Assembly: GCF_001984575.1 (NCBI RefSeq)
Contig: NZ_LZNS01000001.1
Span: 5,803,682-5,867,681 of the forward strand
Direction: 5' to 3'
From: Streptomyces sp. MP131-18
Lineage (GTDB): Bacteria > Actinomycetota > Actinomycetes > Streptomycetales > Streptomycetaceae
DNA length: 64,000 nt
A model generated the notes under the pieces. The model made no database searches, was not told the origin of the DNA, and worked only from the letters and a program-made list of their open reading frames with translations. Below are positions 1-64,000 of this stretch, in pieces. Both the position numbers and the translations under genes were made by a program. Every line of letters begins with the position of its first letter. Within the stretch, counting starts at the first letter, position 1.

Positions 1-46
1 TCCCAGGCGCATGATGCGCTTCTTCAAGGAGGTGAATGGTGGCTGA
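1..46 (+). CDS. possible 3' end of an upstream gene
   Basis: In frame 2 the first bases read as the last residues of a protein (RRMMRFFKEVNGG, then TGA at 44-46). The stop overlaps the ATG of the next gene by a few bases, as in a translationally coupled pair. Too little is visible to assign a family, and it could be chance reading. Confidence 0.3.
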   Translation, partial: PRRMMRFFKEVNGG

Positions 47-566
47 GGCGCCATCCATCCGGGAGCTGTTTCAAAAGTGCCGCCGTTCGGCGTGGCATCT
101 GGAGATGCGCGACGGCTACATGAAGTCCGACCCGAGTTACATCGCATGGGCTCGTGGCGAGCGGAAAACCGCCGAGGACTTCGATCCCGAGCGCCGTCCC
201 TGGCTGCGGCTGATGCGGGAGTCCACCGACCGGGGAATCGAGGTTCGCAGGGCACGCATCGTTTCCGAGCCGGTCAGCGACTACATCAGATTCGAGCATC
301 ATGTCACCGACCCGAATGTGGCAGCCGGTGAGAAGGTCAAATGGCTGCCCCGGCGGCAGGCCACCGACCTTGCCCTTCCGGGGAACGATTTCTGGCTGTT
401 CGACGAAGAAGTGCTGCTCGTGCACCACTTTGACGGGGAGGGCGAATTGGCTCCCGTCGATGCGCACGAACTGGTCGAGGACCCAGCGGTCATCAAGCTG
501 TGTGGCACTGCGTTCGAGGCGATCTGGTCCCGTGCCGTCCCGCATGAGGAGTACCGGCTGAGCTGA
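36..566 (+). CDS. DUF6879 family protein
   Basis: A 176-residue cytosolic protein with no signal peptide or membrane segment. The FQKCRRSAWHLEMRDGY start, the VSDYIRFEHH middle and the NDFWLFDEEVL segment match the DUF6879 family, which in Streptomyces usually sits beside Scr1-type XRE regulators and DUF397 proteins; that context is present here. The start is ATG 36, preceded by a strong AAGGAGGTGA Shine-Dalgarno sequence. Biochemical function is not established for the family. By eye this gene and the next are less GC-extreme than the rest of the window, which fits the accessory nature of such loci. Confidence 0.75.
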   Translation: MVAEAPSIRELFQKCRRSAWHLEMRDGYMKSDPSYIAWARGERKTAEDFDPERRPWLRLMRESTDRGIEVRRARIVSEPVSDYIRFEHHVTDPNVAAGEKVKWLPRRQATDLALPGNDFWLFDEEVLLVHHFDGEGELAPVDAHELVEDPAVIKLCGTAFEAIWSRAVPHEEYRLS

Positions 567-595
567 CCGGCAGGGGAACCCCTCACACTGGTGCC

Positions 596-1438
596 GTGCC
601 CTCATCCTCCAGCGTTCAGCACGCCAGGCAAGCACTCGGCCAGCGTCTGCGCGAGGTCCGGAAGCATTCGGGCCTCACTGCGCGGGCGCTGGCCAAGTTG
701 GCCGGCTGGCACGAGTCCAAGTGCTCGCGTATCGAGAACGGCAAGACATCTCCCTCCATCGGTGACATCCGGACATGGGTCCACCACTGCGGTGCGGAAC
801 AGCAGGTGGAGGACCTTATCGCCGCCGCGCACGGCATAGAGGGTATGTATCTCGAATGGCAGCGTCTGTGCCGCACCGGGCTTCGGCAGCATCAGGAGAA
901 CGCGGTTCCGCTGTACGAAAGTACTCGCCGCTTCCGAGTCTATGAACCCGGTGTGGTCCCCGGACTCCTCCAAACACAGGCGTACGCGCGGGCGCTGATG
1001 GGAGCGATTATTGCCTTCCGGCAGCTGCCCGACGACACGGACGCGGCCGTCGCGGCACGCGTCACGCGTCAACGGGTGCTTTACGAGGGGGATCACCGAT
1101 TCGCCGTACTGCTGGAGGAATCGGTGCTGCGCACACGAGTGGGCGGCGGCGATGTGATGTCTGCCCAGCTCGGCCACCTTCTGGTCCTGGCCTCGCTGCC
1201 ACAAGTCAGCCTTGGGATTATTCCGGCGAGCGCGGATCGGGTGATGTGGCCGCTGGAAGGATTCTGGATCTTTGACGAGACCAGTGTGCAGGTGGAACTG
1301 GCAACGGCAGAGGTCACCGTCACCCAGCCCAGTGAGGTCGCCATTTATAAACGGACCTTTGCCGCACTCGCCGAGATGGCCGTGTACGGCCCGGCCGCCC
1401 GCGCACGTATTACGGCCGCGGTTGACGCGCTCGGGTGA
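596..1438 (+). CDS. XRE-family regulator with DUF5753 domain (Scr1 type)
   Basis: A 280-residue DNA-binding protein. Residues about 12-70 form a lambda-repressor-type helix-turn-helix (LGQRLREVRKHSGLTARALA, then GWHESKCSRIENGKTSPS). The rest is the DUF5753 sensor-like domain with its hallmark EPGVVPGLLQTQAYARAL. The GTG at 596 is the most upstream start giving the full HTH. The gene lies 29 bp after the DUF6879 gene and is followed by a DUF397 protein. In Streptomyces such pairs act like regulator and antagonist or partner in developmental control; whether this one does is inference. Confidence 0.85.
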   Translation: MPSSSSVQHARQALGQRLREVRKHSGLTARALAKLAGWHESKCSRIENGKTSPSIGDIRTWVHHCGAEQQVEDLIAAAHGIEGMYLEWQRLCRTGLRQHQENAVPLYESTRRFRVYEPGVVPGLLQTQAYARALMGAIIAFRQLPDDTDAAVAARVTRQRVLYEGDHRFAVLLEESVLRTRVGGGDVMSAQLGHLLVLASLPQVSLGIIPASADRVMWPLEGFWIFDETSVQVELATAEVTVTQPSEVAIYKRTFAALAEMAVYGPAARARITAAVDALG

Positions 1439-1540
1439 GCGCTGCGCAAGTTGGCGCACATTCGTAGCCGACGTCTCTGCGTCGTCCCTACCTTTCCATT
1501 CGTCTCTACTCGACGAACCGAATCGAAAGGCAGGGGTCTC

Positions 1541-1777
1541 ATGGCGACTTGTGACCTGTACGGTGTCCCGCTCGGCGGAGCGGCGTTCCACACTCCCTGC
1601 GGTGGGAATCCGCCGGATGCGCCCGAGACGTGTGTGACGCTCGCGCCCATCCCGGGTGTCGAAGGCGCCTACGCGCTCGGTGACAGCAAGCGGCCCTCGG
1701 CGGAGCCGCTCCGCTTCACCGCCGAGGAGTTGGCCGCGGCCGGGATTGACCCCGTGCGGTTCGGGCTGTCGGCCTGA
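1541..1777 (+). CDS. DUF397-like small protein
   Basis: A 78-residue protein beginning at ATG 1541. The segment from ETCVTLAPIPG through ALGDSKRPSAEPLRFTAEEL follows the DUF397 pattern: a Cys-Val start, a GVRDSK-like DSK motif, then L-F-T-x-E-E. DUF397 proteins are small partners of XRE/DUF5753 regulators and normally lie directly downstream of them, as here. A longer reading frame to 1451 exists but lacks family support. The next gene starts 2 bp after the stop, so the two are probably cotranscribed. Confidence 0.7.
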   Translation: MATCDLYGVPLGGAAFHTPCGGNPPDAPETCVTLAPIPGVEGAYALGDSKRPSAEPLRFTAEELAAAGIDPVRFGLSA

Positions 1778-1779
1778 AC

Positions 1780-2166
1780 GTGCGGCACGCGCACGCCTAC
1801 GTGTGGCTCGGCCGCCGGGCGGATTTCGACCGGGAGGCCGAACGGCGGCCGGCGGCGGAGCCGTTCGGCTCCGCCGTGACGCCGCCGCTGCTCGTCGCGC
1901 ACTGGCTGCGCAGGCCCCCGCACCTGGTCCTGGCCACGTTCGAGAAGCCGGAGGAGGCCGTGGACTGGCTTGCCGAGCGGGCCGGTGAGTACGGCGCGCG
2001 GTGGTGGCCGCCCCTGCGGGTGCGGCGCGAGCGGGCTCTCGGCACGCTGAGCTGGGGCGGCGACGTGTCCTGGGGCTGCTACGTGGGCGGCGACCGCTTC
2101 TTGTCGCTGGCCCTGGTCAGCTGCCCCAACCGCACCGACCCCGACGCGGCCTGCCCCCTGCGGTGA
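1780..2166 (+). CDS. hypothetical protein, 128 aa
   Basis: The GTG start at 1780 lies 2 bp after the DUF397 stop, suggesting translational coupling. The protein is soluble, Trp-rich (VWLGRR, AHWLRRPP, VDWLAERAG, RWWPP, LSWGGDVSWGCY) and ends in CPNRTDPDAACPLR. I do not recognise the family. Its position makes it a candidate third member of the XRE/DUF397 module. It converges with the lipid kinase gene, leaving 25 bp between the two stop codons. Confidence 0.55.
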   Translation: MRHAHAYVWLGRRADFDREAERRPAAEPFGSAVTPPLLVAHWLRRPPHLVLATFEKPEEAVDWLAERAGEYGARWWPPLRVRRERALGTLSWGGDVSWGCYVGGDRFLSLALVSCPNRTDPDAACPLR

Positions 2167-2191
2167 GTGAGCCCCGGCGCTCGCCGCACCC

Positions 2192-3703
2192 TCACAGTCC
2201 GCCGCCCGGGCCCGGCAGGGGCTCGTCGCCCGGGCGGGCCGGGCGGTAGACGGTCAGGCGGCCGGGGAGCTTGTCCAGCAGCACCGACTCGGGTGCGGGA
2301 CCGGCCTCGCCGTCGAGTGCGATGCCGGTGCCCTCGCCCAGCTTCGACAGGTGCAGGTACCGCAGCCGCGAAGAGGAGTACACGTGCGAACGCGGCAGCG
2401 TGCCGGTCAGTGCGGACAGCACGATGCGGGTCCGCGCCAGCCGCTTGTCGGCGGCCACCATCCGCACGTCGAGCAGCCCGTCGTCGAGGTGCGTGCGGTG
2501 CGCGGGCGTGAAGCCCTCGGGCGAATACAGCCCGTTCCCCGCGAACAGCAGCCACAGCCGGTGGGGCTGCCCGTTCAGCTCAAGCTCCACCGGGCGGCCG
2601 GTGCGCAGCACGCGGGCCAGCGACACGGCCGCCGCCGGCCACTTGCCGATGCGGTGCTCCAGCGACTCGCGGATGCGCACGAGGTCCGGGTACAGGCCGA
2701 GGCTGAAGGTGTTGAGGAAGTGGTGGTCCTGGCCCTCCGCGCCGTCCACCGGCCGGACGCGGGCCAGGTCGACGCGGATGGCGTCGCCGCCGGACACCGC
2801 GCCGCCGGTGTCCGCGAAGGTGTGTATCCCCGTGTCGAGGGCGAAGTGGTTGAGCGTGCCGCCAGGGAAGACAGCCAGCGGCAGGCCACGGGCCGCGGCC
2901 CGCGCCGCCGCCGCGTTGACGCTGCCGTCCCCGCCGCAGATCCCCAGCGCCCCGCCGAGCGCCGCGGCGCGCTCCGCCGCCTCGTCCAGCAGCTCGCCCA
3001 GGTCCGTCTCGCCGGTGCGCTGCACCAGCTCCGCCTTCGGCAGCGTCGCGCGCAGCCGGTCGGCGTCGCTGTCCGCTGCGCCGGGCCCCGCGCTCTCGTT
3101 GATGACCACGACCAGGCCCTCGCCCTCCGGCAGCGCGGGCGCCTCGGCCCTGTGGTGCACCAGCCGGCCCGGCGGCGGGCGGCGCGGCCACCAGTGAGCG
3201 GTGGCCAGCGCGGCGCTCACGCCCAGCAGGCAGCCGGCGACCACATCCGAGGGGTAGTGCACGCCGACGTAGACCCGGGAGCCGGCGACGGCCGCGGCCA
3301 CCGGCGCGACGACGGCGCCGTGGCGGCCGGACTCCAGCGCGACGCCGGTGGCGAAGGCCGCGGCGGACGCGGAGTGCCCGGAGGGGAAGGAGCTGGTCAG
3401 CGGCTGGCGGGCGAGCCTGCGGGCCAGCGGCACCGCGTCGATCAGGGGCCGCTGGCGGCGGGTGGCGTACTTGATGATCGTGTTGGTCGTGAACGAGGCG
3501 AGCGCCAGCGCCGCCACCCCGCGGAGCGCGGCGCGCCGCCCCGGCCTGCCGCCCGCCGCCGCCAGGCCCGCGGCGGCGCCGAGCCAGAGCCGCCCGTGGT
3601 CCGCCGCGTGGCTCAGCCGCGGCAGGAAGGACTGGAGAGCCGGCGGGTGGGCGGCGGCGACCCGCTCGAAGATCCGCCGGTCCAGACGGCTGAGCCGTCC
3701 CAT
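2192..3703 (-). CDS. PAP2 phosphatase - diacylglycerol kinase fusion
   Basis: 503 residues in two catalytic domains. Residues about 15-170 form a membrane PAP2 (phosphatidic acid phosphatase) domain with all three signature motifs: KYATRRQRP near 78-86, SFPSGHS near 105-111 and SRVYVGVHYPSD near 142-153, plus several hydrophobic segments. Residues about 190-500 form a DAGK/YegS-type lipid kinase with the GGDGSVN nucleotide loop near 258-264 and PGGTLNHFA after it. The enzyme probably acts on membrane or isoprenoid-type lipids, with one domain dephosphorylating and the other phosphorylating. The physiological substrate cannot be told from sequence. Such fusions recur in actinomycetes. Confidence 0.9.
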   Translation of the reverse strand: MGRLSRLDRRIFERVAAAHPPALQSFLPRLSHAADHGRLWLGAAAGLAAAGGRPGRRAALRGVAALALASFTTNTIIKYATRRQRPLIDAVPLARRLARQPLTSSFPSGHSASAAAFATGVALESGRHGAVVAPVAAAVAGSRVYVGVHYPSDVVAGCLLGVSAALATAHWWPRRPPPGRLVHHRAEAPALPEGEGLVVVINESAGPGAADSDADRLRATLPKAELVQRTGETDLGELLDEAAERAAALGGALGICGGDGSVNAAAARAAARGLPLAVFPGGTLNHFALDTGIHTFADTGGAVSGGDAIRVDLARVRPVDGAEGQDHHFLNTFSLGLYPDLVRIRESLEHRIGKWPAAAVSLARVLRTGRPVELELNGQPHRLWLLFAGNGLYSPEGFTPAHRTHLDDGLLDVRMVAADKRLARTRIVLSALTGTLPRSHVYSSSRLRYLHLSKLGEGTGIALDGEAGPAPESVLLDKLPGRLTVYRPARPGDEPLPGPGGGL

Positions 3704-3820
3704 GACCTGTGCCCCCTCCGGTCCCCGCGCGGCCGGTCCGCGCGTGCCCTTCGAACCTACCCCCGAGCACCGACAAGACTCCCGAACGCGCGCCGCCGGG
3801 CCCGTCGCTCCGCTACGCCG

Positions 3821-4198
3821 CTACGCCGTGCCGGTGCCGCGGCGGGTGTCGTAGACGACGACGGGCTCCTGGTTCGCGGTGACCGTGGTCAGCACGACCA
3901 CCGCGTCGTCGAGCGCGGTGACGGCGTGCCTGCCCTGCGGAACGGACATCACCTGCCCCGCCGCCAGGTCGGTGTCGCCGTCGGAGGCGTGCAGCCGCAC
4001 CCTGCCGCGCAGCACGTGGAGGCTGGCCGCGGGCGGGGCGTTGTGCTCCTCCAGCTCGGCCCCGGCCACCAGGGCGATCACGCTCTGCCGCAACGGGCCG
4101 TCGTGCAGGAAGAGATGGGCGCTGCGGCCGTGGTCCGCCCCGTGCGCCAGGGTCAGATGCTGTTCGGCGAGCAAGGTCAGGTCATTCATGACACCCAT
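3821..4198 (-). CDS. cupin-domain protein
   Basis: About 122-125 residues forming a single small cupin beta-barrel (LEEHNAPPAASLHVLRGRVRL followed by a second strand set ending LDDAVVVLTTV). Two ATG codons are possible, at 4198 (MGVMNDL) and 4189 (MNDL); neither has a strong ribosome binding site. It lies 44 bp downstream of nasA on the same strand, so it is probably cotranscribed with nitrate reductase. The first cupin motif keeps H at LEEHNAP but the canonical metal-ligand set looks incomplete, so a binding or sensory role is as likely as catalysis. Confidence 0.75.
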   Translation of the reverse strand: MGVMNDLTLLAEQHLTLAHGADHGRSAHLFLHDGPLRQSVIALVAGAELEEHNAPPAASLHVLRGRVRLHASDGDTDLAAGQVMSVPQGRHAVTALDDAVVVLTTVTANQEPVVVYDTRRGTGTA

Positions 4199-4242
4199 GC
4201 TGCCGGGTGGCGGGCCGCCCGCAACCCGGACGGCCGACCGGT

Positions 4243-6462
4243 TCACGCGCCGCGGGCCGCGCCGCCCGCGGGCGCGTCCGCCCGTTCCACCCGTACCGCG
4301 CACACCTTGAACTCCGGCATCCGCGACGCCGGATCGAGTGCCGGATTGGTCACCGTGTTGACGCGGCCCTCGCCGGGCCAGTGGAACGGCATGAACACCG
4401 TGTCCGGCCGGATGTCGCGGCTGATGCGGGCCGGGGCGACGGCCCGGCCGCGCCGCGAGACGACGGCGAGCCGGTCGCCGTCGCGGGCGCCGAGGCGCTC
4501 GGCGAGCTGCGGGTGCAGCTGCACGAACGGTCCGGGCGCCGCCGCGTTCAGCTCCGCCACGCGCCGCGTCTGCGCGCCGGACTGGTACTGGGCGAGCACC
4601 CGCCCCGTGGTCAGGAACACCGGGTACTCGGCGTCCGGCTCCTCCGCGGCGGGCCGGTGGCTGACCGCCGCGAAGCGGGCCAGGCCGTCGGGCGTGGCGA
4701 AGCGGTCGAGGAACAGCCGCGGCGTCCCCGGATGCGGCCCGGCCTGGGCGGCCCGGCCTGGGCCGCCGCCGGTGCCGGGCTCGGGGCCGCCGCCGGTGCC
4801 GGGCTCGGGGCCGGACTCGGTGCCGGGCTCGGGGCAGGGCCAGAACACGCCGTCCTCCTCGGCGATCCGCCGGTAGGTGATGCCCGAGTAGTCGGCCTTG
4901 CCGCCCGCCGAGGCGCGGCGCAGCTCCTCGAACACCTCCTCCGGGTCCACCGGAAAGCCCTTCTCCCAGCCGAGCCGCGCGGCCAGCGCGTTCAGCACCG
5001 CCAGGTCGCTGCGGCAGCCGGCCGGCGGCTCGGCGGCCTTGCGGCGCAGCAGGACCCGGCCCTCCAGGTTGGTGAGGGTGCCCGTCTCCTCCGCCCACTG
5101 CGTGACCGGCAGCACCACGTCGGCGAGCCCGGCGGACTCGGAGAGCACCACGTCGCACACCACGAGGAAGTCCAGCGCCCGCATGCGTTCCTCGACGTGG
5201 GCCGCGCGCGGCGCGGACACCACCGGGTTCGACGCCATCAGCAGCAGGGCCCGGACGCCGTCCGCGGTGTCGCGGCCGAGCGCGTCGAGCAGTTCGTACG
5301 CGCTGCGCCCCGGCCCCGGCAGCACCTCCGGGTCGACGCCCCACACGCGCGCCACGTGCTCCCTGGCCGCGGCGTCGGCGAGCAGCCGGTAGCCGGGCAG
5401 CTGGTCGGCCTTCTGCCCGTGCTCCCGCCCGCCCTGCCCGTTGCCCTGCCCGGTCAGGCAGCCGTAGCCGGAGCGCGGGCGGCCCGCGCGGCCGGTGGCC
5501 AGGCACAGGTTGATCCACGCGCCGACCGTGTCGGTGCCCTTGGACTGCTGCTCGGGGCCGCGGGCCGTCAGCACCATCGCCGCCTCCGGCTCGCAGAACA
5601 TCCGCACCGCGGCGCGCAGCTGCGGAACGGGCACCCCGGTGATCCGTTCGACCAGCTCGGGCCAGTGCGCCATCGCCGCCGCCCGCGCCTCGTCCCAGCC
5701 GGCGGTGCGGGCAGCGATGAACTCCTCGTCCGTGCGGCCCTCGGCCACCACCAGGTGCAGCAGGCCGAGCGCGAGCGCCAGATCGGTGCCCGGGCGCGGC
5801 GCGAGGTGCAGGTCGGCCTGCTCCGCGGTCCTGGTGCGGCGCGGGTCGACGACGATCAAGGTGCCGCCGTTCGCCTTCAGCTCGGTGAAGTAGCGCAGCG
5901 CGGGCGGCATCGTCTCGGCCGGGTTGGCGCCGACGAGCAGGACGCAGCCGGTGCGCGGGATGTCGGCGAGCGGGAACGGCAGCCCGCGGTCGAGCCCGAA
6001 CGCGCGGGTCCCGGCCGCCGCGGCCGAGGACATGCAGAACCTGCCGTTGTAGTCGATCTGCGAACTGCCGAGCACCAGGCGCGTGAACTTGCCCAGCGCG
6101 TACGCCTTCTCATTGGTCAGGCCGCCGCCCCCGAACACGCCGACCGCGTCCGGCCCGTGCCGCTCGCGGGCCCCGGCCAGGCCCGCCGCGACGCGGTCGA
6201 GCGCCTCGTCCCAGCCGGCGGGTTCGAGCGGGCCGGAACGGCCGCGGCGCACCAGCGGCGTGGTCAGCCGGGCCCCCGCGGCCAGCACGCCGGGGGCGGT
6301 GCGGCCCTTGCCGCACAGCGCGCCGCGGTTCACGGGGAACGCCGTGCGCTCCACCACGTCGAGTCCGCCGGGGGCGGCAGGCTCCTGGCGCAGCGACATG
6401 CCGCACTGCAAGGCGCAGTACGGGCAGTGGGTGTCCGTGACGGCCGGTGCGGGAGCGCTCAT
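4243..6462 (-). CDS. nasA: assimilatory nitrate reductase, molybdopterin catalytic subunit
   Basis: 739 residues, cytosolic, with no twin-arginine signal. The N-terminus carries the 4Fe-4S motif HCPYCALQCGM (C13, C16, C20) with the fourth Cys in RGALCGKG near 51. The molybdopterin oxidoreductase core follows, with FGGGGLTNEKAYALGKF and the SQIDYNGRFCMSSA segment. A C-terminal molybdopterin dinucleotide-binding domain ends the protein. It reduces nitrate to nitrite for nitrogen assimilation. The sirohydrochlorin chelatase divergent from it would supply siroheme precursor for nitrite reductase. A low-complexity PEPGTGGG repeat (bases about 4775-4838) sits between catalytic and C-terminal domains, probably a flexible linker. 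Confidence 0.88.
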   Translation of the reverse strand: MSAPAPAVTDTHCPYCALQCGMSLRQEPAAPGGLDVVERTAFPVNRGALCGKGRTAPGVLAAGARLTTPLVRRGRSGPLEPAGWDEALDRVAAGLAGARERHGPDAVGVFGGGGLTNEKAYALGKFTRLVLGSSQIDYNGRFCMSSAAAAGTRAFGLDRGLPFPLADIPRTGCVLLVGANPAETMPPALRYFTELKANGGTLIVVDPRRTRTAEQADLHLAPRPGTDLALALGLLHLVVAEGRTDEEFIAARTAGWDEARAAAMAHWPELVERITGVPVPQLRAAVRMFCEPEAAMVLTARGPEQQSKGTDTVGAWINLCLATGRAGRPRSGYGCLTGQGNGQGGREHGQKADQLPGYRLLADAAAREHVARVWGVDPEVLPGPGRSAYELLDALGRDTADGVRALLLMASNPVVSAPRAAHVEERMRALDFLVVCDVVLSESAGLADVVLPVTQWAEETGTLTNLEGRVLLRRKAAEPPAGCRSDLAVLNALAARLGWEKGFPVDPEEVFEELRRASAGGKADYSGITYRRIAEEDGVFWPCPEPGTESGPEPGTGGGPEPGTGGGPGRAAQAGPHPGTPRLFLDRFATPDGLARFAAVSHRPAAEEPDAEYPVFLTTGRVLAQYQSGAQTRRVAELNAAAPGPFVQLHPQLAERLGARDGDRLAVVSRRGRAVAPARISRDIRPDTVFMPFHWPGEGRVNTVTNPALDPASRMPEFKVCAVRVERADAPAGGAARGA
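4775..4838. repeat. tandem repeat within nasA
   Basis: A 24-bp unit of the type GCCGGTGCCGGGCTCGGGGC is repeated about 2.5 times. It encodes the (EPGTGGGP)n linker of nitrate reductase. Confidence 0.7.
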
Positions 6463-6484
6463 ACCGGCATGGTGCGCCGCGCGT

Positions 6485-6511
6485 GTTACGCGACGTCGCC
6501 CGCCGCGTTAC
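6485..6511 (-). promoter_or_regulatory. possible GlnR-type site upstream of nasA
   Basis: On the minus strand two GTAAC half-sites (6511-6507 and 6489-6485) start exactly 22 bp apart. This is the spacing between successive a-sites in the actinobacterial GlnR box (GTnAC-n6-GaAAc repeated). The intervening b-site (GGCGA) is poor, so this is a weak match. In Streptomyces nasA is known to be under GlnR/NnaR control, which makes the position sensible. Confidence 0.35.
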
Positions 6512-6573
6512 CCGGCCGCGGCGGCCCGCTCAACCGCGGGCCGCGGGCCCCGTGAGGAGCCGGGCGGCGTTTG

Positions 6574-6589
6574 GTGACACCGGTGCAAC
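6574..6589 (+). promoter_or_regulatory. possible GlnR half-box upstream of the chelatase gene
   Basis: GTGAC-n6-GCAAC matches one a/b pair of the GlnR consensus (GTnAC-n6-GaAAc) with a single mismatch. It lies 34 bp before the chelatase ATG in the divergent region shared with nasA. Only one pair is clear. Confidence 0.35.
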
Positions 6590-6622
6590 ACGTCCGAAAT
6601 GCCGCGGGCGCAGGCTGGCGGC

Positions 6623-7366
6623 ATGAGGACAGCCCGCCCCGCGCCGACCCTGGTCGCCGTCGCCCACGGCTCCCCGGAACCGGGGGCGCTGCGGTCCGTA
6701 TCGGCGCTGATCCGCCTGGTCAGGGCGATGCGGCCGGGCACGCGGGTGGAGCTTGGCCACCTGGAGACCGACCGGCCGCTGCTGGCCGACACGCTCGCCC
6801 GGCTGCGCGGCGACGCGGTGCTGGTGCCGCTGCTGTTCAGCCGCGGCTACCACGTCAAGCACGACATCCCGGGCGTGGTCGCCCAGGCCGGTCATCTGAA
6901 CGTGGTCACCGCCGGGTCGCTCGGCCCGCATCCGCTGCTGGCCGAGGCGTTGCACAGCCGCCTCGCCGAAGCGGGCTACCGGCGCGGCACCGCGGTGGTG
7001 CTCGCGGCGGCCGGGTCGCGCGACCCGGAGTCCGCGGCCGGGACGCGGTACACGGCGCGCATGCTCTCGGCCCGCCTCGGCGGCGCCCCGGTGCGGCCCG
7101 CCTACGCCTCCGCGGCGGCCCCGACCGTGCCGCTGGCCGTCGAGGAACTGCGCGCCGAAGGCCACCGCGAGGTGGCCGTGGCCTCCTGCTTCGTCGCGCC
7201 AGGACTGTTCGCCGCGCGCTGCGCCGCCGCCGCGCCCGGCGTCGTGGCGGCGCCGCTGGGGGCGCACCCGGCGCTCGCGCGCCTGCTGCTGCACCGCTAC
7301 GACCAGGCGCGCGGCGCGCGCACCGGTCCTTACCCGCCGGGGCCCGTGCTGGCCGCCACGGTCTGA
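6623..7366 (+). CDS. sirohydrochlorin chelatase (CbiX family)
   Basis: 247 residues from ATG 6623 (MRTARPAP). The N-terminal half has the CbiX signature [13 protein letters not shown] with the metal-binding His, and the second half repeats the fold ([13 protein letters not shown], then [14 protein letters not shown]). The family inserts Fe2+ (siroheme) or Co2+ (cobalamin) into sirohydrochlorin. Divergence from nasA across a 160-bp shared regulatory region points to siroheme for nitrite reductase. An upstream in-frame codon at 6599 would add eight residues without family support. Confidence 0.85.
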
Positions 7367-7398
7367 AGCCGCCGCGCGCGCCTGTCGGTTCGCCCGGT

Positions 7399-7404
7399 TA
7401 CCTT
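7399..7404 (+). promoter_or_regulatory. probable -10 box of a leaderless dgt transcript
   Basis: TACCTT fits the TANNNT -10 pattern and ends 6 bp before the ATG at 7411, so transcription would start at or beside the initiation codon. No Shine-Dalgarno sequence is present. This layout is common for leaderless genes in Streptomyces. Confidence 0.5.
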
Positions 7405-7410
7405 CGGGGT

Positions 7411-8709
7411 ATGCACGCCGCCCGAGACGCCTGCCGGCCCGCCGCCCGCGAGGCCGCCGCCCCGTACGACGAGGCCGCGGCGGAGCGCTGGGACCCCGAG
7501 CCGGACAAGCGCCCCGGCCGTACCGCCTTCCAGCGCGACCGCGCCCGCGTCCAGCACTCCGCGGCGCTGCGGCGGCTGGCCGGGAAGACGCAGGTCGTCA
7601 CGCCGGACGCGCCGGACGCCGAGGCGGCCCCGCGTACGCGCCTGACGCACTCCCTGGAGTGCGCACAGGTCGGGCGCGACCTCGGGGCGGCGTTCGGCTG
7701 CGACCCCGATGTGGTGGAGGCCGCCTGCCTCGCGCACGACCTCGGGCACCCCCCGTTCGGCCACAACGGGGAGCGGGTGCTGGACCGGATCGCCGCGTCC
7801 TGCGGCGGGTTCGAGGCGAACGCCCAGTCGCTGCGGCTGCTCACCCGTCTTGAGCCGAAGCGGTTCGCGGGCGCGGACGGCCGTTCCGTCGGGCTCAATC
7901 TGACGCGCGCCACCCTCGACGCGGCGACGAAGTACCCCTGGCCGCGCGGCGCCCACCCCGAGGACCCGGCCTCGCCCAAATACGGGGTGTACGCGGACGA
8001 CCTGCCGGTGTTCGCATGGCTGCGGCGGCACGCCCCGGCGGGCGGCCGGTGCTTCGAGGCGCAGGTGATGGACTGGTCGGACGACGTGGCCTACTCGGTG
8101 CACGACCTGGAGGACGGCCTGCACGCCGGGCACCTGTCCCCGGCCGCGCTGCGCGCCGGCCCCGAGCGGGCGGAGGTCTGCGCGGTCGCCGCCCGGCGCT
8201 ACGCGCCGCCGGGCACCGAGCCGGCCGCCCTGTCCGCCGCCCTCGACCGGCTGACCGCGCAGGAGTGGTGGCCGCACTCCTACGACGGCAGCGCCCTCGC
8301 GCAGGCCCGCCTGAAGGACGCCACCAGCCAGCTCATCGGCCGGTTCTGCCTCGCCGCGGAGCGGGCCACCCGCGAGCGGTACGGCCCCGGCCCGCTCGGG
8401 CGGTACGCGGCCGGTCTCGTGGTGCCCGCCGCGACGCGCCTGGAGTGCGACGTGCTGAAGGCTGTCGCCGAGGTGCACGTCATGCAGCGGCCCGAGCAGG
8501 AGCTGCTGCGCGTGCGGCAGCGCGCGCTGCTCACCGAGCTGGCCGAGGCGCTGAAGGACCGTGCCCCCGACGGGCTCGACCCGCAGTACCTGGCGCTGTT
8601 CGCCGCCGCGGGAACGGACACGGCGCGGTCGCGGGTGATCGTGGACCAGCTGGCGGCGCTCACGGACGCCAGCGCCCGCGCCCTGCACGCCCGGCTGGCC
8701 GGGACCTGA
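7411..8709 (+). CDS. dgt: deoxyguanosinetriphosphate triphosphohydrolase-like protein
   Basis: 432 residues. The HD-domain dNTPase signatures are clear: [40 protein letters not shown] with the first metal His, [16 protein letters not shown] with the HD pair, and [17 protein letters not shown] with the distal Asp. It hydrolyses dGTP to deoxyguanosine and triphosphate, helping set dNTP pools. The position in the core block before dnaG is typical for Streptomyces. Translation is probably leaderless. A strong hairpin follows the stop. Confidence 0.92.
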
Positions 8710-8711
8710 CG

Positions 8712-8749
8712 GCGGCTGGCTCGCTGCGGGACCGCTGCGAGCCAGCCGC
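8712..8749 (+). terminator. terminator hairpin after dgt
   Basis: A perfect 13-bp stem (8712-8724 pairing with 8737-8749, GCGGCTGGCTCGC) with a 12-nt loop begins just after the dgt stop at 8709. There is no U-tract, as usual for GC-rich actinomycetes. Confidence 0.7.
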
Positions 8750-8839
8750 GGGGCGGCCCGGGGTGACCTGCCCCCTTCCGGCATGGCCGCAGGTGGGGCA
8801 GTCTCCTTCCGACGGCAGACCTTAAGCGGGAGGCACTGC

Positions 8840-10123
8840 GTGCACGGTACATACCGGACGTTCGTCATCATCGGCGGTGGGCTGGCCGGGGCCAAGGCGG
8901 CCGAAACCCTGCGGGAGGAGGGCTTCGACGGGCGGGTCATCCTCATCGGCGACGAGCACGAGCAGCCCTACGAGCGCCCCCCGCTCTCGAAGGACTACCT
9001 GACCGGCCGAGCCGACCGCGGCAGCGTCTTCGTGCACGAGCCCTCCTGGTACGCCCGCAACCGCATCGAACTGCACCTCGGCCAGCCCGCCGTCGCCGTC
9101 GACCGCGCCCGCCGCGAGGTCCGGCTCGGCGACGGCACGCGCCTGCCCTACGATGCGCTGCTGCTGGCCACCGGCGCCGAGCCGCGGCGCCTCGGCATCC
9201 CGGGCACCGACCTGGCCGGGGTGCACCACCTGCGGCGCCTGGCCCACTCCGACCACCTGCGGGGCGTACTGACCAGCCGTGCCGGGGCGGGGGAGCCGCT
9301 GGTCGTCGCGGGGGCCGGGTGGATCGGGCTCGAAGTCGCCGCGGCCGCCCGCAGCCTGGGCACCGACGTGGTCGTGGTGGAGCCGGGGCCCGCGCCGCTG
9401 CACGCCGTGCTCGGGCCCGAGCTGGGCGCCGTCCTCGCCGCGCTGCACCGGGAACGGGGCGTGACGTTCCACTTCGGCACCCGGCCCGCCGCCGTGACCG
9501 GCCGCAACGGCATGGTGGCCGGGGTGCGCACCGAGGACGGCCGCGAACTGCCCGCCCGCGCCGTGCTCGCCGCGATCGGCGCGGGACCGCGCACGGCGCT
9601 GGCCGAGCACGCGGGCCTGGCCCTGGCGGAGAGCGGCGGCATCGCCGTCGACGCCTCGCTGCGCAGCAGCGACCCGCGGATCTTCGCGGCGGGCGACGTC
9701 GCGGCGGTCGGAGTCGGCGGCGGCGGGCCGCGGCTGCGGGTGGAGCACTGGGCGAACGCTCTCAACTCCGGCCCGGCGGCGGCCCGTTCCATGCTCGGGC
9801 AGGACATCGCCTACGACCGCGTGCCCTACTTCTTCTCCGACCAGTACGACGCCGGGCTCGAATACTCCGGCTGGGCCCCGCCCGGCTCCTACGACCGCGT
9901 CGTCTTCCGCGGCGACGTGGCGGCGCGCACGTTCCTCGCGTTCTGGCTGCGGGAGGGCCGGGTGCTGGCCGGGCTCAGCATGAACGTCGGCGGTGTCACG
10001 GACGCCATCCAGGGCCTGATACGGGACGGCCGGCCGGTCGACCCGGACGCCCTGGCCGACGCGGACGCCCCGCTGGCCTCCCTGACCGCCGCCCCGCATC
10101 CGCGCCCGTGCCCGCGAACGTAG
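8840..10123 (+). CDS. FAD-dependent ferredoxin/rubredoxin reductase-like oxidoreductase
   Basis: 427 residues from GTG 8840, chosen because GGGAGG lies 7 bp upstream and the FAD motif follows at once (TFVIIGGGLAGAKAAETL). Later motifs are the second dinucleotide-binding site (VAGAGWIGLEVAAAARSLGTD), the ATG motif (LLLATGAEPRRLGIPG) and the FAD-binding FAAGDVAAV. A C-terminal reductase domain (FFSDQYDAGLEYSGW) follows. It transfers electrons from NAD(P)H to a ferredoxin- or rubredoxin-type acceptor; its partner is not in the window. A role with nasA or a cytochrome P450 is possible but unproven. Confidence 0.88.
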   Translation: MHGTYRTFVIIGGGLAGAKAAETLREEGFDGRVILIGDEHEQPYERPPLSKDYLTGRADRGSVFVHEPSWYARNRIELHLGQPAVAVDRARREVRLGDGTRLPYDALLLATGAEPRRLGIPGTDLAGVHHLRRLAHSDHLRGVLTSRAGAGEPLVVAGAGWIGLEVAAAARSLGTDVVVVEPGPAPLHAVLGPELGAVLAALHRERGVTFHFGTRPAAVTGRNGMVAGVRTEDGRELPARAVLAAIGAGPRTALAEHAGLALAESGGIAVDASLRSSDPRIFAAGDVAAVGVGGGGPRLRVEHWANALNSGPAAARSMLGQDIAYDRVPYFFSDQYDAGLEYSGWAPPGSYDRVVFRGDVAARTFLAFWLREGRVLAGLSMNVGGVTDAIQGLIRDGRPVDPDALADADAPLASLTAAPHPRPCPRT

Positions 10124-10133
10124 GGTGGCGGCC

Positions 10134-10583
10134 ATGCCGATCCGCACCGCCGTCGTTCCGCTCGCCGACATATTCGCCCTGCGCCACCGCGTGCTGCGCC
10201 CTGGGCTGGCGCGGGCGACCGCCGAGTTCGCCGAGGACGGCCGCTCCGGCACGTTCCACCTGGCCGCCTACGAGGGCGACGCTCCCGAGGTGCTCGGCTG
10301 CATCACGCTCTTCCCCGACCCGCTGCCCGGCACCTCCGCCACGGCCCACCGCTTCCGCGGCATGGCCTCCGCGCCCGAGGCCAGGGGCCGCGGGTACGGG
10401 GCGGCGGTGCTGGCCGCGGCCACCGCGGAGGCGGCGGCCCGCGGCGCGGAACTGCTGTGGTGCAACGGCCGCCTGGCGGCACGCGGCTTCTACGAACGGC
10501 AGGGCTTCGCGGCCATGGGCGAGGAGTTCGTCATCGAGGGCGTCGGCCCGCACCTCGTCTTCGTCCGCAAGATCGAGCCCTGA
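10134..10583 (+). CDS. GNAT-family N-acetyltransferase
   Basis: 149 residues. The acetyl-CoA-binding signature is clear: FRGMASAPEARGRGYGAAVLAAA, with the R-G-x-G-x-G/A loop. It is followed by LLWCNGRLAARGFYERQGF, the usual motif B. The substrate is unknown; its small size fits amino-acid or peptide N-acetylation. The start is ATG 10134; a GTG at 10125 would add three residues. It begins 10 bp after the reductase stop and may be cotranscribed with it. Confidence 0.88.
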   Translation: MPIRTAVVPLADIFALRHRVLRPGLARATAEFAEDGRSGTFHLAAYEGDAPEVLGCITLFPDPLPGTSATAHRFRGMASAPEARGRGYGAAVLAAATAEAAARGAELLWCNGRLAARGFYERQGFAAMGEEFVIEGVGPHLVFVRKIEP

Positions 10584-10621
10584 CGCGGCACGTCCACCTG
10601 GCTGTGGCGCACGTCACGCGG

Positions 10622-11074
10622 GTGTGGTGTCACAAGGAACGGGTCGCCCGCATCTCATGCTCGTCATGCTCGACCGGTTCGCTGGCGCCCACCAGCCTGG
10701 CGGAGAACGCGCGGCTGGTGGACCTGGTCGCCGATGGCGGAGCCTTCGTCAGCATGACCACCCCCGGCCCGGAGGACGCCGGGCGCGGAGTGCGGACGGT
10801 ACGCGCCTTCGTGCGCAGCGACGCGGCCCGGCTGGCCGAGCTGGTCGCCCGCGTCGACGCCGGAGAGCTGGTGATCGAGGTGGCCGAACGGCTGCCGTTG
10901 GCCGAGCTGGCCGCGGTCCACGCCCGCGCCGCCGACCGGTTCGCCCGCATCGCCGAACTGGCCGCCGACGCCGAGGGCGGGCAGCTGGCCGAGCGGCAGC
11001 TGGCCGACCCGGCCGCGGTCCACGACCCGGCCGCCACCGGACAGCTGGCAGGCAAGACCGTGCTGATCCCCTGA
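10622..11074 (+). pseudogene. 5'-truncated quinone oxidoreductase/alcohol dehydrogenase remnant
   Basis: The reading frame ending at 11074 encodes only the C-terminal third of a zinc-independent medium-chain dehydrogenase. It has the end of the cofactor domain (LVADGGAFVSMTTPG), the catalytic-domain tail (VRSDAARLAELVARVDAGEL, then EVAERLPLAELAAVH) and the typical terminal GKTVLIP. The N-terminal catalytic fold and the GxGxxG NADPH motif are missing. The only in-frame start near the boundary is GTG 10622. The preceding residues (ISCSSCSTGSLAPTS) do not look like the family, so a deletion junction probably lies near 10,660-10,700. Confidence 0.65.
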
Positions 11075-11084
11075 CCCGGGCCGA

Positions 11085-11107
11085 CGCCGGCCTGTCCCCG
11101 GCCGGCG
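11085..11107. terminator. bidirectional terminator hairpin
   Basis: CGCCGGCC (11085-11092) pairs perfectly with 11100-11107 across a 7-nt loop. It sits between two converging genes. Confidence 0.5.
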
Positions 11108-11119
11108 GTGCGCTCGGGG

Positions 11120-12349
11120 TCAGGCGTCCGCCAGGTCGGCCGGCAGCAGCGGCTCGGTCAGCAGGCGCCGCACCCGCGCCTCGCGTTCCGGCCCGGGCGC
11201 GGCCCGCGCGAGCCAGGTGTCCACCAGCCGCCAGCCGTAGTAGTAGCCCAGCACGTAGGCGTTCATCCCGGGCGACGTCACGGACTTCAGGGCCGCGGCC
11301 ACCTCCTCATCGGTCAGCAGGCCCCAGCGCGTCAGGCAGTCGCGGACCTCGCCCTGCGGTCTGCCCTCGGCGGCGAGGAACGCGGCGTTGGCCCACGTTC
11401 CCCACAGCGCGGTCCTGGCCCGGTGGATCGCCGCGAAGTCGCTGCTGTCGGGCCGTATGCCCTGCTCGGCCAGCACGGTACGGGTCAGCCACTCCTGCGC
11501 CTCGTCGCCGGGGAAGGCGATCTCCTGCGCGCACAGGCCCAGGCCCTCGCTGAGCACGAACGGCGGCGACAGCAGGAACCGGACCTCCTGGTCGGGGGCG
11601 TGCTCCTTCAGCAGCGACTCCGCGATATGCCCCGGGTGGCCCTCGTGGGCGACCACGTACAGCAGGTCCGCAAGGTTCCACGGCAGCCCGCCGTTCACGA
11701 AGATCGTCGACCGGCCGCCGCCCTCGTAGTGGCCCGCGCCGAGGAAGTGCGCCTCGGGCACGACGGTGCAGCCGACCTCCTCGTCCGCGGGCAGCGGAAC
11801 GATGCGCGCGGTGCGCGCCCTGGTCTCCGCCACCGCGCGGCGCACCAGGTCCGGCAGCAGCCCGATCCGTTCCGGCGGCAGCCGGTGCGTGTCCTGCCAG
11901 GCACGCAGCCGCTCCGCCGTCGTGCCGGGCCCGCGCGGCAGCGCGGCGTCCAGTTGCGCGTGCGCCTCATCGAACACCGACTCCGGCACCGGCCCGGCCT
12001 CGATGCCGAGGCATTCGCCGGCGAACGCGGCCAGCGGCGCCTCGGCCCCGGCCGCCCCGCGGGCGACGGCGCGCAGCGCCCTGACCTGCGCCCGCAGCCA
12101 TGCGGCGCGCGCGCCCTCGAACGGCACGTCGGCCAGCAGCCGTTCCGCGTCCTCGACCAGCCGCGCGGCCGGCGGCGGCTCCTCGCGCCCGGCCGCCACC
12201 GCCCAGCTGTCGGGGCCCCGGTAGATCAGCAGGGTGCTCCCGGACCCCTCGGTGAGCCGCCGGTTGACGCGCAGGGCCAGCATCGCGTAGTCACGCAACC
12301 AGGCGGCCCCGGGGGCGTCGGAGAGCTGTTCGATCCCGTGTTCGGTCAT
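11120..12349 (-). CDS. DUF885-like zinc metallopeptidase
   Basis: 409 residues. The motif YVVAHEGHPGHIAESLL fits the HExxPGH zinc-binding pattern of DUF885-type gluzincin peptidases, followed about 30 residues later by LSEGLGLCAQEIAF with a candidate third ligand Glu. No signal peptide is visible, so it is probably cytoplasmic. The protein is shorter than typical DUF885 members (about 550-600). It is divergent from a TetR regulator, with a perfect 8-2-8 palindrome between them, so it is probably that regulator's target. Its substrate is unknown. Confidence 0.7.
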   Translation of the reverse strand: MTEHGIEQLSDAPGAAWLRDYAMLALRVNRRLTEGSGSTLLIYRGPDSWAVAAGREEPPPAARLVEDAERLLADVPFEGARAAWLRAQVRALRAVARGAAGAEAPLAAFAGECLGIEAGPVPESVFDEAHAQLDAALPRGPGTTAERLRAWQDTHRLPPERIGLLPDLVRRAVAETRARTARIVPLPADEEVGCTVVPEAHFLGAGHYEGGGRSTIFVNGGLPWNLADLLYVVAHEGHPGHIAESLLKEHAPDQEVRFLLSPPFVLSEGLGLCAQEIAFPGDEAQEWLTRTVLAEQGIRPDSSDFAAIHRARTALWGTWANAAFLAAEGRPQGEVRDCLTRWGLLTDEEVAAALKSVTSPGMNAYVLGYYYGWRLVDTWLARAAPGPEREARVRRLLTEPLLPADLADA

Positions 12350-12363
12350 GCCGTTAAGCTAGT

Positions 12364-12381
12364 TGTACGGATTTCCGTACA
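12364..12381. promoter_or_regulatory. TetR-type operator
   Basis: TGTACGGATTTCCGTACA is a perfect inverted repeat with 8-bp arms and a 2-bp centre. It lies 14 bp from the metallopeptidase start and 20 bp from the TetR start, where one site could repress both promoters. Confidence 0.75.
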
Positions 12382-12401
12382 GTGCACGAAAGGCGGGCCC
12401 G

Positions 12402-13211
12402 GTGCCGGAGCAGCGTCCCCACGGCAGCGTCTGGTTCCGCGCCGACGAGCGGCCCGCCCGGCCGCGGCTGTCCCGGGAGCGCATCGTCACCGCCGCCATC
12501 GAGCTGCTCGACGCGGAGGGCGTGGAGGGCTTCTCCATGCGCCGCCTGGCCGCCAGGCTCCACGCGGGCACCATGTCGCTGTACTCCTATGTCGCCACCA
12601 AGGAAGACGTGCTCGACCTGGCGCTCGACGCCGTGATGGACGAGATCGAGCTCGACGGCGAGGACGCGCCGCCGAAGCACTGGCGCGCCGACCTGACCGG
12701 CCAGCTGGTGCAGAGCCGCCGCGTCATGCAGCGCCACACCTGGATCACCGCCCTGATCGGCACCCGCCCGCTGCTGGGCCCCACCTCGCTGGCGCGTTCG
12801 GAACGTTTCTACGCCGCCCTGGAGCGCGCCGGGCTCTCGGGACCCGAGCTGGTCGCCGCGGTCAGCACCCTCTTCTCCTACGTCCACGGCTACGTCGCCG
12901 CGGAGAACGTGTGGCGTTCCCGGGTCGGCACCCGCGAGGACGAGCTGGACCTGCGGCGCCGGGCGCAGCGCCACGTCGTCGCGCACGCCGACCGCTACCC
13001 GGCGCTGGCCAGGAACGCGGGGCTGGACCGCGTGGGCCCCGGCCCGGACGGTGGTGCGGATCTCGGCGGTGCGGGTCTCGGTGACGCAGATCCCGGTGAC
13101 GCAGATTTCGGCGACGCGGCCTTCGGCGACGGCTTCGCCCGTGGCCTCGACCTGATCCTCGACGGGATCGAGGCGGCGCTCGGCCGCGGGACTGTCCGAG
13201 GGGCGCCGTAG
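12402..13211 (+). CDS. TetR/AcrR-family regulator
   Basis: 269 residues from GTG 12402, with an AAAGG-like ribosome binding site upstream. The HTH spans about residues 25-70 (RERIVTAAIELLDAEGVEGF, then MRRLAARLHAGTMSLYSYVATKEDVLDLALD). The C-terminal domain resembles the TetR_C family seen in drug and metabolite regulators. An upstream in-frame GTG at 12363 would place the operator inside the gene, so the later start is preferred. Residues about 222-245 are a Gly/Asp repeat (ADLGGAGLGDADPGDADFGD) of low complexity. The stop codon overlaps the -10 box of dnaG. Confidence 0.9.
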   Translation: MPEQRPHGSVWFRADERPARPRLSRERIVTAAIELLDAEGVEGFSMRRLAARLHAGTMSLYSYVATKEDVLDLALDAVMDEIELDGEDAPPKHWRADLTGQLVQSRRVMQRHTWITALIGTRPLLGPTSLARSERFYAALERAGLSGPELVAAVSTLFSYVHGYVAAENVWRSRVGTREDELDLRRRAQRHVVAHADRYPALARNAGLDRVGPGPDGGADLGGAGLGDADPGDADFGDAAFGDGFARGLDLILDGIEAALGRGTVRGAP

Positions 13212-13214
13212 ACT
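13209..13214 (+). promoter_or_regulatory. probable -10 box of leaderless dnaG
   Basis: TAGACT matches TANNNT and ends 6 bp before the dnaG GTG at 13221. Its first three bases are the TAG stop of the TetR gene. Confidence 0.5.
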
Positions 13215-13220
13215 TCTGCC

Positions 13221-15173
13221 GTGGCGGGCAGGATCAACGACGAGGACGTGAAGGCGGTACGGGACGCGGTCCCGATCGACGCCGTCGTCTCGGAGTACCT
13301 CCAGCTGCGCGCCGCGGGCGGCGGCAATCTCAAGGGCCTGTGCCCGTTCCACGACGAGAAGTCCCCCTCGTTCCACGTCAGTCCGAGTAAGGGCCTCTAC
13401 CACTGCTTCGGCTGCCAGGAGGGCGGGGACACCCTCGCCTTCGTGATGAAGATGGAGCACCTGTCCTTCTCCGAGGCCGTCGAGCGGCTGGCGGCGCAGG
13501 CCGGGATCACGCTGCGGTACGAGCAGGGCGGGTACAGCCCGGGGCGGCAGCAGGGGGAGCGCACGCGCCTGATCGAGGCGCACCGGGCCGCCGCCCAGTT
13601 CTACCGGGAGCGGCTGGCCTCGTCCGAGGGCAGGATCGGCCTCGACTTCCTGCGCGAGCGCGGCTTCGACGAGGCCGCGGCGGAGCACTTCGGCGTCGGG
13701 TACGCGCCGGCCGGTTGGGACCACCTGGTGCGGTTCCTGCGCGGGCGCGGCTTCACCGACCGGGAGCTGCTGACGTCCGGCATCGCGCAGGACGGGCGGC
13801 GCGGCCCGATCGACCGGTTCCGCGGGCGCCTGATCTGGCCCATCCGCGACATCACCGGCGAGGTCGTCGGCTTCGGCGCCAGAAAGCTCCGCGACGACGA
13901 CAACGGGCCGAAGTACCTCAACACCCCGGAGACGCCGATCTACCACAAGTCGCAGGTGCTGTACGGGATCGACCTGGCCAAGCGGGACATCGCAAAGACC
14001 AACCGGGCGGTCGTCGTCGAGGGCTACACGGACGTCATGGCCTGCCACCTGGCCGGGGTCACCACCGCCATCGCGACCTGCGGCACCGCGTTCGGCGGTG
14101 ATCACGTGAAGATCCTGCGGCGGCTGCTGATGGACAGCTCCAGTTCGCACAGCGCGGGCGAGGTCGTCTTCACCTTCGACGGCGACTCCGCGGGGCAGAA
14201 GGCGGCGCTGCGCGCCTTCGAGGACGACCAGAAGTTCGCCGCCCAGACGTGGATCGCGGTCTCGCCCGGCGGTATGGACCCTTGCGAGCTGCGGATCGCC
14301 GAGGGCGACGAGGCGGTGCGCGAGCTGGTCGAAACCCGGTCGCCCCTTTTCCAGTTCGCGATCGAGTCGGTCGTCGGGCAGCACAATGTGGACACCGCGG
14401 AGGGCCGTTCCGCCGCCCTCGACTACACGGCGCAGATCGTGGCCCAGATCAAGGACGCGGCCATCCGGCACGAGTACGCCGTCCGGCTCGCCGGGCTGCT
14501 CGGCATCATGGACGAGCGGTTCGTGGTGCGCCGCATCAGCCAGCTCGCCCAGTGGGGCCGGGAGCGCCAGCGCGCCGCCGCTGCCGCGGGCGGCGGCGCG
14601 CGCCACGGCGCCCCGCCGCCCGCCAGGGCGCCGGGCCGGCCGGAAGCCCCCGCGCCCCGCGAGGTGCGCCGCGGCCCCCCGTTGAACCTGCGCAGTCCCG
14701 CCCTGATGGAGGAGCGCGAGCTGCTGAAGCTGGCCCTACAGTACCCGGAGCTGGTCTCGCCCGCCTTCGACGCCTACGGCGAGGACGAGTTCACCGCGCC
14801 GCCCTACACGGTGGTGCGCCGCGCCATCGCGGACGCGGGCGGTGTCGCCGCGGCGGACGGCGAGTTCCTCGACCGGGTGCGCGACGCGGCGCCCGACGAC
14901 TCGGTGCGCACGCTGATCACCGAGCTGACCGTCGAGCCGCTGACCATGCCGCGCCGCCGGCAGCAGGAGACGGACGTGTACGCGGGGCGGCGCCTGGTGC
15001 AGGTGCGGCTCGCCGCGGTGAACCGGCGCATCGCCCAGCTCGAATCGACCGCGCGGCGCGCCGAGGCGCAGAACGGGAACGCGCACGCCGCCGAAGTGCG
15101 CCAGGAGCTGTGGGCGTTGCAGCAGTACCGCACGGCCCTGGAGGAGCGCGGCGTCGCCGCCCTCTACGCCTGA
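13221..15173 (+). CDS. dnaG: DNA primase DnaG
   Basis: 650 residues. The CHC2 zinc finger (C41, H44, C62, C65 in LCPFHDEKSPSF ... YHCFGC) is followed by the RNA polymerase domain with TPIYHKSQVLYGIDLAK. The Toprim motifs VVVEGYTDVMACHLAGV and FTFDGDSAGQKAA follow, and a C-terminal helicase-binding region completes the protein. It synthesises RNA primers at the replication fork with DnaB. The region around residue 455-490 (PPPARAPGRPEAPAP) is a proline-rich linker. The gene is followed 228 bp later by a primary-type sigma factor, recalling the dnaG-sigma factor linkage of other bacteria. Confidence 0.97.
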   Translation: MAGRINDEDVKAVRDAVPIDAVVSEYLQLRAAGGGNLKGLCPFHDEKSPSFHVSPSKGLYHCFGCQEGGDTLAFVMKMEHLSFSEAVERLAAQAGITLRYEQGGYSPGRQQGERTRLIEAHRAAAQFYRERLASSEGRIGLDFLRERGFDEAAAEHFGVGYAPAGWDHLVRFLRGRGFTDRELLTSGIAQDGRRGPIDRFRGRLIWPIRDITGEVVGFGARKLRDDDNGPKYLNTPETPIYHKSQVLYGIDLAKRDIAKTNRAVVVEGYTDVMACHLAGVTTAIATCGTAFGGDHVKILRRLLMDSSSSHSAGEVVFTFDGDSAGQKAALRAFEDDQKFAAQTWIAVSPGGMDPCELRIAEGDEAVRELVETRSPLFQFAIESVVGQHNVDTAEGRSAALDYTAQIVAQIKDAAIRHEYAVRLAGLLGIMDERFVVRRISQLAQWGRERQRAAAAAGGGARHGAPPPARAPGRPEAPAPREVRRGPPLNLRSPALMEERELLKLALQYPELVSPAFDAYGEDEFTAPPYTVVRRAIADAGGVAAADGEFLDRVRDAAPDDSVRTLITELTVEPLTMPRRRQQETDVYAGRRLVQVRLAAVNRRIAQLESTARRAEAQNGNAHAAEVRQELWALQQYRTALEERGVAALYA

Positions 15174-15401
15174 CATCCGTAAGAGCATCCCGCGCCCGCC
15201 CCGGCGGGCGGTGGCCGCGGCCTGCCCGTGTAACTCCCTGCTGGTTGGGCACAGCCTCTGTGTAGCCGCGCCCGCAAAAAGTCACCGCACGCATCTCGTG
15301 GCCGGAGTACGCCGTACCCCACACTGGGGGCGGTGCCGCTCCCCGTCCTCCCGCCCCTTCCCCCCGCTTGCCGCGAACTCGCGAGACCTGGAGGCCGTTC
15401 C

Positions 15402-16391
<990 letters not shown>

Positions 16392-16501
16392 ACGGCGCGC
16401 GCAAGCCCCCGCGCGTACCGCGTTGGTTCGTCGTCGTCTTCGCTGCCGCTGCCGCTGCCGTCGTCGTCGGCCGGACCGAGCCGTGTGCCACGGCGGATGT
16501 C

Positions 16502-17923
16502 TCAGCCGAACGCGCCCGGGTGCGTCTGGTCCCGCACCGCGGCGAACTGCTGCCGTACCGCCGTGCCGACCGCCAGGTCCTCGCCCGGGTCCAGCGTTTC
16601 CCCGGACGCGGACGGCCAGTCGGGCGGGTCCTGCGCGGTGAGGGTGCCGTCCGCGAAGCCCAGCGCCCAGGCGGCCTGCCGGGCCGCGCCCAGCGCGGTG
16701 TAGTCGGCGGGCGCCGGTATGACCACCTGGGCGCCGAACAGCGCCGGGGCCAGCGCCACGACCGCGGGCAGGGCCGCGGCGGCGCCGAGCAGGAAGACGC
16801 GGTCGATGCGCACGCCCCGCCCCCGCAGCACCTCGGCGGCGTCGGCGAGCCCGCACAGCATGCCCTCGAACGCGGCGCGCGCCAGGTGCTCCGGCTGCAT
16901 GCTCTCCCGTCTGATCCCGGACAGGGTGCCCGCGGTGTGCGGCAGTTCCGGGGTGCGTTCGCCCGCGAGGTAGGGGAGGAAGACCAGACCGTGTGCGCCC
17001 GGGGTGGATCGCAGCGCCAGCTCCGACAGACCGGCCAGATCGGTGCCGAGCAGCTCGGCGGTGCCGCGGAGCACCCGCGTCGCGTTCAGGGTGCGGACGA
17101 CCGGCAGGTGGTGGCCGGTCGCGTCGGCGTAGCAGGTGATGGTGCCGGTCGGGTCGGTCAGCGCCTCGTGGTGCACCGCGCACACCGACCCGGACGCGCC
17201 GAGCGAGATCACCGCGTCGCCGTGGCCGACCCCGAGGCCGAACGCGGCGGCCATGGTCTCGCCGGTACCGGCCGAGATGAGCAGCCCTTCGGGGGTGCGG
17301 CCGGCGGCCTCGGCGGGACCGAGCACGTCGGGCAGGGCCACCGGGTGGCCGATGGCCAGCTCGGCCAGCTCGTGGCGCCACGCCCCGGAGATCGCGGACC
17401 AGTAGCCGGTGCTCGACGCGCCGCCGCGGTCGGTCGTCCAGCGCTGCGGGCGGCCGAGTAGCTGCCAGACCAGCCAGTCCTGTGCCTGGAGCACCGCGGT
17501 GGCGCGCTGCGCGGCCTCCGGCTCCTCCCGGGCCAGGCGGCGCAGTTGGACCACGGGCTGGCCCGGCTGCGGAACGGAGCCGACGGCTTCGGCCCAGGCC
17601 GTGCGCCCGCCGAGCGCGTCGACGAGGCCGAGGGCCGCGGCCTGCGCGCGTTCGTCGCCGCCGGTCAGCGCGGGCCGGACCGGGGAGCCCTCGGCGTTGA
17701 GCGCGACGACCCCGTTCGGCTGGGCGGCGACGCCGATGGCCGCCACGTCCTCCAGGATGCCGCCGTCCGCGGCCTCGCCGAGCGACAGCAGCCAGGCGCC
17801 GGGAGCGGTCTCGCTCTCCGGGTGATCGGCATGCCCGTGCCGGACGACGTCTCCGGTGTCGGAGTCGCAGACGACGATGCGGGTGTATGCGGACGAGCTG
17901 TCAAGACCGGCGACCAATCCCAT
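16502..17923 (-). CDS. FGGY-family carbohydrate kinase (xylulokinase-like)
   Basis: 473 residues from ATG 17923 (MGLVAGLDSSS), where the FGGY N-terminal phosphate loop begins; an ATG at 17974 would add 17 residues without family match. Visible features are DSSSAYTRIVVCD, the catalytic-Asp segment TTDRGGASSTGYW, the second-domain ISAGTGETMAAAFGLG and the C-terminal LLGAAAALPAVVALAP adenosine site. It phosphorylates a sugar or polyol, probably a pentulose such as xylulose. There is no sugar transporter or isomerase beside it to fix the substrate. The adenosine loop is Ala-rich where many homologues have Gly-Gly, which may lower confidence in activity. Confidence 0.8.
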   Translation of the reverse strand: MGLVAGLDSSSAYTRIVVCDSDTGDVVRHGHADHPESETAPGAWLLSLGEAADGGILEDVAAIGVAAQPNGVVALNAEGSPVRPALTGGDERAQAAALGLVDALGGRTAWAEAVGSVPQPGQPVVQLRRLAREEPEAAQRATAVLQAQDWLVWQLLGRPQRWTTDRGGASSTGYWSAISGAWRHELAELAIGHPVALPDVLGPAEAAGRTPEGLLISAGTGETMAAAFGLGVGHGDAVISLGASGSVCAVHHEALTDPTGTITCYADATGHHLPVVRTLNATRVLRGTAELLGTDLAGLSELALRSTPGAHGLVFLPYLAGERTPELPHTAGTLSGIRRESMQPEHLARAAFEGMLCGLADAAEVLRGRGVRIDRVFLLGAAAALPAVVALAPALFGAQVVIPAPADYTALGAARQAAWALGFADGTLTAQDPPDWPSASGETLDPGEDLAVGTAVRQQFAAVRDQTHPGAFG

Positions 17924-18020
17924 GAGACCAGATGATGCCTCATCCATTCGGACCAGCGGAGCGCGAACCGGCATTGTGACCGTTTACGGGTCACGCGCGA
18001 TCGGTTCTGTCACGTTCAGT

Positions 18021-18075
18021 CGCGGTCGCGGTCGCGGTCGCGGTCGCGGTTGCGGTCGCGGTTGCGGTCGCGACC
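18021..18075. repeat. intergenic hexanucleotide repeat (GCGGTC)n
   Basis: About nine copies of CGCGGT/TGCGGT units in tandem lie between the kinase start and the antiporter stop. They do not encode protein. Confidence 0.85.
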
Positions 18076-18093
18076 GGGCGCGCCGGGTCGCGG

Positions 18094-19314
18094 TCAGGCG
18101 CCGGACTCGGCGGCGCGGACCTCGGTGACCACGTCGGACGCGCGGCTGCCGGACGCGCGGCGTTCGCGCAGCCAGCGGGCCGCCGGCTCGGTCCAGCGGG
18201 TCGCGAACGGTCCGAGGATGACGAGGATCAGCACGTACGCCGTCGCCACCGGCGCGATCCGTGGCTCGGTCGCCGAGGCGAGTCCGGCTATGACGATGGA
18301 GAACTCGCCGCGCGCCACCAGCGCGCCGCCCGCTCGGAGCCGGCCCTTCGGGCCGATCCCCGCGCGTTTCGCCGCGTACCAGCCGGTGGCGATCTTCGTG
18401 CCCGCGGTGACGATGGCCAGGGCCAGCGCGGTCGCCAGCACGGGCGGGATCGCGCCGGGGTCGGTGGACAGACCGAAGAAGACGAAGAAGACCGCGGCGA
18501 ACAGGTCACGCAGCGGCGTGAACAGCCGCCGGGTGGTGTGCGCCACCTCGCCGGACAGGGCGATGCCCACCAGGAACGCGCCGACCGCGGCCGACACCTG
18601 GAGGCGCTGCGCGACCCCCGCGACCAGCAGCGTCAGGCCGAGCACGACGAGCAGCAGCATCTCCGGGTTGTCCGAGGAGACGGCCTTGCTGATGACCCTG
18701 CCGTGCCGCACGGCCAGGAAGAGCGCGATGCCCGCGGTGCCGAGCGCGATGGCCAGCGTGATGCTGCCGCTCGCCAGGCCGACCCCGGCCAGCACGGTCG
18801 AAAGCACCGGCAGGTAGACGGCCATCGTCAGGTCCTCGATGACGAGGATGCCGAGGATGACGGGCGTCTCGCGGTTGCCCAGCCGGTTGAGGTCGGTGAG
18901 CACCTTCGCGATGACGCCCGAGGAGGAAATGTACGTGACGCCGGCCAGCGCCAGCGCGCCCACCGGCCCCCAGCCGAGCAGCAGGCCGGCCACCGCGCCC
19001 GGCACCGCGTTCAGCACGAGGTCGACGATGCCCGACGGGTACTGGGTGCGCAGGCTGTCGACCAGCTCCGTCGCACTGTATTCGAGGCCGAGCATCAGCA
19101 GCAGGAGGATGACGCCGATCTCGGCGCCCACCTCGATGAAGCCCTCCGTGGTGGACAGCGGCAGCAGTCCGCCGTGGCCGAAGGCCAGTCCCACGAGGAG
19201 GTAGAGCGGAATGGGCGACAGTCCGAGCCGGCCGGCCAGCCGCCCCACGAGACCGAGACCGAGGACGACGGCCCCGAGTTCGATCAGCATGGTCGTGGTG
19301 TCGTGCACGGTCAC
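18094..19314 (-). CDS. K+(cation)/H+ antiporter, CPA2 family (KhtU-like)
   Basis: 406 residues with about 11-13 hydrophobic segments of the Na+/H+ exchanger fold (LGLVGRLAGRLGLSPIPLYLL, VITSS-type loop at GVTYISSSGVIAKVL, ILGILVIEDLTMAVYL). The C-terminal TrkA domains are absent. The GTG start at 19314 has GGAAAGG upstream. The protein is downstream of a separate TrkA-C-domain gene on the same strand, matching the KhtT-KhtU arrangement in which the small subunit gates the channel. It exchanges K+ or another cation for protons at the membrane. The exact cation is not set by sequence. Confidence 0.85.
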   Translation of the reverse strand: MTVHDTTTMLIELGAVVLGLGLVGRLAGRLGLSPIPLYLLVGLAFGHGGLLPLSTTEGFIEVGAEIGVILLLLMLGLEYSATELVDSLRTQYPSGIVDLVLNAVPGAVAGLLLGWGPVGALALAGVTYISSSGVIAKVLTDLNRLGNRETPVILGILVIEDLTMAVYLPVLSTVLAGVGLASGSITLAIALGTAGIALFLAVRHGRVISKAVSSDNPEMLLLVVLGLTLLVAGVAQRLQVSAAVGAFLVGIALSGEVAHTTRRLFTPLRDLFAAVFFVFFGLSTDPGAIPPVLATALALAIVTAGTKIATGWYAAKRAGIGPKGRLRAGGALVARGEFSIVIAGLASATEPRIAPVATAYVLILVILGPFATRWTEPAARWLRERRASGSRASDVVTEVRAAESGA

Positions 19315-19381
19315 CGCACCTTTCCGTTAGCCGCGCCGCGCAGGCGGCCGCGTGGTGCGGGTCGTGTCGCCGGACGCCGCC

Positions 19382-19861
19382 TCACGAGCCCGCGATGATG
19401 TCGGCCAGGTCGTCGACGCCCTCTCGGGTGCCGACGACGAGCAAGGTGTCACCTGCCTCAAGCCGGTGGTCGGGGCCGGGGGAGGGGTACGCCCCGGTCC
19501 GCCGCAGCACGGCGACGATGGAGGCCCCGGTGCGGGTACGGGCCTTCGTGTCGCCCATCGGGCGGCCCCGGTAGGGGGAGTCCGGCTCGATGGAGATGCG
19601 CTCGGTGACCAGGTCGAGGTCGAACTCGCTGCCTGGCAGCCCGCTTTCCGCGCGGTCCGGCGCGATGATCGAGGCCAGCCGGGCGGCCTCCTCCGCGTCC
19701 AGCGGAACGGTGCCCTGGCAGGCGTCGGGATCGTCCGGGTTGTAGAAGGCGAGGAAGCGCCGTCCGTCCTCGTGGGCGACGACCGAGAGGTGCCGCCCGT
19801 CCCTGGTCGTCATGTCGTACTGGGTGCCGACGCCCGGCAGGGGGGTGCGTCGCGTCACCAT
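19382..19861 (-). CDS. antiporter regulatory subunit with TrkA-C domain (KhtT-like)
   Basis: 159 residues from ATG 19861 with a GAGGAGG ribosome binding site. An N-terminal domain (QYDMTTRDGRHLSVVAHEDG) precedes a C-terminal RCK-C domain at about residues 80-158 (GASIVAVLRRTGAYPSPGPD, then AGDTLLVVGTREGVDDLADI). This is the layout of KhtT, which senses nucleotide or pH and controls KhtU. The antiporter starts 68 bp downstream, on the same strand. No membrane segment is present, so it is peripheral to the antiporter. Confidence 0.85.
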   Translation of the reverse strand: MVTRRTPLPGVGTQYDMTTRDGRHLSVVAHEDGRRFLAFYNPDDPDACQGTVPLDAEEAARLASIIAPDRAESGLPGSEFDLDLVTERISIEPDSPYRGRPMGDTKARTRTGASIVAVLRRTGAYPSPGPDHRLEAGDTLLVVGTREGVDDLADIIAGS

Positions 19862-19970
19862 GAAAGGTCCTCCTCGGCCCGGCCGCTGACAACGCGGAGG
19901 GGCAACACGCCAGCCCCCGGCATTTCTTCCTGTCGTGTGAGGACGTCACAGTAGCAGACCACCGCAAACA

Positions 19971-20000
19971 GCCTTTGCAAAGAGTTTTTGCGAAAGCTTT
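19971..20000. promoter_or_regulatory. possible operator of the wHTH regulator
   Basis: CTTTGCAAAG (a perfect palindrome) and TTTTGCGAAAG occur side by side just before the start of the next gene, as two copies of a TTTGCRAAAG element. A-T-rich sequence is rare here. Autoregulation is inferred. Confidence 0.5.
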
Positions 20001-20023
20001 CCCTACGCCCCTACGGTGTGCCC

Positions 20024-20800
20024 ATGACGCCGCCTTCCGCCGCGGACCCCGGGCCGCCACCCACCGTCCCCGGGCCCTCCGTTCCGCAGCAGTCCGAGCC
20101 GACGCCCGGTGGGCGGCAGGACAGGGCCGTTGCCGACGGCCTGCGTTCCCTCGCGCACCCCGTGCGCGTACGGCTGCTCGGCCTGCTGCGGCGCCACGGC
20201 CCGGCCACCGCGACCGGGCTCGCCCGGGACACGGGGCTCACCTCCGGCGCCACCAGCTACCACTTGCGCCGGCTTGCCGCCGCCGGCCTCGTCGAGGAGG
20301 CGGACGACCGGGGGAACGCGCGGGAGCGCTGGTGGCGTTCGACGTATCGCGCCACCCACCTCCACGACGCGCGGCCCGCCGGGCACGAGCCGGGCGCCGC
20401 CCCCGCCCGCCTGCGGGCGGTGGCCGCCGCGCATGCGGTCCGCGTCCAGCAGACGGTGGGGGAGCTGGAGGCACTGCCCGTCGAGTGGCGGCAGGTGGTC
20501 GACCTCGGTGACGTGCCGCTGCTGCTCACCCCGGAGGAGGCGGGGCGGCTGCGCGCCGAGTTGTGGGATCTCGTCGGCCGTTTCCGCCGCGACGTCCCGG
20601 CGCTGCGGGCCACCGCACCGGCCGACGCCGCGCGCGTCACGGTCATGGCCCACGTCCTGCCCGACCCGAACCCGGACCCGGACCCCGGCCCCGACCCGGA
20701 CCCCGACTCCGACTCCGACTCCGACTCCGGCCCCGACCCGGACCCGGACCGGGGCTACGCCGCCGACCCTGCTGCCGGGCGTGATCGCCGCGGGTCCTAG
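20024..20800 (+). CDS. winged-helix (ArsR-like) transcriptional regulator
   Basis: 258 residues from ATG 20024. The HTH spans about 35-105 (DGLRSLAHPVRVRLLGLLRR, then LARDTGLTSGATSYHLRRLAAAGLVEE). The central part is the usual effector-linked domain of this Streptomyces family, and the last 50 residues are a Pro-Asp/Ser-Asp repeat (PDPDPDP, SDSDSDSD) of low complexity. Its stop codon shares the sequence CTAG with the stop of the converging methyltransferase. No target is adjacent on the same strand; the two TTTGCRAAAG elements before it suggest autoregulation. Confidence 0.85.
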   Translation: MTPPSAADPGPPPTVPGPSVPQQSEPTPGGRQDRAVADGLRSLAHPVRVRLLGLLRRHGPATATGLARDTGLTSGATSYHLRRLAAAGLVEEADDRGNARERWWRSTYRATHLHDARPAGHEPGAAPARLRAVAAAHAVRVQQTVGELEALPVEWRQVVDLGDVPLLLTPEEAGRLRAELWDLVGRFRRDVPALRATAPADAARVTVMAHVLPDPNPDPDPGPDPDPDSDSDSDSGPDPDPDRGYAADPAAGRDRRGS

Positions 20801-21516
20801 CGCCGCCGCGCGTTCCGGAGGGCGCTCGGGGAGCCCGGGGCCGCGTGCGGTGTGGACAGCGCACGCCGGTGCGCGCAGGACGGACGCGCCCAGGTCGTGT
20901 ACGCCGGGACCGGAAGCGTGCGGGGCGTGCGCGGGCGCCTGGCCACATAGACGAAGGCGGGCGGTGCGTTCCGCCAGACCGTCCTGCTCAGCACGACCTC
21001 CTCGAACGCCGCCCGCAGGTGGGCGCGTTGCCGCCGGGCCGGGGGCGTCCAGCTGCTCCACGCATAGGTGAACTGCGTGAGTGCACCCGTGGGCGCGAGC
21101 ACCGAGGCGATCGTGTCCGCCAGCGGACGCGCGCCGCCGAAGTACACCGTCCACGGCAGCCCGCTGACGACCAGGTCGGCCGCGGGGATGTCGCGGGCCG
21201 CCAGCAGACCGGGCAGGTCGTCCGCCCCGGCCGTCACCACCTCGACACCGGGGAAGCGCCTGCGCAGGCGGACGGACATGCGCTCGTTCACCTCCACCGC
21301 CAGCTGCCTGCCCCGCCCGCCGAGCCGCTCCCGGATGGCCGCCGTGAACGCGCCGGTGCCGGGGCCGAGTTCCACGACGACCGGGTTCCCGTGCTCGGGC
21401 AGCGCGGCCACCATCCGTGCGGCCAGTGCGGAGGAACTGGGCACGACCGAAGCCGTACGGACCGGGTCGCGGACAAACTCGGACAGGAACAGGGCGCGTT
21501 CGGAACGTTCGCACAC
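20797..21516 (-). CDS. SAM-dependent methyltransferase (PmtA/KsgA-like)
   Basis: 239 residues from GTG 21516, with GGGAG 5 bp upstream; a GTG at 21552 would add 12 residues. The start LFLSEFVRDPVRTASVVPSS is typical of phospholipid N-methyltransferase-like proteins. SAM motif I is VVVELGPGTGAFTAAI, and VVSGLPWTVY corresponds to the NLPY-type motif of rRNA-dimethylase/PmtA enzymes. It may methylate phosphatidylethanolamine or another amine; substrate uncertain. The gene converges with the wHTH gene with stops overlapping at CTAG. Confidence 0.75.
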   Translation of the reverse strand: MCERSERALFLSEFVRDPVRTASVVPSSSALAARMVAALPEHGNPVVVELGPGTGAFTAAIRERLGGRGRQLAVEVNERMSVRLRRRFPGVEVVTAGADDLPGLLAARDIPAADLVVSGLPWTVYFGGARPLADTIASVLAPTGALTQFTYAWSSWTPPARRQRAHLRAAFEEVVLSRTVWRNAPPAFVYVARRPRTPRTLPVPAYTTWARPSCAHRRALSTPHAAPGSPSALRNARRR

Positions 21517-21711
21517 GGGGTCTCCCACGGTGGCTCTGCGGATCTCGCTCACACCCTCCGTGCCGCTCCGCGGGCCGGCATCGGCGAACCGGCCGGACCG
21601 GGCGGCCTCCCGGCGGAGGCCCGTCTCCTCCTGGGGGAGTACGGGCGGCGGCCGGGAAGCGGTTACTGTCGGGACGCGGAGCGGGCGAAAGGAGCGCGCG
21701 GGGGAGGACCG

Positions 21712-22998
21712 ATGAACACGCGGCTGGCACGAGCACTCGGCAATCGGTTCGGTCCCGTGCGCCTCATTCCGTTGCTGATCGCAGTCGGTTACCTGCTGTT
21801 CGTTCAGCGAACGGACCCGACCACCGGTGACTGGCTGGTCACGCTGGCCGCGGGCGTGGTGTTCCTGCCGGGCGGCGTCTGGCCGCTCGCTGTCACCTGC
21901 GGCGAGGCAGCGCTCGTCGTCGCCGCCCAGCCGCTGGCCGACGCCACCCCCGTCGCCGTGAAGGTGCTCGCCAGCCTCGCCCTGCTGGAACTCGCGGTCC
22001 GCCGCCCCCTCCGCGTCGCCGCCATCGGCACCGCCGCCGTCGCCTGCGCCTACCTCGCCGTCATCGGCGAGCACGAAAAGGCCGACGGCGTCCTGGCCGT
22101 CGGCTACCGCATCGTGTGCGTCACCGCGGCCCCGGTGCTCCTGGGCGCCTATCTGCGCGCCGCCGCCCGGGCCCTGGCCCAGGCCAGGGCCCGGGCCGAG
22201 GAGGCCGAGGCGCGCCGCGCCCTGGAGGCGCGCGGCGCCCGCCTCGCCGAACGCACCGAGCTGGCCCGCGAACTGCACGACCTCGTGGCCCACCACGTCG
22301 CCTCGATCGCGTTGCGCGTCGGGGTCGCGCGCGCCGTGCTGCCCGGCCTCGACCCCAAAGTGGGCGCCGTCCTGGACGACGTGCACGCCTCCGCCGGCAC
22401 GGCCCTGACCGACCTGCGGCGCATGGTCGGCGTGCTGCGCGACCCCGCCGCGGTGCAGGACGCCCCCGGCTCGCTGCTGGCCGGGCCCGACGAACTCCCG
22501 GCCGCGGTCGCCACCGTGGTGCACCGCAGCACGCAGGCGGGCCTCGACGCGGAGTGCCACGTCGACCCGGACGTGGCGCGGCTCGACGCGGTCCGCGGGC
22601 TCGTCGTGCTGCGCGTCGTGCAGGAGGGGCTGACCAACACGGCCAAGCACGCCGGGGCGGGCGCGCGGGCGCACGTCTCGGTCTCCCTCGCGCACGGTGA
22701 GCTGGCCATCGAGGTGCGGGACGAGGGCGGCGCCCCCGCGGGGGAGGCCGCGAAGCCGGTGCCGGGGGCCGGGCCCGGCTACGGCCTGACCGGTCTGCGC
22801 GAACGCGTCGGGCTCGTGGGCGGCACCCTGACCGCGGCCCCGCACGGCCGCGGCTGGCGTCTGCGTGCCACGTTCCCCGCGGGGCTCGCCGAGCGGGAGC
22901 CGTGTCCCGTGCCGCCGGGGGAGCGCGGCGCCGCGGCGGTCACCGCGGGCGGGACGGCGGGCGGGACGGCGGGCGGGACGGTGGAGGGGACGCCGTGA
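21712..22998 (+). CDS. two-component sensor histidine kinase (NarL/DesK type)
   Basis: 428 residues from ATG 21712 with GGGGAGGA upstream. The first about 150 residues hold several hydrophobic segments (RLIPLLIAVGYLLFV, WPLAVTCGEAALVV). A short coiled-coil linker follows, then HisKA_3 with the phospho-acceptor His in ELARELHDLVAHHVASIALR and a HATPase_c domain (VLRVVQEGLTNTAKHA, PGYGLTGLRERV). The C-terminal tail is a 12-bp-repeat-derived Gly-Thr sequence (TAGGTAGGTAGGT). It is coupled to its response regulator through a GTGA overlap. Confidence 0.92.
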   Translation: MNTRLARALGNRFGPVRLIPLLIAVGYLLFVQRTDPTTGDWLVTLAAGVVFLPGGVWPLAVTCGEAALVVAAQPLADATPVAVKVLASLALLELAVRRPLRVAAIGTAAVACAYLAVIGEHEKADGVLAVGYRIVCVTAAPVLLGAYLRAAARALAQARARAEEAEARRALEARGARLAERTELARELHDLVAHHVASIALRVGVARAVLPGLDPKVGAVLDDVHASAGTALTDLRRMVGVLRDPAAVQDAPGSLLAGPDELPAAVATVVHRSTQAGLDAECHVDPDVARLDAVRGLVVLRVVQEGLTNTAKHAGAGARAHVSVSLAHGELAIEVRDEGGAPAGEAAKPVPGAGPGYGLTGLRERVGLVGGTLTAAPHGRGWRLRATFPAGLAEREPCPVPPGERGAAAVTAGGTAGGTAGGTVEGTP

Positions 22999-23657
22999 TC
23001 GCGACCCTGCTCGTCGACGACCAGCGGCTGGTCCGGGCGGGGTTGCGGATGCTCTGCGAATCCACCACGGACATCCGTATCGTCGGCGAGGCCGCCACCG
23101 GCGCCGAGGCCGTGCGGCGATGCGATGCGGTGCGGCCGGACGTGGTGCTCATGGACCTGCGCATGCCGGGCATGGACGGAACGACGGCGACCCGCCGCAT
23201 CCTCCAGGCCCGGCCGGCGACCCGGATCGTCGTGCTGACGACGTTCGACGACGACGACCACCTGTACCCGGCGCTGGCCGCGGGCGCCTGCGGCTTCCTC
23301 GCCAAGGACGCGGCCCCCGACGAACTGCTCGACGCCGTGCGGCAGGCCGCGGGCGGCGGCAGCCCGTTCAGCAATGCCGTGCTCCAGCGGCTGGTCACGC
23401 GGGCCACCGGCTCGTGGACGCCCCGGCCCGCCGCGGCACCGGCGGGCGAGGACCTGACCGCCCGGGAGCGCGAGGTGCTGGCCCACGTGGGCGACGGGCT
23501 GTCCAACGCCGAGATCGCCGCGCGTATCCATGTCGGCCTCACCACCGTGAAGACCCACATCGCCAGCCTGATGCGGAAGACGGGCAGCGCGACCCGGGTC
23601 CACCTCGCCGTCTTCGCGGTGCGCAACGGCTTCGCGCCGCCCGGCCCCTGCGCCTGA
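22995..23657 (+). CDS. LuxR/NarL-family response regulator
   Basis: 220 residues. GTG 22995 overlaps the kinase stop by 4 bp. The receiver domain has VVLMDLRMPGMDG with the phosphorylatable D54 and VLTTFDDDDHLYPAL. The HTH_LuxR domain is near residues 150-210 (LTAREREVLAHVGDGLSNAE, then HVGLTTVKTHIASLMRKTG). It forms a two-component system with the kinase upstream. Target genes are unknown; the DUF4360 genes downstream are separated by 0.5 kb and a CebR-like box. Confidence 0.93.
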   Translation: MIATLLVDDQRLVRAGLRMLCESTTDIRIVGEAATGAEAVRRCDAVRPDVVLMDLRMPGMDGTTATRRILQARPATRIVVLTTFDDDDHLYPALAAGACGFLAKDAAPDELLDAVRQAAGGGSPFSNAVLQRLVTRATGSWTPRPAAAPAGEDLTAREREVLAHVGDGLSNAEIAARIHVGLTTVKTHIASLMRKTGSATRVHLAVFAVRNGFAPPGPCA

Positions 23658-24169
23658 CCGCGGCGGTCCGGAGGAGGGCGCCCGTGTCGACGTGAAGTAC
23701 CCCTTGCCGTCGCAGTCCCCGGGCGCGCGCCGCGGGGTGCGAACGGCCCGCACGTGCCCGTTCCGGCGTGCCGCCGATCCGTTCCTCTACATTTCCACCC
23801 GGAATGCCACCTGCCCGTGGGCGAGTATCGGCCTGGCTTGTTGAATGCGGTCCCGCATCTACCGCGACCGGAAAGGAAGCCCTACGCTGGGAGCGCTCCC
23901 ACTCGTGGGGGCGCGGGACCCCGAGGGACAGTCTGCGCGGGACAGCGCGGTCGCCTTTCGTTCCCGGCAGGAAAGAGCCGAATTCCCCCGGTTGCTCCCC
24001 CTGCGGTCGGCTGTTCAACGACCGTGATCCCTTGTCGAGCGACCTCGCGCCGCCCTGCCCCACAAAGAGCCAGGGTGCCCCAGGGGGCGTTTCGTCTCCC
24101 GCTTTCCCTCAGTCGTGTGCGGTGCAGGAGTGTGTCCCGTGCCGCCCTTGAATGACCGATTGGAGAACC
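23658..24169. other. intergenic region with no supported gene
   Basis: 512 bp between the response regulator and the first DUF4360 gene. Reading frames cover parts of it but none shows family motifs or sensible codon use. The main feature is the palindrome at 23888-23901. If transcription begins near it, the first DUF4360 mRNA has a leader of about 270 nt. Confidence 0.6.
23888..23901. promoter_or_regulatory. perfect CebR-box palindrome
   Basis: TGGGAGCGCTCCCA matches the 14-bp consensus reported for the Streptomyces cello-oligosaccharide repressor CebR. It overlaps a possible -10 (TACGCT, 23883-23888). It lies about 270 bp upstream of the DUF4360 pair. Confidence 0.65.
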
Positions 24170-24820
24170 ATGTCTGGTGTTCTCGCCGCCGGCGGGGCCG
24201 CCGTGGCGTTATTCGCCTCGACGCTTTCCGCCCAGGGTGCGCCGGCGGTTTCCGACGCGCCGCAGGAAAGAATCGAAATCAGCATCCAGACCATCAACGG
24301 GTCCGGCTGCCCGGCCGGTTCCGCCGCGGTCGCCGCTTCCGCGGACAACACCGCGTTCACCGTGACCTACAGCGACTACATCGCGCAGGTCGGGGCCGGG
24401 GCGCAGCCGACCGACTTCAGGAAGAACTGCCAGCTCAACCTCAACGTGCAGATCCCGCAGGGCTTCACCTATGCCGTCGCGGGCGTGGACTACCGCGGGT
24501 ACGCGTATCTGTCCGACGGGGCCTCCGCGCTCCAGAAGGCGCAGTACTACTTCCAGGGCTCGTCCGAAACGGCCTCGCAGAGCACCGGATTCAGCGGCCC
24601 CTACGACGACAACTGGCAGACCTCGGACAGGACCGAAGTCGCCGAGCTCATCTATGCGCCCTGCGGCGAACAGCGGAACTTCAACATCAATACGGAACTG
24701 CGCGTCAGCGCCGGCAACTCCGATCCGCGGCAGAGCACGAGCTTCATCGCCATGGACTCGACGGACGGCGCGGTGAGCACGACGTATCACCTCAGATGGA
24801 AGGAATGCCCGAGCAGCTGA
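24170..24820 (+). CDS. secreted DUF4360-family protein, copy 1
   Basis: 216 residues from ATG 24170 with TTGGAG upstream. The N-terminus (VLAAGGAAVALFASTLSAQGAPA) is a signal peptide. The mature part has the DUF4360 pattern: INGSGCPAGSAAV, FTVTYSDYIAQVG, TDFRKNCQLNLNVQIPQGF, VDYRGYAYLSDGA and a C-terminal YHLRWKEC. Conserved Cys residues suggest extracytoplasmic disulfides. Function is unknown for the family; many members are exported by actinomycetes and fungi. A near-identical downstream paralogue and identical ribosome-binding sequence show recent duplication. Confidence 0.85.
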   Translation: MSGVLAAGGAAVALFASTLSAQGAPAVSDAPQERIEISIQTINGSGCPAGSAAVAASADNTAFTVTYSDYIAQVGAGAQPTDFRKNCQLNLNVQIPQGFTYAVAGVDYRGYAYLSDGASALQKAQYYFQGSSETASQSTGFSGPYDDNWQTSDRTEVAELIYAPCGEQRNFNINTELRVSAGNSDPRQSTSFIAMDSTDGAVSTTYHLRWKECPSS

Positions 24821-24871
24821 TCCGGGCCGTCCACCGCGAACGGGCCGCGCGTCACGGGCCCGGGAAACCGG

Positions 24872-24914
24872 TGCTCCCGCGTCTCGGCCGCCGAGCTGCC
24901 GGGGCGCGGGAGCA
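24872..24914 (+). terminator. nested hairpin between the two DUF4360 genes
   Basis: TGCTCCCGCG (24872-24881) pairs perfectly with 24905-24914, and within the loop CTCGG (24883-24887) pairs with CCGAG (24891-24895). It may terminate or attenuate transcription from copy 1 or process the bicistronic mRNA. Confidence 0.45.
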
Positions 24915-24992
24915 TCAGCTCAATTCAGCACGGACCGCGCGGGGACATTGCCGTGCCCTCGCGAGAGTCCGCAGACGATCGATTGGAGAACC

Positions 24993-25658
24993 ATGCCCGG
25001 TGCACTGGTCATTGGCAGCGCCGTCGTGGCATTACTGACCACGACGCCCTCCTCTCACATCGCGACCCCACCCTACTTCCTCGACGCGCCGACCGACAGA
25101 ATGGTCATCGAGGTCGTCACGGTCAACGGGTCCGGCTGCCCGGCGGGAACGGCCGCGGTGGCCGTCTCGGAGGACAACACGGCGTTCACGGTGACCTACA
25201 GCGAATACCTGGCCCAGGTGGGTATCGGTGCCGGTCCGACCGACTTCAGGAAGAACTGCCAGCTCAACCTGGCCATCCGGGTGCCGCAGGGCTTCACGTA
25301 CGCCGTCGCCAGCGTCGACTACCGCGGGTACGCCTATCTGGCAGAGGGCGCCTCGGCCACGCAGAGGGCGCAGTACTACTTCCAGGGCTCACCGGAGACG
25401 GACCAGTTCACGCACACCTTCGCCGGCGCCTACGACGACAACTGGGCGGCGAACGACGTGACCGACATCGAGGCGCTCGTCTGGGCGCCCTGCGGCGAGC
25501 TGCGGAACTTCAACGTCAACACCGAACTGCGCGTCGGCGCGGGGACGTCGAACCCGCAGGAGACCACCAGCTTCATCGCCATGGATTCCACGGACGGTGA
25601 CGTCAACACCACCTATCAACTCGCCTGGAAGGAGTGCCCGGAAGTCCCCGAGGACTAG
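24993..25658 (+). CDS. secreted DUF4360-family protein, copy 2
   Basis: 221 residues from ATG 24993. It aligns along its whole length with copy 1 (NGSGCPAGTAAVAVSEDNTA, TDFRKNCQLNLAIRVPQGF, YAPC replaced by WAPC, terminal WKECPEV). The N-terminus (VIGSAVVALLTTTPSSHIA) is a signal-like hydrophobic segment. The leader before the start (GATCGATTGGAGAACC) is duplicated from copy 1 (GACCGATTGGAGAACC). A very long hairpin follows the stop. The two proteins probably have related extracellular roles. Confidence 0.85.
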   Translation: MPGALVIGSAVVALLTTTPSSHIATPPYFLDAPTDRMVIEVVTVNGSGCPAGTAAVAVSEDNTAFTVTYSEYLAQVGIGAGPTDFRKNCQLNLAIRVPQGFTYAVASVDYRGYAYLAEGASATQRAQYYFQGSPETDQFTHTFAGAYDDNWAANDVTDIEALVWAPCGELRNFNVNTELRVGAGTSNPQETTSFIAMDSTDGDVNTTYQLAWKECPEVPED

Positions 25659-25663
25659 CCGAC

Positions 25664-25709
25664 GGGGGCGGGGTGCCGGGCCGCGCACGCGGCCCGGCAC
25701 CCCGCCCCC
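25664..25709. terminator. strong terminator hairpin, 22-bp perfect stem
   Basis: The 22-nt arm 25664-25685 is fully complementary to 25688-25709, with a 2-nt loop. It follows the second DUF4360 gene and insulates it from the remnant downstream. Confidence 0.85.
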
Positions 25710-25715
25710 ACTCGC

Positions 25716-25855
25716 TCGCACTGGCCGTGGTTCCGCGGGTGCTGACCGACCTGTTGAGCGACCAGGACCCGGCCGCGTCCGGGCGGGTCATGAAGGCCAT
25801 GCTCGGCATGGGCAAGCTCGACATCCAGGCGCTGCGGGAGGCACATGCCGGCTGA
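25716..25855 (+). pseudogene. 3' fragment of a VOC/PhnB-like protein
   Basis: The reading frame ends with VVPRVLTDLLSDQDPAASGR, then VMKAMLGMGKLDIQALREAH. This is the characteristic C-terminal tail of PhnB-like VOC proteins (3-demethylubiquinone methyltransferase-annotated). The remaining 100 or more residues are absent: the terminator hairpin precedes the fragment directly. No start or ribosome binding site is associated with it. Confidence 0.7.
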
Positions 25856-25920
25856 TCCGCGGGCGGGGCCGCGCCCCCCGTCGCCGAGGTGCGCGGGTCC
25901 CGGGGTGAGCCGTCCCGCGG

Positions 25921-26757
25921 TCAGACGCCTTGCGGGCAGCGGCGCGCCAGGGCCAGGGTGCGGTGCGCCCCGGCCACGACGGCCGCGTCCACGAAGCGGC
26001 CGTCCGGCAGGGCCAGGGCCCCCGCCTCGGTGGCCGCCGCCCTGACGACCTCGGTGGCCGCGGCCACCTCGGCCGGGGTCGGCAGGTACGCCTCCTCGAT
26101 GACCGGGAGCTGCCGCGGGTGGATCGCGGTCCGCCCGAGGAAGCCCAGGGCACGGCCCGCCGCGCAGGACCGGGCGAGACCCTCGGTGTCGCGTACGTCC
26201 GGGAAGACGGACTGCGGCGGCGGGGCCAGGCCCGCCGCGCGGGCCGCCACGACGGCCCGGCTGCGCGGCCACGCGAGTCCGGCATCTCCGGTCACGCCCA
26301 GGTCGGCGCGCAGATCGGCCTCGCCGAGCGCGATGCCCGTGACCGCCGGGTGCGCGGTGGCGACCGCGTAGGCGTGCTCCACGCCCAGCGCGTTCTCCAG
26401 CAGCGCGTACAGCGGGGGGACGCGGGCGCCGGTCCAGGCGGCGACGCGGCGGATGCCGGCGGGCCCGGTCACCTTGGGCAGGCGCAGCGCACCGAGTCCG
26501 GGGAGCGGGGCCAGACGCCGCACCTCCGTCTCCGCGAGCGGCCCGTCGAGCGCGTTGACACGGACGTGCACCGGCACCGGGGGCGGCGTGGCGAGCAGGT
26601 CGGCGGTGGCGTCCAGCGCGTAGCGCTTGCGGTCGGGCGCGACGGCGTCCTCCAGGTCGACGAGCACCACGTCCGCACCGGAGGCCAGCGCCTTGGCGAC
26701 CACCGCGGGCCGGTCGCCCGGGGCGTAGAGCCACGTCAGGCAGTCGGCGGCCGTCAC
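25921..26757 (-). CDS. CitE/HpcH-type CoA-ester lyase
   Basis: 278 residues from GTG 26757, overlapping the CoA-transferase stop by 4 bp (GTGA). Visible are WLYAPGDRP, VVLVDLEDAVAPDRKRYALD with acidic metal ligands, VRVNALDGP with the substrate Arg, LLENALGVEHAYAVA, GIALGEADLRADLGV and TAIHPRQLPVIEEAYLPT. The family cleaves or forms acyl-CoA esters such as citryl-, malyl- or citramalyl-CoA. It closes the operon, and following a class III CoA-transferase it may split a CoA thioester made from the aglycone or from a sugar-derived acid. This link is inference. Confidence 0.85.
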   Translation of the reverse strand: MTAADCLTWLYAPGDRPAVVAKALASGADVVLVDLEDAVAPDRKRYALDATADLLATPPPVPVHVRVNALDGPLAETEVRRLAPLPGLGALRLPKVTGPAGIRRVAAWTGARVPPLYALLENALGVEHAYAVATAHPAVTGIALGEADLRADLGVTGDAGLAWPRSRAVVAARAAGLAPPPQSVFPDVRDTEGLARSCAAGRALGFLGRTAIHPRQLPVIEEAYLPTPAEVAAATEVVRAAATEAGALALPDGRFVDAAVVAGAHRTLALARRCPQGV

Positions 26758-27965
26758 AGGGCACCGTCCGCGCGCAGTGCGGCGATCTCCTGTGCGCTCA
26801 GGCCGAGTCCGGACAGGATGTCGTCGGTGTCGGCGCCGTGCGGGCGGCCCGCCCACTTCACGGCGCCCGGCGTCTCGGAGAGGCGGAAGAGGACGTTCTG
26901 CATCCGCACCCGGCCCAGCTCCTCGTCCTCGACCTCGGTGATGGAGCCGAGCGCCCGGTACTGCTCGTCCGCGAGCACGTCGCGGATGTCGTAGACCGGC
27001 GCGATCGCCGCCTCCGCCTTCTCGAAGGCGGCGATCACCTCGGCCCGGTCGTGGCGCCCGATCCACGCGCCGACGGCCTCGTCCAGCTCGTCGGCGTGCC
27101 GGGCCCGGCCGGAGCCGGTGGCGAACCAGTCCTGGTCGATCACGTCCGGTCGGCCGACGAGCCGCATCACGCGTTCGGCGATGGACTGGGCGGAGGTGGA
27201 CACGGCGACCCACGAGCCGTCGGCGGTGCGGTAGGTGTTGCGCGGCGCGTTGTTCGCCGAGCGGTTCCCCGTGCGCTGCTGCACGTAGCCGAGCTGGTCG
27301 TACCAGATCGGCTGCGGGCCGAGGACGGTCAGCATCGGCTCGATGATGGCCATGTCGACGACCTGGCCGTGCCCGGTGCGGTCCCGTCCGGCCAGCGCCG
27401 TCATCACGGCGTAGGCCGTGGACAGCGCGGCGATGGAGTCGGCGAGGCCGAACGGCGGCAGCGTCGGCGGTCCGTCCGGCTCGCCGGTGATCGCGGCGAA
27501 GCCGCTCATCGCCTCGGCCAGGGTGCCGAAGCCGGGGCGCCGCGCGTACGGGCCGACCTGGCCGAAGCCGGTGACACGCGCGAGGACCAGCCGCGGATTG
27601 GCCGCGGACAGCTCGGGCCAGCCGAGCTGCCAGCGCTCCAGCGTGCCGGGCCGGAAGTTCTCGATGACGACGTCGGCTTCGGCGGCCAGCCGCAGCAGAA
27701 CGTCCCGGCCGCCGGGCGTCGACAGGTCGAGGGTGACGTTCCGCTTGTTGCGGCCCAGCAGCTTCCACCACAGGCCGACGCCGTCCTTGCTCGGGCCGTG
27801 GCCGCGGGAGGGGTCGGGCTTGCGCGGGTGCTCCACCTTGATCACTTCGGCGCCGAAGTCGCCGAGCATCGTCGCGGCGAGCGGCCCGGCGAAGAGAGTG
27901 GCCAGGTCGAGGACTTTCAGGCCCTCCAGAGGTGCGTGGCTGTTCATCGTGGTTCCCCGGCTCAT
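26754..27965 (-). CDS. class III CoA-transferase (CaiB/BaiF family)
   Basis: 397-403 residues. Motifs are LKVLDLATLFAGPLAATMLG, GAEVIKVEHPRKPDPSRGHG, LLGRNKRNVTLDLSTPGGRD and VVIENFRPGT. FGQVGPYARRPGFGTLAEAM follows, then the catalytic Asp in LADSIAALSTAYA or nearby. It moves CoA between carboxylic acids. Two starts are equally supported, ATG 27965 (which overlaps the ribokinase stop) and ATG 27947; an 18-bp tandem duplication has given both the same ribosome binding sequence. It is coupled to the CitE gene downstream. Confidence 0.9.
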   Translation of the reverse strand: MSRGTTMNSHAPLEGLKVLDLATLFAGPLAATMLGDFGAEVIKVEHPRKPDPSRGHGPSKDGVGLWWKLLGRNKRNVTLDLSTPGGRDVLLRLAAEADVVIENFRPGTLERWQLGWPELSAANPRLVLARVTGFGQVGPYARRPGFGTLAEAMSGFAAITGEPDGPPTLPPFGLADSIAALSTAYAVMTALAGRDRTGHGQVVDMAIIEPMLTVLGPQPIWYDQLGYVQQRTGNRSANNAPRNTYRTADGSWVAVSTSAQSIAERVMRLVGRPDVIDQDWFATGSGRARHADELDEAVGAWIGRHDRAEVIAAFEKAEAAIAPVYDIRDVLADEQYRALGSITEVEDEELGRVRMQNVLFRLSETPGAVKWAGRPHGADTDDILSGLGLSAQEIAALRADGAL

Positions 27966-27978
27966 CGTGGTTCCCCGG
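27943..27978 (-). repeat. 18-bp tandem duplication of a ribosome binding site and start
   Basis: CATCGTGGTTCCCCGG occurs at 27945-27960 and again at 27963-27978. On the minus strand each copy reads CCGGGGAACCACGATG, so the CoA-transferase has two in-frame initiation sites six codons apart. Confidence 0.8.
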
Positions 27979-28950
27979 TTCGTTGGGCTTCTCCGGCGGG
28001 TGGAGCGTTCTCCCGGTGCTGCCCGGTCCGCGCCGCGGCTGCCGCGTGCGCGCCGTACCCGGCGTCGATCTCCCCGCGGTCCGGCATGGAGGAGGAGGCG
28101 CCCGCCCGCTGCACCGCAAGGGCGGCGGCCGTCGCGGCCCAGGCCATCGCCTCCGGCATCGGCCGCCCCTCGCCGTGCGCCACGGCGAGCGCGCCGACGA
28201 ACGTGTCCCCGGCGGCCGTGGTGTCCACCGCGCGCGCCGGTACGGCGGGCACCGTCACCGGTTCGCCGCCGCGCGCCACGTACAGGCTGCCCGCGGCGCC
28301 CAGGGTGACGACCACCTCGGGCACGTCGTCCAGGAACGCGAGGGCGGCGCGGCGCGGGTCGTCGATTCCGGTGAGCGCCGCGGCCTCGTGCTCGTTGGGC
28401 ACCAGCAGGTCGGTCAGGGCGAGGAGTTCGGCGGGCAGCGGCTGCGCGGGCGCCGGGGTCAGGACGGTCCGCACCCCGTGCGCGCGGGCCGCGCGGGCGC
28501 CGGCGAGCACGCCCTCCATCGGCAGTTCGAGCTGGAGCAGCAGCGCGTCGGCGGCGCCGATACGTTCCTCGTCGCCCGGGGCGAGGCCGGTGACGGTGGC
28601 GTTCGCGCCGGGCACGACGACGATCGAATTGCCGCCGTCGTCGTCGACGACGATGTGCGCGGTGCCGCTCGGTCCCGCCACGGTGCGCAGCGCCTCGACG
28701 GACACGTCCGCCCCGGCGAGCGCGGCGCGCAGCCGCGGGCCGAAGTCGTCCTCGCCGACCGCGCCGATCATGGTGACCGCGCCCCCGGCGCGGGCCGCGG
28801 CGATGGCCTGGTTGGTGCCCTTGCCGCCGGGCACGGTTCTGAACTCGCGGCCGAACACGGTCTCGCCGCGGCGCGGCGCGGCCGGCACGTAGGCGACCAG
28901 GTCCATGTTGGTGGAGCCGAGGACCGTGAGGGCCGTCGTGCGGCTGGTCG

Positions 28951-28954
<4 letters not shown>
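27962..28954 (-). CDS. rbsK: ribokinase (PfkB family)
   Basis: 330 residues. N-terminal VLGSTNMDLVAYVPAAPRRG and TVPGGKGTNQAIAAARAG mark the ribokinase sugar site. DLLVPNEHEAAALTG and the C-terminal VDTTAAGDTFVGALAVA with the catalytic Asp are the PfkB signatures. It phosphorylates D-ribose to ribose 5-phosphate. The ATG 28954 overlaps the glycohydrolase stop (ATGA) and its own stop overlaps the CoA-transferase start. The substrate call is by motif; other PfkB kinases share parts, but the GGKGxNQA form is typical of ribokinase. Confidence 0.9.
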
Positions 28955-30383
<1,429 letters not shown>

Positions 30384-30384
<1 letters not shown>

Positions 30385-31556
30385 CAGGCGCCCGCGATCG
30401 CGCCGAACAGCGCCTCGTGCGCGCGGCGGCGTTCGAGATCGCGCGCGAACACCTCGCGCGTCACCGCGGAGAGCGCCGCCGCGGGGGCGCGCAGGTCCAG
30501 CTTGCTGGCCTGCGCGATCTCGTCGCTCCACTCGGCGGGCACGGCCCGTTCCCCGTGCAGCGCGCCGACGATGGCGCCGCTCATCGTGGCGATCGAGTCG
30601 CAGTCGCGCCCGTAGTTGACCGCGCCGAGCACCGTGTGCCGGTAGTCGCCGCGCCCGACCAGCAGCATGCCGAGCGCGACCGGCAGCTCCTCGATGGCGT
30701 GCAGCCGCGAGGGTCGGCGCGCCCCGAGCGAGGGGTTGCGGTACTCGGGCCCGACGGTGTCGAACGGGGCGACGGCTTCGCGCAGCGGCACGAGCGCCTC
30801 CTCGAAGTCGTCGTAGCGGGCGGCCACCGAGCACACCGCGTCGATCGCGGCGCGCGTGCCGTCCTTGGCGAGGGCCAGTGCATCCGCCACGACGGACGCG
30901 GGCGTCGCGCCCGGCTTGAACGCGGCGGCCACCGCCGCCGCGAACACCCCGGCGGCCTCCCGCCCGTAGCTGGACTGGTGCGCGCCGGCCACGTCCAGCG
31001 CCTCCGCGTAAGCGGCCCGCGGATTCCCGGCGTTGACGGCGCCGACCGGCGCCATGTACATCGCCGCGCCGCAGTTGACGATGTTGCCGACGCCCGCCTC
31101 GCGCGGGTCGACGTGCCCGTAGTGGATGCGCGCCACGATCCATTTCTCCGCGAGGAAGATGCGTTGCAGCGGCAGGGCCTCCGCGCCGAGTTCGGGAATC
31201 CAGCGGGGGGTCGTGATGAGGTCCGGCACCAGGTGGTCGGCGACCGCGTACGCGTCGAGGTGGTCGCGCACCCGCTCGTACACCCGCACCAGGGCATGCG
31301 TCATGAGCGTGTCGTCGGTGACGTGCCCGTCACCCTTGTGGTAGGGCGCGATGGGCCGGGCGGTACGCCAGTTGTCCCGGTGGAACGGCTCGACGATGCC
31401 GCGCACCCGGCCGCCGTGCCGTTCGACGATGGCCTCGGGTGTCCAGCCCTCGACCGGTCCGCCGAGGGCGTCGCCCACGGCCGCGCCCACCAGCGCGCCG
31501 GCCGTGCGGTCTTCCAGCGACGAGGGCGGTGCGGTCGGTGTCTGCGTCGTCGTCAT
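30384..31556 (-). CDS. ADP-ribosylglycohydrolase-family protein, paralogue 2
   Basis: 390 residues with both metal motifs intact in outline: LVGAAVGDALGGPVEGW, HVTDDTLMTHAL and NYGRDCDSIATMSGAIVGAL. The middle holds AEKWIVARIHYGHVDPREAG. It should bind the dinuclear metal centre and hydrolyse a ribosyl bond. The 1-nt overlap with paralogue 1 (TGATG) and the ATGA overlap with paralogue 3 indicate translational coupling. Predicted cytoplasmic. Confidence 0.9.
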
Positions 31557-32755
31557 GCGAGGGGTCCTTCCGAGGAGGCCGTGAGGGGGGTTCGGGTGAG
31601 CTGCTCGGCGAGGTCGACGAGGTCGAGGCCGGCCAGCCGCGGCAGGGCGCAGCCCGCCAGCGTGCGGCAGGCGTCGCGCCACGTGGCGGGCAGCGCGTCC
31701 GCGCCGCCGACGACGCCGGTCAGCGCCCCGGCCAGGGCAGGCGCCGAGTCGGCCACGCGGGAGAGGCAGGCCGCGGTGGGCACGGCCTCGGTGACGGCGC
31801 CCGCGGCTGCGGTGGCCACCGCGAGTGCGACGGGAACGGTTTCGGCCGCGGCGATGCCGTAGCTGTAGACGTGGTCGACGATTTCGTGTTCCAGCACGGG
31901 CACCAGCGCGAACGCGTTGCCCGGCAGCCCTGGCCGCGCGGCCACCGCGGCGCGGCCGAGTTCGACGGCGTGCAGCGCGTTGCGGCGGATCTCGCTGCCC
32001 TCGGGCAGCTGCCGAAGCGCCGCGTCGACGCACTCGTCCACCGGCAGGCCGCCGAGCCCCGCGGCGACGGCGGCGGCCATGGCACGGGCGCCGTGCACGC
32101 CGTCGCCGTCCTGCGTGTAGCGGGCGTCGAACTCGGCCAGGTCGGCCGCCGCCTCCGGCTCGTCCGGGTGGACGACGGCGAGCACGGCCGCCCGCACGCA
32201 GGCCGCGTCGTCGAAGTAGTGCGGGTTGTCGTGGCCGGTGGCGGGCGGGCGCAGGCCGGCCGCCAGGTTGCCGAGCCCGGCGCGCACCGAAATGCGCGCG
32301 CGCAGCGGGATGTCGGCCGACTCGATCTCGTCGGCGCGGTCGGCCGCGGCGGCCACCTCGTCGGCGAGCGAGTTCCACGCCAGCGCGAGCGCGGAGCGCA
32401 CCCGCTGCCCGGCGGGCAGGTCGCTGCCCCCCGCGGCCGTCGCGGACAGCACGGACTGCGCGGTGAACGCCGCCCACTCCGCGTCGTCGGAGGGGCCGAG
32501 GCGCAGCGGCTCGGGCGGCTGGTTGAGCGCTATGGGAACGGGCAGGGTGGTGGTCGCGTTCTGCTCGGCGAACGTGTCGAGTTCGCGGGTCAGCCGCCTG
32601 GTCCAGTCCGGCAGCCGGGCGGCGCGGTGGCGCCCCGACGGCCAGCCGGCGGCGTCCCCCGCGGCGATGCCGAGCAGCAGTCCCTCGATGCGCCGGGGGC
32701 CGTTCGCGGCGACGGGCCCTCCGAGAGCGGGTTCGGTCGCGGTGGGCGGGGTCAT
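31553..32755 (-). CDS. ADP-ribosylglycohydrolase-family protein, paralogue 3 (degenerate motifs)
   Basis: 400 residues. The fold is recognisable (RIEGLLLGIAAGDAAGWPSG, RYTQDGDGVHGARAMAAAVA), but the metal motifs differ from the other copies. The DDT is replaced by DDAEW, and the second motif reads SRVADSAPALAGALTG instead of GRDADTTAAVAGAL. It may have lost or changed activity, or serve a structural role with a paralogue. The start ATG 32755 overlaps the stop of a 44-codon ORF. Confidence 0.82.
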   Translation of the reverse strand: MTPPTATEPALGGPVAANGPRRIEGLLLGIAAGDAAGWPSGRHRAARLPDWTRRLTRELDTFAEQNATTTLPVPIALNQPPEPLRLGPSDDAEWAAFTAQSVLSATAAGGSDLPAGQRVRSALALAWNSLADEVAAAADRADEIESADIPLRARISVRAGLGNLAAGLRPPATGHDNPHYFDDAACVRAAVLAVVHPDEPEAAADLAEFDARYTQDGDGVHGARAMAAAVAAGLGGLPVDECVDAALRQLPEGSEIRRNALHAVELGRAAVAARPGLPGNAFALVPVLEHEIVDHVYSYGIAAAETVPVALAVATAAAGAVTEAVPTAACLSRVADSAPALAGALTGVVGGADALPATWRDACRTLAGCALPRLAGLDLVDLAEQLTRTPLTASSEGPLA

Positions 32756-32886
32756 CTCCGGTGTCCTTCGGTGCGTCGTGGCGTGCGGATGGTCCTGCGG
32801 GCGGCGGGCCGGGCGTCGGGCCGGTTGCCCGACCGGTTGCCCGACCGGTTGCCGGGCCGGTCGGCGCGGCCCCGGGGAACGGTCAT
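32752..32886 (-). CDS. bridging small ORF, 44 codons, Arg-rich
   Basis: ATG 32886 overlaps the stop of paralogue 4 (ATGA) and its stop overlaps the ATG of paralogue 3 (ATGA), so it tiles exactly between two coupled genes. The peptide is basic, with about a third Arg, and contains the repeat GNRSGNRSGNRP from three copies of a 12-bp unit (32821-32856). No homology is evident. It may matter only as a translational bridge, or be a real basic peptide. Confidence 0.5.
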   Translation of the reverse strand: MTVPRGRADRPGNRSGNRSGNRPDARPAARRTIRTPRRTEGHRR

Positions 32887-33983
32887 GCCGCGGCCCCCTC
32901 GTGGCCGTCGGGCGGCGGCGTGAGCCGGTCGGCGACGTCCAGGATGTGCATGCCGGCCATCGAGGGCAGGCAGCTGCCCCGCACCGGGCCGATCGCCTTC
33001 GCCCACTCGGCGGGGATCGCGCCCTCGCCGCGCAGCGCACCCGACAGGGCGCCCGCGACGGCGGCGGTGGTGTCGGCGTCGCGGCCCATGTTCACCGCCA
33101 TGGGCACCGCCTCGGCGAGCTCGCCGCGGGCCGCCACGAAGGCACCGAACGCGAGCCCCACCGCCTCGGGCGCCAGGTCCGTCCACGGGTAGCCGCCGAT
33201 GACCGTGGCCGAACGGACGGTCCGTTCCACCGACAGCTGCGTGGCCTGCGGGTCGCGCCGCGCCCTGCGGGCCGCGGACACCGCCCGGTGCAGGGAACGC
33301 GCGGTCCACGAGTCCTCCGGAACCACGGAGAGCGCGGCCTGCACCACCGCGTCCGGGTTGTGGCCGACCATCGCCGCCGCGACACCGGCCGCGACCGCCT
33401 GCCCGCCGTAGATGCCCTCCCCGTCGTGTGAAACCGTTCCGTCGATCGACACCAGCCGCGCCGCCTCGGCCGGCCTGCCCGCCGCGAACACCCCGAACGG
33501 CGCCGCCCGCATCGCGAGGCCGTCGCTCCACGCGTGCCGGTGCTGCGCCGAAATCGGCGCGGCGAGCCCGCGCCGCAGGTTCTCCAGCGTGCCGCGCTCA
33601 CTGAACCCGGCGCCGCGGAACGGGCCCTCGTCCCGGTCCGCGATCCACTCGTGCCACGCCGACTCCACATGCCCCACGGTCAGCGCGGAGCCGTGCTCGG
33701 CGAGCAGCAGACCGGAAAAGATCGCGTACTCGGTGTCGTCCGTCCCGGCGGGGTCGTCCGACACGAAGCCCTCGATGCGGCCCCACCGCTCCCTGATCTG
33801 CGACGGTTTCATGTTCTCCGCGGGGGCGCCCAGCGCGTCGCCGACCGCGAGCCCGAGCAGCGCGCCCCTGGCCCGGTCCCTGGGCACCGCCGGGGCCTGC
33901 GGCTGCTGGAGCGGCACCGTGCGGAGCCGCCGTGATCTGTCCGTGCCGTCCGGTTCCTGACGTGGGGCGGGGTCGGGGCTCAT
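32883..33983 (-). CDS. ADP-ribosylglycohydrolase-family protein, paralogue 4
   Basis: 366 residues, with the most canonical motifs of the four: ALLGLAVGDALGAPAENM, AGTDDTEYAIFSGLLL and NMGRDADTTAAVAGALSGAL. The start, ATG 33983, lies 58 bp after the binding-protein stop; it is the only junction in the operon with an appreciable gap. The N-terminal 35 residues are basic. It probably hydrolyses an ADP-ribosyl or ribosyl N- or O-bond in the cytoplasm. The family is used in bacteria both to reverse protein ADP-ribosylation and for small-molecule ribosides. Confidence 0.9.
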   Translation of the reverse strand: MSPDPAPRQEPDGTDRSRRLRTVPLQQPQAPAVPRDRARGALLGLAVGDALGAPAENMKPSQIRERWGRIEGFVSDDPAGTDDTEYAIFSGLLLAEHGSALTVGHVESAWHEWIADRDEGPFRGAGFSERGTLENLRRGLAAPISAQHRHAWSDGLAMRAAPFGVFAAGRPAEAARLVSIDGTVSHDGEGIYGGQAVAAGVAAAMVGHNPDAVVQAALSVVPEDSWTARSLHRAVSAARRARRDPQATQLSVERTVRSATVIGGYPWTDLAPEAVGLAFGAFVAARGELAEAVPMAVNMGRDADTTAAVAGALSGALRGEGAIPAEWAKAIGPVRGSCLPSMAGMHILDVADRLTPPPDGHEGAAA

Positions 33984-34041
33984 CGTGTTCTCGTGCTCTT
34001 TTCTTCCGTTGTCGTGCGGGCCCGTGCGTCACACGGGCAGG

Positions 34042-35370
34042 TCAGCGCTGGTAGCGGTCGAGGACCCGGTTTCCGTCGTCCCGGAGCCGCCCGCGCAGCT
34101 CGGACAGGCCGAACGCGCCGCTGTAGAACTCCTGGAACGCGGGGGTGGCGATCTTGTCCTTCCACTCCGGGTAGCCGCGGACGCCGAGCACCGGCGAGGG
34201 CCGCAGGTGCGCGGCCAGCTCGACGCCGGTGCGCCAGCCGTGCTCCGCCGTGTTCAGTGACGGATCGGCCAGGGCCGTTTCGCTGGTCGGCAGCATCCAG
34301 TCGCCGCGGGCGAGGTCCATGGCGTGCTCGGCGCGCGTGAGGTGGGCGATGAAGTCGGCGGCGGCCTGCTGGTCCTCGGCGTCCTCGGCGACGGACAGCG
34401 TCTGCGGCGCGACGCCCTGCGCGAGGCCGTCCTCGCCGCCGCCGGACGGCATCGGCAGCACGCTCCACTCGAAGTCGTCGGGCGCCTGCTGGTCCACCTG
34501 CTGGCGGAAGGAGAAGTTGAGCGGCAGCATCGCGTAGCGGTCGGCGAAGAAGCCGGGCAGGGTGTCGGAGCCCGACATGCCCAGGCTGCTGCGCGGCGCG
34601 GTGCCGTCCTCGTTGACCTGCCGGCTGATCAGCTCGGCGACCGCCGACTCGTCGTCGCCGAAGCGGATCACGTTCTCGCCGTCCTCGCGGTCGAAGATCC
34701 GGCCGCCGGTGGACAGCGAAAGGTTCACCGACTGGGTGACCGGCTCCTTCATCGACCAGGCGACGCCGTACGTGTCGGTGTCCCCGTCGCCGTCCGTGTC
34801 CCGGGTCAGGTCCGCGCTGACCTCCTCGAACTCGTCCCAGGTCCACGGGTCCTCCGGTGTGGGGACGCGTACCCCGGCCTCCTCCAGCAGCCGCGTGTTG
34901 GCCACCAGGACGCGCGGCTCCTGGAGGAACGGCACCCCGTAGGTGCCGCCCTCGTACGCCGTGGTGTCCCACGCCTGCTGCGGGATGTCCTCGACCAGCG
35001 ATTCGGGCAGCAGTCCCGTCAGGTCGGCGAGGTAGCCGCCGTTCGCGAAGTCGGTGAGGTCGGAGGCGTCGTTGTGGATGATGTCCGGCGCCTCGCCGCC
35101 CATGAACGAGGTCAGCAGCTGGTCGTGGATGTTGTCCCAGGAGCCCTGGACGTAGCGCACCTGAACGTCGGGGTTGGCCTCGTTCCACTCGTCGACGAGC
35201 GCCTGGTAGGCCGTCACGGACTCGGCCTGCCAGGCGAGGCTGAGGAAGTCGAGCGTGACCGTGCCGTCGGCCGCGTCGTCGCCGTTGCCGCAGCCGGCGA
35301 GCACCGCGAGGCAGAGGGCGAGGGCGGCGGCGGTTCCGGCGCGCAGGGTCCGCCGGTGGAGGGCGCGCAT
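34042..35370 (-). CDS. ABC transporter sugar-binding lipoprotein (CUT1 type)
   Basis: 442 residues. The signal peptide ends in a lipobox (ALCLAVLAGCGNG, lipid-attached Cys near 27), so it sits on the outer face of the membrane. Family-1 solute-binding features include QALVDEWNEANPDVQVRYVQ, GEAPDIIHNDASDLTDFA and LPLNFSFRQQVDQQ. It feeds the two permeases upstream. CUT1 systems usually carry oligosaccharides or glycosides; with the ribosyl hydrolases downstream, a riboside is the favoured ligand. The ATG 35370 shares one base with the permease stop. No ATPase is encoded here, so a shared MsiK-like ATPase is likely. Confidence 0.9.
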   Translation of the reverse strand: MRALHRRTLRAGTAAALALCLAVLAGCGNGDDAADGTVTLDFLSLAWQAESVTAYQALVDEWNEANPDVQVRYVQGSWDNIHDQLLTSFMGGEAPDIIHNDASDLTDFANGGYLADLTGLLPESLVEDIPQQAWDTTAYEGGTYGVPFLQEPRVLVANTRLLEEAGVRVPTPEDPWTWDEFEEVSADLTRDTDGDGDTDTYGVAWSMKEPVTQSVNLSLSTGGRIFDREDGENVIRFGDDESAVAELISRQVNEDGTAPRSSLGMSGSDTLPGFFADRYAMLPLNFSFRQQVDQQAPDDFEWSVLPMPSGGGEDGLAQGVAPQTLSVAEDAEDQQAAADFIAHLTRAEHAMDLARGDWMLPTSETALADPSLNTAEHGWRTGVELAAHLRPSPVLGVRGYPEWKDKIATPAFQEFYSGAFGLSELRGRLRDDGNRVLDRYQR

Positions 35371-36248
35371 CAGCCTTTCACCGACCCGGCGAGCATGCCG
35401 TTCACCAGCCGCCGCTGGAGCAGCGCGAAGAACAGCAGACTGGGGAGGGTGGCGAGGAAGGAGGCGGCGGCCAGCGGGCCCAGGTCCGCGACGCCCTCCG
35501 CGCCGACGAAGTGGGTGAGGATCACGGACATCGTCTGCCTCTCGGGGGACTTGAGCAGGACCAGGGCGAAGAAGAATTCGTTCCACGCGGTGACGAACGA
35601 GAACATCAGCGTCGCGACCAGGCCGGGCGTCAGCAGTGGCAGCACGACGCCGGTGAGGACGCGGAGACGGCTCGCGCCGTCGACGGCGGCGGCCTCCTCC
35701 AGGGACAGCGGCACCGCCTTGACGTAGCCCTGGAGCATCCACAGCGAGAACGGCAGGTTCCACACCACGTACACCAGGACCAGGCCGGGCAGGGAGTTGA
35801 TCATCTGGAGGTTCTTCAGCACCAGGAACAGCGGAATGATGATCAGCACGAGCGGGAACATCTGGCTGACCAGAATCCACACCGTCCCGGCCTTGCTGAC
35901 CCGCGAGCGGTAGCGGACCATCACGTACGCGGCCGGCACGGCTATCGTCACGGCGATCAGCGCGGCGCTGCCGGCCACCAGCAGGCTGTTGAGCGCCGAA
36001 CGCGCCAGCGGATGCGCGTCGAACGCGATGCGGTAGTTCTCCAGGCTCGGCTCGCGCGGAATCCACGTCGGGTCGATGGAGCCCAGCTCCTGCGGCGACT
36101 TGAAGGACGTCGACAGCAGCCACAGCAGCGGAAAGGCCAGGAAGACCAGGTAGCAGAGCAGCGCCGCGTACTGCCCGAACCGCCCGGCGGCCCGCCCGGC
36201 CCGCCGCCCACGGGGAACGGGCGGCGCGGGGGAGAAGGTGCGGCTCAT
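35370..36248 (-). CDS. carbohydrate ABC permease (MalG-like)
   Basis: 292 residues with six membrane segments and the ABC-importer EAA loop (SLEEAAAVDGASRLRVLTGV). The ending LPSLLFFALLQRRLVNGMLAG is typical of MalG-type CUT1 permeases. Start ATG 36248 overlaps the stop of the 47-codon bridging ORF. It pairs with the upstream permease to form the channel. Confidence 0.92.
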   Translation of the reverse strand: MSRTFSPAPPVPRGRRAGRAAGRFGQYAALLCYLVFLAFPLLWLLSTSFKSPQELGSIDPTWIPREPSLENYRIAFDAHPLARSALNSLLVAGSAALIAVTIAVPAAYVMVRYRSRVSKAGTVWILVSQMFPLVLIIIPLFLVLKNLQMINSLPGLVLVYVVWNLPFSLWMLQGYVKAVPLSLEEAAAVDGASRLRVLTGVVLPLLTPGLVATLMFSFVTAWNEFFFALVLLKSPERQTMSVILTHFVGAEGVADLGPLAAASFLATLPSLLFFALLQRRLVNGMLAGSVKG

Positions 36249-36388
36249 CGGTTCTCCCCCATCACTCGTCCGCCCGAGCGGACCGTCGTCGTCCGCGGCC
36301 CGGCAGCCGCGGAGGTGTGGCTCGGGTGGTGTTCGCCCGAGCGGACCGTCGTCGTCCGCGGCCCGGCAGCCGCGCGTGCGTCGCTCAC
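36245..36388 (-). CDS. bridging small ORF, 47 codons, two internal repeats
   Basis: The GTG start at 36388 overlaps the first permease stop (GTGA) and the stop overlaps the second permease start (ATGA). The peptide has two copies of AAAGPRTTTVRSG at a 21-residue period. They come from a 41-bp direct repeat (36271-36311, 36334-36374). No homology is evident. Like the ORF at 32752, it fills exactly the space between two coupled cistrons. Confidence 0.5.
   Translation of the reverse strand: MSDARAAAGPRTTTVRSGEHHPSHTSAAAGPRTTTVRSGGRVMGENR
36271..36374. repeat. 41-bp perfect direct repeat, 63-bp period
   Basis: Copies at 36271-36311 and 36334-36374 are identical. The period is a multiple of three, keeping the bridging ORF in frame. 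Confidence 0.9.
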
Positions 36389-37344
36389 TCGGAGTCCTCC
36401 TTCAGGCGGTTCCGCAGGAACACGGCGAGCAGCACGGCGATGACCGCGACCATCACCAGGCCCATCGCCGCCGCATAGCCGAACTGGCCGTACTTGAACG
36501 CCTCCTCGTACGCGAACAGCATCGGCAGCCGGGTCTGGCTGCCGGGCCCGCCCTGGGTGAGCACGTACACCAGGCCGAAGGAGTTGAAGTTCCAGATGAA
36601 GTTGAGCGCCGTGATCGCGAGGACCACCGGCCGCAGCGCGGGCCAGGTCACCGTCGTGAAGCGGCGCCACAGACCCGCGCCGTCTATGTGCGCCGCCTCG
36701 CGCAGCTCGTGCGGCACGTTCTGGAGGCCCGCCAGCAGGACCACGGTGGTCTGCGGCATCCCGGCCCAGATGCCGACGACGATGACGGCGGGGAGCGCGA
36801 GCGACATGTTGGTGAGCCAGTCGACGTTCTCGCCGATGAGGCCGAGCTGCGACAGCGTCTTGTTGAGGATGCCCGCGTCCTGGTGGTAGACGAGCCGCCA
36901 CATGATGCCCACGACCACCTCGGGCATCGCCCACGGCACCAGCGCCAGCGTCCTGGCCAGCCAGCGGAAGCGCAGGTTCTGGTTCAGCAGCAGCGCGAGG
37001 CCGAGGGCGAGCACGAACTGGAGCGTGGTCACGCAGACCGCCCACACCAGGCCGACGCGGAACGACTCCCAGAACAGCGAGTCGTGCCGCAGGTCGGTGA
37101 AGTTGAGCAGGCCGACGAACTCGGCCGACTCGGTGCGGCCCGCCTGCTCGTCGGTGAACGCCAGGGCCACGCCGTACAGCAGCGGGCCCGCGCTCAGCAC
37201 GAGTATCGGGATCAGCGCGGGGAGCAGCAGGAACCACGCCCCCCGGTCGAGTCCGAGCGCCCGTTTGCGTCCGGCCGGTGTTCTGGGCGGCGGGGTGCCG
37301 CGGTTGCCCGGGACGGCCTTGGCCCGGCGGGCGGTGAGACTCAT
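36385..37344 (-). CDS. carbohydrate ABC permease (MalF-like)
   Basis: 319 residues with six membrane segments after a basic N-terminus. LLPALIPILVLSAGPLLYGVAL starts the first helix, and the EAA loop is NVPHELREAAHIDGAGLWRRF. WNFNSFGLVYVLTQGGP matches the MalF-type tail. The ATG at 37344 overlaps the lacI stop (ATGA). It forms the channel with the downstream permease. Confidence 0.92.
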   Translation of the reverse strand: MSLTARRAKAVPGNRGTPPPRTPAGRKRALGLDRGAWFLLLPALIPILVLSAGPLLYGVALAFTDEQAGRTESAEFVGLLNFTDLRHDSLFWESFRVGLVWAVCVTTLQFVLALGLALLLNQNLRFRWLARTLALVPWAMPEVVVGIMWRLVYHQDAGILNKTLSQLGLIGENVDWLTNMSLALPAVIVVGIWAGMPQTTVVLLAGLQNVPHELREAAHIDGAGLWRRFTTVTWPALRPVVLAITALNFIWNFNSFGLVYVLTQGGPGSQTRLPMLFAYEEAFKYGQFGYAAAMGLVMVAVIAVLLAVFLRNRLKEDSE

Positions 37345-38387
37345 GCGGTCCTCGTTATGGGGGAGTCGGTCGTCGGCGCGGTCGAGGCGCGCACGACGAG
37401 GCGGGGCGGGGCGGTGGAGGTACGCGGCGGGGGAGCGGTCCCGGTGCCGCCGCGCGTTTCGAGGCGGTCGAGCAGCAGCTCGGCGGCGCGCCGACCGCGT
37501 GTCGACGAGCCGAGGTCGACGCTGGTCAGCGGCGGCCACCCGGCTTGCGCGAGGGCGCTGTCGTCCATGCCCGCGACCGCGATGTCCTCGGGTATGCGCA
37601 CGCCGCGCGCTAGCAGCGCGTGCGCCGCGCCGAGCGCGAGCTGGTCGTTGGCGCAGAACAGCGCGTCGGGCCGGGCGGGCAGCAGCCGCCGGACGGCGGC
37701 GGCACCGGAGTCGATGCCGAAGTCGGTGTGGACGACGAGGGCCTCGTCGTGGGGCAGGCCGCATGCGGTGAGCGCGGTGCGGTAGCCCAGGTCGCGGTTG
37801 TGTCCCGGGACGGTATCGGACGGTCCGTTGATGAACGCGATGCGGCGCCGGCCGGTGCGGAACAGGTGAGCCACCGCCATGGCGGACCCGGCGACGGAGT
37901 CGGCCCGGACGCTGTCCACGGGCACGCCGTCGGGCAGCGAGCCGATGACGACGACCGGCCCGGCGGCGGTGGTCAGGGCCTCGATGTGCTCGTCGGTGAT
38001 GCGGATGGGGCACAGGATGAGCCCGTCGCTGGTGCGGTCGCCGAGGCTGTGCAGCACGGCGAGTTCGTCCTCGGCGACGGCATCGGTCGAGTGCAGCAGC
38101 AGCCGGTAGCCGGCGGCCTTGGTGACGGCCTGGATGGCGCGGACCATCGCCACGTACACCGGGTTGCCGATGTCGGGCATGGCGAACGTGAGCTGCCTGG
38201 TCCTGCCGTCCTTCAGCGAACGGGCCACCGCGTTGGGCACGTAGCCCAGCTCGGCGGCGGCGCGCCGGACGCGTTCGACCGTGTCGCGGCGCGCGCCCTG
38301 GCCGTTGAGGACCCGGGAGACCGATGCGATGGAGACGCCCGCGCGTGCCGCGATCGACACGATGGTCGGCTGGCCGCCGTTCGGCAT
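37341..38387 (-). CDS. LacI-family transcriptional regulator
   Basis: 348 residues, first gene of the operon. The HTH is at the N-terminus (TIVSIAARAGVSIASVSRVL, then NGQGARRDTVERVRRAAAEL with the hinge YVPNAVARSLKDGRT). The periplasmic-binding-protein-like effector domain follows (DGLILCPIRITDEHIEAL, GMDDSALAQAGWPPLTSVDL). The binding residues for the sugar cannot be read reliably. Being cotranscribed with the transporter and having operator palindromes 36 bp upstream, it probably represses its own operon until a ligand, perhaps ribose or a riboside, binds. Confidence 0.93.
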   Translation of the reverse strand: MPNGGQPTIVSIAARAGVSIASVSRVLNGQGARRDTVERVRRAAAELGYVPNAVARSLKDGRTRQLTFAMPDIGNPVYVAMVRAIQAVTKAAGYRLLLHSTDAVAEDELAVLHSLGDRTSDGLILCPIRITDEHIEALTTAAGPVVVIGSLPDGVPVDSVRADSVAGSAMAVAHLFRTGRRRIAFINGPSDTVPGHNRDLGYRTALTACGLPHDEALVVHTDFGIDSGAAAVRRLLPARPDALFCANDQLALGAAHALLARGVRIPEDIAVAGMDDSALAQAGWPPLTSVDLGSSTRGRRAAELLLDRLETRGGTGTAPPPRTSTAPPRLVVRASTAPTTDSPITRTA

Positions 38388-38423
38388 CCCAATTGTCCTT
38401 TTCCTTGACGAACTTCGGTTTGT

Positions 38424-38456
38424 TGTAAACGTTTCCAGCTGCTGGAATCGTTTACA
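38424..38456. promoter_or_regulatory. pair of LacI-type operators upstream of lacI
   Basis: TGTAAACGTTTCCA (38424-38437) and TGGAATCGTTTACA (38443-38456) are two palindromic LacI-like sites. Together they form a near-perfect inverted repeat of 16-bp arms around one central base, with one mismatch. The central AAACGTTT is the typical CG-centred LacI core. Confidence 0.8.
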
Positions 38457-38615
38457 GATGTTGCGGGGAGGTTTCCCGTCCCGTCAAGAGGGCCGCGTCT
38501 GTGATCCCCGTCTCCGCCCGCGCCCCGGCATGCCGACGGGGCGGCGGCGGTGCTTCCGCACCGCGCAGCCGCCCCGTGGTCCGACCGGGCCGTTGTCCGA
38601 CCGGGCCGTTCGGCG

Positions 38616-39251
38616 TCAGAAGTTGTTCTGCGCGCCCGGGAGGCTCTGCAACATCTCCTGGAGCTCGGTGATCTCGGCCTCGCTGAAGCCGCCGCCCAGC
38701 GCGTTGTAGTAGGTCTGGCTGGCGCCGGAGGACCAGGTGACCTGCATGGTGCTGCCGTCGACGGTGTAGGTGGCCTCCATGTCGGTCCACTCGCTGTCGC
38801 CGTAGAGGTCGCACGAGTCGAGGCTGATGGTGCCGTTCGTGATGGTGCCCTCGCAGACGTCGCCCTCCTGGCCGAAGTCCTCGTAGAACGTGACCGTGTC
38901 GTCGCCGCTGGTGATCTCCAGGTTGGCGTCGTCGATCGTGGTGCCGGTGTACCAGTCGCCCGCGACGTCGCCGCCGATGCTGCCGCCGCCGCCCGAACCC
39001 CCGGTGTCCCCGCCGGCGATGTCGCCGGGAAGCTCCTCGCCCGGGGTCTCTTCCGGGGTTTCCTCCGGGGTTTCCTCCGGGGTCTCGCCGCCGGTCTCTC
39101 CTTCGGAGGCCCCGCCCTCGGTTTCCTCCTGGCCACCGTCCCCGGGGTTCGGGCCGTCGAACGGCGACTCTTCGTCGCTGTTGCAGCCGGTGAGAGCCAG
39201 GGCCGTCGCGGCTGCGACGGCGGGCAGGACGAGTCGTATGGACCTACGCAT
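38616..39251 (-). CDS. secreted lipoprotein with Glu/Thr-rich linker
   Basis: 211 residues. The signal ends in a lipobox (ALALTGCNSDEE), so the protein is anchored outside the membrane. Residues about 40-75 form a low-complexity linker with GGETPEETPEETPEETP, from a 12-bp repeat in the DNA. The C-terminal about 120 residues form a small beta-rich domain (WYTGTTIDDANLEITSGDDT, then CEGTITNGTISLDSCDLYGD with two Cys). I do not recognise the family. The gene lies upstream of the lacI promoter region and is transcribed in the same direction. Confidence 0.7.
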   Translation of the reverse strand: MRRSIRLVLPAVAAATALALTGCNSDEESPFDGPNPGDGGQEETEGGASEGETGGETPEETPEETPEETPGEELPGDIAGGDTGGSGGGGSIGGDVAGDWYTGTTIDDANLEITSGDDTVTFYEDFGQEGDVCEGTITNGTISLDSCDLYGDSEWTDMEATYTVDGSTMQVTWSSGASQTYYNALGGGFSEAEITELQEMLQSLPGAQNNF

Positions 39252-39539
39252 GGAGTGTTCCCCTCGTACATGTGCTTGTTCCCGGCAGGCTATCCCCGGC
39301 GCGGGAGGGGCGGGACATAGTGTTACGAACCAATCGCAATTGGCGTCGGACTGAGACGTATGTGCGACCCCTGACCGGTGACGCTACCGCTTCGACGGCC
39401 GGTCGGCAGACGTGGTCCGGCGTTCGGGACCGTTCCGGTACATGGCGCCGGTGGCGGTCCCCGGCCGCGCGAGTGCCCCGCGGCGGCCGGGGACCGTCAA
39501 CCGGCGTGCGGCCCGCGCCCGTTCACGATTCGCAACCGT

Positions 39540-40973
39540 TCATCCGCGCTGCGCCGCGCTGCGCCGGGTCGGGTCGATCGGGGTGAGGGGGCCGACGTGC
39601 CGTTCGACGGCCTCGGCGGCGTCGAGGCACAGATCCTCGCGGTAGGCGCGGCCGATGATCTGCACGCCGATCGGCAGCCCGTCCGCCACCCCGGCCGGAA
39701 CGGCGACGGCGGGGACCCCGGCGAGGCTGGTCGCCGAGCACAGCCGCATCGCGGTGCCCACCCGTTCGTGGCCCGCCGCGTCCCGCGACTCGATGCCGGG
39801 CTCGACGGGCGGCTCGGTGAACACCGGCGCGAGCAGCAGCGGATAGGTGTCGAGGAACTCCGACCAGGCGCGCTTGAGGCCGAGCAGTACCCCGGTCAGC
39901 CGCAGGTATTCCGCCACGTCGACGGGGTTCGTCCTGGCCAGGGACATCTCGATGTAGCGGTGCCCGCCCTCGCCGAGCAGGGTGCGCACGGTGGGCCAGG
40001 ACGGCGCGAACTCCGTCATCAGCAGGCTGCCGTAGGTCTCGACCGCCTCCGCGAGGCGCGGCACGTCCGGCACCTCGGTCACGGCGTACCCGGCCTCGGC
40101 CAGCGCCCCGGCCGCGGTGCGCACCGCCTCCCGCACCGCCGGGTGAACGCCGAGCCCGCCCGGGTCGGTGACGACGGCGACCCGCGCGGGTCCTGGCAGC
40201 GGCGCGCCTTCGAAGGGGACGGGAACGGCCCGCGGGTCGCGCGGGTCGGTACCGGCCAGCACCCGGCAGGCGGCGCGCAGGTCGCCGACGCGGCGGGCCA
40301 GCGGGCCGTCCACCACGAACAGCTGGGCGCCGAGCGGCGGATCGTCCGGGCCGATGCGGTGGTCGGCGGGGAAGCGGCCGTACGTCGGCTTCAGCCCGGC
40401 GACCCCGCAGAACGACGCGGGCACCCTGACCGAGCCGCCCGCGTCGTTGCCGAGTCCGAGCGCGGTCATCCCGGTGGCCACGGCCGCGCCGTCGCCGCCG
40501 CTGCTGCCGCCCGGAGTGACGCCCGGGTCCCAGGGGTTGACGGTGTCGCCGAAGAGCTCGCTGCTGGTGTGCATGCCCGCGAGGGTGAGGGTGGGCATGT
40601 TGGTGTGCCCGACGGGGACGGCGCCCGCGGCGCGGAGGCGGGCGACCGGCGGGGCGTCGGACCTGGCCACCAGGCCGCGCAGCCGCTGCGCGCCGTGCGT
40701 GGTCGGCACGCCGCCGATGCCGATGCTTTCCTTCACCGTGAACGGCACCCCGGCCAGCGGCCCCGTCTCCTCCCCGGCGGCGCGGCGGCGGTCGATCCCG
40801 GCCGCGTCCGCGCGGGCCCGGTCGGCGAGCGGCTGGGTGATCGCGTTCACCTCGGGGTTGACCGCCTCGATCCGTTGCAGGTGGCTGCCGACCAGCTCGG
40901 CGGCGGACACCTCGCCCGAACGCACCAGCTCCGCCTGCTCGGTGGCCGACCGGGCCCATAGCGCATTTTCCAT
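39540..40973 (-). CDS. amidase (amidase signature family)
   Basis: 477 residues from ATG 40973 with GAGG 8 bp upstream; an ATG at 41003 would overlap the operator. The Ser-cisSer-Lys triad is visible: Lys in VPFTVKESIGIGG, the GGSSGGDG segment with the cis-Ser, and the nucleophile Ser in GNDAGGSVRVP. It hydrolyses amides, possibly a substrate of the TetR effector. It is divergent from a TetR gene with two operator copies between them. The C-terminal region is typical length for the family. Confidence 0.9.
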   Translation of the reverse strand: MENALWARSATEQAELVRSGEVSAAELVGSHLQRIEAVNPEVNAITQPLADRARADAAGIDRRRAAGEETGPLAGVPFTVKESIGIGGVPTTHGAQRLRGLVARSDAPPVARLRAAGAVPVGHTNMPTLTLAGMHTSSELFGDTVNPWDPGVTPGGSSGGDGAAVATGMTALGLGNDAGGSVRVPASFCGVAGLKPTYGRFPADHRIGPDDPPLGAQLFVVDGPLARRVGDLRAACRVLAGTDPRDPRAVPVPFEGAPLPGPARVAVVTDPGGLGVHPAVREAVRTAAGALAEAGYAVTEVPDVPRLAEAVETYGSLLMTEFAPSWPTVRTLLGEGGHRYIEMSLARTNPVDVAEYLRLTGVLLGLKRAWSEFLDTYPLLLAPVFTEPPVEPGIESRDAAGHERVGTAMRLCSATSLAGVPAVAVPAGVADGLPIGVQIIGRAYREDLCLDAAEAVERHVGPLTPIDPTRRSAAQRG

Positions 40974-40989
40974 GATTCGAACCTCGTTC

Positions 40990-41037
40990 CGATGCAAGTG
41001 CATCGCATCCTAGAGGGCTTCCGATACAGTTGCATCG
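40990..41037. promoter_or_regulatory. two TetR-type operators between amidase and tetR
   Basis: CGATGCAAGTGCATCG (40990-41005, perfect) and CGATACAGTTGCATCG (41022-41037, one mismatch) are copies of CGATRCA-N2-TGCATCG. Their centres are 32 bp apart. They flank the amidase start and the presumed tetR promoter. Confidence 0.8.
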
Positions 41038-41091
41038 AAATAACGGTCCCGGTAGCGGGCCGAGGGAAACGAGGGGAAACGAGGGGGCACG

Positions 41092-41715
41092 GTGCCACGG
41101 CAGATCGACCACGAGGCCAGACGCCACCTGATCGCGGACGCGGTCTGCGCACTGGCCGACGAACACGGCTTCGAAGGCGTCACGTTGCGGGACGTCGCCG
41201 CCCGCGCCGGGGTCTCCATGGGCGCCGTGCAGCGCTGCTTCCGCACCAAGGAGGAGATGCTGCGCTTCGCGCTCGACCACGTCGGCCGCCGCGTCCTCGC
41301 CCGCATCCGCACCGGCGGCGACGGAAGCGACGGCGGCGACGGCAGCGGCGGCGATGGCGCGGCGGAAACGTTGGCCAGGGCCGCCGTGGAAACCGCGCTG
41401 CTGCGCGGCGAACAGCGCGCCGAGGCGCGGGTCTGGCTGGCGTTCGTCGCCCAGGCCGCCGTCAGCCCGCCGCTCGCCGCGGTGCTGCGGGAGGCGTACA
41501 CCGGCCTGACGGACATGCTCGCCCGGCTGGTCGCCGCGGCCGGCGGCGCCGATCCGGTGCGCGAGGCACAGACCCTCCTCGCCCTCGCCGACGGCCTCAC
41601 CACCCACGTCCTCGTCGGGCACCTCACCCCCGCCGCCGCCCGCGCCGCCCTCGAAGCCCACCTGGCGCGGCTCACCGCGGTACGGGCGCCGGGGGGCCGC
41701 GGCGGCCTCGGGTAA
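41092..41715 (+). CDS. TetR-family regulator
   Basis: 207 residues from GTG 41092. The HTH is residues about 10-55 (RHLIADAVCALADEHGFEGV, then TLRDVAARAGVSMGAVQRCFRTKEEML). The C-terminal ligand domain includes a Gly/Asp-rich insertion (GGDGSDGGDGSGGDG) near residue 75, a low-complexity tract. The divergent amidase is the likely target through the two operator copies. Confidence 0.92.
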   Translation: MPRQIDHEARRHLIADAVCALADEHGFEGVTLRDVAARAGVSMGAVQRCFRTKEEMLRFALDHVGRRVLARIRTGGDGSDGGDGSGGDGAAETLARAAVETALLRGEQRAEARVWLAFVAQAAVSPPLAAVLREAYTGLTDMLARLVAAAGGADPVREAQTLLALADGLTTHVLVGHLTPAAARAALEAHLARLTAVRAPGGRGGLG

Positions 41716-41860
41716 AGTGGCCATCCGTTCGTCAGACGTCCTGTTCCGGGAGGTGAGCCCCATTACTGCCAGGTCGGTCCGGGTGCTTCCGTCCCGCCCC
41801 GCGCGGTCGCCCGCGCGCAGGTGAACGGCGGAGCGCCCTTCGGTTCCCCGGAAGGCCCTC

Positions 41861-42676
41861 ATGTCCGTTCCCCCGTCCCCTTCTTCTGCCCTCTCTTCCT
41901 CCCCCTCCCGCATCGCCGCGCGGCTGCGCGCCGCGGGCTGCGTCTTCGCGGAGGACGAGGCGCGCATCCTCCTGTCCACCGCCGGCTCGCCCGACCACCT
42001 CGCCGCCATGGTGGAGCGGCGGGTCGCGGGACTGCCCCTCGAACAGGTCGTCGGCTGGGCCGAGTTCTGCGGCCTGCGCGTCGCCGTCGGCCCCGGCGTC
42101 TTCGTGCCGAGGCGCCGCACCGAATTCCTCGCCCGGCAGGCCGCCGCCCTGTCCGCGCCCGGTTCGGTCGTCCTCGACCTGTGCTGCGGCTCCGGCGCGG
42201 TCGGCGCCGCGCTGGCCGCGGCCGTGCCCGGCATCCTCCTGCACGCCGCGGACTCGGACCCGGCCGCCACCGCGTGCGCCCGCCGCAATGTCGCCGCCGC
42301 GGGCGGCCAGGTGTACGAGGGCGATCTGTACGCCCCGCTGCCCGCCGCACTGTGCGGCCGGATCGACGTGCTGGTCGCCAACACCCCCTACGTGCCGACC
42401 GGCGAGGTCGGCCTGCTGCCCCCCGAGGCCCGCGACCACGAGCCGCGCGCGGCGCTCGACGGCGGCGCGGACGGCCTCGCGGTGCTGCGGCGGGTGACGG
42501 CGGGCGCGCCCCGCTGGCTGGCACCCGGCGGCCACCTGCTGGTGGAGACGAGCGAACGGCAGGCCGTCGGCGCCGTGGCCGCCGCCCGGCAGGCCGGCCT
42601 CACGGCCCGCGTGCTCGACGACGCGGGCCGCCACGCGACCGTCGTGGTGGCCCACCGCCCGGCCGCGGGAACGTGA
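41861..42676 (+). CDS. PrmC-related methyltransferase
   Basis: 271 residues. The start aligns with the PrmC_rel_meth family used in actinobacteria. SAM motif I is SVVLDLCCGSGAVGAALA, and the catalytic motif reads DVLVANTPYVPTGEV where PrmC has NPPY and this subfamily has NAPY. The second half has PPEARDHEPRAALDGGADGL. The role is by similarity to protein glutamine N5-methyltransferases. Whether it modifies release factors is not shown, since Streptomyces also carries a true PrmC. The preceding 145 bp hold no clear gene. Confidence 0.82.
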   Translation: MSVPPSPSSALSSSPSRIAARLRAAGCVFAEDEARILLSTAGSPDHLAAMVERRVAGLPLEQVVGWAEFCGLRVAVGPGVFVPRRRTEFLARQAAALSAPGSVVLDLCCGSGAVGAALAAAVPGILLHAADSDPAATACARRNVAAAGGQVYEGDLYAPLPAALCGRIDVLVANTPYVPTGEVGLLPPEARDHEPRAALDGGADGLAVLRRVTAGAPRWLAPGGHLLVETSERQAVGAVAAARQAGLTARVLDDAGRHATVVVAHRPAAGT

Positions 42677-42808
42677 GCCGGGCGGGCCGTTCCCCGGGCC
42701 CGGCCGCGCTCTGGTTCGCCGCGGTTCCGCTCGGCGGCGGTTCCCGCGCCGGGACGCTGCCCGCCCGGCCGCCGGGGGAGTGCACCGGCCCGGCAGCGGA
42801 ACGGCCGG

Positions 42809-43270
42809 TCAGGTCGCGCCGGGGGGCGAGGACGCGTCGAGGGCGATCAGTGCGAGGCCGGTCTGCGGGTCGACGCGCTTGCGCAGGTGGGTGGGCGTCT
42901 CGGTGACGACCACCTCCATCGTCGGGAAGACGACCGCCCGCTGGAGGTGGCCGCCGAGCGCGGTGGAGTCCCGGCGGCCGAGCACCAGGTGCGCGTGCAG
43001 GGCCGGGACGTCGTCGTGGATGGCGATGTCCCCGATGAGCGACAGCACTTCCGTCTGCTCGTCGATGTGCGTGCTGCGGTAGCCGAGGAGTTCCGGGTCG
43101 AAGTAGCCGAGCTTCGCTTCCCGGCAGCCGCCGACGGCCGTCAGTGCCGCGCCCGTCACCCGCTGCTCGGCGGCGAACGCCGAGATCTCCGCGTACGCCT
43201 CGTCGCCCTTCGCGAGGACGAGGACGAACGTCCGCAGCCCGCCGTGCTCGTGCACCAGCCTGCTGTTCAC
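42809..43270 (-). CDS. PPC-domain (DUF296) protein
   Basis: 153 residues forming one PPC/DUF296 domain (FVLVLAKGDEAYAEISAFAA, ALTAVGGCREAKLGYFDP, LIGDIAIHDDVPALHAHLVL). Such proteins form trimers and in bacteria lack the AT-hook of plant members. Its exact role is unknown; metal or small-molecule binding is proposed for the family. The start lies 6 bp after the ferritin-like gene stop on the same strand, so the two are probably cotranscribed. Confidence 0.85.
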   Translation of the reverse strand: MNSRLVHEHGGLRTFVLVLAKGDEAYAEISAFAAEQRVTGAALTAVGGCREAKLGYFDPELLGYRSTHIDEQTEVLSLIGDIAIHDDVPALHAHLVLGRRDSTALGGHLQRAVVFPTMEVVVTETPTHLRKRVDPQTGLALIALDASSPPGAT

Positions 43271-43276
43271 CGCGGG

Positions 43277-43810
43277 TCACATCCCCAGCAGATCCACGAG
43301 GTCGTCGGCATGCTCTTCCTCCTCTTCCAGGATCGACTCCAGCAGCCGCCGCGTGGTGGGGTCGTGGTCGCCGAGCCAGCGGATGATCTCCTGGTACGTC
43401 GAGATCACGATGCGTTCGGCGTACAGGTTGTTGCGCAGCATCTCCTTCAGATCGCCGTCGTCCGGCGTGGTGTAGTCGGTGTGCGCGCGGGCATGCAGCG
43501 TCGCCGGGTCGAAGTCGGGGTCGCCGCCGAGCTGCGAGACGCGTTCGGCCGCGCGCAGCGCGTGGTCCATCTCCTCCTTGGCGTGCTCGGTGAACTCCGC
43601 GGACACCTGAGCCCGGTCGATTCCCGTCGCCGCGATCGCGTGCCGCGTGTACCGCAGCCAGCACACCACCTCCGTGGCGATCACGTCGTTGAGAATGGCG
43701 ATCACCCGGTCCTTGTCCACGCCGTAGGTGTCCGTCACCGGGCCGGCTTCCATCCGCCGCCGCGCCTCGTCGCGAATCCTGGTCACGTCGACGACGAAAT
43801 CGTCCGTCAT
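43277..43810 (-). CDS. ferritin-like domain protein (bacterioferritin type)
   Basis: 177 residues, all helical. Candidate diiron ligands are the Glu in VIATEVVCWLRYTRHA, the E..H pair in FTEHAKEEMDHALRAAERV, the Glu in NNLYAERIVISTYQEII and the E..H pair in LEEEEEHADDLVDLL. This arrangement matches the ferroxidase centre of bacterioferritin or Dps-like proteins. It probably binds iron or protects against oxidative stress. The ATG is preceded by GGGGAGAGCAGC. It is paired with the PPC gene downstream. Confidence 0.85.
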   Translation of the reverse strand: MTDDFVVDVTRIRDEARRRMEAGPVTDTYGVDKDRVIAILNDVIATEVVCWLRYTRHAIAATGIDRAQVSAEFTEHAKEEMDHALRAAERVSQLGGDPDFDPATLHARAHTDYTTPDDGDLKEMLRNNLYAERIVISTYQEIIRWLGDHDPTTRRLLESILEEEEEHADDLVDLLGM

Positions 43811-43968
43811 GCTGCTCTCCCCTTCGTGCCGGTGGTCGGGTCGCGAAGCGCCAAGTGGCCGCGCCCTTCTCGGTTCACGGACGGTAAGCAGCAGGCCGTT
43901 GAGGGGACCGACCGGCACGCCGGACGTCCCCGGCGGCGCCCCCCAATGGCCGAACGGGCCGCGGCGCC

Positions 43969-44451
43969 TCAGCCGCGGGCGGCGCCCTCCGGCCACACCA
44001 CGTCCACGGGAAGGCCCGCGTCACGCGCGGCGCGCACCACGTCGGCGGTCCCGCCCTTACCACTCGGCGGCGAGCCGTCCCACACCGCTACGAGCCGGTC
44101 GGCGCGCCGCAGCAGCTCCTCGCCCGCGGCCTCGTACGCCGCCCGGTCGGCTCGTTCCAACGGCATCGTGACCACCTCGTGCGCGGCTCCCACCAGCCGG
44201 TCGAACTGCTCGGCCTGCTCGGGCTTCACCTTGCGCGCCCGGTAGTCACGCGACGGAATCACCAGGACCAGCCGCCCACCGGCCGCCACCACGGCCTCGG
44301 CAAACAGACTGTCCGCACCCGCCGCGACACAGGAGACACCGACAAGCCCGGCGGCCGGGTAGCCGCCCAACAAGTCGCGCAGCGCAGCGGCCACCAGCGG
44401 AACGGTTGCCTCGGTCAGATCCAGGTGGCCGGTGACAGCGATGATCGGCAT
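43969..44451 (-). CDS. SLOG-like small Rossmann protein
   Basis: 160 residues with a Rossmann-type core: MPIIAVTGHLDL, VGVSCVAAGADSLFAEAVVA, RLVLVIPSRDYRA and VWDGSPPSGKGGTADVV. The GxxGaDxxaAe pattern resembles the SLOG superfamily (lysine-decarboxylase- or DprA-like), which binds nucleotides or nucleotide-like ligands. It is a single-domain protein with no partner effector in the neighbourhood. Function unknown; a role in signalling is plausible but not shown. Confidence 0.65.
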   Translation of the reverse strand: MPIIAVTGHLDLTEATVPLVAAALRDLLGGYPAAGLVGVSCVAAGADSLFAEAVVAAGGRLVLVIPSRDYRARKVKPEQAEQFDRLVGAAHEVVTMPLERADRAAYEAAGEELLRRADRLVAVWDGSPPSGKGGTADVVRAARDAGLPVDVVWPEGAARG

Positions 44452-44619
44452 GGGAGTCCTCGTCTACGCGCCGATGGTCAGGTGGAGAGTAGCTCGCGGC
44501 GGCGGTACCGCGCCTCCAGGACCGCGGCCATGGGCCCTGGTCCTGCGGTCGGCTGCCCAGATGCCGGTCGAAGGCATCCAGGCTGGTGGAACGCGCACAA
44601 TCCGCCCGGTTCCGGCAGG

Positions 44620-45288
44620 TCACGAGGCGATGAGGCGGCTGGTGAAGCCGTTGCGGATGAGGGATTCGTACGCGGCATGCACGTCCTCCGGGACCTCCTG
44701 CTCGATGGCGAATCCGAGCCTCGGATACTCGATGACCCGCTGTAGATCGCCGACGAGCATGTCCAGAACGAGCTTCTCGTCGCCGATGGACTTCACGTAG
44801 TCGTCGAACTCCAGCGGCTCCGACGCGCAGAGGACCTCGACGTCGGGCCACAACTTGCGGGCGGTCGCGAACGATCGCCTTTCCATATACGGCTTGGAGA
44901 CCAGCAGTACCGACTTCGGGGTGATGCCGGCGGCGGCGAGGACCTCACGGGAAAGGGTGATGTTCTGCCCGGTGTTCGTCGCGTTCGGTTCCAGCAGGAT
45001 CGCCTCGGCAGGGACGCCGAGGTCGATGGCGTGCTCGCGGAAGTGGACGGCTTCCCCGCGCGGGAAGACCTCGGCGGTGGTGGGGCTGTTGCCGCCGGTG
45101 AACACCAGGGTCGGGAAGAGCCCGGAGCGATACAGCTCGGCGGAGTGGGCGGCGACGCCGAGGTCGTGGCTGCCCAGCCCGATTGCCACGTTGACGGGCC
45201 GCAGCTCGTGCCGCATCTGGTGGTAGTCCCAGATCAGCTTGGCCTGGCGCCACTGGTCCCCGGTGATCCCCTGCTGGTCGTTGCTCAC
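44620..45288 (-). CDS. YdcF/DUF218-family protein
   Basis: 222 residues from GTG 45288 with GGGAGAAG upstream. The DUF218 signature is clear: VNVAIGLGSHDLGVAAHSAE, TLVFTGGNSPTT, PAEAILLEPNATNTGQNI and SVLLVSKPYMERRSFATARK. The family contains a Rossmann-like fold that binds SAM or similar ligands; no reaction is known for this cytoplasmic type. It lies just downstream of a broken TPR/HTH remnant, which may have been its regulator. Confidence 0.85.
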   Translation of the reverse strand: MSNDQQGITGDQWRQAKLIWDYHQMRHELRPVNVAIGLGSHDLGVAAHSAELYRSGLFPTLVFTGGNSPTTAEVFPRGEAVHFREHAIDLGVPAEAILLEPNATNTGQNITLSREVLAAAGITPKSVLLVSKPYMERRSFATARKLWPDVEVLCASEPLEFDDYVKSIGDEKLVLDMLVGDLQRVIEYPRLGFAIEQEVPEDVHAAYESLIRNGFTSRLIAS

Positions 45289-45304
45289 GCGATCTTCTCC
45301 CTGG

Positions 45305-45622
45305 TCACCGTTGCCGGAGGCCGGTCGGCCCCTCGTTCGTGGCCTTGATGCCCTCGATGCTGCGCAGTTGGTGCACGAGTCCGTACTGCGCGGCCACCTG
45401 GGCGGCCTGGGCGAGGACGAGAAGTCCATCATCCCGGGTCGCCGCATCGGAGAGCAGGATGTGGCCATGAGCGGTATCCAGTCGCACGCGTTGCATCGGT
45501 GAGTCCGTGGTCCCGCTGCTGCGGGCGATGTCGATGAAGTGCAGGGCCTGGGTGAGGTCGTCGGCGCCGCGGCGGGCGAGGGCGGGCGAGGGCGAGTTTC
45601 TGGTGGGCCACCGACCAGTCAT
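45305..45622 (-). pseudogene. C-terminal fragment of a TPR-type regulator
   Basis: The frame contains DDLTQALHFIDIARSSG, then LDTAHGHILLSDAATRDDGL and LVLAQAAQVAAQYGLVHQL, a helical-repeat tail like that of Streptomyces XRE-TPR regulators. The N-terminal HTH and most repeats are absent. It ends 17 bp before the YdcF start, on the same strand. A direct repeat (GCGGGCGAGGGCGGGCGAGG, 45572-45596 region) lies near the break. Confidence 0.5.
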
Positions 45623-45630
45623 CCGGTTCG

Positions 45631-45850
45631 GTGAGGTCTTCGAAGTCGCGGGTCGCGGCCGTGCACTCCGTGCGGCGCGGGGATCAGATCATGGTCGGGG
45701 GGGCAGGCGTTCACCGTCCACGACATGGCGGCGCTCGGGCTCGGGCGCAAGCGGCTCGTGTTCGGCTCGGGCGAGTCGTTCGTCATGACCCGCACCACGG
45801 TCCTGTGGGCCGCCCGCCGGGTCGACCCCCGCCGACGACAGCGCCACTGA
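45631..45850 (+). pseudogene. small protein gene broken by a 7-G frameshift
   Basis: Frame 1 from GTG 45631 reads VAAVHSVRRGDQIMVGG and then runs into the G-run 45697-45703. Removing one G continues as QAFTVHDMAALGLGRKRLVF, then GSGESFVMTRTTVLWAARRV, ending at TGA 45848-45850. The joined 72-residue protein reads sensibly and resembles small actinomycete hypothetical proteins. A sequencing slip in the homopolymer is as likely as a real mutation. Confidence 0.55.
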
Positions 45851-46067
45851 CTCCCGCCCCGGCGCTCTCGCCTGGACAGCCAAGCGCCGAGACGGGCCCG
45901 CAGCACACCAGCCCCCCGATAGGAAACCGGAAGGAGCAGCATTCCCAGCTACGCCGGCCCGGTCGAGTGGCTGGACGCGGTGTGTCGGCGCTCGCCTCTG
46001 GGAGGTTGACCGTACGGGTTGCCGCCCGGCTGAACGGACGGGGCGGGGGGCCGCCCCGTTCCGTGGG

Positions 46068-47072
46068 TCAGCGGGTGGTGGTCGCCGGTTCGAGGGGGAA
46101 GTGGCAGGCTGCCAGGTGGTTCTCGCCCGTCGGTGCGGGCTCGGTGGTTGCGCAGACGTCCTCGGCCTTCCAGCAGCGGGTGCGGAAGCGGCAGCCCGAC
46201 GGTGGGTCGACCGGCGAGGGCACCTCGCCGGACAGCACGATCCGTTCGCGCCGTTCCCGTACCGCTTGGAGGGAAGGTGCGGCGGACAGCAGCGACGCCG
46301 TGTAGGGGTGCCGCGGTGCGGCGAAGACCTCTTCGGCGGCGCCGGATTCGACGACCTTGCCCAGGTACATCACGGCAACGTGGTCCGCGACGTGCTGGAC
46401 CACCGACAGGTCGTGCGAGATGAACACGTACGCCACGCCCAGCTCGGCCTGGAGGTCGGTCAGCAGGTTGAGGACCTGCGCCTGTACCGACAGGTCGAGC
46501 GCCGACACCGGCTCGTCGCACACGATCAGCTCGGGCCGCAGCGCCAGGGCCCTGGCGATGCCGATGCGCTGGCGCTGCCCGCCGGAGAACTCCTGCGGGT
46601 ACTTGCCCGCGTCGCCGGAACGCAGGCCGACCATGTCCAGGAGCGCGTCGACCCGCTTGCGGCGGTCCGCCCGCGGGACGAGGTCGCGGTGCGTCAGCCA
46701 GGGCTCGGCGATCAGTTCTGCCGCGGTCAGCCGCGGGTTGAGCGAGGCGAACGGGTCCTGGAACACCATCTGCACGCGCCGCCGCCACGCCAGCAGCTGC
46801 TTGCCGCGCAGCGCGAACGGGTCGACGCCGTCGAAGCGGACGGTGCCCGCGTCGGGGCGTTCCAGCATCAGCAGGACCCGCGCCAGGGTCGACTTCCCGC
46901 AGCCGGATTCGCCGACGAGGCCGAGGGTGCGGCCGCGGTGCACCGTGAGGTCGACCCCGCCCAGGGCGTGCAGCCGGGTGCTGCCAGAGGCGCTGCGCGG
47001 CACCCGGAACGTCTTCTCCAGGCCGCGGGCTTCGAGCAGCGGTGCGGCCTCCGCCGCGCCGGACTCAGGCAT
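46068..47072 (-). CDS. peptide-type ABC transporter ATPase (OppF/DppF-like)
   Basis: 334 residues. Walker A is LVGESGCGKSTLARVLL, the signature FSGGQRQRIGIARALALRP, Walker B LIVCDEPVSALDLSVQ and the switch VFISHDLSVVQHVADH. The C-terminal Opp/Dpp tail has the PPSGCRFRTRCWKAEDVCA cysteines. With the preceding ATPase it drives the importer. It is the last gene of the operon; the start overlaps the previous gene by 8 bp. Confidence 0.93.
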   Translation of the reverse strand: MPESGAAEAAPLLEARGLEKTFRVPRSASGSTRLHALGGVDLTVHRGRTLGLVGESGCGKSTLARVLLMLERPDAGTVRFDGVDPFALRGKQLLAWRRRVQMVFQDPFASLNPRLTAAELIAEPWLTHRDLVPRADRRKRVDALLDMVGLRSGDAGKYPQEFSGGQRQRIGIARALALRPELIVCDEPVSALDLSVQAQVLNLLTDLQAELGVAYVFISHDLSVVQHVADHVAVMYLGKVVESGAAEEVFAAPRHPYTASLLSAAPSLQAVRERRERIVLSGEVPSPVDPPSGCRFRTRCWKAEDVCATTEPAPTGENHLAACHFPLEPATTTR

Positions 47073-48066
47073 CGGCCAGCTCCTTCCAGTAGTGGCACGC
47101 CGACATGCGTGCCGGCCCCGTCGCCGCGGGCGGCGGCGCCTCGGTGGCGCACCGTTCGCGCGCCAGCGGGCAGCGGTCGCGGAACGCGCATCCCGACGGC
47201 ACCGCGGTCGGCTGCGGCGGGGCGCCCTCGATGGAGTTCAGCCGCGAGCCGCGGGGCCGCCCGGCGGGGACGGAGTCCAGCAGGCCACGGGTGTAGGGGT
47301 GCCGCGGCGCGTTGAACACCTCGGCGGTGGGCCCCGATTCGACGACGCTGCCCGCGTACATCACGGCGACCCGGTCGGCTTCCTCCGCGACCACGGCCAG
47401 GTCGTGGGTGATGAGCACGAGCGCCATCCGCGTCTCGCGGCGCAACTCGGCGAGCAGTTCCATGATCTGGGCCTGCACCGTCACGTCGAGCGCGGTGGTG
47501 GGCTCGTCGGCGAGCAGCACCGTGGGCCGCAGTGCGACGGCCATCGCGATCAGCAGCCGTTGCCGCAGGCCGCCGGAGAACTGGTGCGGGTACGCCTTGG
47601 CGCGGGCCCGCGGCTCGGGTATGCCGACCCGTTCCATCAGTGCGACGGCCTTCTCGGCGGCGGCCTTGCGCGAGAGCCCTTCGTGGATGCGGAACGGCTC
47701 GGCCAGCTGCGAACCGACCGGGTAGACCGGGTTCAGCGCGGTCAGCGCGTCCTGGAAGACGACGGCGAGCCCGGGCCCGGCGAGGCGGCGGCGTTCGCGG
47801 GCGCCGAGCCGCAGCACGTCCCGCCCGTTCAGCAGCACTTCGCCGCCGGTGACCTCGGCGACCGGGTCGAGCAGCCCCGCGACGGCCTGTGCCGTCATGC
47901 TCTTGCCGCAGCCGGACTCGCCGAGCAGGGCCAGGGTCTGTCCCGAGTGCGCGGTGAAGCCGACGCCCCTGACCACGGGAACGGGCCCGGAGGGCGTGCG
48001 GATCTCCACCGACAGGCCCTTCACCTCCAGCGCGACGTCCGGTTCGGCGCTCGTGACGGTCGTCAT
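47065..48066 (-). CDS. peptide-type ABC transporter ATPase (OppD/DppD-like)
   Basis: 333 residues. Walker A is LLGESGCGKSMTAQAVAGLL, the signature FSGGLRQRLLIAMAVALRP and Walker B VLLADEPTTALDVTVQA. The C-terminal cysteine tail (PSGCAFRDRCPLARERCA) matches OppD. Its ATG overlaps the dppC-like stop (ATGA). Confidence 0.93.
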   Translation of the reverse strand: MTTVTSAEPDVALEVKGLSVEIRTPSGPVPVVRGVGFTAHSGQTLALLGESGCGKSMTAQAVAGLLDPVAEVTGGEVLLNGRDVLRLGARERRRLAGPGLAVVFQDALTALNPVYPVGSQLAEPFRIHEGLSRKAAAEKAVALMERVGIPEPRARAKAYPHQFSGGLRQRLLIAMAVALRPTVLLADEPTTALDVTVQAQIMELLAELRRETRMALVLITHDLAVVAEEADRVAVMYAGSVVESGPTAEVFNAPRHPYTRGLLDSVPAGRPRGSRLNSIEGAPPQPTAVPSGCAFRDRCPLARERCATEAPPPAATGPARMSACHYWKELADA

Positions 48067-49019
48067 GCCGACTCCTTTCCTGCGGCCGGGGCCGGGGCTG
48101 CCGCCGCGGCCTTCCGGTCGCGGCGGCCGCGCCGCGGCGCGGTGAGCCGCCAGCGCTGCGCGGGGTCACCGGCGATCCGGGCCCAGGAGGCCAGCACGGT
48201 CGCCGAGACGGTGGTGAGAATGATCGCCAGGCCGGGGAACACCGCGATCCACCAGGCGGTCTGGAGTTCTTGCCGGCCCTGGGCGACCATCAGGCCCCAG
48301 GAGACGTCCGGGGGCTGGATTCCGATGCCGAGGAAGCTCAGCGAGGACTCCGTCAGCATGACGAAGCAGAAGTCCACCGCGGCCACCGTCAGCAGCGTGG
48401 GGGCGACGACCGGGGCGACGTGCCGCCGGATCACCGCCCAGTTGCCGGTGCCGAAGGTGCGGGCCGCGTCCACGAACAGCCTGCTGCGCAGCTCCGCCGA
48501 TTCCGCCCGCGCCGTGCGCAGGTACACCGGGATACGGGCCAGGGCCAGCACCGCGATGATGTTGGCCACGCTCGGGTCGAACACGTAGAGCACCACGACG
48601 GCGAGCAGCAGCGAGGGGAAGCTGAGGATCACGTCGGCGATACGCATGGACACGTTCTCGCGCCAGCCGCGGTGGAATCCGGCCCACATCCCCCACAGCG
48701 AGCCGATCAGTAGCGACAGCAGCACCGCGGGCACCGCCACCGCCAGCGTCGTGCCGGCCGCGACGATCAGCCGGGCCAGGACGCTGCGGCCCAGGGAGTC
48801 GCTGCCGAGCAGGAACTCCCAGCCCTCGTCGGTGCTCAGGGGCCGCAGGTTGATCGCGCGCAGGTTCTGCTCCCTGGCCAGATCGCCGAGCAGCATCGGG
48901 CCGAGCAGCGCGCACAGCCCCACGAGCAGCAGGACGACGGCGGCGGCCGAGGCCATGCGGTCCCTGCGGAGCAGGTGCAGCCAGCGTGTCCTGCGGGGTG
49001 TCTCGTTCGCGGTGGTCAT
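48063..49019 (-). CDS. peptide-type ABC permease (DppC-like)
   Basis: 318 residues from ATG 49019. The DppC-type N-terminal helix (ASAAAVVLLLVGLCALLGPM), LLGSDSLGRSVLARLIVAAG and the ARTFGTGNWAVIRRHVAPVV EAA-like loop are visible. Four to six further membrane segments follow. The C-terminus is a Lys/Ala-rich tail. It is coupled to dppB-like and the ATPase genes. Confidence 0.92.
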   Translation of the reverse strand: MTTANETPRRTRWLHLLRRDRMASAAAVVLLLVGLCALLGPMLLGDLAREQNLRAINLRPLSTDEGWEFLLGSDSLGRSVLARLIVAAGTTLAVAVPAVLLSLLIGSLWGMWAGFHRGWRENVSMRIADVILSFPSLLLAVVVLYVFDPSVANIIAVLALARIPVYLRTARAESAELRSRLFVDAARTFGTGNWAVIRRHVAPVVAPTLLTVAAVDFCFVMLTESSLSFLGIGIQPPDVSWGLMVAQGRQELQTAWWIAVFPGLAIILTTVSATVLASWARIAGDPAQRWRLTAPRRGRRDRKAAAAAPAPAAGKESA

Positions 49020-49942
49020 GCCAGCGCCCCCTGCCTGACCCGCGCGTCGAGCAGCGCGTAACCGATGTCGATGAGGATGTTCAGCACGAAGATCGTCAGC
49101 GCCGTCAGCAGCACCGCCGCCTGGAGGACCGCGAAGTCCCGTTGGAGAATCGAATCGATCATGAGTTTCCCGATGCCGGGCCAGCCGAAGATCGTCTCGA
49201 CCACGACCGCCCCGTTGACCAGGCCGACCGCCAGGTCGCCGGCCACGGTGAGGGCCGGGGCGCCCGCGTTGCGCAGCGCGTGCCTGAAGACGACGCGCGG
49301 TTCGCTCGCGCCCTTGCTGCGCGCCACCTTGATGTAGGGCGCGGACAGCGCGGACACCATCGCGCCGCGCACCACCTGCACGAGCACGCCGAACGGCCGG
49401 ATCAGCAGCGTCGCGATGGGCAGCACCCACACGCCGGCGCCGGTCGTGCCCGAGGTCGGCAGCCACTCCAGCTGCACGGCGAAGATCAGCACGCCCATGA
49501 TGGCGAACCAGAAGTCGGGCGTGCTCGCGGCCGTGGCCGACAGGAAGCTCGCGATCCGGTCGATCGCCGAGTTCGGCCGGTACGCGGCGAGGCTGCCGAC
49601 GACCACGGCGCCGATGATCGCGAACAGCATGGTGAACCCGGCCAGTTGCAGCGTCGCGGGGAACGCGCGCAGCACGGCCTCGGCGGCCGGCTGCGCGGTG
49701 CGCAGCGACTCGCCGAAGTCGAACTGCACGATCTGCGCGAGATAGTCCCCGAACTGCACGAAGACCGGTTCGTCGAAGCCGTGCTGCGCCGAGAACGTCT
49801 CCCTCATCTCCGGGGTGGCGCTGAGCGGGAGGTAGAGGTTGGCCGGGTCGCCGGTGAGGCGGGCCAGGAAGAAGACGCCGAGGACGACGAACAGCAGCGG
49901 AATGGCGCTGGAGAGGATGCGGTTTCTCAGGAAGGTGAACAT
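49016..49942 (-). CDS. peptide-type ABC permease (DppB-like)
   Basis: 308 residues. MFTFLRNRILSSAIPLLFVV and the C-terminal ILIDIGYALLDARVR match DppB. FRHALRNAGAPALTVAGDLA is the coupling loop. FGWPGIGKLMIDSILQRDFA is the conserved Dpp/Opp motif. Start ATG 49942 lies 11 bp after the binding-protein stop. Confidence 0.92.
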   Translation of the reverse strand: MFTFLRNRILSSAIPLLFVVLGVFFLARLTGDPANLYLPLSATPEMRETFSAQHGFDEPVFVQFGDYLAQIVQFDFGESLRTAQPAAEAVLRAFPATLQLAGFTMLFAIIGAVVVGSLAAYRPNSAIDRIASFLSATAASTPDFWFAIMGVLIFAVQLEWLPTSGTTGAGVWVLPIATLLIRPFGVLVQVVRGAMVSALSAPYIKVARSKGASEPRVVFRHALRNAGAPALTVAGDLAVGLVNGAVVVETIFGWPGIGKLMIDSILQRDFAVLQAAVLLTALTIFVLNILIDIGYALLDARVRQGALA

Positions 49943-49953
49943 GGCCCGCCCCC

Positions 49954-51519
49954 TCAGTCCGCCGGGTGCATCGCGGCCAGATGCATCTCGTCGTTGGTCG
50001 CCGAATTCGGCTCGTACGTCACGTTCGGCGCGATCGAGATGATGCCGGTCATGTGCGCCAGCACGGCGTCCCGTACGACCTCGTCGTTCTGGTGGGCCAG
50101 CGCGCCGGCGAACGCGGCCTGCCGCTCGTCCTCCGCGGCAAGTTCGCCCTCGTGGATCAGCCGGTCGAGTTCGGCGGTGCCGTAGCTGCTCTGCGCGCCC
50201 TCGCTGCCGTAGATCTGGTCCATGGTGAACGCGGCGTCGCCGGCCTGGTTGCCGTGCTGGGCCTGGAGCAGCGTCGGGCCGATGTCCTGGGGGAACGGCC
50301 GGAGCAGGTACTCCATCCAGGCGTTCACGTCCAGCATCTGGATGTCCACGTCAAGACCCGCCTCAAGTAGTGAGTTCTGTACCACTTCCAGGGCCTCCGC
50401 CGCCTTCGGGTAGATGCCGTTGCGGCCGATGAGGGTGATCGTCGTGTCCACCGGCACGCCGTCGGCGCGGGCCTCGTCGATCAGGGTCCTGGCGCGGTCC
50501 ATGTCGTAGGGCCAGGCCGCGATGTCCGGGTTGTAGCCGGTCACGCCGTCCGGGACGACCTGGCCCGCGGGCTCGCCGAGCCCGGCGAACACCGAGGCGA
50601 CCAGCCCCTCCCGGTCGATGGCGTAGTTGATGGCCTGCCGCACGCGTATGTCGTCCAGCGGCGCCTTGGTGGCGTCCATCCGCAGGTAGGACGTCTCGTT
50701 GTTGGGGAATTCGACCGCGGTGTCGCCGGCCCCGTCGGCCGGTGCCAGGCCGACCGCGACGTCCGCCTCGCCGCTGGTGACCATCGCGGCGCGGATGCTT
50801 CCCTCGGAGCGCCAGGAGTAGAGGGCGGCGGCGTAGTCCGGCCGTTCGCCCCAGTAGTCGTCGTAGCGGGCGAGCCGCAGGTTGATGCCCTGGTTCCAGG
50901 TGTCGATGCGGTAGGGGCCGGTGCCGACGGGCTCGCGCACCTTGCCGTCCGTGGCGGTGTCCGTCGGCACGATCTCCACGAACGACAGGCGCAGCGGCAG
51001 GATCGGGTCCGGCTCGCCCGTGGTGACCTCAAGTGTCGTGGCGTCGACGGCCGTCGCGGAGATCTCGATGTCGCCGAAGACGTAACCGTCCACGTTGCAG
51101 CCGATGTCGGAGTTGACCGTCCTGTCGATGGAGAACGCGGCGGCCTCGGCCGTGAACGGCGTGCCGTCGTGGAAGGTGACGCCCTCGCGGAGGGTGAACC
51201 GCCAGGTGGTGGGCTCCAGTTGCTCCCACTCTTCGGCGAGCTTGGGCTCCAGCTCGCCGGTGGCCGGGACGCGTTCGGTCAGGGGCTCGGTGATGTTGGA
51301 ACGCGTCACGCGGCCGGTGGCGGTCAGGGAGGCGTCACACGGTTCGAGTGTGGGCGGCTCCTCCGGCAGGACGATGCGCACGGTGTCGGCACCGGCCGCG
51401 GCCGAGCCGGAGTTGGCGACCGTGCAGCCGGCCGCGAGCAGCATCGCGCCCGCGCCGAGCAGGGCCGTGGTCCGCCGGCCCGGTGGTCCGGCGAGGCGCG
51501 GGCGGAGAGGGGACTTCAT
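49954..51519 (-). CDS. peptide-type ABC substrate-binding lipoprotein
   Basis: 521 residues. The signal ends in a lipobox (LLAAGCTVANSG). Family-5 solute-binding features follow: LPEEPPTLEPCDAS, WRFTLREGVTFHDGTPFTAE, VGTGPYRIDTWNQG and VRQAINYAIDREGLVASVFA. It delivers its ligand to the permeases downstream. Family-5 proteins bind peptides, nickel or some oligosaccharides and acid sugars. Its place after the dehydratase gene (37 bp) suggests a ligand tied to aldaric acid catabolism. Confidence 0.92.
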   Translation of the reverse strand: MKSPLRPRLAGPPGRRTTALLGAGAMLLAAGCTVANSGSAAAGADTVRIVLPEEPPTLEPCDASLTATGRVTRSNITEPLTERVPATGELEPKLAEEWEQLEPTTWRFTLREGVTFHDGTPFTAEAAAFSIDRTVNSDIGCNVDGYVFGDIEISATAVDATTLEVTTGEPDPILPLRLSFVEIVPTDTATDGKVREPVGTGPYRIDTWNQGINLRLARYDDYWGERPDYAAALYSWRSEGSIRAAMVTSGEADVAVGLAPADGAGDTAVEFPNNETSYLRMDATKAPLDDIRVRQAINYAIDREGLVASVFAGLGEPAGQVVPDGVTGYNPDIAAWPYDMDRARTLIDEARADGVPVDTTITLIGRNGIYPKAAEALEVVQNSLLEAGLDVDIQMLDVNAWMEYLLRPFPQDIGPTLLQAQHGNQAGDAAFTMDQIYGSEGAQSSYGTAELDRLIHEGELAAEDERQAAFAGALAHQNDEVVRDAVLAHMTGIISIAPNVTYEPNSATNDEMHLAAMHPAD

Positions 51520-51556
51520 CGTTCCTCCTTCGCGGGGTAGCTTCCGGGCGCGGGGC

Positions 51557-52486
51557 TCAGGCGGGCGCCGCGGCGTCCAGGGCCGCGTGGCCGCGTTCGA
51601 TCAGGCCGGCGAGCCGGTCCCGGTGCTCGGGCGTGACGTCCGCCAGGGGCGGGCGTACCGGCCCCGCGGACCGGCCCTGCACCGCGAGACCCGCCTTGAC
51701 CAGGGCCACCGCGTAGCCGTCCGTCGTGAGCCGCAGTTGGGTGAGCGGCACGTAGAACTCCCGCAGCAGCGTGCGCTGCACGGTGTCGTCGCCGCGTTCG
51801 AAGGCGTCGAAGAACGCGCGGGCGATGCGGGGGGCGAAGGCCAGCGTCGCCGAGGAGTAGGCGCGCGCGCCGACCGCGGCGTAGGCGCGGGCGAACGTCT
51901 CGGCCGTCGGCATCCCGTTGAGCAGCGGGAGCGCGCCGCCGGTCGCGGTGTGGATGCGTTGCAGCAGCTCCAGGTCGCCGTGGCCGTCCTTGAACGCCAC
52001 CACCTGCTCGATTCCGGCGAGCTCGGCCACGGCCTCGGGCGTGAAGACCGCGGTGGAGCGCTGGTAGGGGACCAGTGGCAGGCCGGTAGCCGCGGCGATC
52101 TGCCGGTAGTGCGCGACCAGACCGGCGGGCGGGCCGACCTGGAGGTAGGGCGGCAGCACGAGCGCCCCGTCGGCGCCGGACTGCTCCGCGGCCACGGCGA
52201 ACTCGGCCGCGAGCCGGGTGCCGCCGCCGATCCCGGCGTAGACGGGCACCCGGCCGCCGGTGCCCGACACGGCGACGCGCACGAGTTCGCGGTGCTCGGC
52301 GGGGGTGAGCGAGGCGAACTCGCCGGTCCCGCAGGCGACGAAGAGGGCGGAAGGACCTGCGTCCGCCATGTCCGCCAGGTGCTCCTCGAAGCGCGGGAGG
52401 TCGAGTTCACCGTCCTCGCGGAACGGCGTGACGGGGAAGGCGAGCAGCCCCTGGAGAGCGTTCGGCCGCTGTGGAAGTGCCGGCAC
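51557..52486 (-). CDS. kdgD: 5-dehydro-4-deoxyglucarate dehydratase (DapA family)
   Basis: 309 residues, a DapA/NAL-type TIM barrel. LLAFPVTPFREDGELDLPRF, ALFVACGTGEFASLTPAEH and VPVYAGIGGGTRLAAEFA are characteristic of the KDG-dehydratase group. The Schiff-base Lys is K166 in VVAFKDGHGDLEL, and Y141 is the likely general acid-base. It converts 5-dehydro-4-deoxy-D-glucarate to 2,5-dioxopentanoate with CO2 release. It is first in an operon with the importer. It is divergent from an IclR regulator. Confidence 0.88.
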   Translation of the reverse strand: MPALPQRPNALQGLLAFPVTPFREDGELDLPRFEEHLADMADAGPSALFVACGTGEFASLTPAEHRELVRVAVSGTGGRVPVYAGIGGGTRLAAEFAVAAEQSGADGALVLPPYLQVGPPAGLVAHYRQIAAATGLPLVPYQRSTAVFTPEAVAELAGIEQVVAFKDGHGDLELLQRIHTATGGALPLLNGMPTAETFARAYAAVGARAYSSATLAFAPRIARAFFDAFERGDDTVQRTLLREFYVPLTQLRLTTDGYAVALVKAGLAVQGRSAGPVRPPLADVTPEHRDRLAGLIERGHAALDAAAPA

Positions 52487-52523
52487 CGGAAAACCCCTTG
52501 TCCATCTGTCGTCTGTACTGTCT

Positions 52524-52549
52524 ACGGCGTCTACGTATGAAGACGCCGT
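52524..52549. promoter_or_regulatory. IclR-type operator between kdgD and iclR
   Basis: ACGGCGTCT (52524-52532) and AGACGCCGT (52541-52549) are perfect inverted arms separated by 8 bp. GTCTAC and GTAGAC repeats lie on either side. The site is centred in the 130-bp divergent region. Confidence 0.7.
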
Positions 52550-52616
52550 CTAACTTTGTAGACGGGAGTAAAGTGCTGCCCGGGCGCAGGCGTCAAGAGA
52601 TGCAGAGGAGAAAACC

Positions 52617-53387
52617 GTGACGGAATCGGACGGGCCGCAGGACGCCGGTCGAGTACGCAGCGTGAAATCCGCCGACCGGACCATCGCCCTGCTCGAATAC
52701 CTCAGCGCCGCCGAGTCGCCCCGTACGCTGCGGGACGTCACCGGCGACCTCGGCATCCCGCGGGCCAGCGCCTACGCCCTGCTCATGACACTGGTGCGCA
52801 CCGGCTGGGTCGAGCAGGACCAGACCGGCTCCGGCTTCCACCTCGGCATCAGGGCCCTGCGCGCCGGAGCGGCCTACGTCGAGCACGACGACGTCGTGCG
52901 GCGCGCCCAGCCCGTCATGAACGACCTGTCCGGCAAGCTCGGGGAGACGATCCACCTCGCCAGGCTCGACGGACACGAGATCGTCTACCTCGCGACCTGC
53001 CCCTCCCGGCACTCGCTCGCCGTGGTCTCCAAGCCGGGCCGCCGCCTGCCCTGCTGGTCCACGGGCCTCGGCAAGGCGATCCTGGCGCACCGCCCCTGGC
53101 CCGAGGTCGACGCGCTGCTCCCCGGCGCCCTCACGGCCCGCACCCCCCACTCGATCACCAGCAGGCCGCGGCTGCGGGAGGAGCTGGAGACGGTCGCGCG
53201 TCGCGGCCACGCCGTGGACGAGCAGGAATCCACCCTCGGCCTGCGCTGCTTCGCCGTTCCCCTGCACTTCGGCGGCGCCATCAACGAGGCGCTGAGCTGC
53301 TCCGTCCCCCTCGTCCGCCTCGACCCGGCCCGCGAAGAGGTCATCCTGGACGCCCTGCGCCACGCCCGCAACCGCATCACCGGCTGA
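52617..53387 (+). CDS. IclR-family transcriptional regulator
   Basis: 256 residues from GTG 52617, with AGAGGAG upstream. The wHTH is residues about 15-80 (SADRTIALLEYLSAAESPRT, then TGDLGIPRASAYALLMTLVRTGWVEQ). The IclR effector domain follows (YLATCPSRHSLAVVSKPGRR, LGKAILAHRPWPEVDALLPG, GAINEALSCSVPLVRLDPAR). As the divergent neighbour of the transporter-dehydratase operon, it probably controls it in response to a sugar acid. Confidence 0.93.
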   Translation: MTESDGPQDAGRVRSVKSADRTIALLEYLSAAESPRTLRDVTGDLGIPRASAYALLMTLVRTGWVEQDQTGSGFHLGIRALRAGAAYVEHDDVVRRAQPVMNDLSGKLGETIHLARLDGHEIVYLATCPSRHSLAVVSKPGRRLPCWSTGLGKAILAHRPWPEVDALLPGALTARTPHSITSRPRLREELETVARRGHAVDEQESTLGLRCFAVPLHFGGAINEALSCSVPLVRLDPAREEVILDALRHARNRITG

Positions 53388-53616
53388 GCCCCGCGCGGCA
53401 CCGAGCGGCGGCGCGCGGCCGCCGGGGAGGGGTCCCGGGGGTGCGGGGTTAGCCTGCGCGCCATGTGGAACGGGCTGTGCCTCGGGGACTCCCGGGCCGC
53501 GTTCGTCTCCTCCGCACTTCCGGGCCTCACCGCCGTGATTCCCGGCACACCTGCCGTGTCACCGTGGCCCTTGCTCCACCTCGCCCATCCCACCGAGAAC
53601 CAAGGAGCAACGCATC

Positions 53617-54213
53617 GTGAAAGCACTTGCCTTGGGCAGTACCGCCATGGCGGCGCTGCTGTTCCTGGGAGGCCCCACGGCCCAGGCCGCCGATCCCGAG
53701 CCGCGCCATGACCAGCCCGCCGCACAGGGCGAAACCCTGTCCCTGAGCGCCGCCGACGAGTACATCGAGTGTTCCTGGGTGCTCGACCCCTACACGGAAT
53801 GGTGGTGGGACGACTCGTACACCCTCACCAGCGTCGGCGTCGAGCCCACCGGGGACGTCGAGTGCAGCTCGGACATCTACAGCATCGAGTCCGAGCTGTA
53901 CGTGCACCACGACGAGACGCGCATCTCCCTCGACGAGGACAACTGCGTCTCGGACGACGGGAGCGAGTGCGCCGAATCGTCCACCGCCGCGACGCACACC
54001 TGCACGGCGGGAACGGCGTGCGCGGGTGACTGGACGCCCGAACTGGAGATCCGCCTGGAGCTGAGGGACGGCACCTCCTGGGACGCCGACACCTTCCCCG
54101 ACTACTGCTCGGTCCAGGGCGCCGAGGACGAGGTCGTGCGCTGCAACTACGTGTACGACCCGCCCGTTCACGTCCCGCCGACCTTCCCGCCGGACGCGGA
54201 AGCGACGGCGTAG
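53617..54213 (+). CDS. secreted Cys-rich hypothetical protein
   Basis: 198 residues from GTG 53617 with AAGGAG upstream. A signal peptide (MKALALGSTAMAALLFLGGP, then TAQAADPEP) is followed by an acidic Tyr/Trp/Asp-rich domain with eight Cys (YIECSW, VECSSD, NCVSD, ECAES, HTCTAG, TACAG, DYCSV, RCNYV). Four disulfides are likely after export. I do not recognise the family. A strong bidirectional hairpin follows the stop. Confidence 0.75.
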   Translation: MKALALGSTAMAALLFLGGPTAQAADPEPRHDQPAAQGETLSLSAADEYIECSWVLDPYTEWWWDDSYTLTSVGVEPTGDVECSSDIYSIESELYVHHDETRISLDEDNCVSDDGSECAESSTAATHTCTAGTACAGDWTPELEIRLELRDGTSWDADTFPDYCSVQGAEDEVVRCNYVYDPPVHVPPTFPPDAEATA

Positions 54214-54230
54214 CCGGACCGGACGACGGC

Positions 54231-54267
54231 CGCGGCCCGCCGGACGGCAACCGTCCGGCGGGCCGCG
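54231..54267. terminator. bidirectional terminator, 17-bp perfect stem
   Basis: 54231-54247 pairs perfectly with 54251-54267 across a 3-nt loop, between converging genes. Confidence 0.85.
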
Positions 54268-54282
54268 GGGGACCCGGGTGAC

Positions 54283-57200
54283 TCAGCGGGTGTGGTAGGC
54301 GTCGATGACGGTCTGGACGGTGCGGTTGCCGTCGGCGTCCACGGCGGTGGCGCGCAGGGACACCGAGCCGTCGGCGGCCGGGTTGTCGACCACGACCTCG
54401 GAGACGTCGCCGGCGCCGTCGTGGACGGTGGTCCAGCTCTCCCCGCCGTCGGTGGAGGTCTCGACCGTCAGGGACGCGGCCGTGCCGCCCTCCACAGCCA
54501 CCGGGACGGCGAAGCCCTCCCCGGCCGGCGCGGTGCTGTCCGCGGCGAGCGCGGGGGAGTACCGCACGGCCAGCGGACCGGCGACCGGCTCGTACGCGTC
54601 GGTGGTCGCGGAGGTGAAGGTGTGGTCGACCGTGACCTCCGTGGACGTGTCGGTGTAGCCGAGGTCCGCACGGGAGGCGGCGGAGACGATCCGGAACTCC
54701 GCCTCGCCTTCGGGGAGTCCGAAGGCGAGGCCCGCGGTGGACACGGCCAGGTCGCGCACGAGTTCGCCGTCACGGTAGACGCGCGTGCTGCCGGGGCCCA
54801 GCTCGGCCCAGCCGCTCTCGCCGGTGCCGGGGGTGGACAGGGAGAGGTCCGCGAAGAGCAGATTGCCCTCCCGGAAGAACGCCGCGCCGTTCGGATAGGC
54901 GGGCCCGAAGACCCCGGCGTTCAGGATGCGTTCGGATGTCTCCCCCGCGGGGAACTCCTCCGGGGGGTACATCACCTGCTGGACGCTCGCGCCGTCCGCG
55001 CCGTACTGGGTGCTGGAGAGGCGCCACGGAGTGCCGGGCTGGAGCCAGAAGTCGGCCGTGCCCGGCAGCCCGACCGCGGTGCCGATGCCGAGGCCGAACG
55101 CCTCGGGTGCGGCGCCCGCCCAGCCCTCGGCACCGTCGGCCCGGGTGCCGACGGTCGCGGCGACGTGGGCCATGTCCGAGGCCGCGGGGTGGTTGACGAG
55201 ACCGGTGGGGAAGGTGCCTTCGAGTACGCGGTGGCCGAGGTACTGCTGCCCGTCGGGGCCCGCGTGGTGGGAGAGCAGCGAGACCTGGAAGGGGTCATCG
55301 GCCGGGGGCTCGGCGATCGAGAGGCTGTTGACCCCGTCCGGCGGCGCCCCGAAGTACCACATCCACCCGCTGACGCCGGGGGAATCGTAGGTGGTCGCCA
55401 ACTCCCGCAGCTCCGCGTCGGGGTCGGGGGCGGTGAAGTCCAGCCGCTCCGCCTCGCGCAGATCGACCTCCAGGGTCGTCGCCCCGTCGATCGTCAGCCG
55501 CGGCGCCACCGCCCACTCGACGCTGCCGCCCTCGGCCGCGCCGGCGTACGGGTCGGGGGCGACGACCTCGATGAGGTAGTCCCCGGCGGGCACCTGTCCG
55601 GTGACGGTGCCGCTGGCGGAGAGGGCGTTGAACCCGGCGTCCGGACTGACGACGAACGCCCGTGCGCCCTCGGCGGGGTTGCCGTCCCGGCCGGTGATCT
55701 CGATGGTGACATCGTGCTGTTCGGGTTCAAGCGCAAGGGTTCCGGCGGTGCGTACCTGCTGGTCGCCCGAGGTGCCGGTGACGACGAGGCCGTAGTGGCC
55801 GTCACCGGACGCCGCGAGGGCGGCGGGGTCGGCGACGACCTCGAACGTGGCGGTGCCCCCGGCGGGCACGGTCACCGTCTCCGCGGAAAGGGCGAACAGC
55901 CCCTCCGGCGCGCCGCCCCCGCCGGGCGCGGTGGTCGAAAGGTCCAGGTCCAGGTCGAGGTCGGCCTCGCCCCGGTTGTGGTAGGTGATCTCCCGGGTGA
56001 TCGGGTCGGCGTCGCCCGGGGGCGGGGCGACCGCGCCGAAGTCGAGCGTGTTCGAGTCGGCGGTGAGTGTCTGGTCCAGGGCACGGGGGATGTCGAGCCG
56101 TCCGGTGCCCAGCCGCACCGGTGCGCCGCCGACATCGGCCGCGGAGCCGACCAGCGCCGCCTTGAGCTGTTCGCCGGTCAAGTCCGGGTGGCGTTGCAGC
56201 AGCAGCGCGGCGGCGCCCGCGACGTGCGGGGCGGCCATCGACGTTCCGCTGATCGCCGCGTATCCGTCCGCGACCGGCGTGCCGGTCAGCTCGACCCCGC
56301 TGCCGGCGGCAGCGGCGGCGGCGATCTCGACGCCCGGCGCGGACATGTCCGGCTTGAGTGACCCGTCGACCGGGCTCGGCCCCGCCGAGGAGAAGTCCGC
56401 GACCGCGTCCTCGTCGTCGACCGCGCCGATGGTCAATGCCGACCGCGCCACCCCGGGCGACCCCACGGTCCCCGCGGCCGGCCCGCTGTTGCCCGCGGCG
56501 ATGACGAAGAGGGTGCCGTGCTCCTCCGACAGCGCGTCGACCGCCTCCACCAGCGGGTCGTTGCCCTGGCGCGCAGGGCCGCCGAGGCTCATGTTGACGA
56601 TGTCGGCGCCCTCTTCGACGGCCCACTCCATGCCCGCGATGATCCAGGAGTCAAGGCCGCCGAACTCCCCGAGCACCTTGCCGGCCAGCAGGTCCGCGCC
56701 CGGGGCGATGCCGCGGAAGGCGCCGTCGGAACGGTCGCCGCTCCCGGCGGCCGTGGACGCCACGTGCGTTCCGTGCCCGTCGCTGTCCCCCTCGGTGTTG
56801 TCGTCGGTGAAGTCGGCCTCGGCGCGGACCTTGTCCTCGAAGTCGCCGTGGTCGGCGGCGATTCCGGTGTCCAGGACCGCGATCGTCACCCCGCTGCCGT
56901 CGTATCCGGCCTCCCACGCCTGGTCCGCGCCCACCTGCCCGGCGCTGTTGTCCAGGGTGGCCTGCCGCACCCGGTCCAACGAGACCGTCCGCACCCCCGG
57001 AGCGGCGGACAGCGACATCCCGTCCTCGCCCGGGCCCTGGGTCAGGGTCTCCCACAGCGGGGCGGCGTGCTCCTCGGACAGCGTGAGCGCGTCCGCCTCC
57101 AGCGCGTCGAACGAGTCGCGGACCTCCACGCCGGTGTCCGCGCGGAGGGTGCGGGCCATGGACCGGGAGCCCTCGTCGTAAGCGACGATGACCGGGAGGC

Positions 57201-57579
57201 CGGCGAACGCGCCATACGCCTCCTGCGACAACTCGGTGACGTTGAACAGGCCTTCGTCCACCGTCCCGTCGTCGATCAGCGACTGCGCGTCCCATGGCAC
57301 CACCAGCGTGGCGCCGTCCCGCTCGAAGACCCGGATCGGTATGTGTTCCCGCCCCTGGGCCCTGACCACCGCGGACACCGCCCCGTGGGCGTCGAGCAGC
57401 ACCTCGTCGCCGGTGATGAGCGTCACCGCGGAGCCGCCCGCGGTGGCCGCCGCGCTGCCCGCTCCGCCCTCGTGCCCGGCGGGGGCGGCTGCCGCGCCAC
57501 CGAGCCCGGCCGTCATGGCCAGCACCAGCCCGGTGGCGGCGACCGCCGCGCCCGTTCTCCTGCCTCGCGTGTTCAACAA
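54283..57579 (-). CDS. secreted S8 subtilisin-like serine protease
   Basis: 1098 residues. A signal peptide is followed by a propeptide and the catalytic domain. The triad is D237 (TIAVLDTGIAADHGDF), H272 (SDGHGTHVAS) and S447 (AISGTSMAAPHVAG), with oxyanion Asn near 364 (AAGNSGPA). The remaining about 600 residues are a beta-rich C-terminal region, probably substrate or wall binding. It probably degrades extracellular protein. It is in an operon with a SigE-family sigma factor and a one-TM protein, suggesting regulation by those. Confidence 0.93.
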   Translation of the reverse strand: MLNTRGRRTGAAVAATGLVLAMTAGLGGAAAAPAGHEGGAGSAAATAGGSAVTLITGDEVLLDAHGAVSAVVRAQGREHIPIRVFERDGATLVVPWDAQSLIDDGTVDEGLFNVTELSQEAYGAFAGLPVIVAYDEGSRSMARTLRADTGVEVRDSFDALEADALTLSEEHAAPLWETLTQGPGEDGMSLSAAPGVRTVSLDRVRQATLDNSAGQVGADQAWEAGYDGSGVTIAVLDTGIAADHGDFEDKVRAEADFTDDNTEGDSDGHGTHVASTAAGSGDRSDGAFRGIAPGADLLAGKVLGEFGGLDSWIIAGMEWAVEEGADIVNMSLGGPARQGNDPLVEAVDALSEEHGTLFVIAAGNSGPAAGTVGSPGVARSALTIGAVDDEDAVADFSSAGPSPVDGSLKPDMSAPGVEIAAAAAAGSGVELTGTPVADGYAAISGTSMAAPHVAGAAALLLQRHPDLTGEQLKAALVGSAADVGGAPVRLGTGRLDIPRALDQTLTADSNTLDFGAVAPPPGDADPITREITYHNRGEADLDLDLDLSTTAPGGGGAPEGLFALSAETVTVPAGGTATFEVVADPAALAASGDGHYGLVVTGTSGDQQVRTAGTLALEPEQHDVTIEITGRDGNPAEGARAFVVSPDAGFNALSASGTVTGQVPAGDYLIEVVAPDPYAGAAEGGSVEWAVAPRLTIDGATTLEVDLREAERLDFTAPDPDAELRELATTYDSPGVSGWMWYFGAPPDGVNSLSIAEPPADDPFQVSLLSHHAGPDGQQYLGHRVLEGTFPTGLVNHPAASDMAHVAATVGTRADGAEGWAGAAPEAFGLGIGTAVGLPGTADFWLQPGTPWRLSSTQYGADGASVQQVMYPPEEFPAGETSERILNAGVFGPAYPNGAAFFREGNLLFADLSLSTPGTGESGWAELGPGSTRVYRDGELVRDLAVSTAGLAFGLPEGEAEFRIVSAASRADLGYTDTSTEVTVDHTFTSATTDAYEPVAGPLAVRYSPALAADSTAPAGEGFAVPVAVEGGTAASLTVETSTDGGESWTTVHDGAGDVSEVVVDNPAADGSVSLRATAVDADGNRTVQTVIDAYHTR

Positions 57580-57639
57580 GCCTCCCTGATCGTGGGGAAT
57601 CTTCGGTGGGACCGCACCCGGCTCGGGCCGCGTGCGGAG

Positions 57640-58085
<446 letters not shown>

Positions 58086-58089
<4 letters not shown>

Positions 58090-58601
58090 GCCCTGTTCAC
58101 CTCAACGGCTCCCCGCTCGATGAGCCGCCGAAGCCGGCTCAGACCTCTCGCGCTCTGACTCCTGACGGTGCCGGGGGAGACATGCAGAGCGTGCGCCGTC
58201 TGCTCCACGCTCCAGTCCTCCCAGAACCGCAGCACCAACACCGCCCGGTAACGCGGCGGCAGGTTCATCAGCGCCGCCTGCATCACGAGGCGCAGCTCCG
58301 GCGCCGGTGCCGGGGCCCGGGCGGCGGGGAGTTCCGGCAGCTCCTCCACGGGGTCCTCCCGCATTCCGCGGCGGCGGTGCTGGTCGATGAACGTGCGGAT
58401 GAGGATGGTGCGCGCGTACGCCTCCACGTTGCCGTCGCGCCGGACGCGGCTCCAGGCGGCGTACAGCTTCATCAGCGTCGTCTGGGTCAGGTCCTGCGCC
58501 TCGTGCCAGTCGCCGCACAGCAGGTAGGCACTGCGTCTGAGCGGCCGCTGCCGCGCCTCGGCGAACTCCCGGAACTCACGCTCTCGGGCTGCTTCCCTCA
58601 C
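58086..58601 (-). CDS. SigE-family ECF RNA polymerase sigma factor
   Basis: 171 residues from GTG 58601; reading upstream to 58706 gives no family match. Region 2 is present (LRRSAYLLCGDWHEAQDLTQ, then TTLMKLYAAWSRVRRDGNVE). Region 4 has LPPRYRAVLVLRFWEDWSVE, then QTAHALHVSPGTVRSQSARG. It directs RNA polymerase to a small regulon, and the subtilase gene downstream is the most likely member. Coupled to the membrane protein by ATGA. Confidence 0.9.
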
Positions 58602-58970
58602 CCGCCGACCTTTCGCCGCTCCGACGCCCTTCTCCTCCTGTGCATACGGAGCAGGGCGGCGCGGCGTTGCACGTGTGGCGAAAAAGTTCTGTGCGGGACG
58701 GACCAACCGTTCGGAAGCAGGGGCCGAGGCCCCGGGGCGGGCGCCGCCGGCCGACGCCGCCGGCGCCTTCGCCCGGCGACGCCGCGCCGGTCAGAGGCGA
58801 AGGCTTGGAGACGCGGTGCGAGCGGTCCGCGGAGTAGATCATCCGGCGGGTGGCTCGCCGGTTCTCCGCGCGACGCGTGGAGTTGGACGGATCTGACGCC
58901 GCGGGAGGTGCTGCATGCTGGGTACGGAGGCCGTGGACGAAGTGGGCCTCGGCGAGTGTGAGTACCTGCC
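58602..58970. other. intergenic region without supported gene
   Basis: 369 bp between the sigma factor and the SDR gene. Short frames exist on both strands but none shows a domain or sensible start. No clear operator or hairpin stands out. It should contain the sigma factor promoter. Confidence 0.5.
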
Positions 58971-59819
58971 TCAGCTGATCAGTTGTTCGGATCGCTGCCA
59001 CAAACCGCGCGCGAGATCGGCATCGTGCGCGAGGCGGTTCAGCCGTGCTCCGGTCTTGCGCTTGACGTAGAACTCGCCGGACGCCCAGTCGCGGCCGGGT
59101 TCGCTCTCGGCGAGCCAGACGAGTTGATCCGCTCCCTTTTCGGGAGGCGTGCCGACCGTGGCGTGGACGGCGCGGCTCGACGAGAGGAACTTCATCAGCC
59201 GGCTCGTGGTCTCGGAGCCGAAGCTCGTCCTGACGATGCCCGGATAGAACACCGCGGAAGACAGCCCCTGCGAGTGGTAGCGGCGGTGAAGTTCCTTGGT
59301 GAACAGGACATTCTCAAGCTTCGCGGCGTTGTAGGCGCGGATCGGGTTGAGATTGCCGTCGGAGTTGAGATCGTCCAAGTCGAGCTTGCGGACGTTGCCG
59401 CCGTGCAATGTCGTGGTCTGGATCACTGTTGCCCGCGACGCGACCAGTTTGTCCATGAGCAGGGTGGTGAGGAGGAACGCCGCGAGGTGGTTGATCTGGA
59501 ACGTCTTCTCGAAGCCGTCGACGGTCCTGACGGGATCGCCGAACACGCCACCGGCATTGTTGGCGAGGATGTCGATGCGCGGGTAGGCGGCGTCGAGGTC
59601 GGCCGCGAGCTTGCGTACATCGTCCAGCCGAGCGAAGTCGGCGACGAAGTGGTTCACGCCGAGTTCCGCCGCCACGGCTGCCGTCTTCTGCGGCGAGCGC
59701 CCGACGACGATCACCTCGTGCACACGCTGATTCAGCAGGCGAGCGGCGGTGGCGCCGATGCCGTCGCTCGCTCCGGTGATCACGATCACCTTGCTACTGC
59801 CCTTGATGTCGTCGTTCAT
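58971..59819 (-). CDS. short-chain dehydrogenase/reductase
   Basis: 282 residues from ATG 59819. The cofactor motif is IVITGASDGIGATAARLL, followed by NNAGGV and the catalytic set: Ser/Thr in VIQTTTLHGGN, Tyr in PIRAYNAAKLENVLF and Lys. The NADPH-type GRS-PQK stretch is after the second strand. It reduces or oxidises an unknown alcohol or ketone. It is divergent from a TetR regulator. By eye its GC content and that of the TetR gene are lower than the neighbours, suggesting recent acquisition. Confidence 0.88.
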   Translation of the reverse strand: MNDDIKGSSKVIVITGASDGIGATAARLLNQRVHEVIVVGRSPQKTAAVAAELGVNHFVADFARLDDVRKLAADLDAAYPRIDILANNAGGVFGDPVRTVDGFEKTFQINHLAAFLLTTLLMDKLVASRATVIQTTTLHGGNVRKLDLDDLNSDGNLNPIRAYNAAKLENVLFTKELHRRYHSQGLSSAVFYPGIVRTSFGSETTSRLMKFLSSSRAVHATVGTPPEKGADQLVWLAESEPGRDWASGEFYVKRKTGARLNRLAHDADLARGLWQRSEQLIS

Positions 59820-59841
59820 CCGCTCTCCAGGTGGGACTCGG

Positions 59842-59892
59842 TCACGTACGTGAGACACGGTACCACTTCTGGGGTGTAGTACCCTTTGGGTA
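59842..59892. promoter_or_regulatory. palindromic sites between SDR and tetR
   Basis: TCACGTACGTGA (59842-59853) is a perfect 12-bp palindrome. TACCCTTTGGGTA (59880-59892) is a 5-3-5 inverted repeat that reaches the TetR ATG. Either could be the TetR operator. Confidence 0.55.
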
Positions 59893-60497
59893 TGGGAGCG
59901 AAGCACGCTGCTGGTGGTGTCCGGGCGAGAGCGCGCGAGGTCATGCGCGCCGAGGTGGCCACGGTCGTCCAGGACCTGATCCTTGAGCGCGGCTACGAGG
60001 CGACAACCATTGAGGACATCTGTGCGGCTGCCGAGGTATCCCGCAGCACGTTCTTCCGGTACTTCCCCAGTAAGGAAGATGCGGTTTTCGGTGCAGCACT
60101 TGACTCAGGTGAGCAACTACGCGACATGCTGGCCGCTCGGCCGCTCAGCGAAGCACCCTGGGTCGCGATGCGACGTGCGCTCGATCCGCTGATCGAGCAC
60201 TATGAAGCCCACGATGAGCGAGTTCGGTCCCTGACTCGCCTGATCATGAATACCCCAGTGCTGGCCGCCCGGCATCGGGAGAAGAACGCACGGTGGCACG
60301 GGCTGCTCCAGCCCGAGGTCGCGCGTCGCCTCGACGCCGACCCGGCCGATGGTTCCGACCCGCGTGCTCATGCGTTGATCGCCGCGGCCCTGGGTTGCGT
60401 GGAGGCGGCGTTGACCGCATGGACCTCAACCGACCGGCCCCAAGCGCTCGGGCCGATCCTGGATCGCGCCATGGACGCGCCTTTCCGCCACAAGTGA
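59892..60497 (+). CDS. TetR-family regulator
   Basis: 201 residues from ATG 59892; a TTG at 59886 would add two. The HTH is residues about 15-60 (RAEVATVVQDLILERGYEAT, then TIEDICAAAEVSRSTFFRYFPSKED). The C-terminal domain has the usual ligand-binding helices (LTRLIMNTPVLAARHREKNA). It probably represses the divergent SDR gene. Confidence 0.92.
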   Translation: MGAKHAAGGVRARAREVMRAEVATVVQDLILERGYEATTIEDICAAAEVSRSTFFRYFPSKEDAVFGAALDSGEQLRDMLAARPLSEAPWVAMRRALDPLIEHYEAHDERVRSLTRLIMNTPVLAARHREKNARWHGLLQPEVARRLDADPADGSDPRAHALIAAALGCVEAALTAWTSTDRPQALGPILDRAMDAPFRHK

Positions 60498-60898
60498 CGG
60501 CACGGCGTAGTTCGGCCATGAGACCGACCCGGTCGCGGCGAATCGCACCGGTCGTCGATGACACCCAACGCAGGTCGTGACGGCGCATGAGTTCACCGAG
60601 GCTGGTAGATCTCTACCCGGCGACCGTCACCGGGCGGGTGCGGCTCGGACACGCAGGGGTGCGTATCGCCGAGTGCCGTCGCACACCGTGCGCGATCTCA
60701 TCAAGGTCGTCCGGCAAGCTGTCCACCGAGTGCCGCGCCCCCTTCGCCGAGCGCGGCACCGCGCGCCCCCGCGTGCCCTGAGCCACGGCGCAGCGGCCGA
60801 GCCGCGGGCGGCGCCGGGCCGGGTCCGATCCGGGTCCGATCCGGAACAGGTGGTCGGCGGTACGGCGTTGCGGCAACAGGGCAGGCTGGGGGCGGGCC
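60498..60898. other. intergenic region with no supported gene
   Basis: 401 bp between the TetR gene and the LuxR gene stop. Frames on both strands carry no recognisable motif. A small direct repeat (CCGGGTCCGAT, twice near 60819-60841) is the only feature. Confidence 0.5.
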
Positions 60899-61900
60899 TC
60901 AGATCAGGCCCTTGCGGCCTGCCAGCCAGGCCAGTTGCATGCGGCTGGCCGCGCCGGTCAGGCGCATCAGGTGCTGGACGCGGCGCTGTACCGTGCGCCT
61001 GCTCAGGCGGAGCTGGCTCGCTATCGCCTTGTCGGCCACCCCCGCCACCAGCAGGGACAACAGGTGCTGGTCGTCCTCCGACAGCGGCGTCCCCTCCGCC
61101 ACGCCCTCCGGGACCGTGACCGTGCCGGACGCGCTCACCGCGAGCGGTACCCCGTCCGCCCAGTAGCGTTCGAACAGGGCGAGCAGGGCGTGCAGCAGAC
61201 TGCTGTCCCGCAGCAGCGCGGCCGTCGGCTCCTGCGGGCTGCCGTGCGGGCCGCCGGGCACCAGCGGGCACAGTGCCAGCCGCCGGTCCACGATCGCCAT
61301 GCGCAGCGGGAGTTGGGGAACGGACCTGGCGTCCTCGCCCGCCCGCACCCCGGCCACCACGTTGTCCACCGCGCCGGCGTCCTCGAAGAACGCCCGCTCG
61401 TACAGCACGCGGTAGCGCACCCCGCGCGCCAGCGCGTCGAACTCCGCGGTGTTGCTGCCCGACGGCATCGCCACGTACTGCGCCTTGCAGAACCACAGCG
61501 TCTCGTGGCGCGCGCTGCTCTGGAGCTGGCGCAGCCGTTGCCGCAGCGCCGCCGCTCCCGTGACCACCTCGATCAGCTGCGCGGCGTCGTCCCGCCGCCG
61601 CGTGCCGCGGTAGGTCTCCAGCAGGTCGGTCACCGCGGCCCTGGCCTGCTCCAGCGCCTCCGCGCGCTGCCGCAGGTGCGGCAGCAGCGCCACGTCCGGC
61701 GGGCTTGCCGTGTAGCGGGCCGGCGTGCGGGCCGCCCTGATGACCATGCCGCGGCGTTCCAGACCCGCGAGCAGGCGTTCGGCGTGGGCGGGGGTGAGCC
61801 CGGTCCTGCCCGCGATGTCGTCCGGCGTCGCCGCGTCGACCGCCACCAGCTCCCGGTAGACGGCCTCCTCGTCCGTTGTCAGCCCTGCCGCCTCCAGCAT
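60899..61900 (-). CDS. TrmB/LuxR-type transcriptional regulator
   Basis: 333 residues from ATG 61900 with GGAGG 5 bp upstream. An N-terminal winged-helix (VYRELVAVDAATPDDIAGRT, then GLTPAHAERLLAGLERRGMV) is followed by a middle domain and a C-terminal LuxR HTH (LSLLVAGVADKAIASQLRLS, then RRTVQRRVQHLMRLTGAASR). Such regulators are often encoded beside secreted proteases in Streptomyces. The divergent subtilase is the probable target. Confidence 0.85.
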   Translation of the reverse strand: MLEAAGLTTDEEAVYRELVAVDAATPDDIAGRTGLTPAHAERLLAGLERRGMVIRAARTPARYTASPPDVALLPHLRQRAEALEQARAAVTDLLETYRGTRRRDDAAQLIEVVTGAAALRQRLRQLQSSARHETLWFCKAQYVAMPSGSNTAEFDALARGVRYRVLYERAFFEDAGAVDNVVAGVRAGEDARSVPQLPLRMAIVDRRLALCPLVPGGPHGSPQEPTAALLRDSSLLHALLALFERYWADGVPLAVSASGTVTVPEGVAEGTPLSEDDQHLLSLLVAGVADKAIASQLRLSRRTVQRRVQHLMRLTGAASRMQLAWLAGRKGLI

Positions 61901-62045
61901 CGTGCCTCCCGCCCGCATTATCACCGAATCGATCACGGACGTCCCGCCTGTCGCAATGGCGACATGTCGCTACTGCGCCATCCGCAAGGCGTGACACCCC
62001 GTCCGGGCGGCCGGATTCTGGCCTGTGAACGAAAGGTGAGAGCGC

Positions 62046-64000
62046 GTGAGGCACAAGAGATGGACCGCCCGCCTGCTGGCGGCGATGTCAACGGGGCTGC
62101 TGCTCGCGGCCGGTGGCGCCCTGCCGGCCTCGGCCCGGCCGGCCGAAGGCCCCCCGCCGCCCGGCGGCGAGCCCGCCGCCCCGGCCGGGGCGACGGCCGG
62201 GGCGACGGCCGAAGTTCCCCTGGTCACGGGCGACATGGTGACCCTCGTCGATGCGGGTGACGGCCGGCGGATCGCCTCCGTCACGCCGGGCCCTGGCCGC
62301 GAGCACCTCCACTTCGAGCAGATCGAACGCGACGGCCGGCTGACCGTCCTCCCCTCCGACGCCCGCCCCCTGGTCCTCGACGGCACGGTCGACGCCGGAC
62401 TCTTCGACGTCACCGGCCTGATCGAGCAGGGCTACGACACCGCCCGCACCGACAGCCTGCCGCTGCTGGTGACCCGCGGCGAGGGCGCTGCGGCGGCCGA
62501 GGCCGACGCCCTCGCCGCGCTGCACGACCCCGAGGAGCCCTCCCACCGGCTGCACAGCATCGACGCCACCTCGCTGCGCATCGGCACCGGGGACCTCGGC
62601 GCGTTCTGGGCCGAGTTCGGCCCGCCGGCCGACGGGGCGCGCGATGCGGGCGCGGCCCCGCGCCTGCGCCTCGACGGCCGGGTGAGCCCGGTCCTCGACC
62701 GCAGCACCGGGCAGATCAACGCGCCCGGCGCCTGGTCGGCCGGCTACGACGGCAGCGGCGTCACCGTCGCCGTCCTCGACACCGGCGCCGACGCCGGGCA
62801 CCCCGACCTGGCCGGGCGGATCACCGGCAGCCGCGACTTCTCCGGCAGCGGCTCGGGCACCGGGGACGCGTTCGGCCACGGCACGCACGTCGCCGCGACC
62901 GTCGGCGGCTCGGGCGCGGCGGGCGACGGCAGCAGGCGCGGCGTGGCGCCCGCCGCCGACCTGCTCATCGGCAAGGTGCTGGGCGACGACGGCCTGGGCA
63001 GCGAATCGGCCGTGATCGCGGGCATGGAGTGGGCCGCGGCCGAGGGCGCCGACGTCGTCAACATGAGCCTGGGCTCGGCCGGGCCGAGCGACGGCACCGA
63101 CCCGCTCAGCCGAGCCGTCGACGAACTGACCGCCACCACTGGCACGTTGTTCGTGGTCTCCGCGGGCAACGACGGCGAGAACGGCCGCTCGACCGTTTCC
63201 TCGCCCGGCTCCGCCGACGCGGCCCTCACCGTCGGGGCCGTGGACCGCGACGACGCGCTCGCCCCGTTCTCCAGCCGCGGGCCGCGCGTCGGCGACGGCG
63301 CCGTCAAGCCGGACCTGACCGCGCCCGGCGTCGGCATCGTCGCGGCCCGCGCCGAGGGCACCGCCATGGGGCAGCCGGTGGACGCCCGTTACACCTCCGC
63401 TTCCGGAACGTCCATGGCCGCCCCGCACATCGCGGGCGCCGCCGCCCTGCTCGCGCAGCGGCACCCGGACTGGACCGCGGACCGGCTCAAGGACGCGCTG
63501 ATCAGCACCTCCGTGCTCGTGCCCGGCACCGCGGTGAACGAGCAGGGCGGCGGGCGCGCCGACGTCGCCGCGGCCGTCACCGGCGGCCTGGCCGCCACCG
63601 GCACCGCCGCGCTCGGCCCGTTCACCCAAGGCGACGGTGGCGACGGCGGGGAGGGCGGGGACGCGCCGCGCGAGACGGCCGTCCGCTACACCAACACCTC
63701 CGACGCGCCCGTCACCCTGGACCTCGCCCTGTCCCTGGAGACCACCGGCGGGCGCCCCCTGGACGCCGTGGCCCTGACGCCGGACCGCGACACCGTGGAC
63801 GTGCCCGCGGGCGGCACCGCCGAGGTGACGCTGACCGCCGATCCGCAGCGGGCGGAACGCGGCGACTACTACGGCTACCTGACCGCCACCGCGGACGACG
63901 GCACCGCCGTGCACACCACGCTGGGCATGAACGTCAACGGGCCCGTCCACACGCTCACCCCCACCGTCATCGGCCCGGACGGCGAACGGGTGCCAGGCGC
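62046..64000 (+). CDS. secreted S8 subtilisin-like protease, truncated by window edge
   Basis: At least 651 residues from GTG 62046; the gene continues past the right edge. A signal peptide (LLAAMSTGLLLAAGGALPAS) and propeptide precede the catalytic domain. The triad is D245 (TVAVLDTGADAGHPDL), H281 (FGHGTHVAATV) and S456 (SASGTSMAAPHIAG), with Asn in SAGNDGE. It resembles the subtilase at 54283 in layout but is not a close copy. It is divergent from the LuxR-type gene, its likely regulator. Confidence 0.92.
   Translation, partial: MRHKRWTARLLAAMSTGLLLAAGGALPASARPAEGPPPPGGEPAAPAGATAGATAEVPLVTGDMVTLVDAGDGRRIASVTPGPGREHLHFEQIERDGRLTVLPSDARPLVLDGTVDAGLFDVTGLIEQGYDTARTDSLPLLVTRGEGAAAAEADALAALHDPEEPSHRLHSIDATSLRIGTGDLGAFWAEFGPPADGARDAGAAPRLRLDGRVSPVLDRSTGQINAPGAWSAGYDGSGVTVAVLDTGADAGHPDLAGRITGSRDFSGSGSGTGDAFGHGTHVAATVGGSGAAGDGSRRGVAPAADLLIGKVLGDDGLGSESAVIAGMEWAAAEGADVVNMSLGSAGPSDGTDPLSRAVDELTATTGTLFVVSAGNDGENGRSTVSSPGSADAALTVGAVDRDDALAPFSSRGPRVGDGAVKPDLTAPGVGIVAARAEGTAMGQPVDARYTSASGTSMAAPHIAGAAALLAQRHPDWTADRLKDALISTSVLVPGTAVNEQGGGRADVAAAVTGGLAATGTAALGPFTQGDGGDGGEGGDAPRETAVRYTNTSDAPVTLDLALSLETTGGRPLDAVALTPDRDTVDVPAGGTAEVTLTADPQRAERGDYYGYLTATADDGTAVHTTLGMNVNGPVHTLTPTVIGPDGERVPG

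Follow-up and report, generated by a model that had tools for sequence, protein, structure and literature searches.

A 14-bp palindrome on the predicted promoter of a tandem pair of DUF4360 genes in Streptomyces sp. MP131-18 is, judged by sequence comparison, highly likely to be a real, working operator of CebR for the first gene of the pair, and this gene is very probably a CebR target that adds to the known regulon. CebR (named CelR in other actinobacteria) is the cellobiose/cello-oligosaccharide repressor of the LacI family. The features of the window, as we call the whole 64-kb stretch of DNA that was analysed, are as follows.

22995..23657, + strand: response-regulator gene (Response_reg and GerE domains), given as context.
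23883..23888, + strand: putative -10 TACGCT, whose last T (T23888) is the first base of the box.
23888..23901, no strand assigned: exact CebR box TGGGAGCGCTCCCA, predicted CebR operator by sequence match, kept in a 10-species clade.
23895..24169, + strand: inferred 5' untranslated leader of ~275 nt, placed from the -10 with the start assumed 6-8 nt after it.
24170..24820, + strand: first DUF4360 gene, 216 aa (PF14273, E 4.4e-69), first of the tandem pair in the tree.
24870..24916, + strand: strong hairpin with no T run after it, from the RNA fold of 24818-24992.
24993..25658, + strand: second DUF4360 gene, 221 aa (PF14273, E 1.4e-70).

The box is intergenic, begins 282 nt upstream of the first DUF4360 start codon and is the sole exact copy of TGGGAGCGCTCCCA in the window. 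The initial annotation had described a perfect box at 23888-23901 that overlaps a possible -10 and represents the CebR consensus, and it was right on each count: the match is exact, TACGCT shares one base with it in a TAnnnT register that recurs in 10/10 members of the clade, and the 14-mer is the CebR site given in two publications (PMC4898821, PMC5332605). A first-order Markov model of the window predicts 0.0007 exact copies per 64 kb and 0.09 per genome, and a chance origin was rejected on the copy counts against this expectation. Matches with up to three mismatches number 7 in the window compared with a mean of 7.9 in shuffled sequences, which is chance level, so only the exactness of TGGGAGCGCTCCCA carries weight.

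The core promoter is less distinct than the box. A consensus scan of 23600-25000 returned no sigma-70-type promoter, and by eye the -35 is poor in the window species, with no clear hexamer, whereas in most clade relatives a plausible -35 hexamer can be read 17-18 nt upstream of this -10. This weak -35 would suit a palindrome that is not regulatory at all, present by chance or as a feature of the transcript, a reading that we regard as extremely improbable given the low chance expectation, the conservation of the box amid divergent flanks and the poor hairpin that a perfect 14-mer without a loop would make. A role as hairpin or terminator was rejected on this last ground and because the terminator scan found only two minus-strand sites, both elsewhere. 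Service to another gene was likewise rejected, as the upstream gene, itself on the + strand, stops at 23657 and no divergent gene starts there, and so was an RNA element in the leader, 23650-25000 having no Rfam match.

Secondly, the box belongs to a large set of identical and near-identical sites. The genome (7.96 Mb) contains 29 exact and 10 one-mismatch copies of TGGGAGCGCTCCCA, and 32 of the 38 other sites, exact or one-mismatch, lie next to a cebR/cebE-type pair or to genes whose domains degrade plant polysaccharides or bind sugars (genes from our own rough gene caller rather than the annotation, domains by Pfam; the assessment of the 38 sites leaves out 64222, 1540747, 1541653 and 4433926). 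The glycosidase genes at boxes encode GH9 (2), GH5 (2), GH6 (4), GH48 (2), GH10, GH12, GH26, GH43, GH30C and GH1 enzymes, and the remaining neighbours include six LPMO_10 genes and genes for a Cip1-like protein, a pectate lyase, two rhamnogalacturonan lyases, a glucuronoyl esterase, a BNR/CBM2 protein, a CBM4_9 protein and a ricin-lectin protein. Two of the 38 sites have unrelated neighbours, L023 (arylamine N-acetyltransferase, NACHT) and L025 (NlpC/P60, sigma factor). Both of these boxes are exact (L023:3005 and L025:3004). Three further exact boxes, L007:3623, L013:2998 and L013:3904, have no confident gene nearby, although L013 may hold a broken CBM2-type gene. At L020 a perfect 46-bp palindrome (2989-3034), centred on an exact box, lies between the pectate lyase gene and another LacI gene.

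This set resembles the CebR regulons of S. scabies and of SirexAA-E, as described in the two publications, in the 14-mer, the kinds of target gene, the layout of the LacI and solute-binding genes and a bglC box at -13. The same 14-mer lies at cellulose-induced genes in SirexAA-E, where it was tested with a cebR deletion (PMC4898821), and the one-mismatch box 13 nt upstream of the GH1 gene here equals the S. scabies bglC box in both sequence and distance (PMC5332605). The NCBIfam models give no matching equivalog above cut-off for the CebR-type LacI protein, and the CebR name is therefore taken from context and from the published consensus; by every feature tested, the regulon in this genome is the CebR regulon. 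A LacI paralogue with CebR-like specificity could in principle bind the box instead, in which case the inducer may be another plant sugar, derived from pectin or xylan. Eight LacI-type matches in the genome pass E 1e-60, LacI genes lie beside boxes at L020 (with the pectate lyase) and L030 (with a GH6 gene), and boxes also precede pectin and xylan genes, but an exact box lies between a LacI gene and a divergent solute-binding protein gene (site L018, with the LacI gene at 1857-2894 on its minus strand), the classic place of cebR, and the consensus is the published CebR one (PMC4898821, PMC5332605), so that we hold the paralogue to be improbable.

Thirdly, the box is retained in a single clade of DUF4360 loci. 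The family is present in 128 of 199 Streptomyces genomes, and the comparison set consisted of 185 distinct DUF4360 proteins with upstream DNA, near-identical proteins having been dropped before counting. An exact box occurs within 560 nt upstream in 7/185 regions, in every case before the first gene of a tandem pair (the window, Streptomyces sp. SBT349, Streptomyces sp. ACA25, S. radiopugnans, S. carminius, the MAG UBA8490 and G288). In the FastTree phylogeny, whose inner branches are weak, these belong to a group of ten rows, and there the box is exact in seven rows, has one mismatch in one and two mismatches in two, so that all ten species carry it within 2 mismatches upstream of the first gene. 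Mean pairwise identity in the clade is 93% across the box and 35% across the flanks, while the box lies anywhere from 282 to 480 nt ahead of the start codon. The TA at -5/-4 and the T at box position +1 are invariant (10/10) and form a TAnnnT that overlaps the box by one base. Retention of the box on the promoter amid diverged surroundings is the strongest evidence for its function.

Beyond this clade none of the 185 regions has an exact box. No copy within 1 mismatch occurs at the 30 top-scoring DUF4360 loci from other genomes, and in the sister group, which comprises 21 rows of tandem pairs (S. violaceusniger and relatives among them), the same place has degraded forms, for example TAGGAGCGCTCGCG. 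A CebR relative with 74-76% identity is encoded in eight genomes of this sister group, each of which has 6-13 boxes elsewhere. A search for the same box before DUF4360 genes of other species, which the initial annotation had proposed as a check, finds it exact in one clade (7/185 regions).

The clade that carries the box is also rich in boxes overall. Exact copies per genome range from 0 (48 genomes) to 29 across 392 Streptomyces genomes, the maximum being this genome (G000), which in this respect differs from the published regulons; the next counts are 26 (G356), 25 (G183) and 19 (G214), and the top four all belong to the clade. Sixteen genomes have at least 15 boxes, and they include seven of the eight sampled clade members, the eighth (G202, 81% complete) having 9. 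The hypergeometric probability of this overlap is 3e-10, a statistic that ignores kinship, and shared ancestry may be the cause of the association. LacI relatives at 70-83% identity were found in 7/7 of the other clade genomes tested. The 29 boxes suggest that the strain is strongly cellulolytic.

A different element occupies the same promoter position in a second clade. In 28/185 upstream regions, those of a group of singleton DUF4360 genes, TAYSMT precedes KCGANCGCTCCC, which is placed relative to the -10 just as the CebR box is, and the element, also written as TKCGANCGCTCCC or TACGATGCGAACGCTCCCA, takes the place of the CebR box. Its right half, CGCTCCC, is half a CebR box, while its left half differs in all 28. 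Searched together with the -10 as TANNATKCGANCGCTCCC, the element occurs once per genome in 8/12 genomes, each time beside DUF4360; the form TAYSMTKCGANCGCTCCC, in register with the -10, is DUF4360-specific where searched (for example L042 and the L106-type genomes G034, G058, G103 and G106). Without the -10, TKCGANCGCTCCC gives counts near those of the reversed control in most of 7 genomes, with 11 against 1 in G103. We take the core GANCGNTC and its central CG to resemble LacI-family operators. Four carriers of the element (G034, G058, G374 and G258) have neither an exact CebR box nor a CebR relative at E 1e-60. Since the element is present in genomes without a strong CebR relative, CebR does not govern DUF4360 genes in general; their usual promoter element appears to be read by something other than CebR or to reflect a core-promoter constraint.

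The same observations allow a reading in which the box itself is a DUF4360-specific element that does not depend on CebR, recognized by another LacI/GalR protein or held by a constraint on the core promoter or start, with the exact CebR match as a by-product. The shared -10 register, the shared right half, the restriction of TANNATKCGANCGCTCCC to DUF4360 loci in the genomes searched and the four carriers without a strong CebR relative all agree with it. However, an unrelated asymmetric element gives no reason for clade boxes that are fully symmetric and, in 7/10, exact. The exact form is found in the genomes richest in boxes, and the left half of the other element differs throughout. On this balance we think such an element unlikely, and CebR binding at the box remains the preferred reading.

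The two elements may be related by descent. A regulatory capture, in which an old non-CebR operator-like element became a perfect CebR box in one strongly cellulolytic clade, is a tentative proposal, and just as tentatively a stand-alone CBM-like beta-sandwich protein would thereby have joined the cellulose-degrading set. Gain and loss look alike on the tree, so the other element may instead have arisen by decay of a CebR box. A second palindromic element, TTGNCATGNGCATGAC, lies 42-119 nt after the -10 in many singleton leaders (for example L159, L133 and L148) and is absent from the window's own leader. A loose pattern, CATGNGCATG or GATGNGCATG, matches 51/185 regions, 6 of the matches being coding, and none after one mononucleotide shuffle.

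The second gene of the pair stands further from the box. RNA folding of 24818-24992 gives -93.6 kcal/mol (z -2.86 against shuffles), and at the eight other clade loci folded (without shuffles) a similar long hairpin lies between the two genes. The arms of the hairpin at 24870-24916 carry GCTCCC and GGGAGC, which correspond to the two CebR half-boxes with their order swapped, probably by coincidence. The 450 nt upstream of the second gene contain no CebR-like box within 4 mismatches. Its co-expression by read-through past the hairpin is likely.

Both proteins are clear family members, scoring 232 and 237 bits against a PF14273 cut-off of 27, and they are the only two PF14273 matches in the genome. 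The hydrophobic N-terminus of the first reads as a signal peptide, and both proteins are probably secreted. The predicted structure of the first (88 sequences, pLDDT 85.9, pTM 0.78) is a beta-sandwich that follows a disordered or signal segment. Only Bdellovibrio Bd1399 resembles it strongly in structure (8okh; Z 13.5, rmsd of 3.3 over 161 residues), at just 11% sequence identity. Weaker matches at Z ~8 or less, a range common for beta-sandwiches, include viral jelly rolls, TNF-like ligands and carbohydrate-binding modules, with CBM27, CBM61, CBM4 and CBM11 among many low-score hits. A single-sequence search of the PDB had no match at E 1, and a profile match to 3by5 (E 0.22) was taken as chance. 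There are no phage relatives at E 1e-5, and NCBIfam has no name for DUF4360 proteins.

Bd1399 is described in PMC10792529 as a DUF4360 relative with two disulfides, to which the PF14273 assignment, the Bd1399-like fold and the four cysteines invariant in DUF4360 proteins correspond here. Fungal members are described in PMC10949477 as secreted and as putative effectors, so DUF4360 may have other roles. Unlike Bd1399 and the fungal members, the tandem pair with a CebR box is a feature of the Streptomyces clade. Cip1-like and CBM-type helpers of cellulose degradation offer a further comparison, being likewise secreted, non-catalytic-looking or unclassified and co-regulated with cellulases, and the modelled beta-sandwich also resembles CBM27 and CBM61 among many others, the CBM matches having Z ~7. 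A role as a stand-alone sugar-binding helper is plausible for a secreted protein induced on cellulose. The passages of PMC4898821 and PMC5332605 covered here, supplements aside, do not mention DUF4360, and open-access literature searches for DUF4360 and PF14273 yielded no Streptomyces or cellulose paper.

In the mechanism that we propose, CebR sitting on the box would block the DUF4360 promoter by covering both its -10 and its start point. Once cello-oligosaccharides had released CebR, the cell would produce and secrete the first DUF4360 protein alongside cellulases and LPMOs, and the second gene would probably follow by read-through past the hairpin. Some observations speak against CebR control: the weak -35 in the window species; the length of the leader, though published boxes are located as far as -311 and beyond (PMC5332605); and the sister clade, in which CebR relatives and boxes elsewhere coexist with DUF4360 promoters that have no intact box. 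The initial annotation had suggested that both genes may be induced during cellulose use. For the first gene, regulon context, conservation, promoter position and the presence of a CebR-like protein in the genomes tested all favour control by CebR; for the second, beyond a strong hairpin and with no box of its own, it is only inferred.

The box had also been put forward as a clue to the uncharacterised family, and this applies to one clade of tandem pairs, the exact box being found in 7/185 regions and a different element in 28 others. Extension of CebR control to the whole DUF4360 family is not supported, and the CebR clue should not be carried over to it. Within one branch of Streptomyces the first DUF4360 protein is probably part of the plant-biomass toolkit. 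A widespread secreted family thereby gains partners (cellulases, LPMOs and a Cip1-like protein) and a condition under which it can be tested (cello-oligosaccharides).
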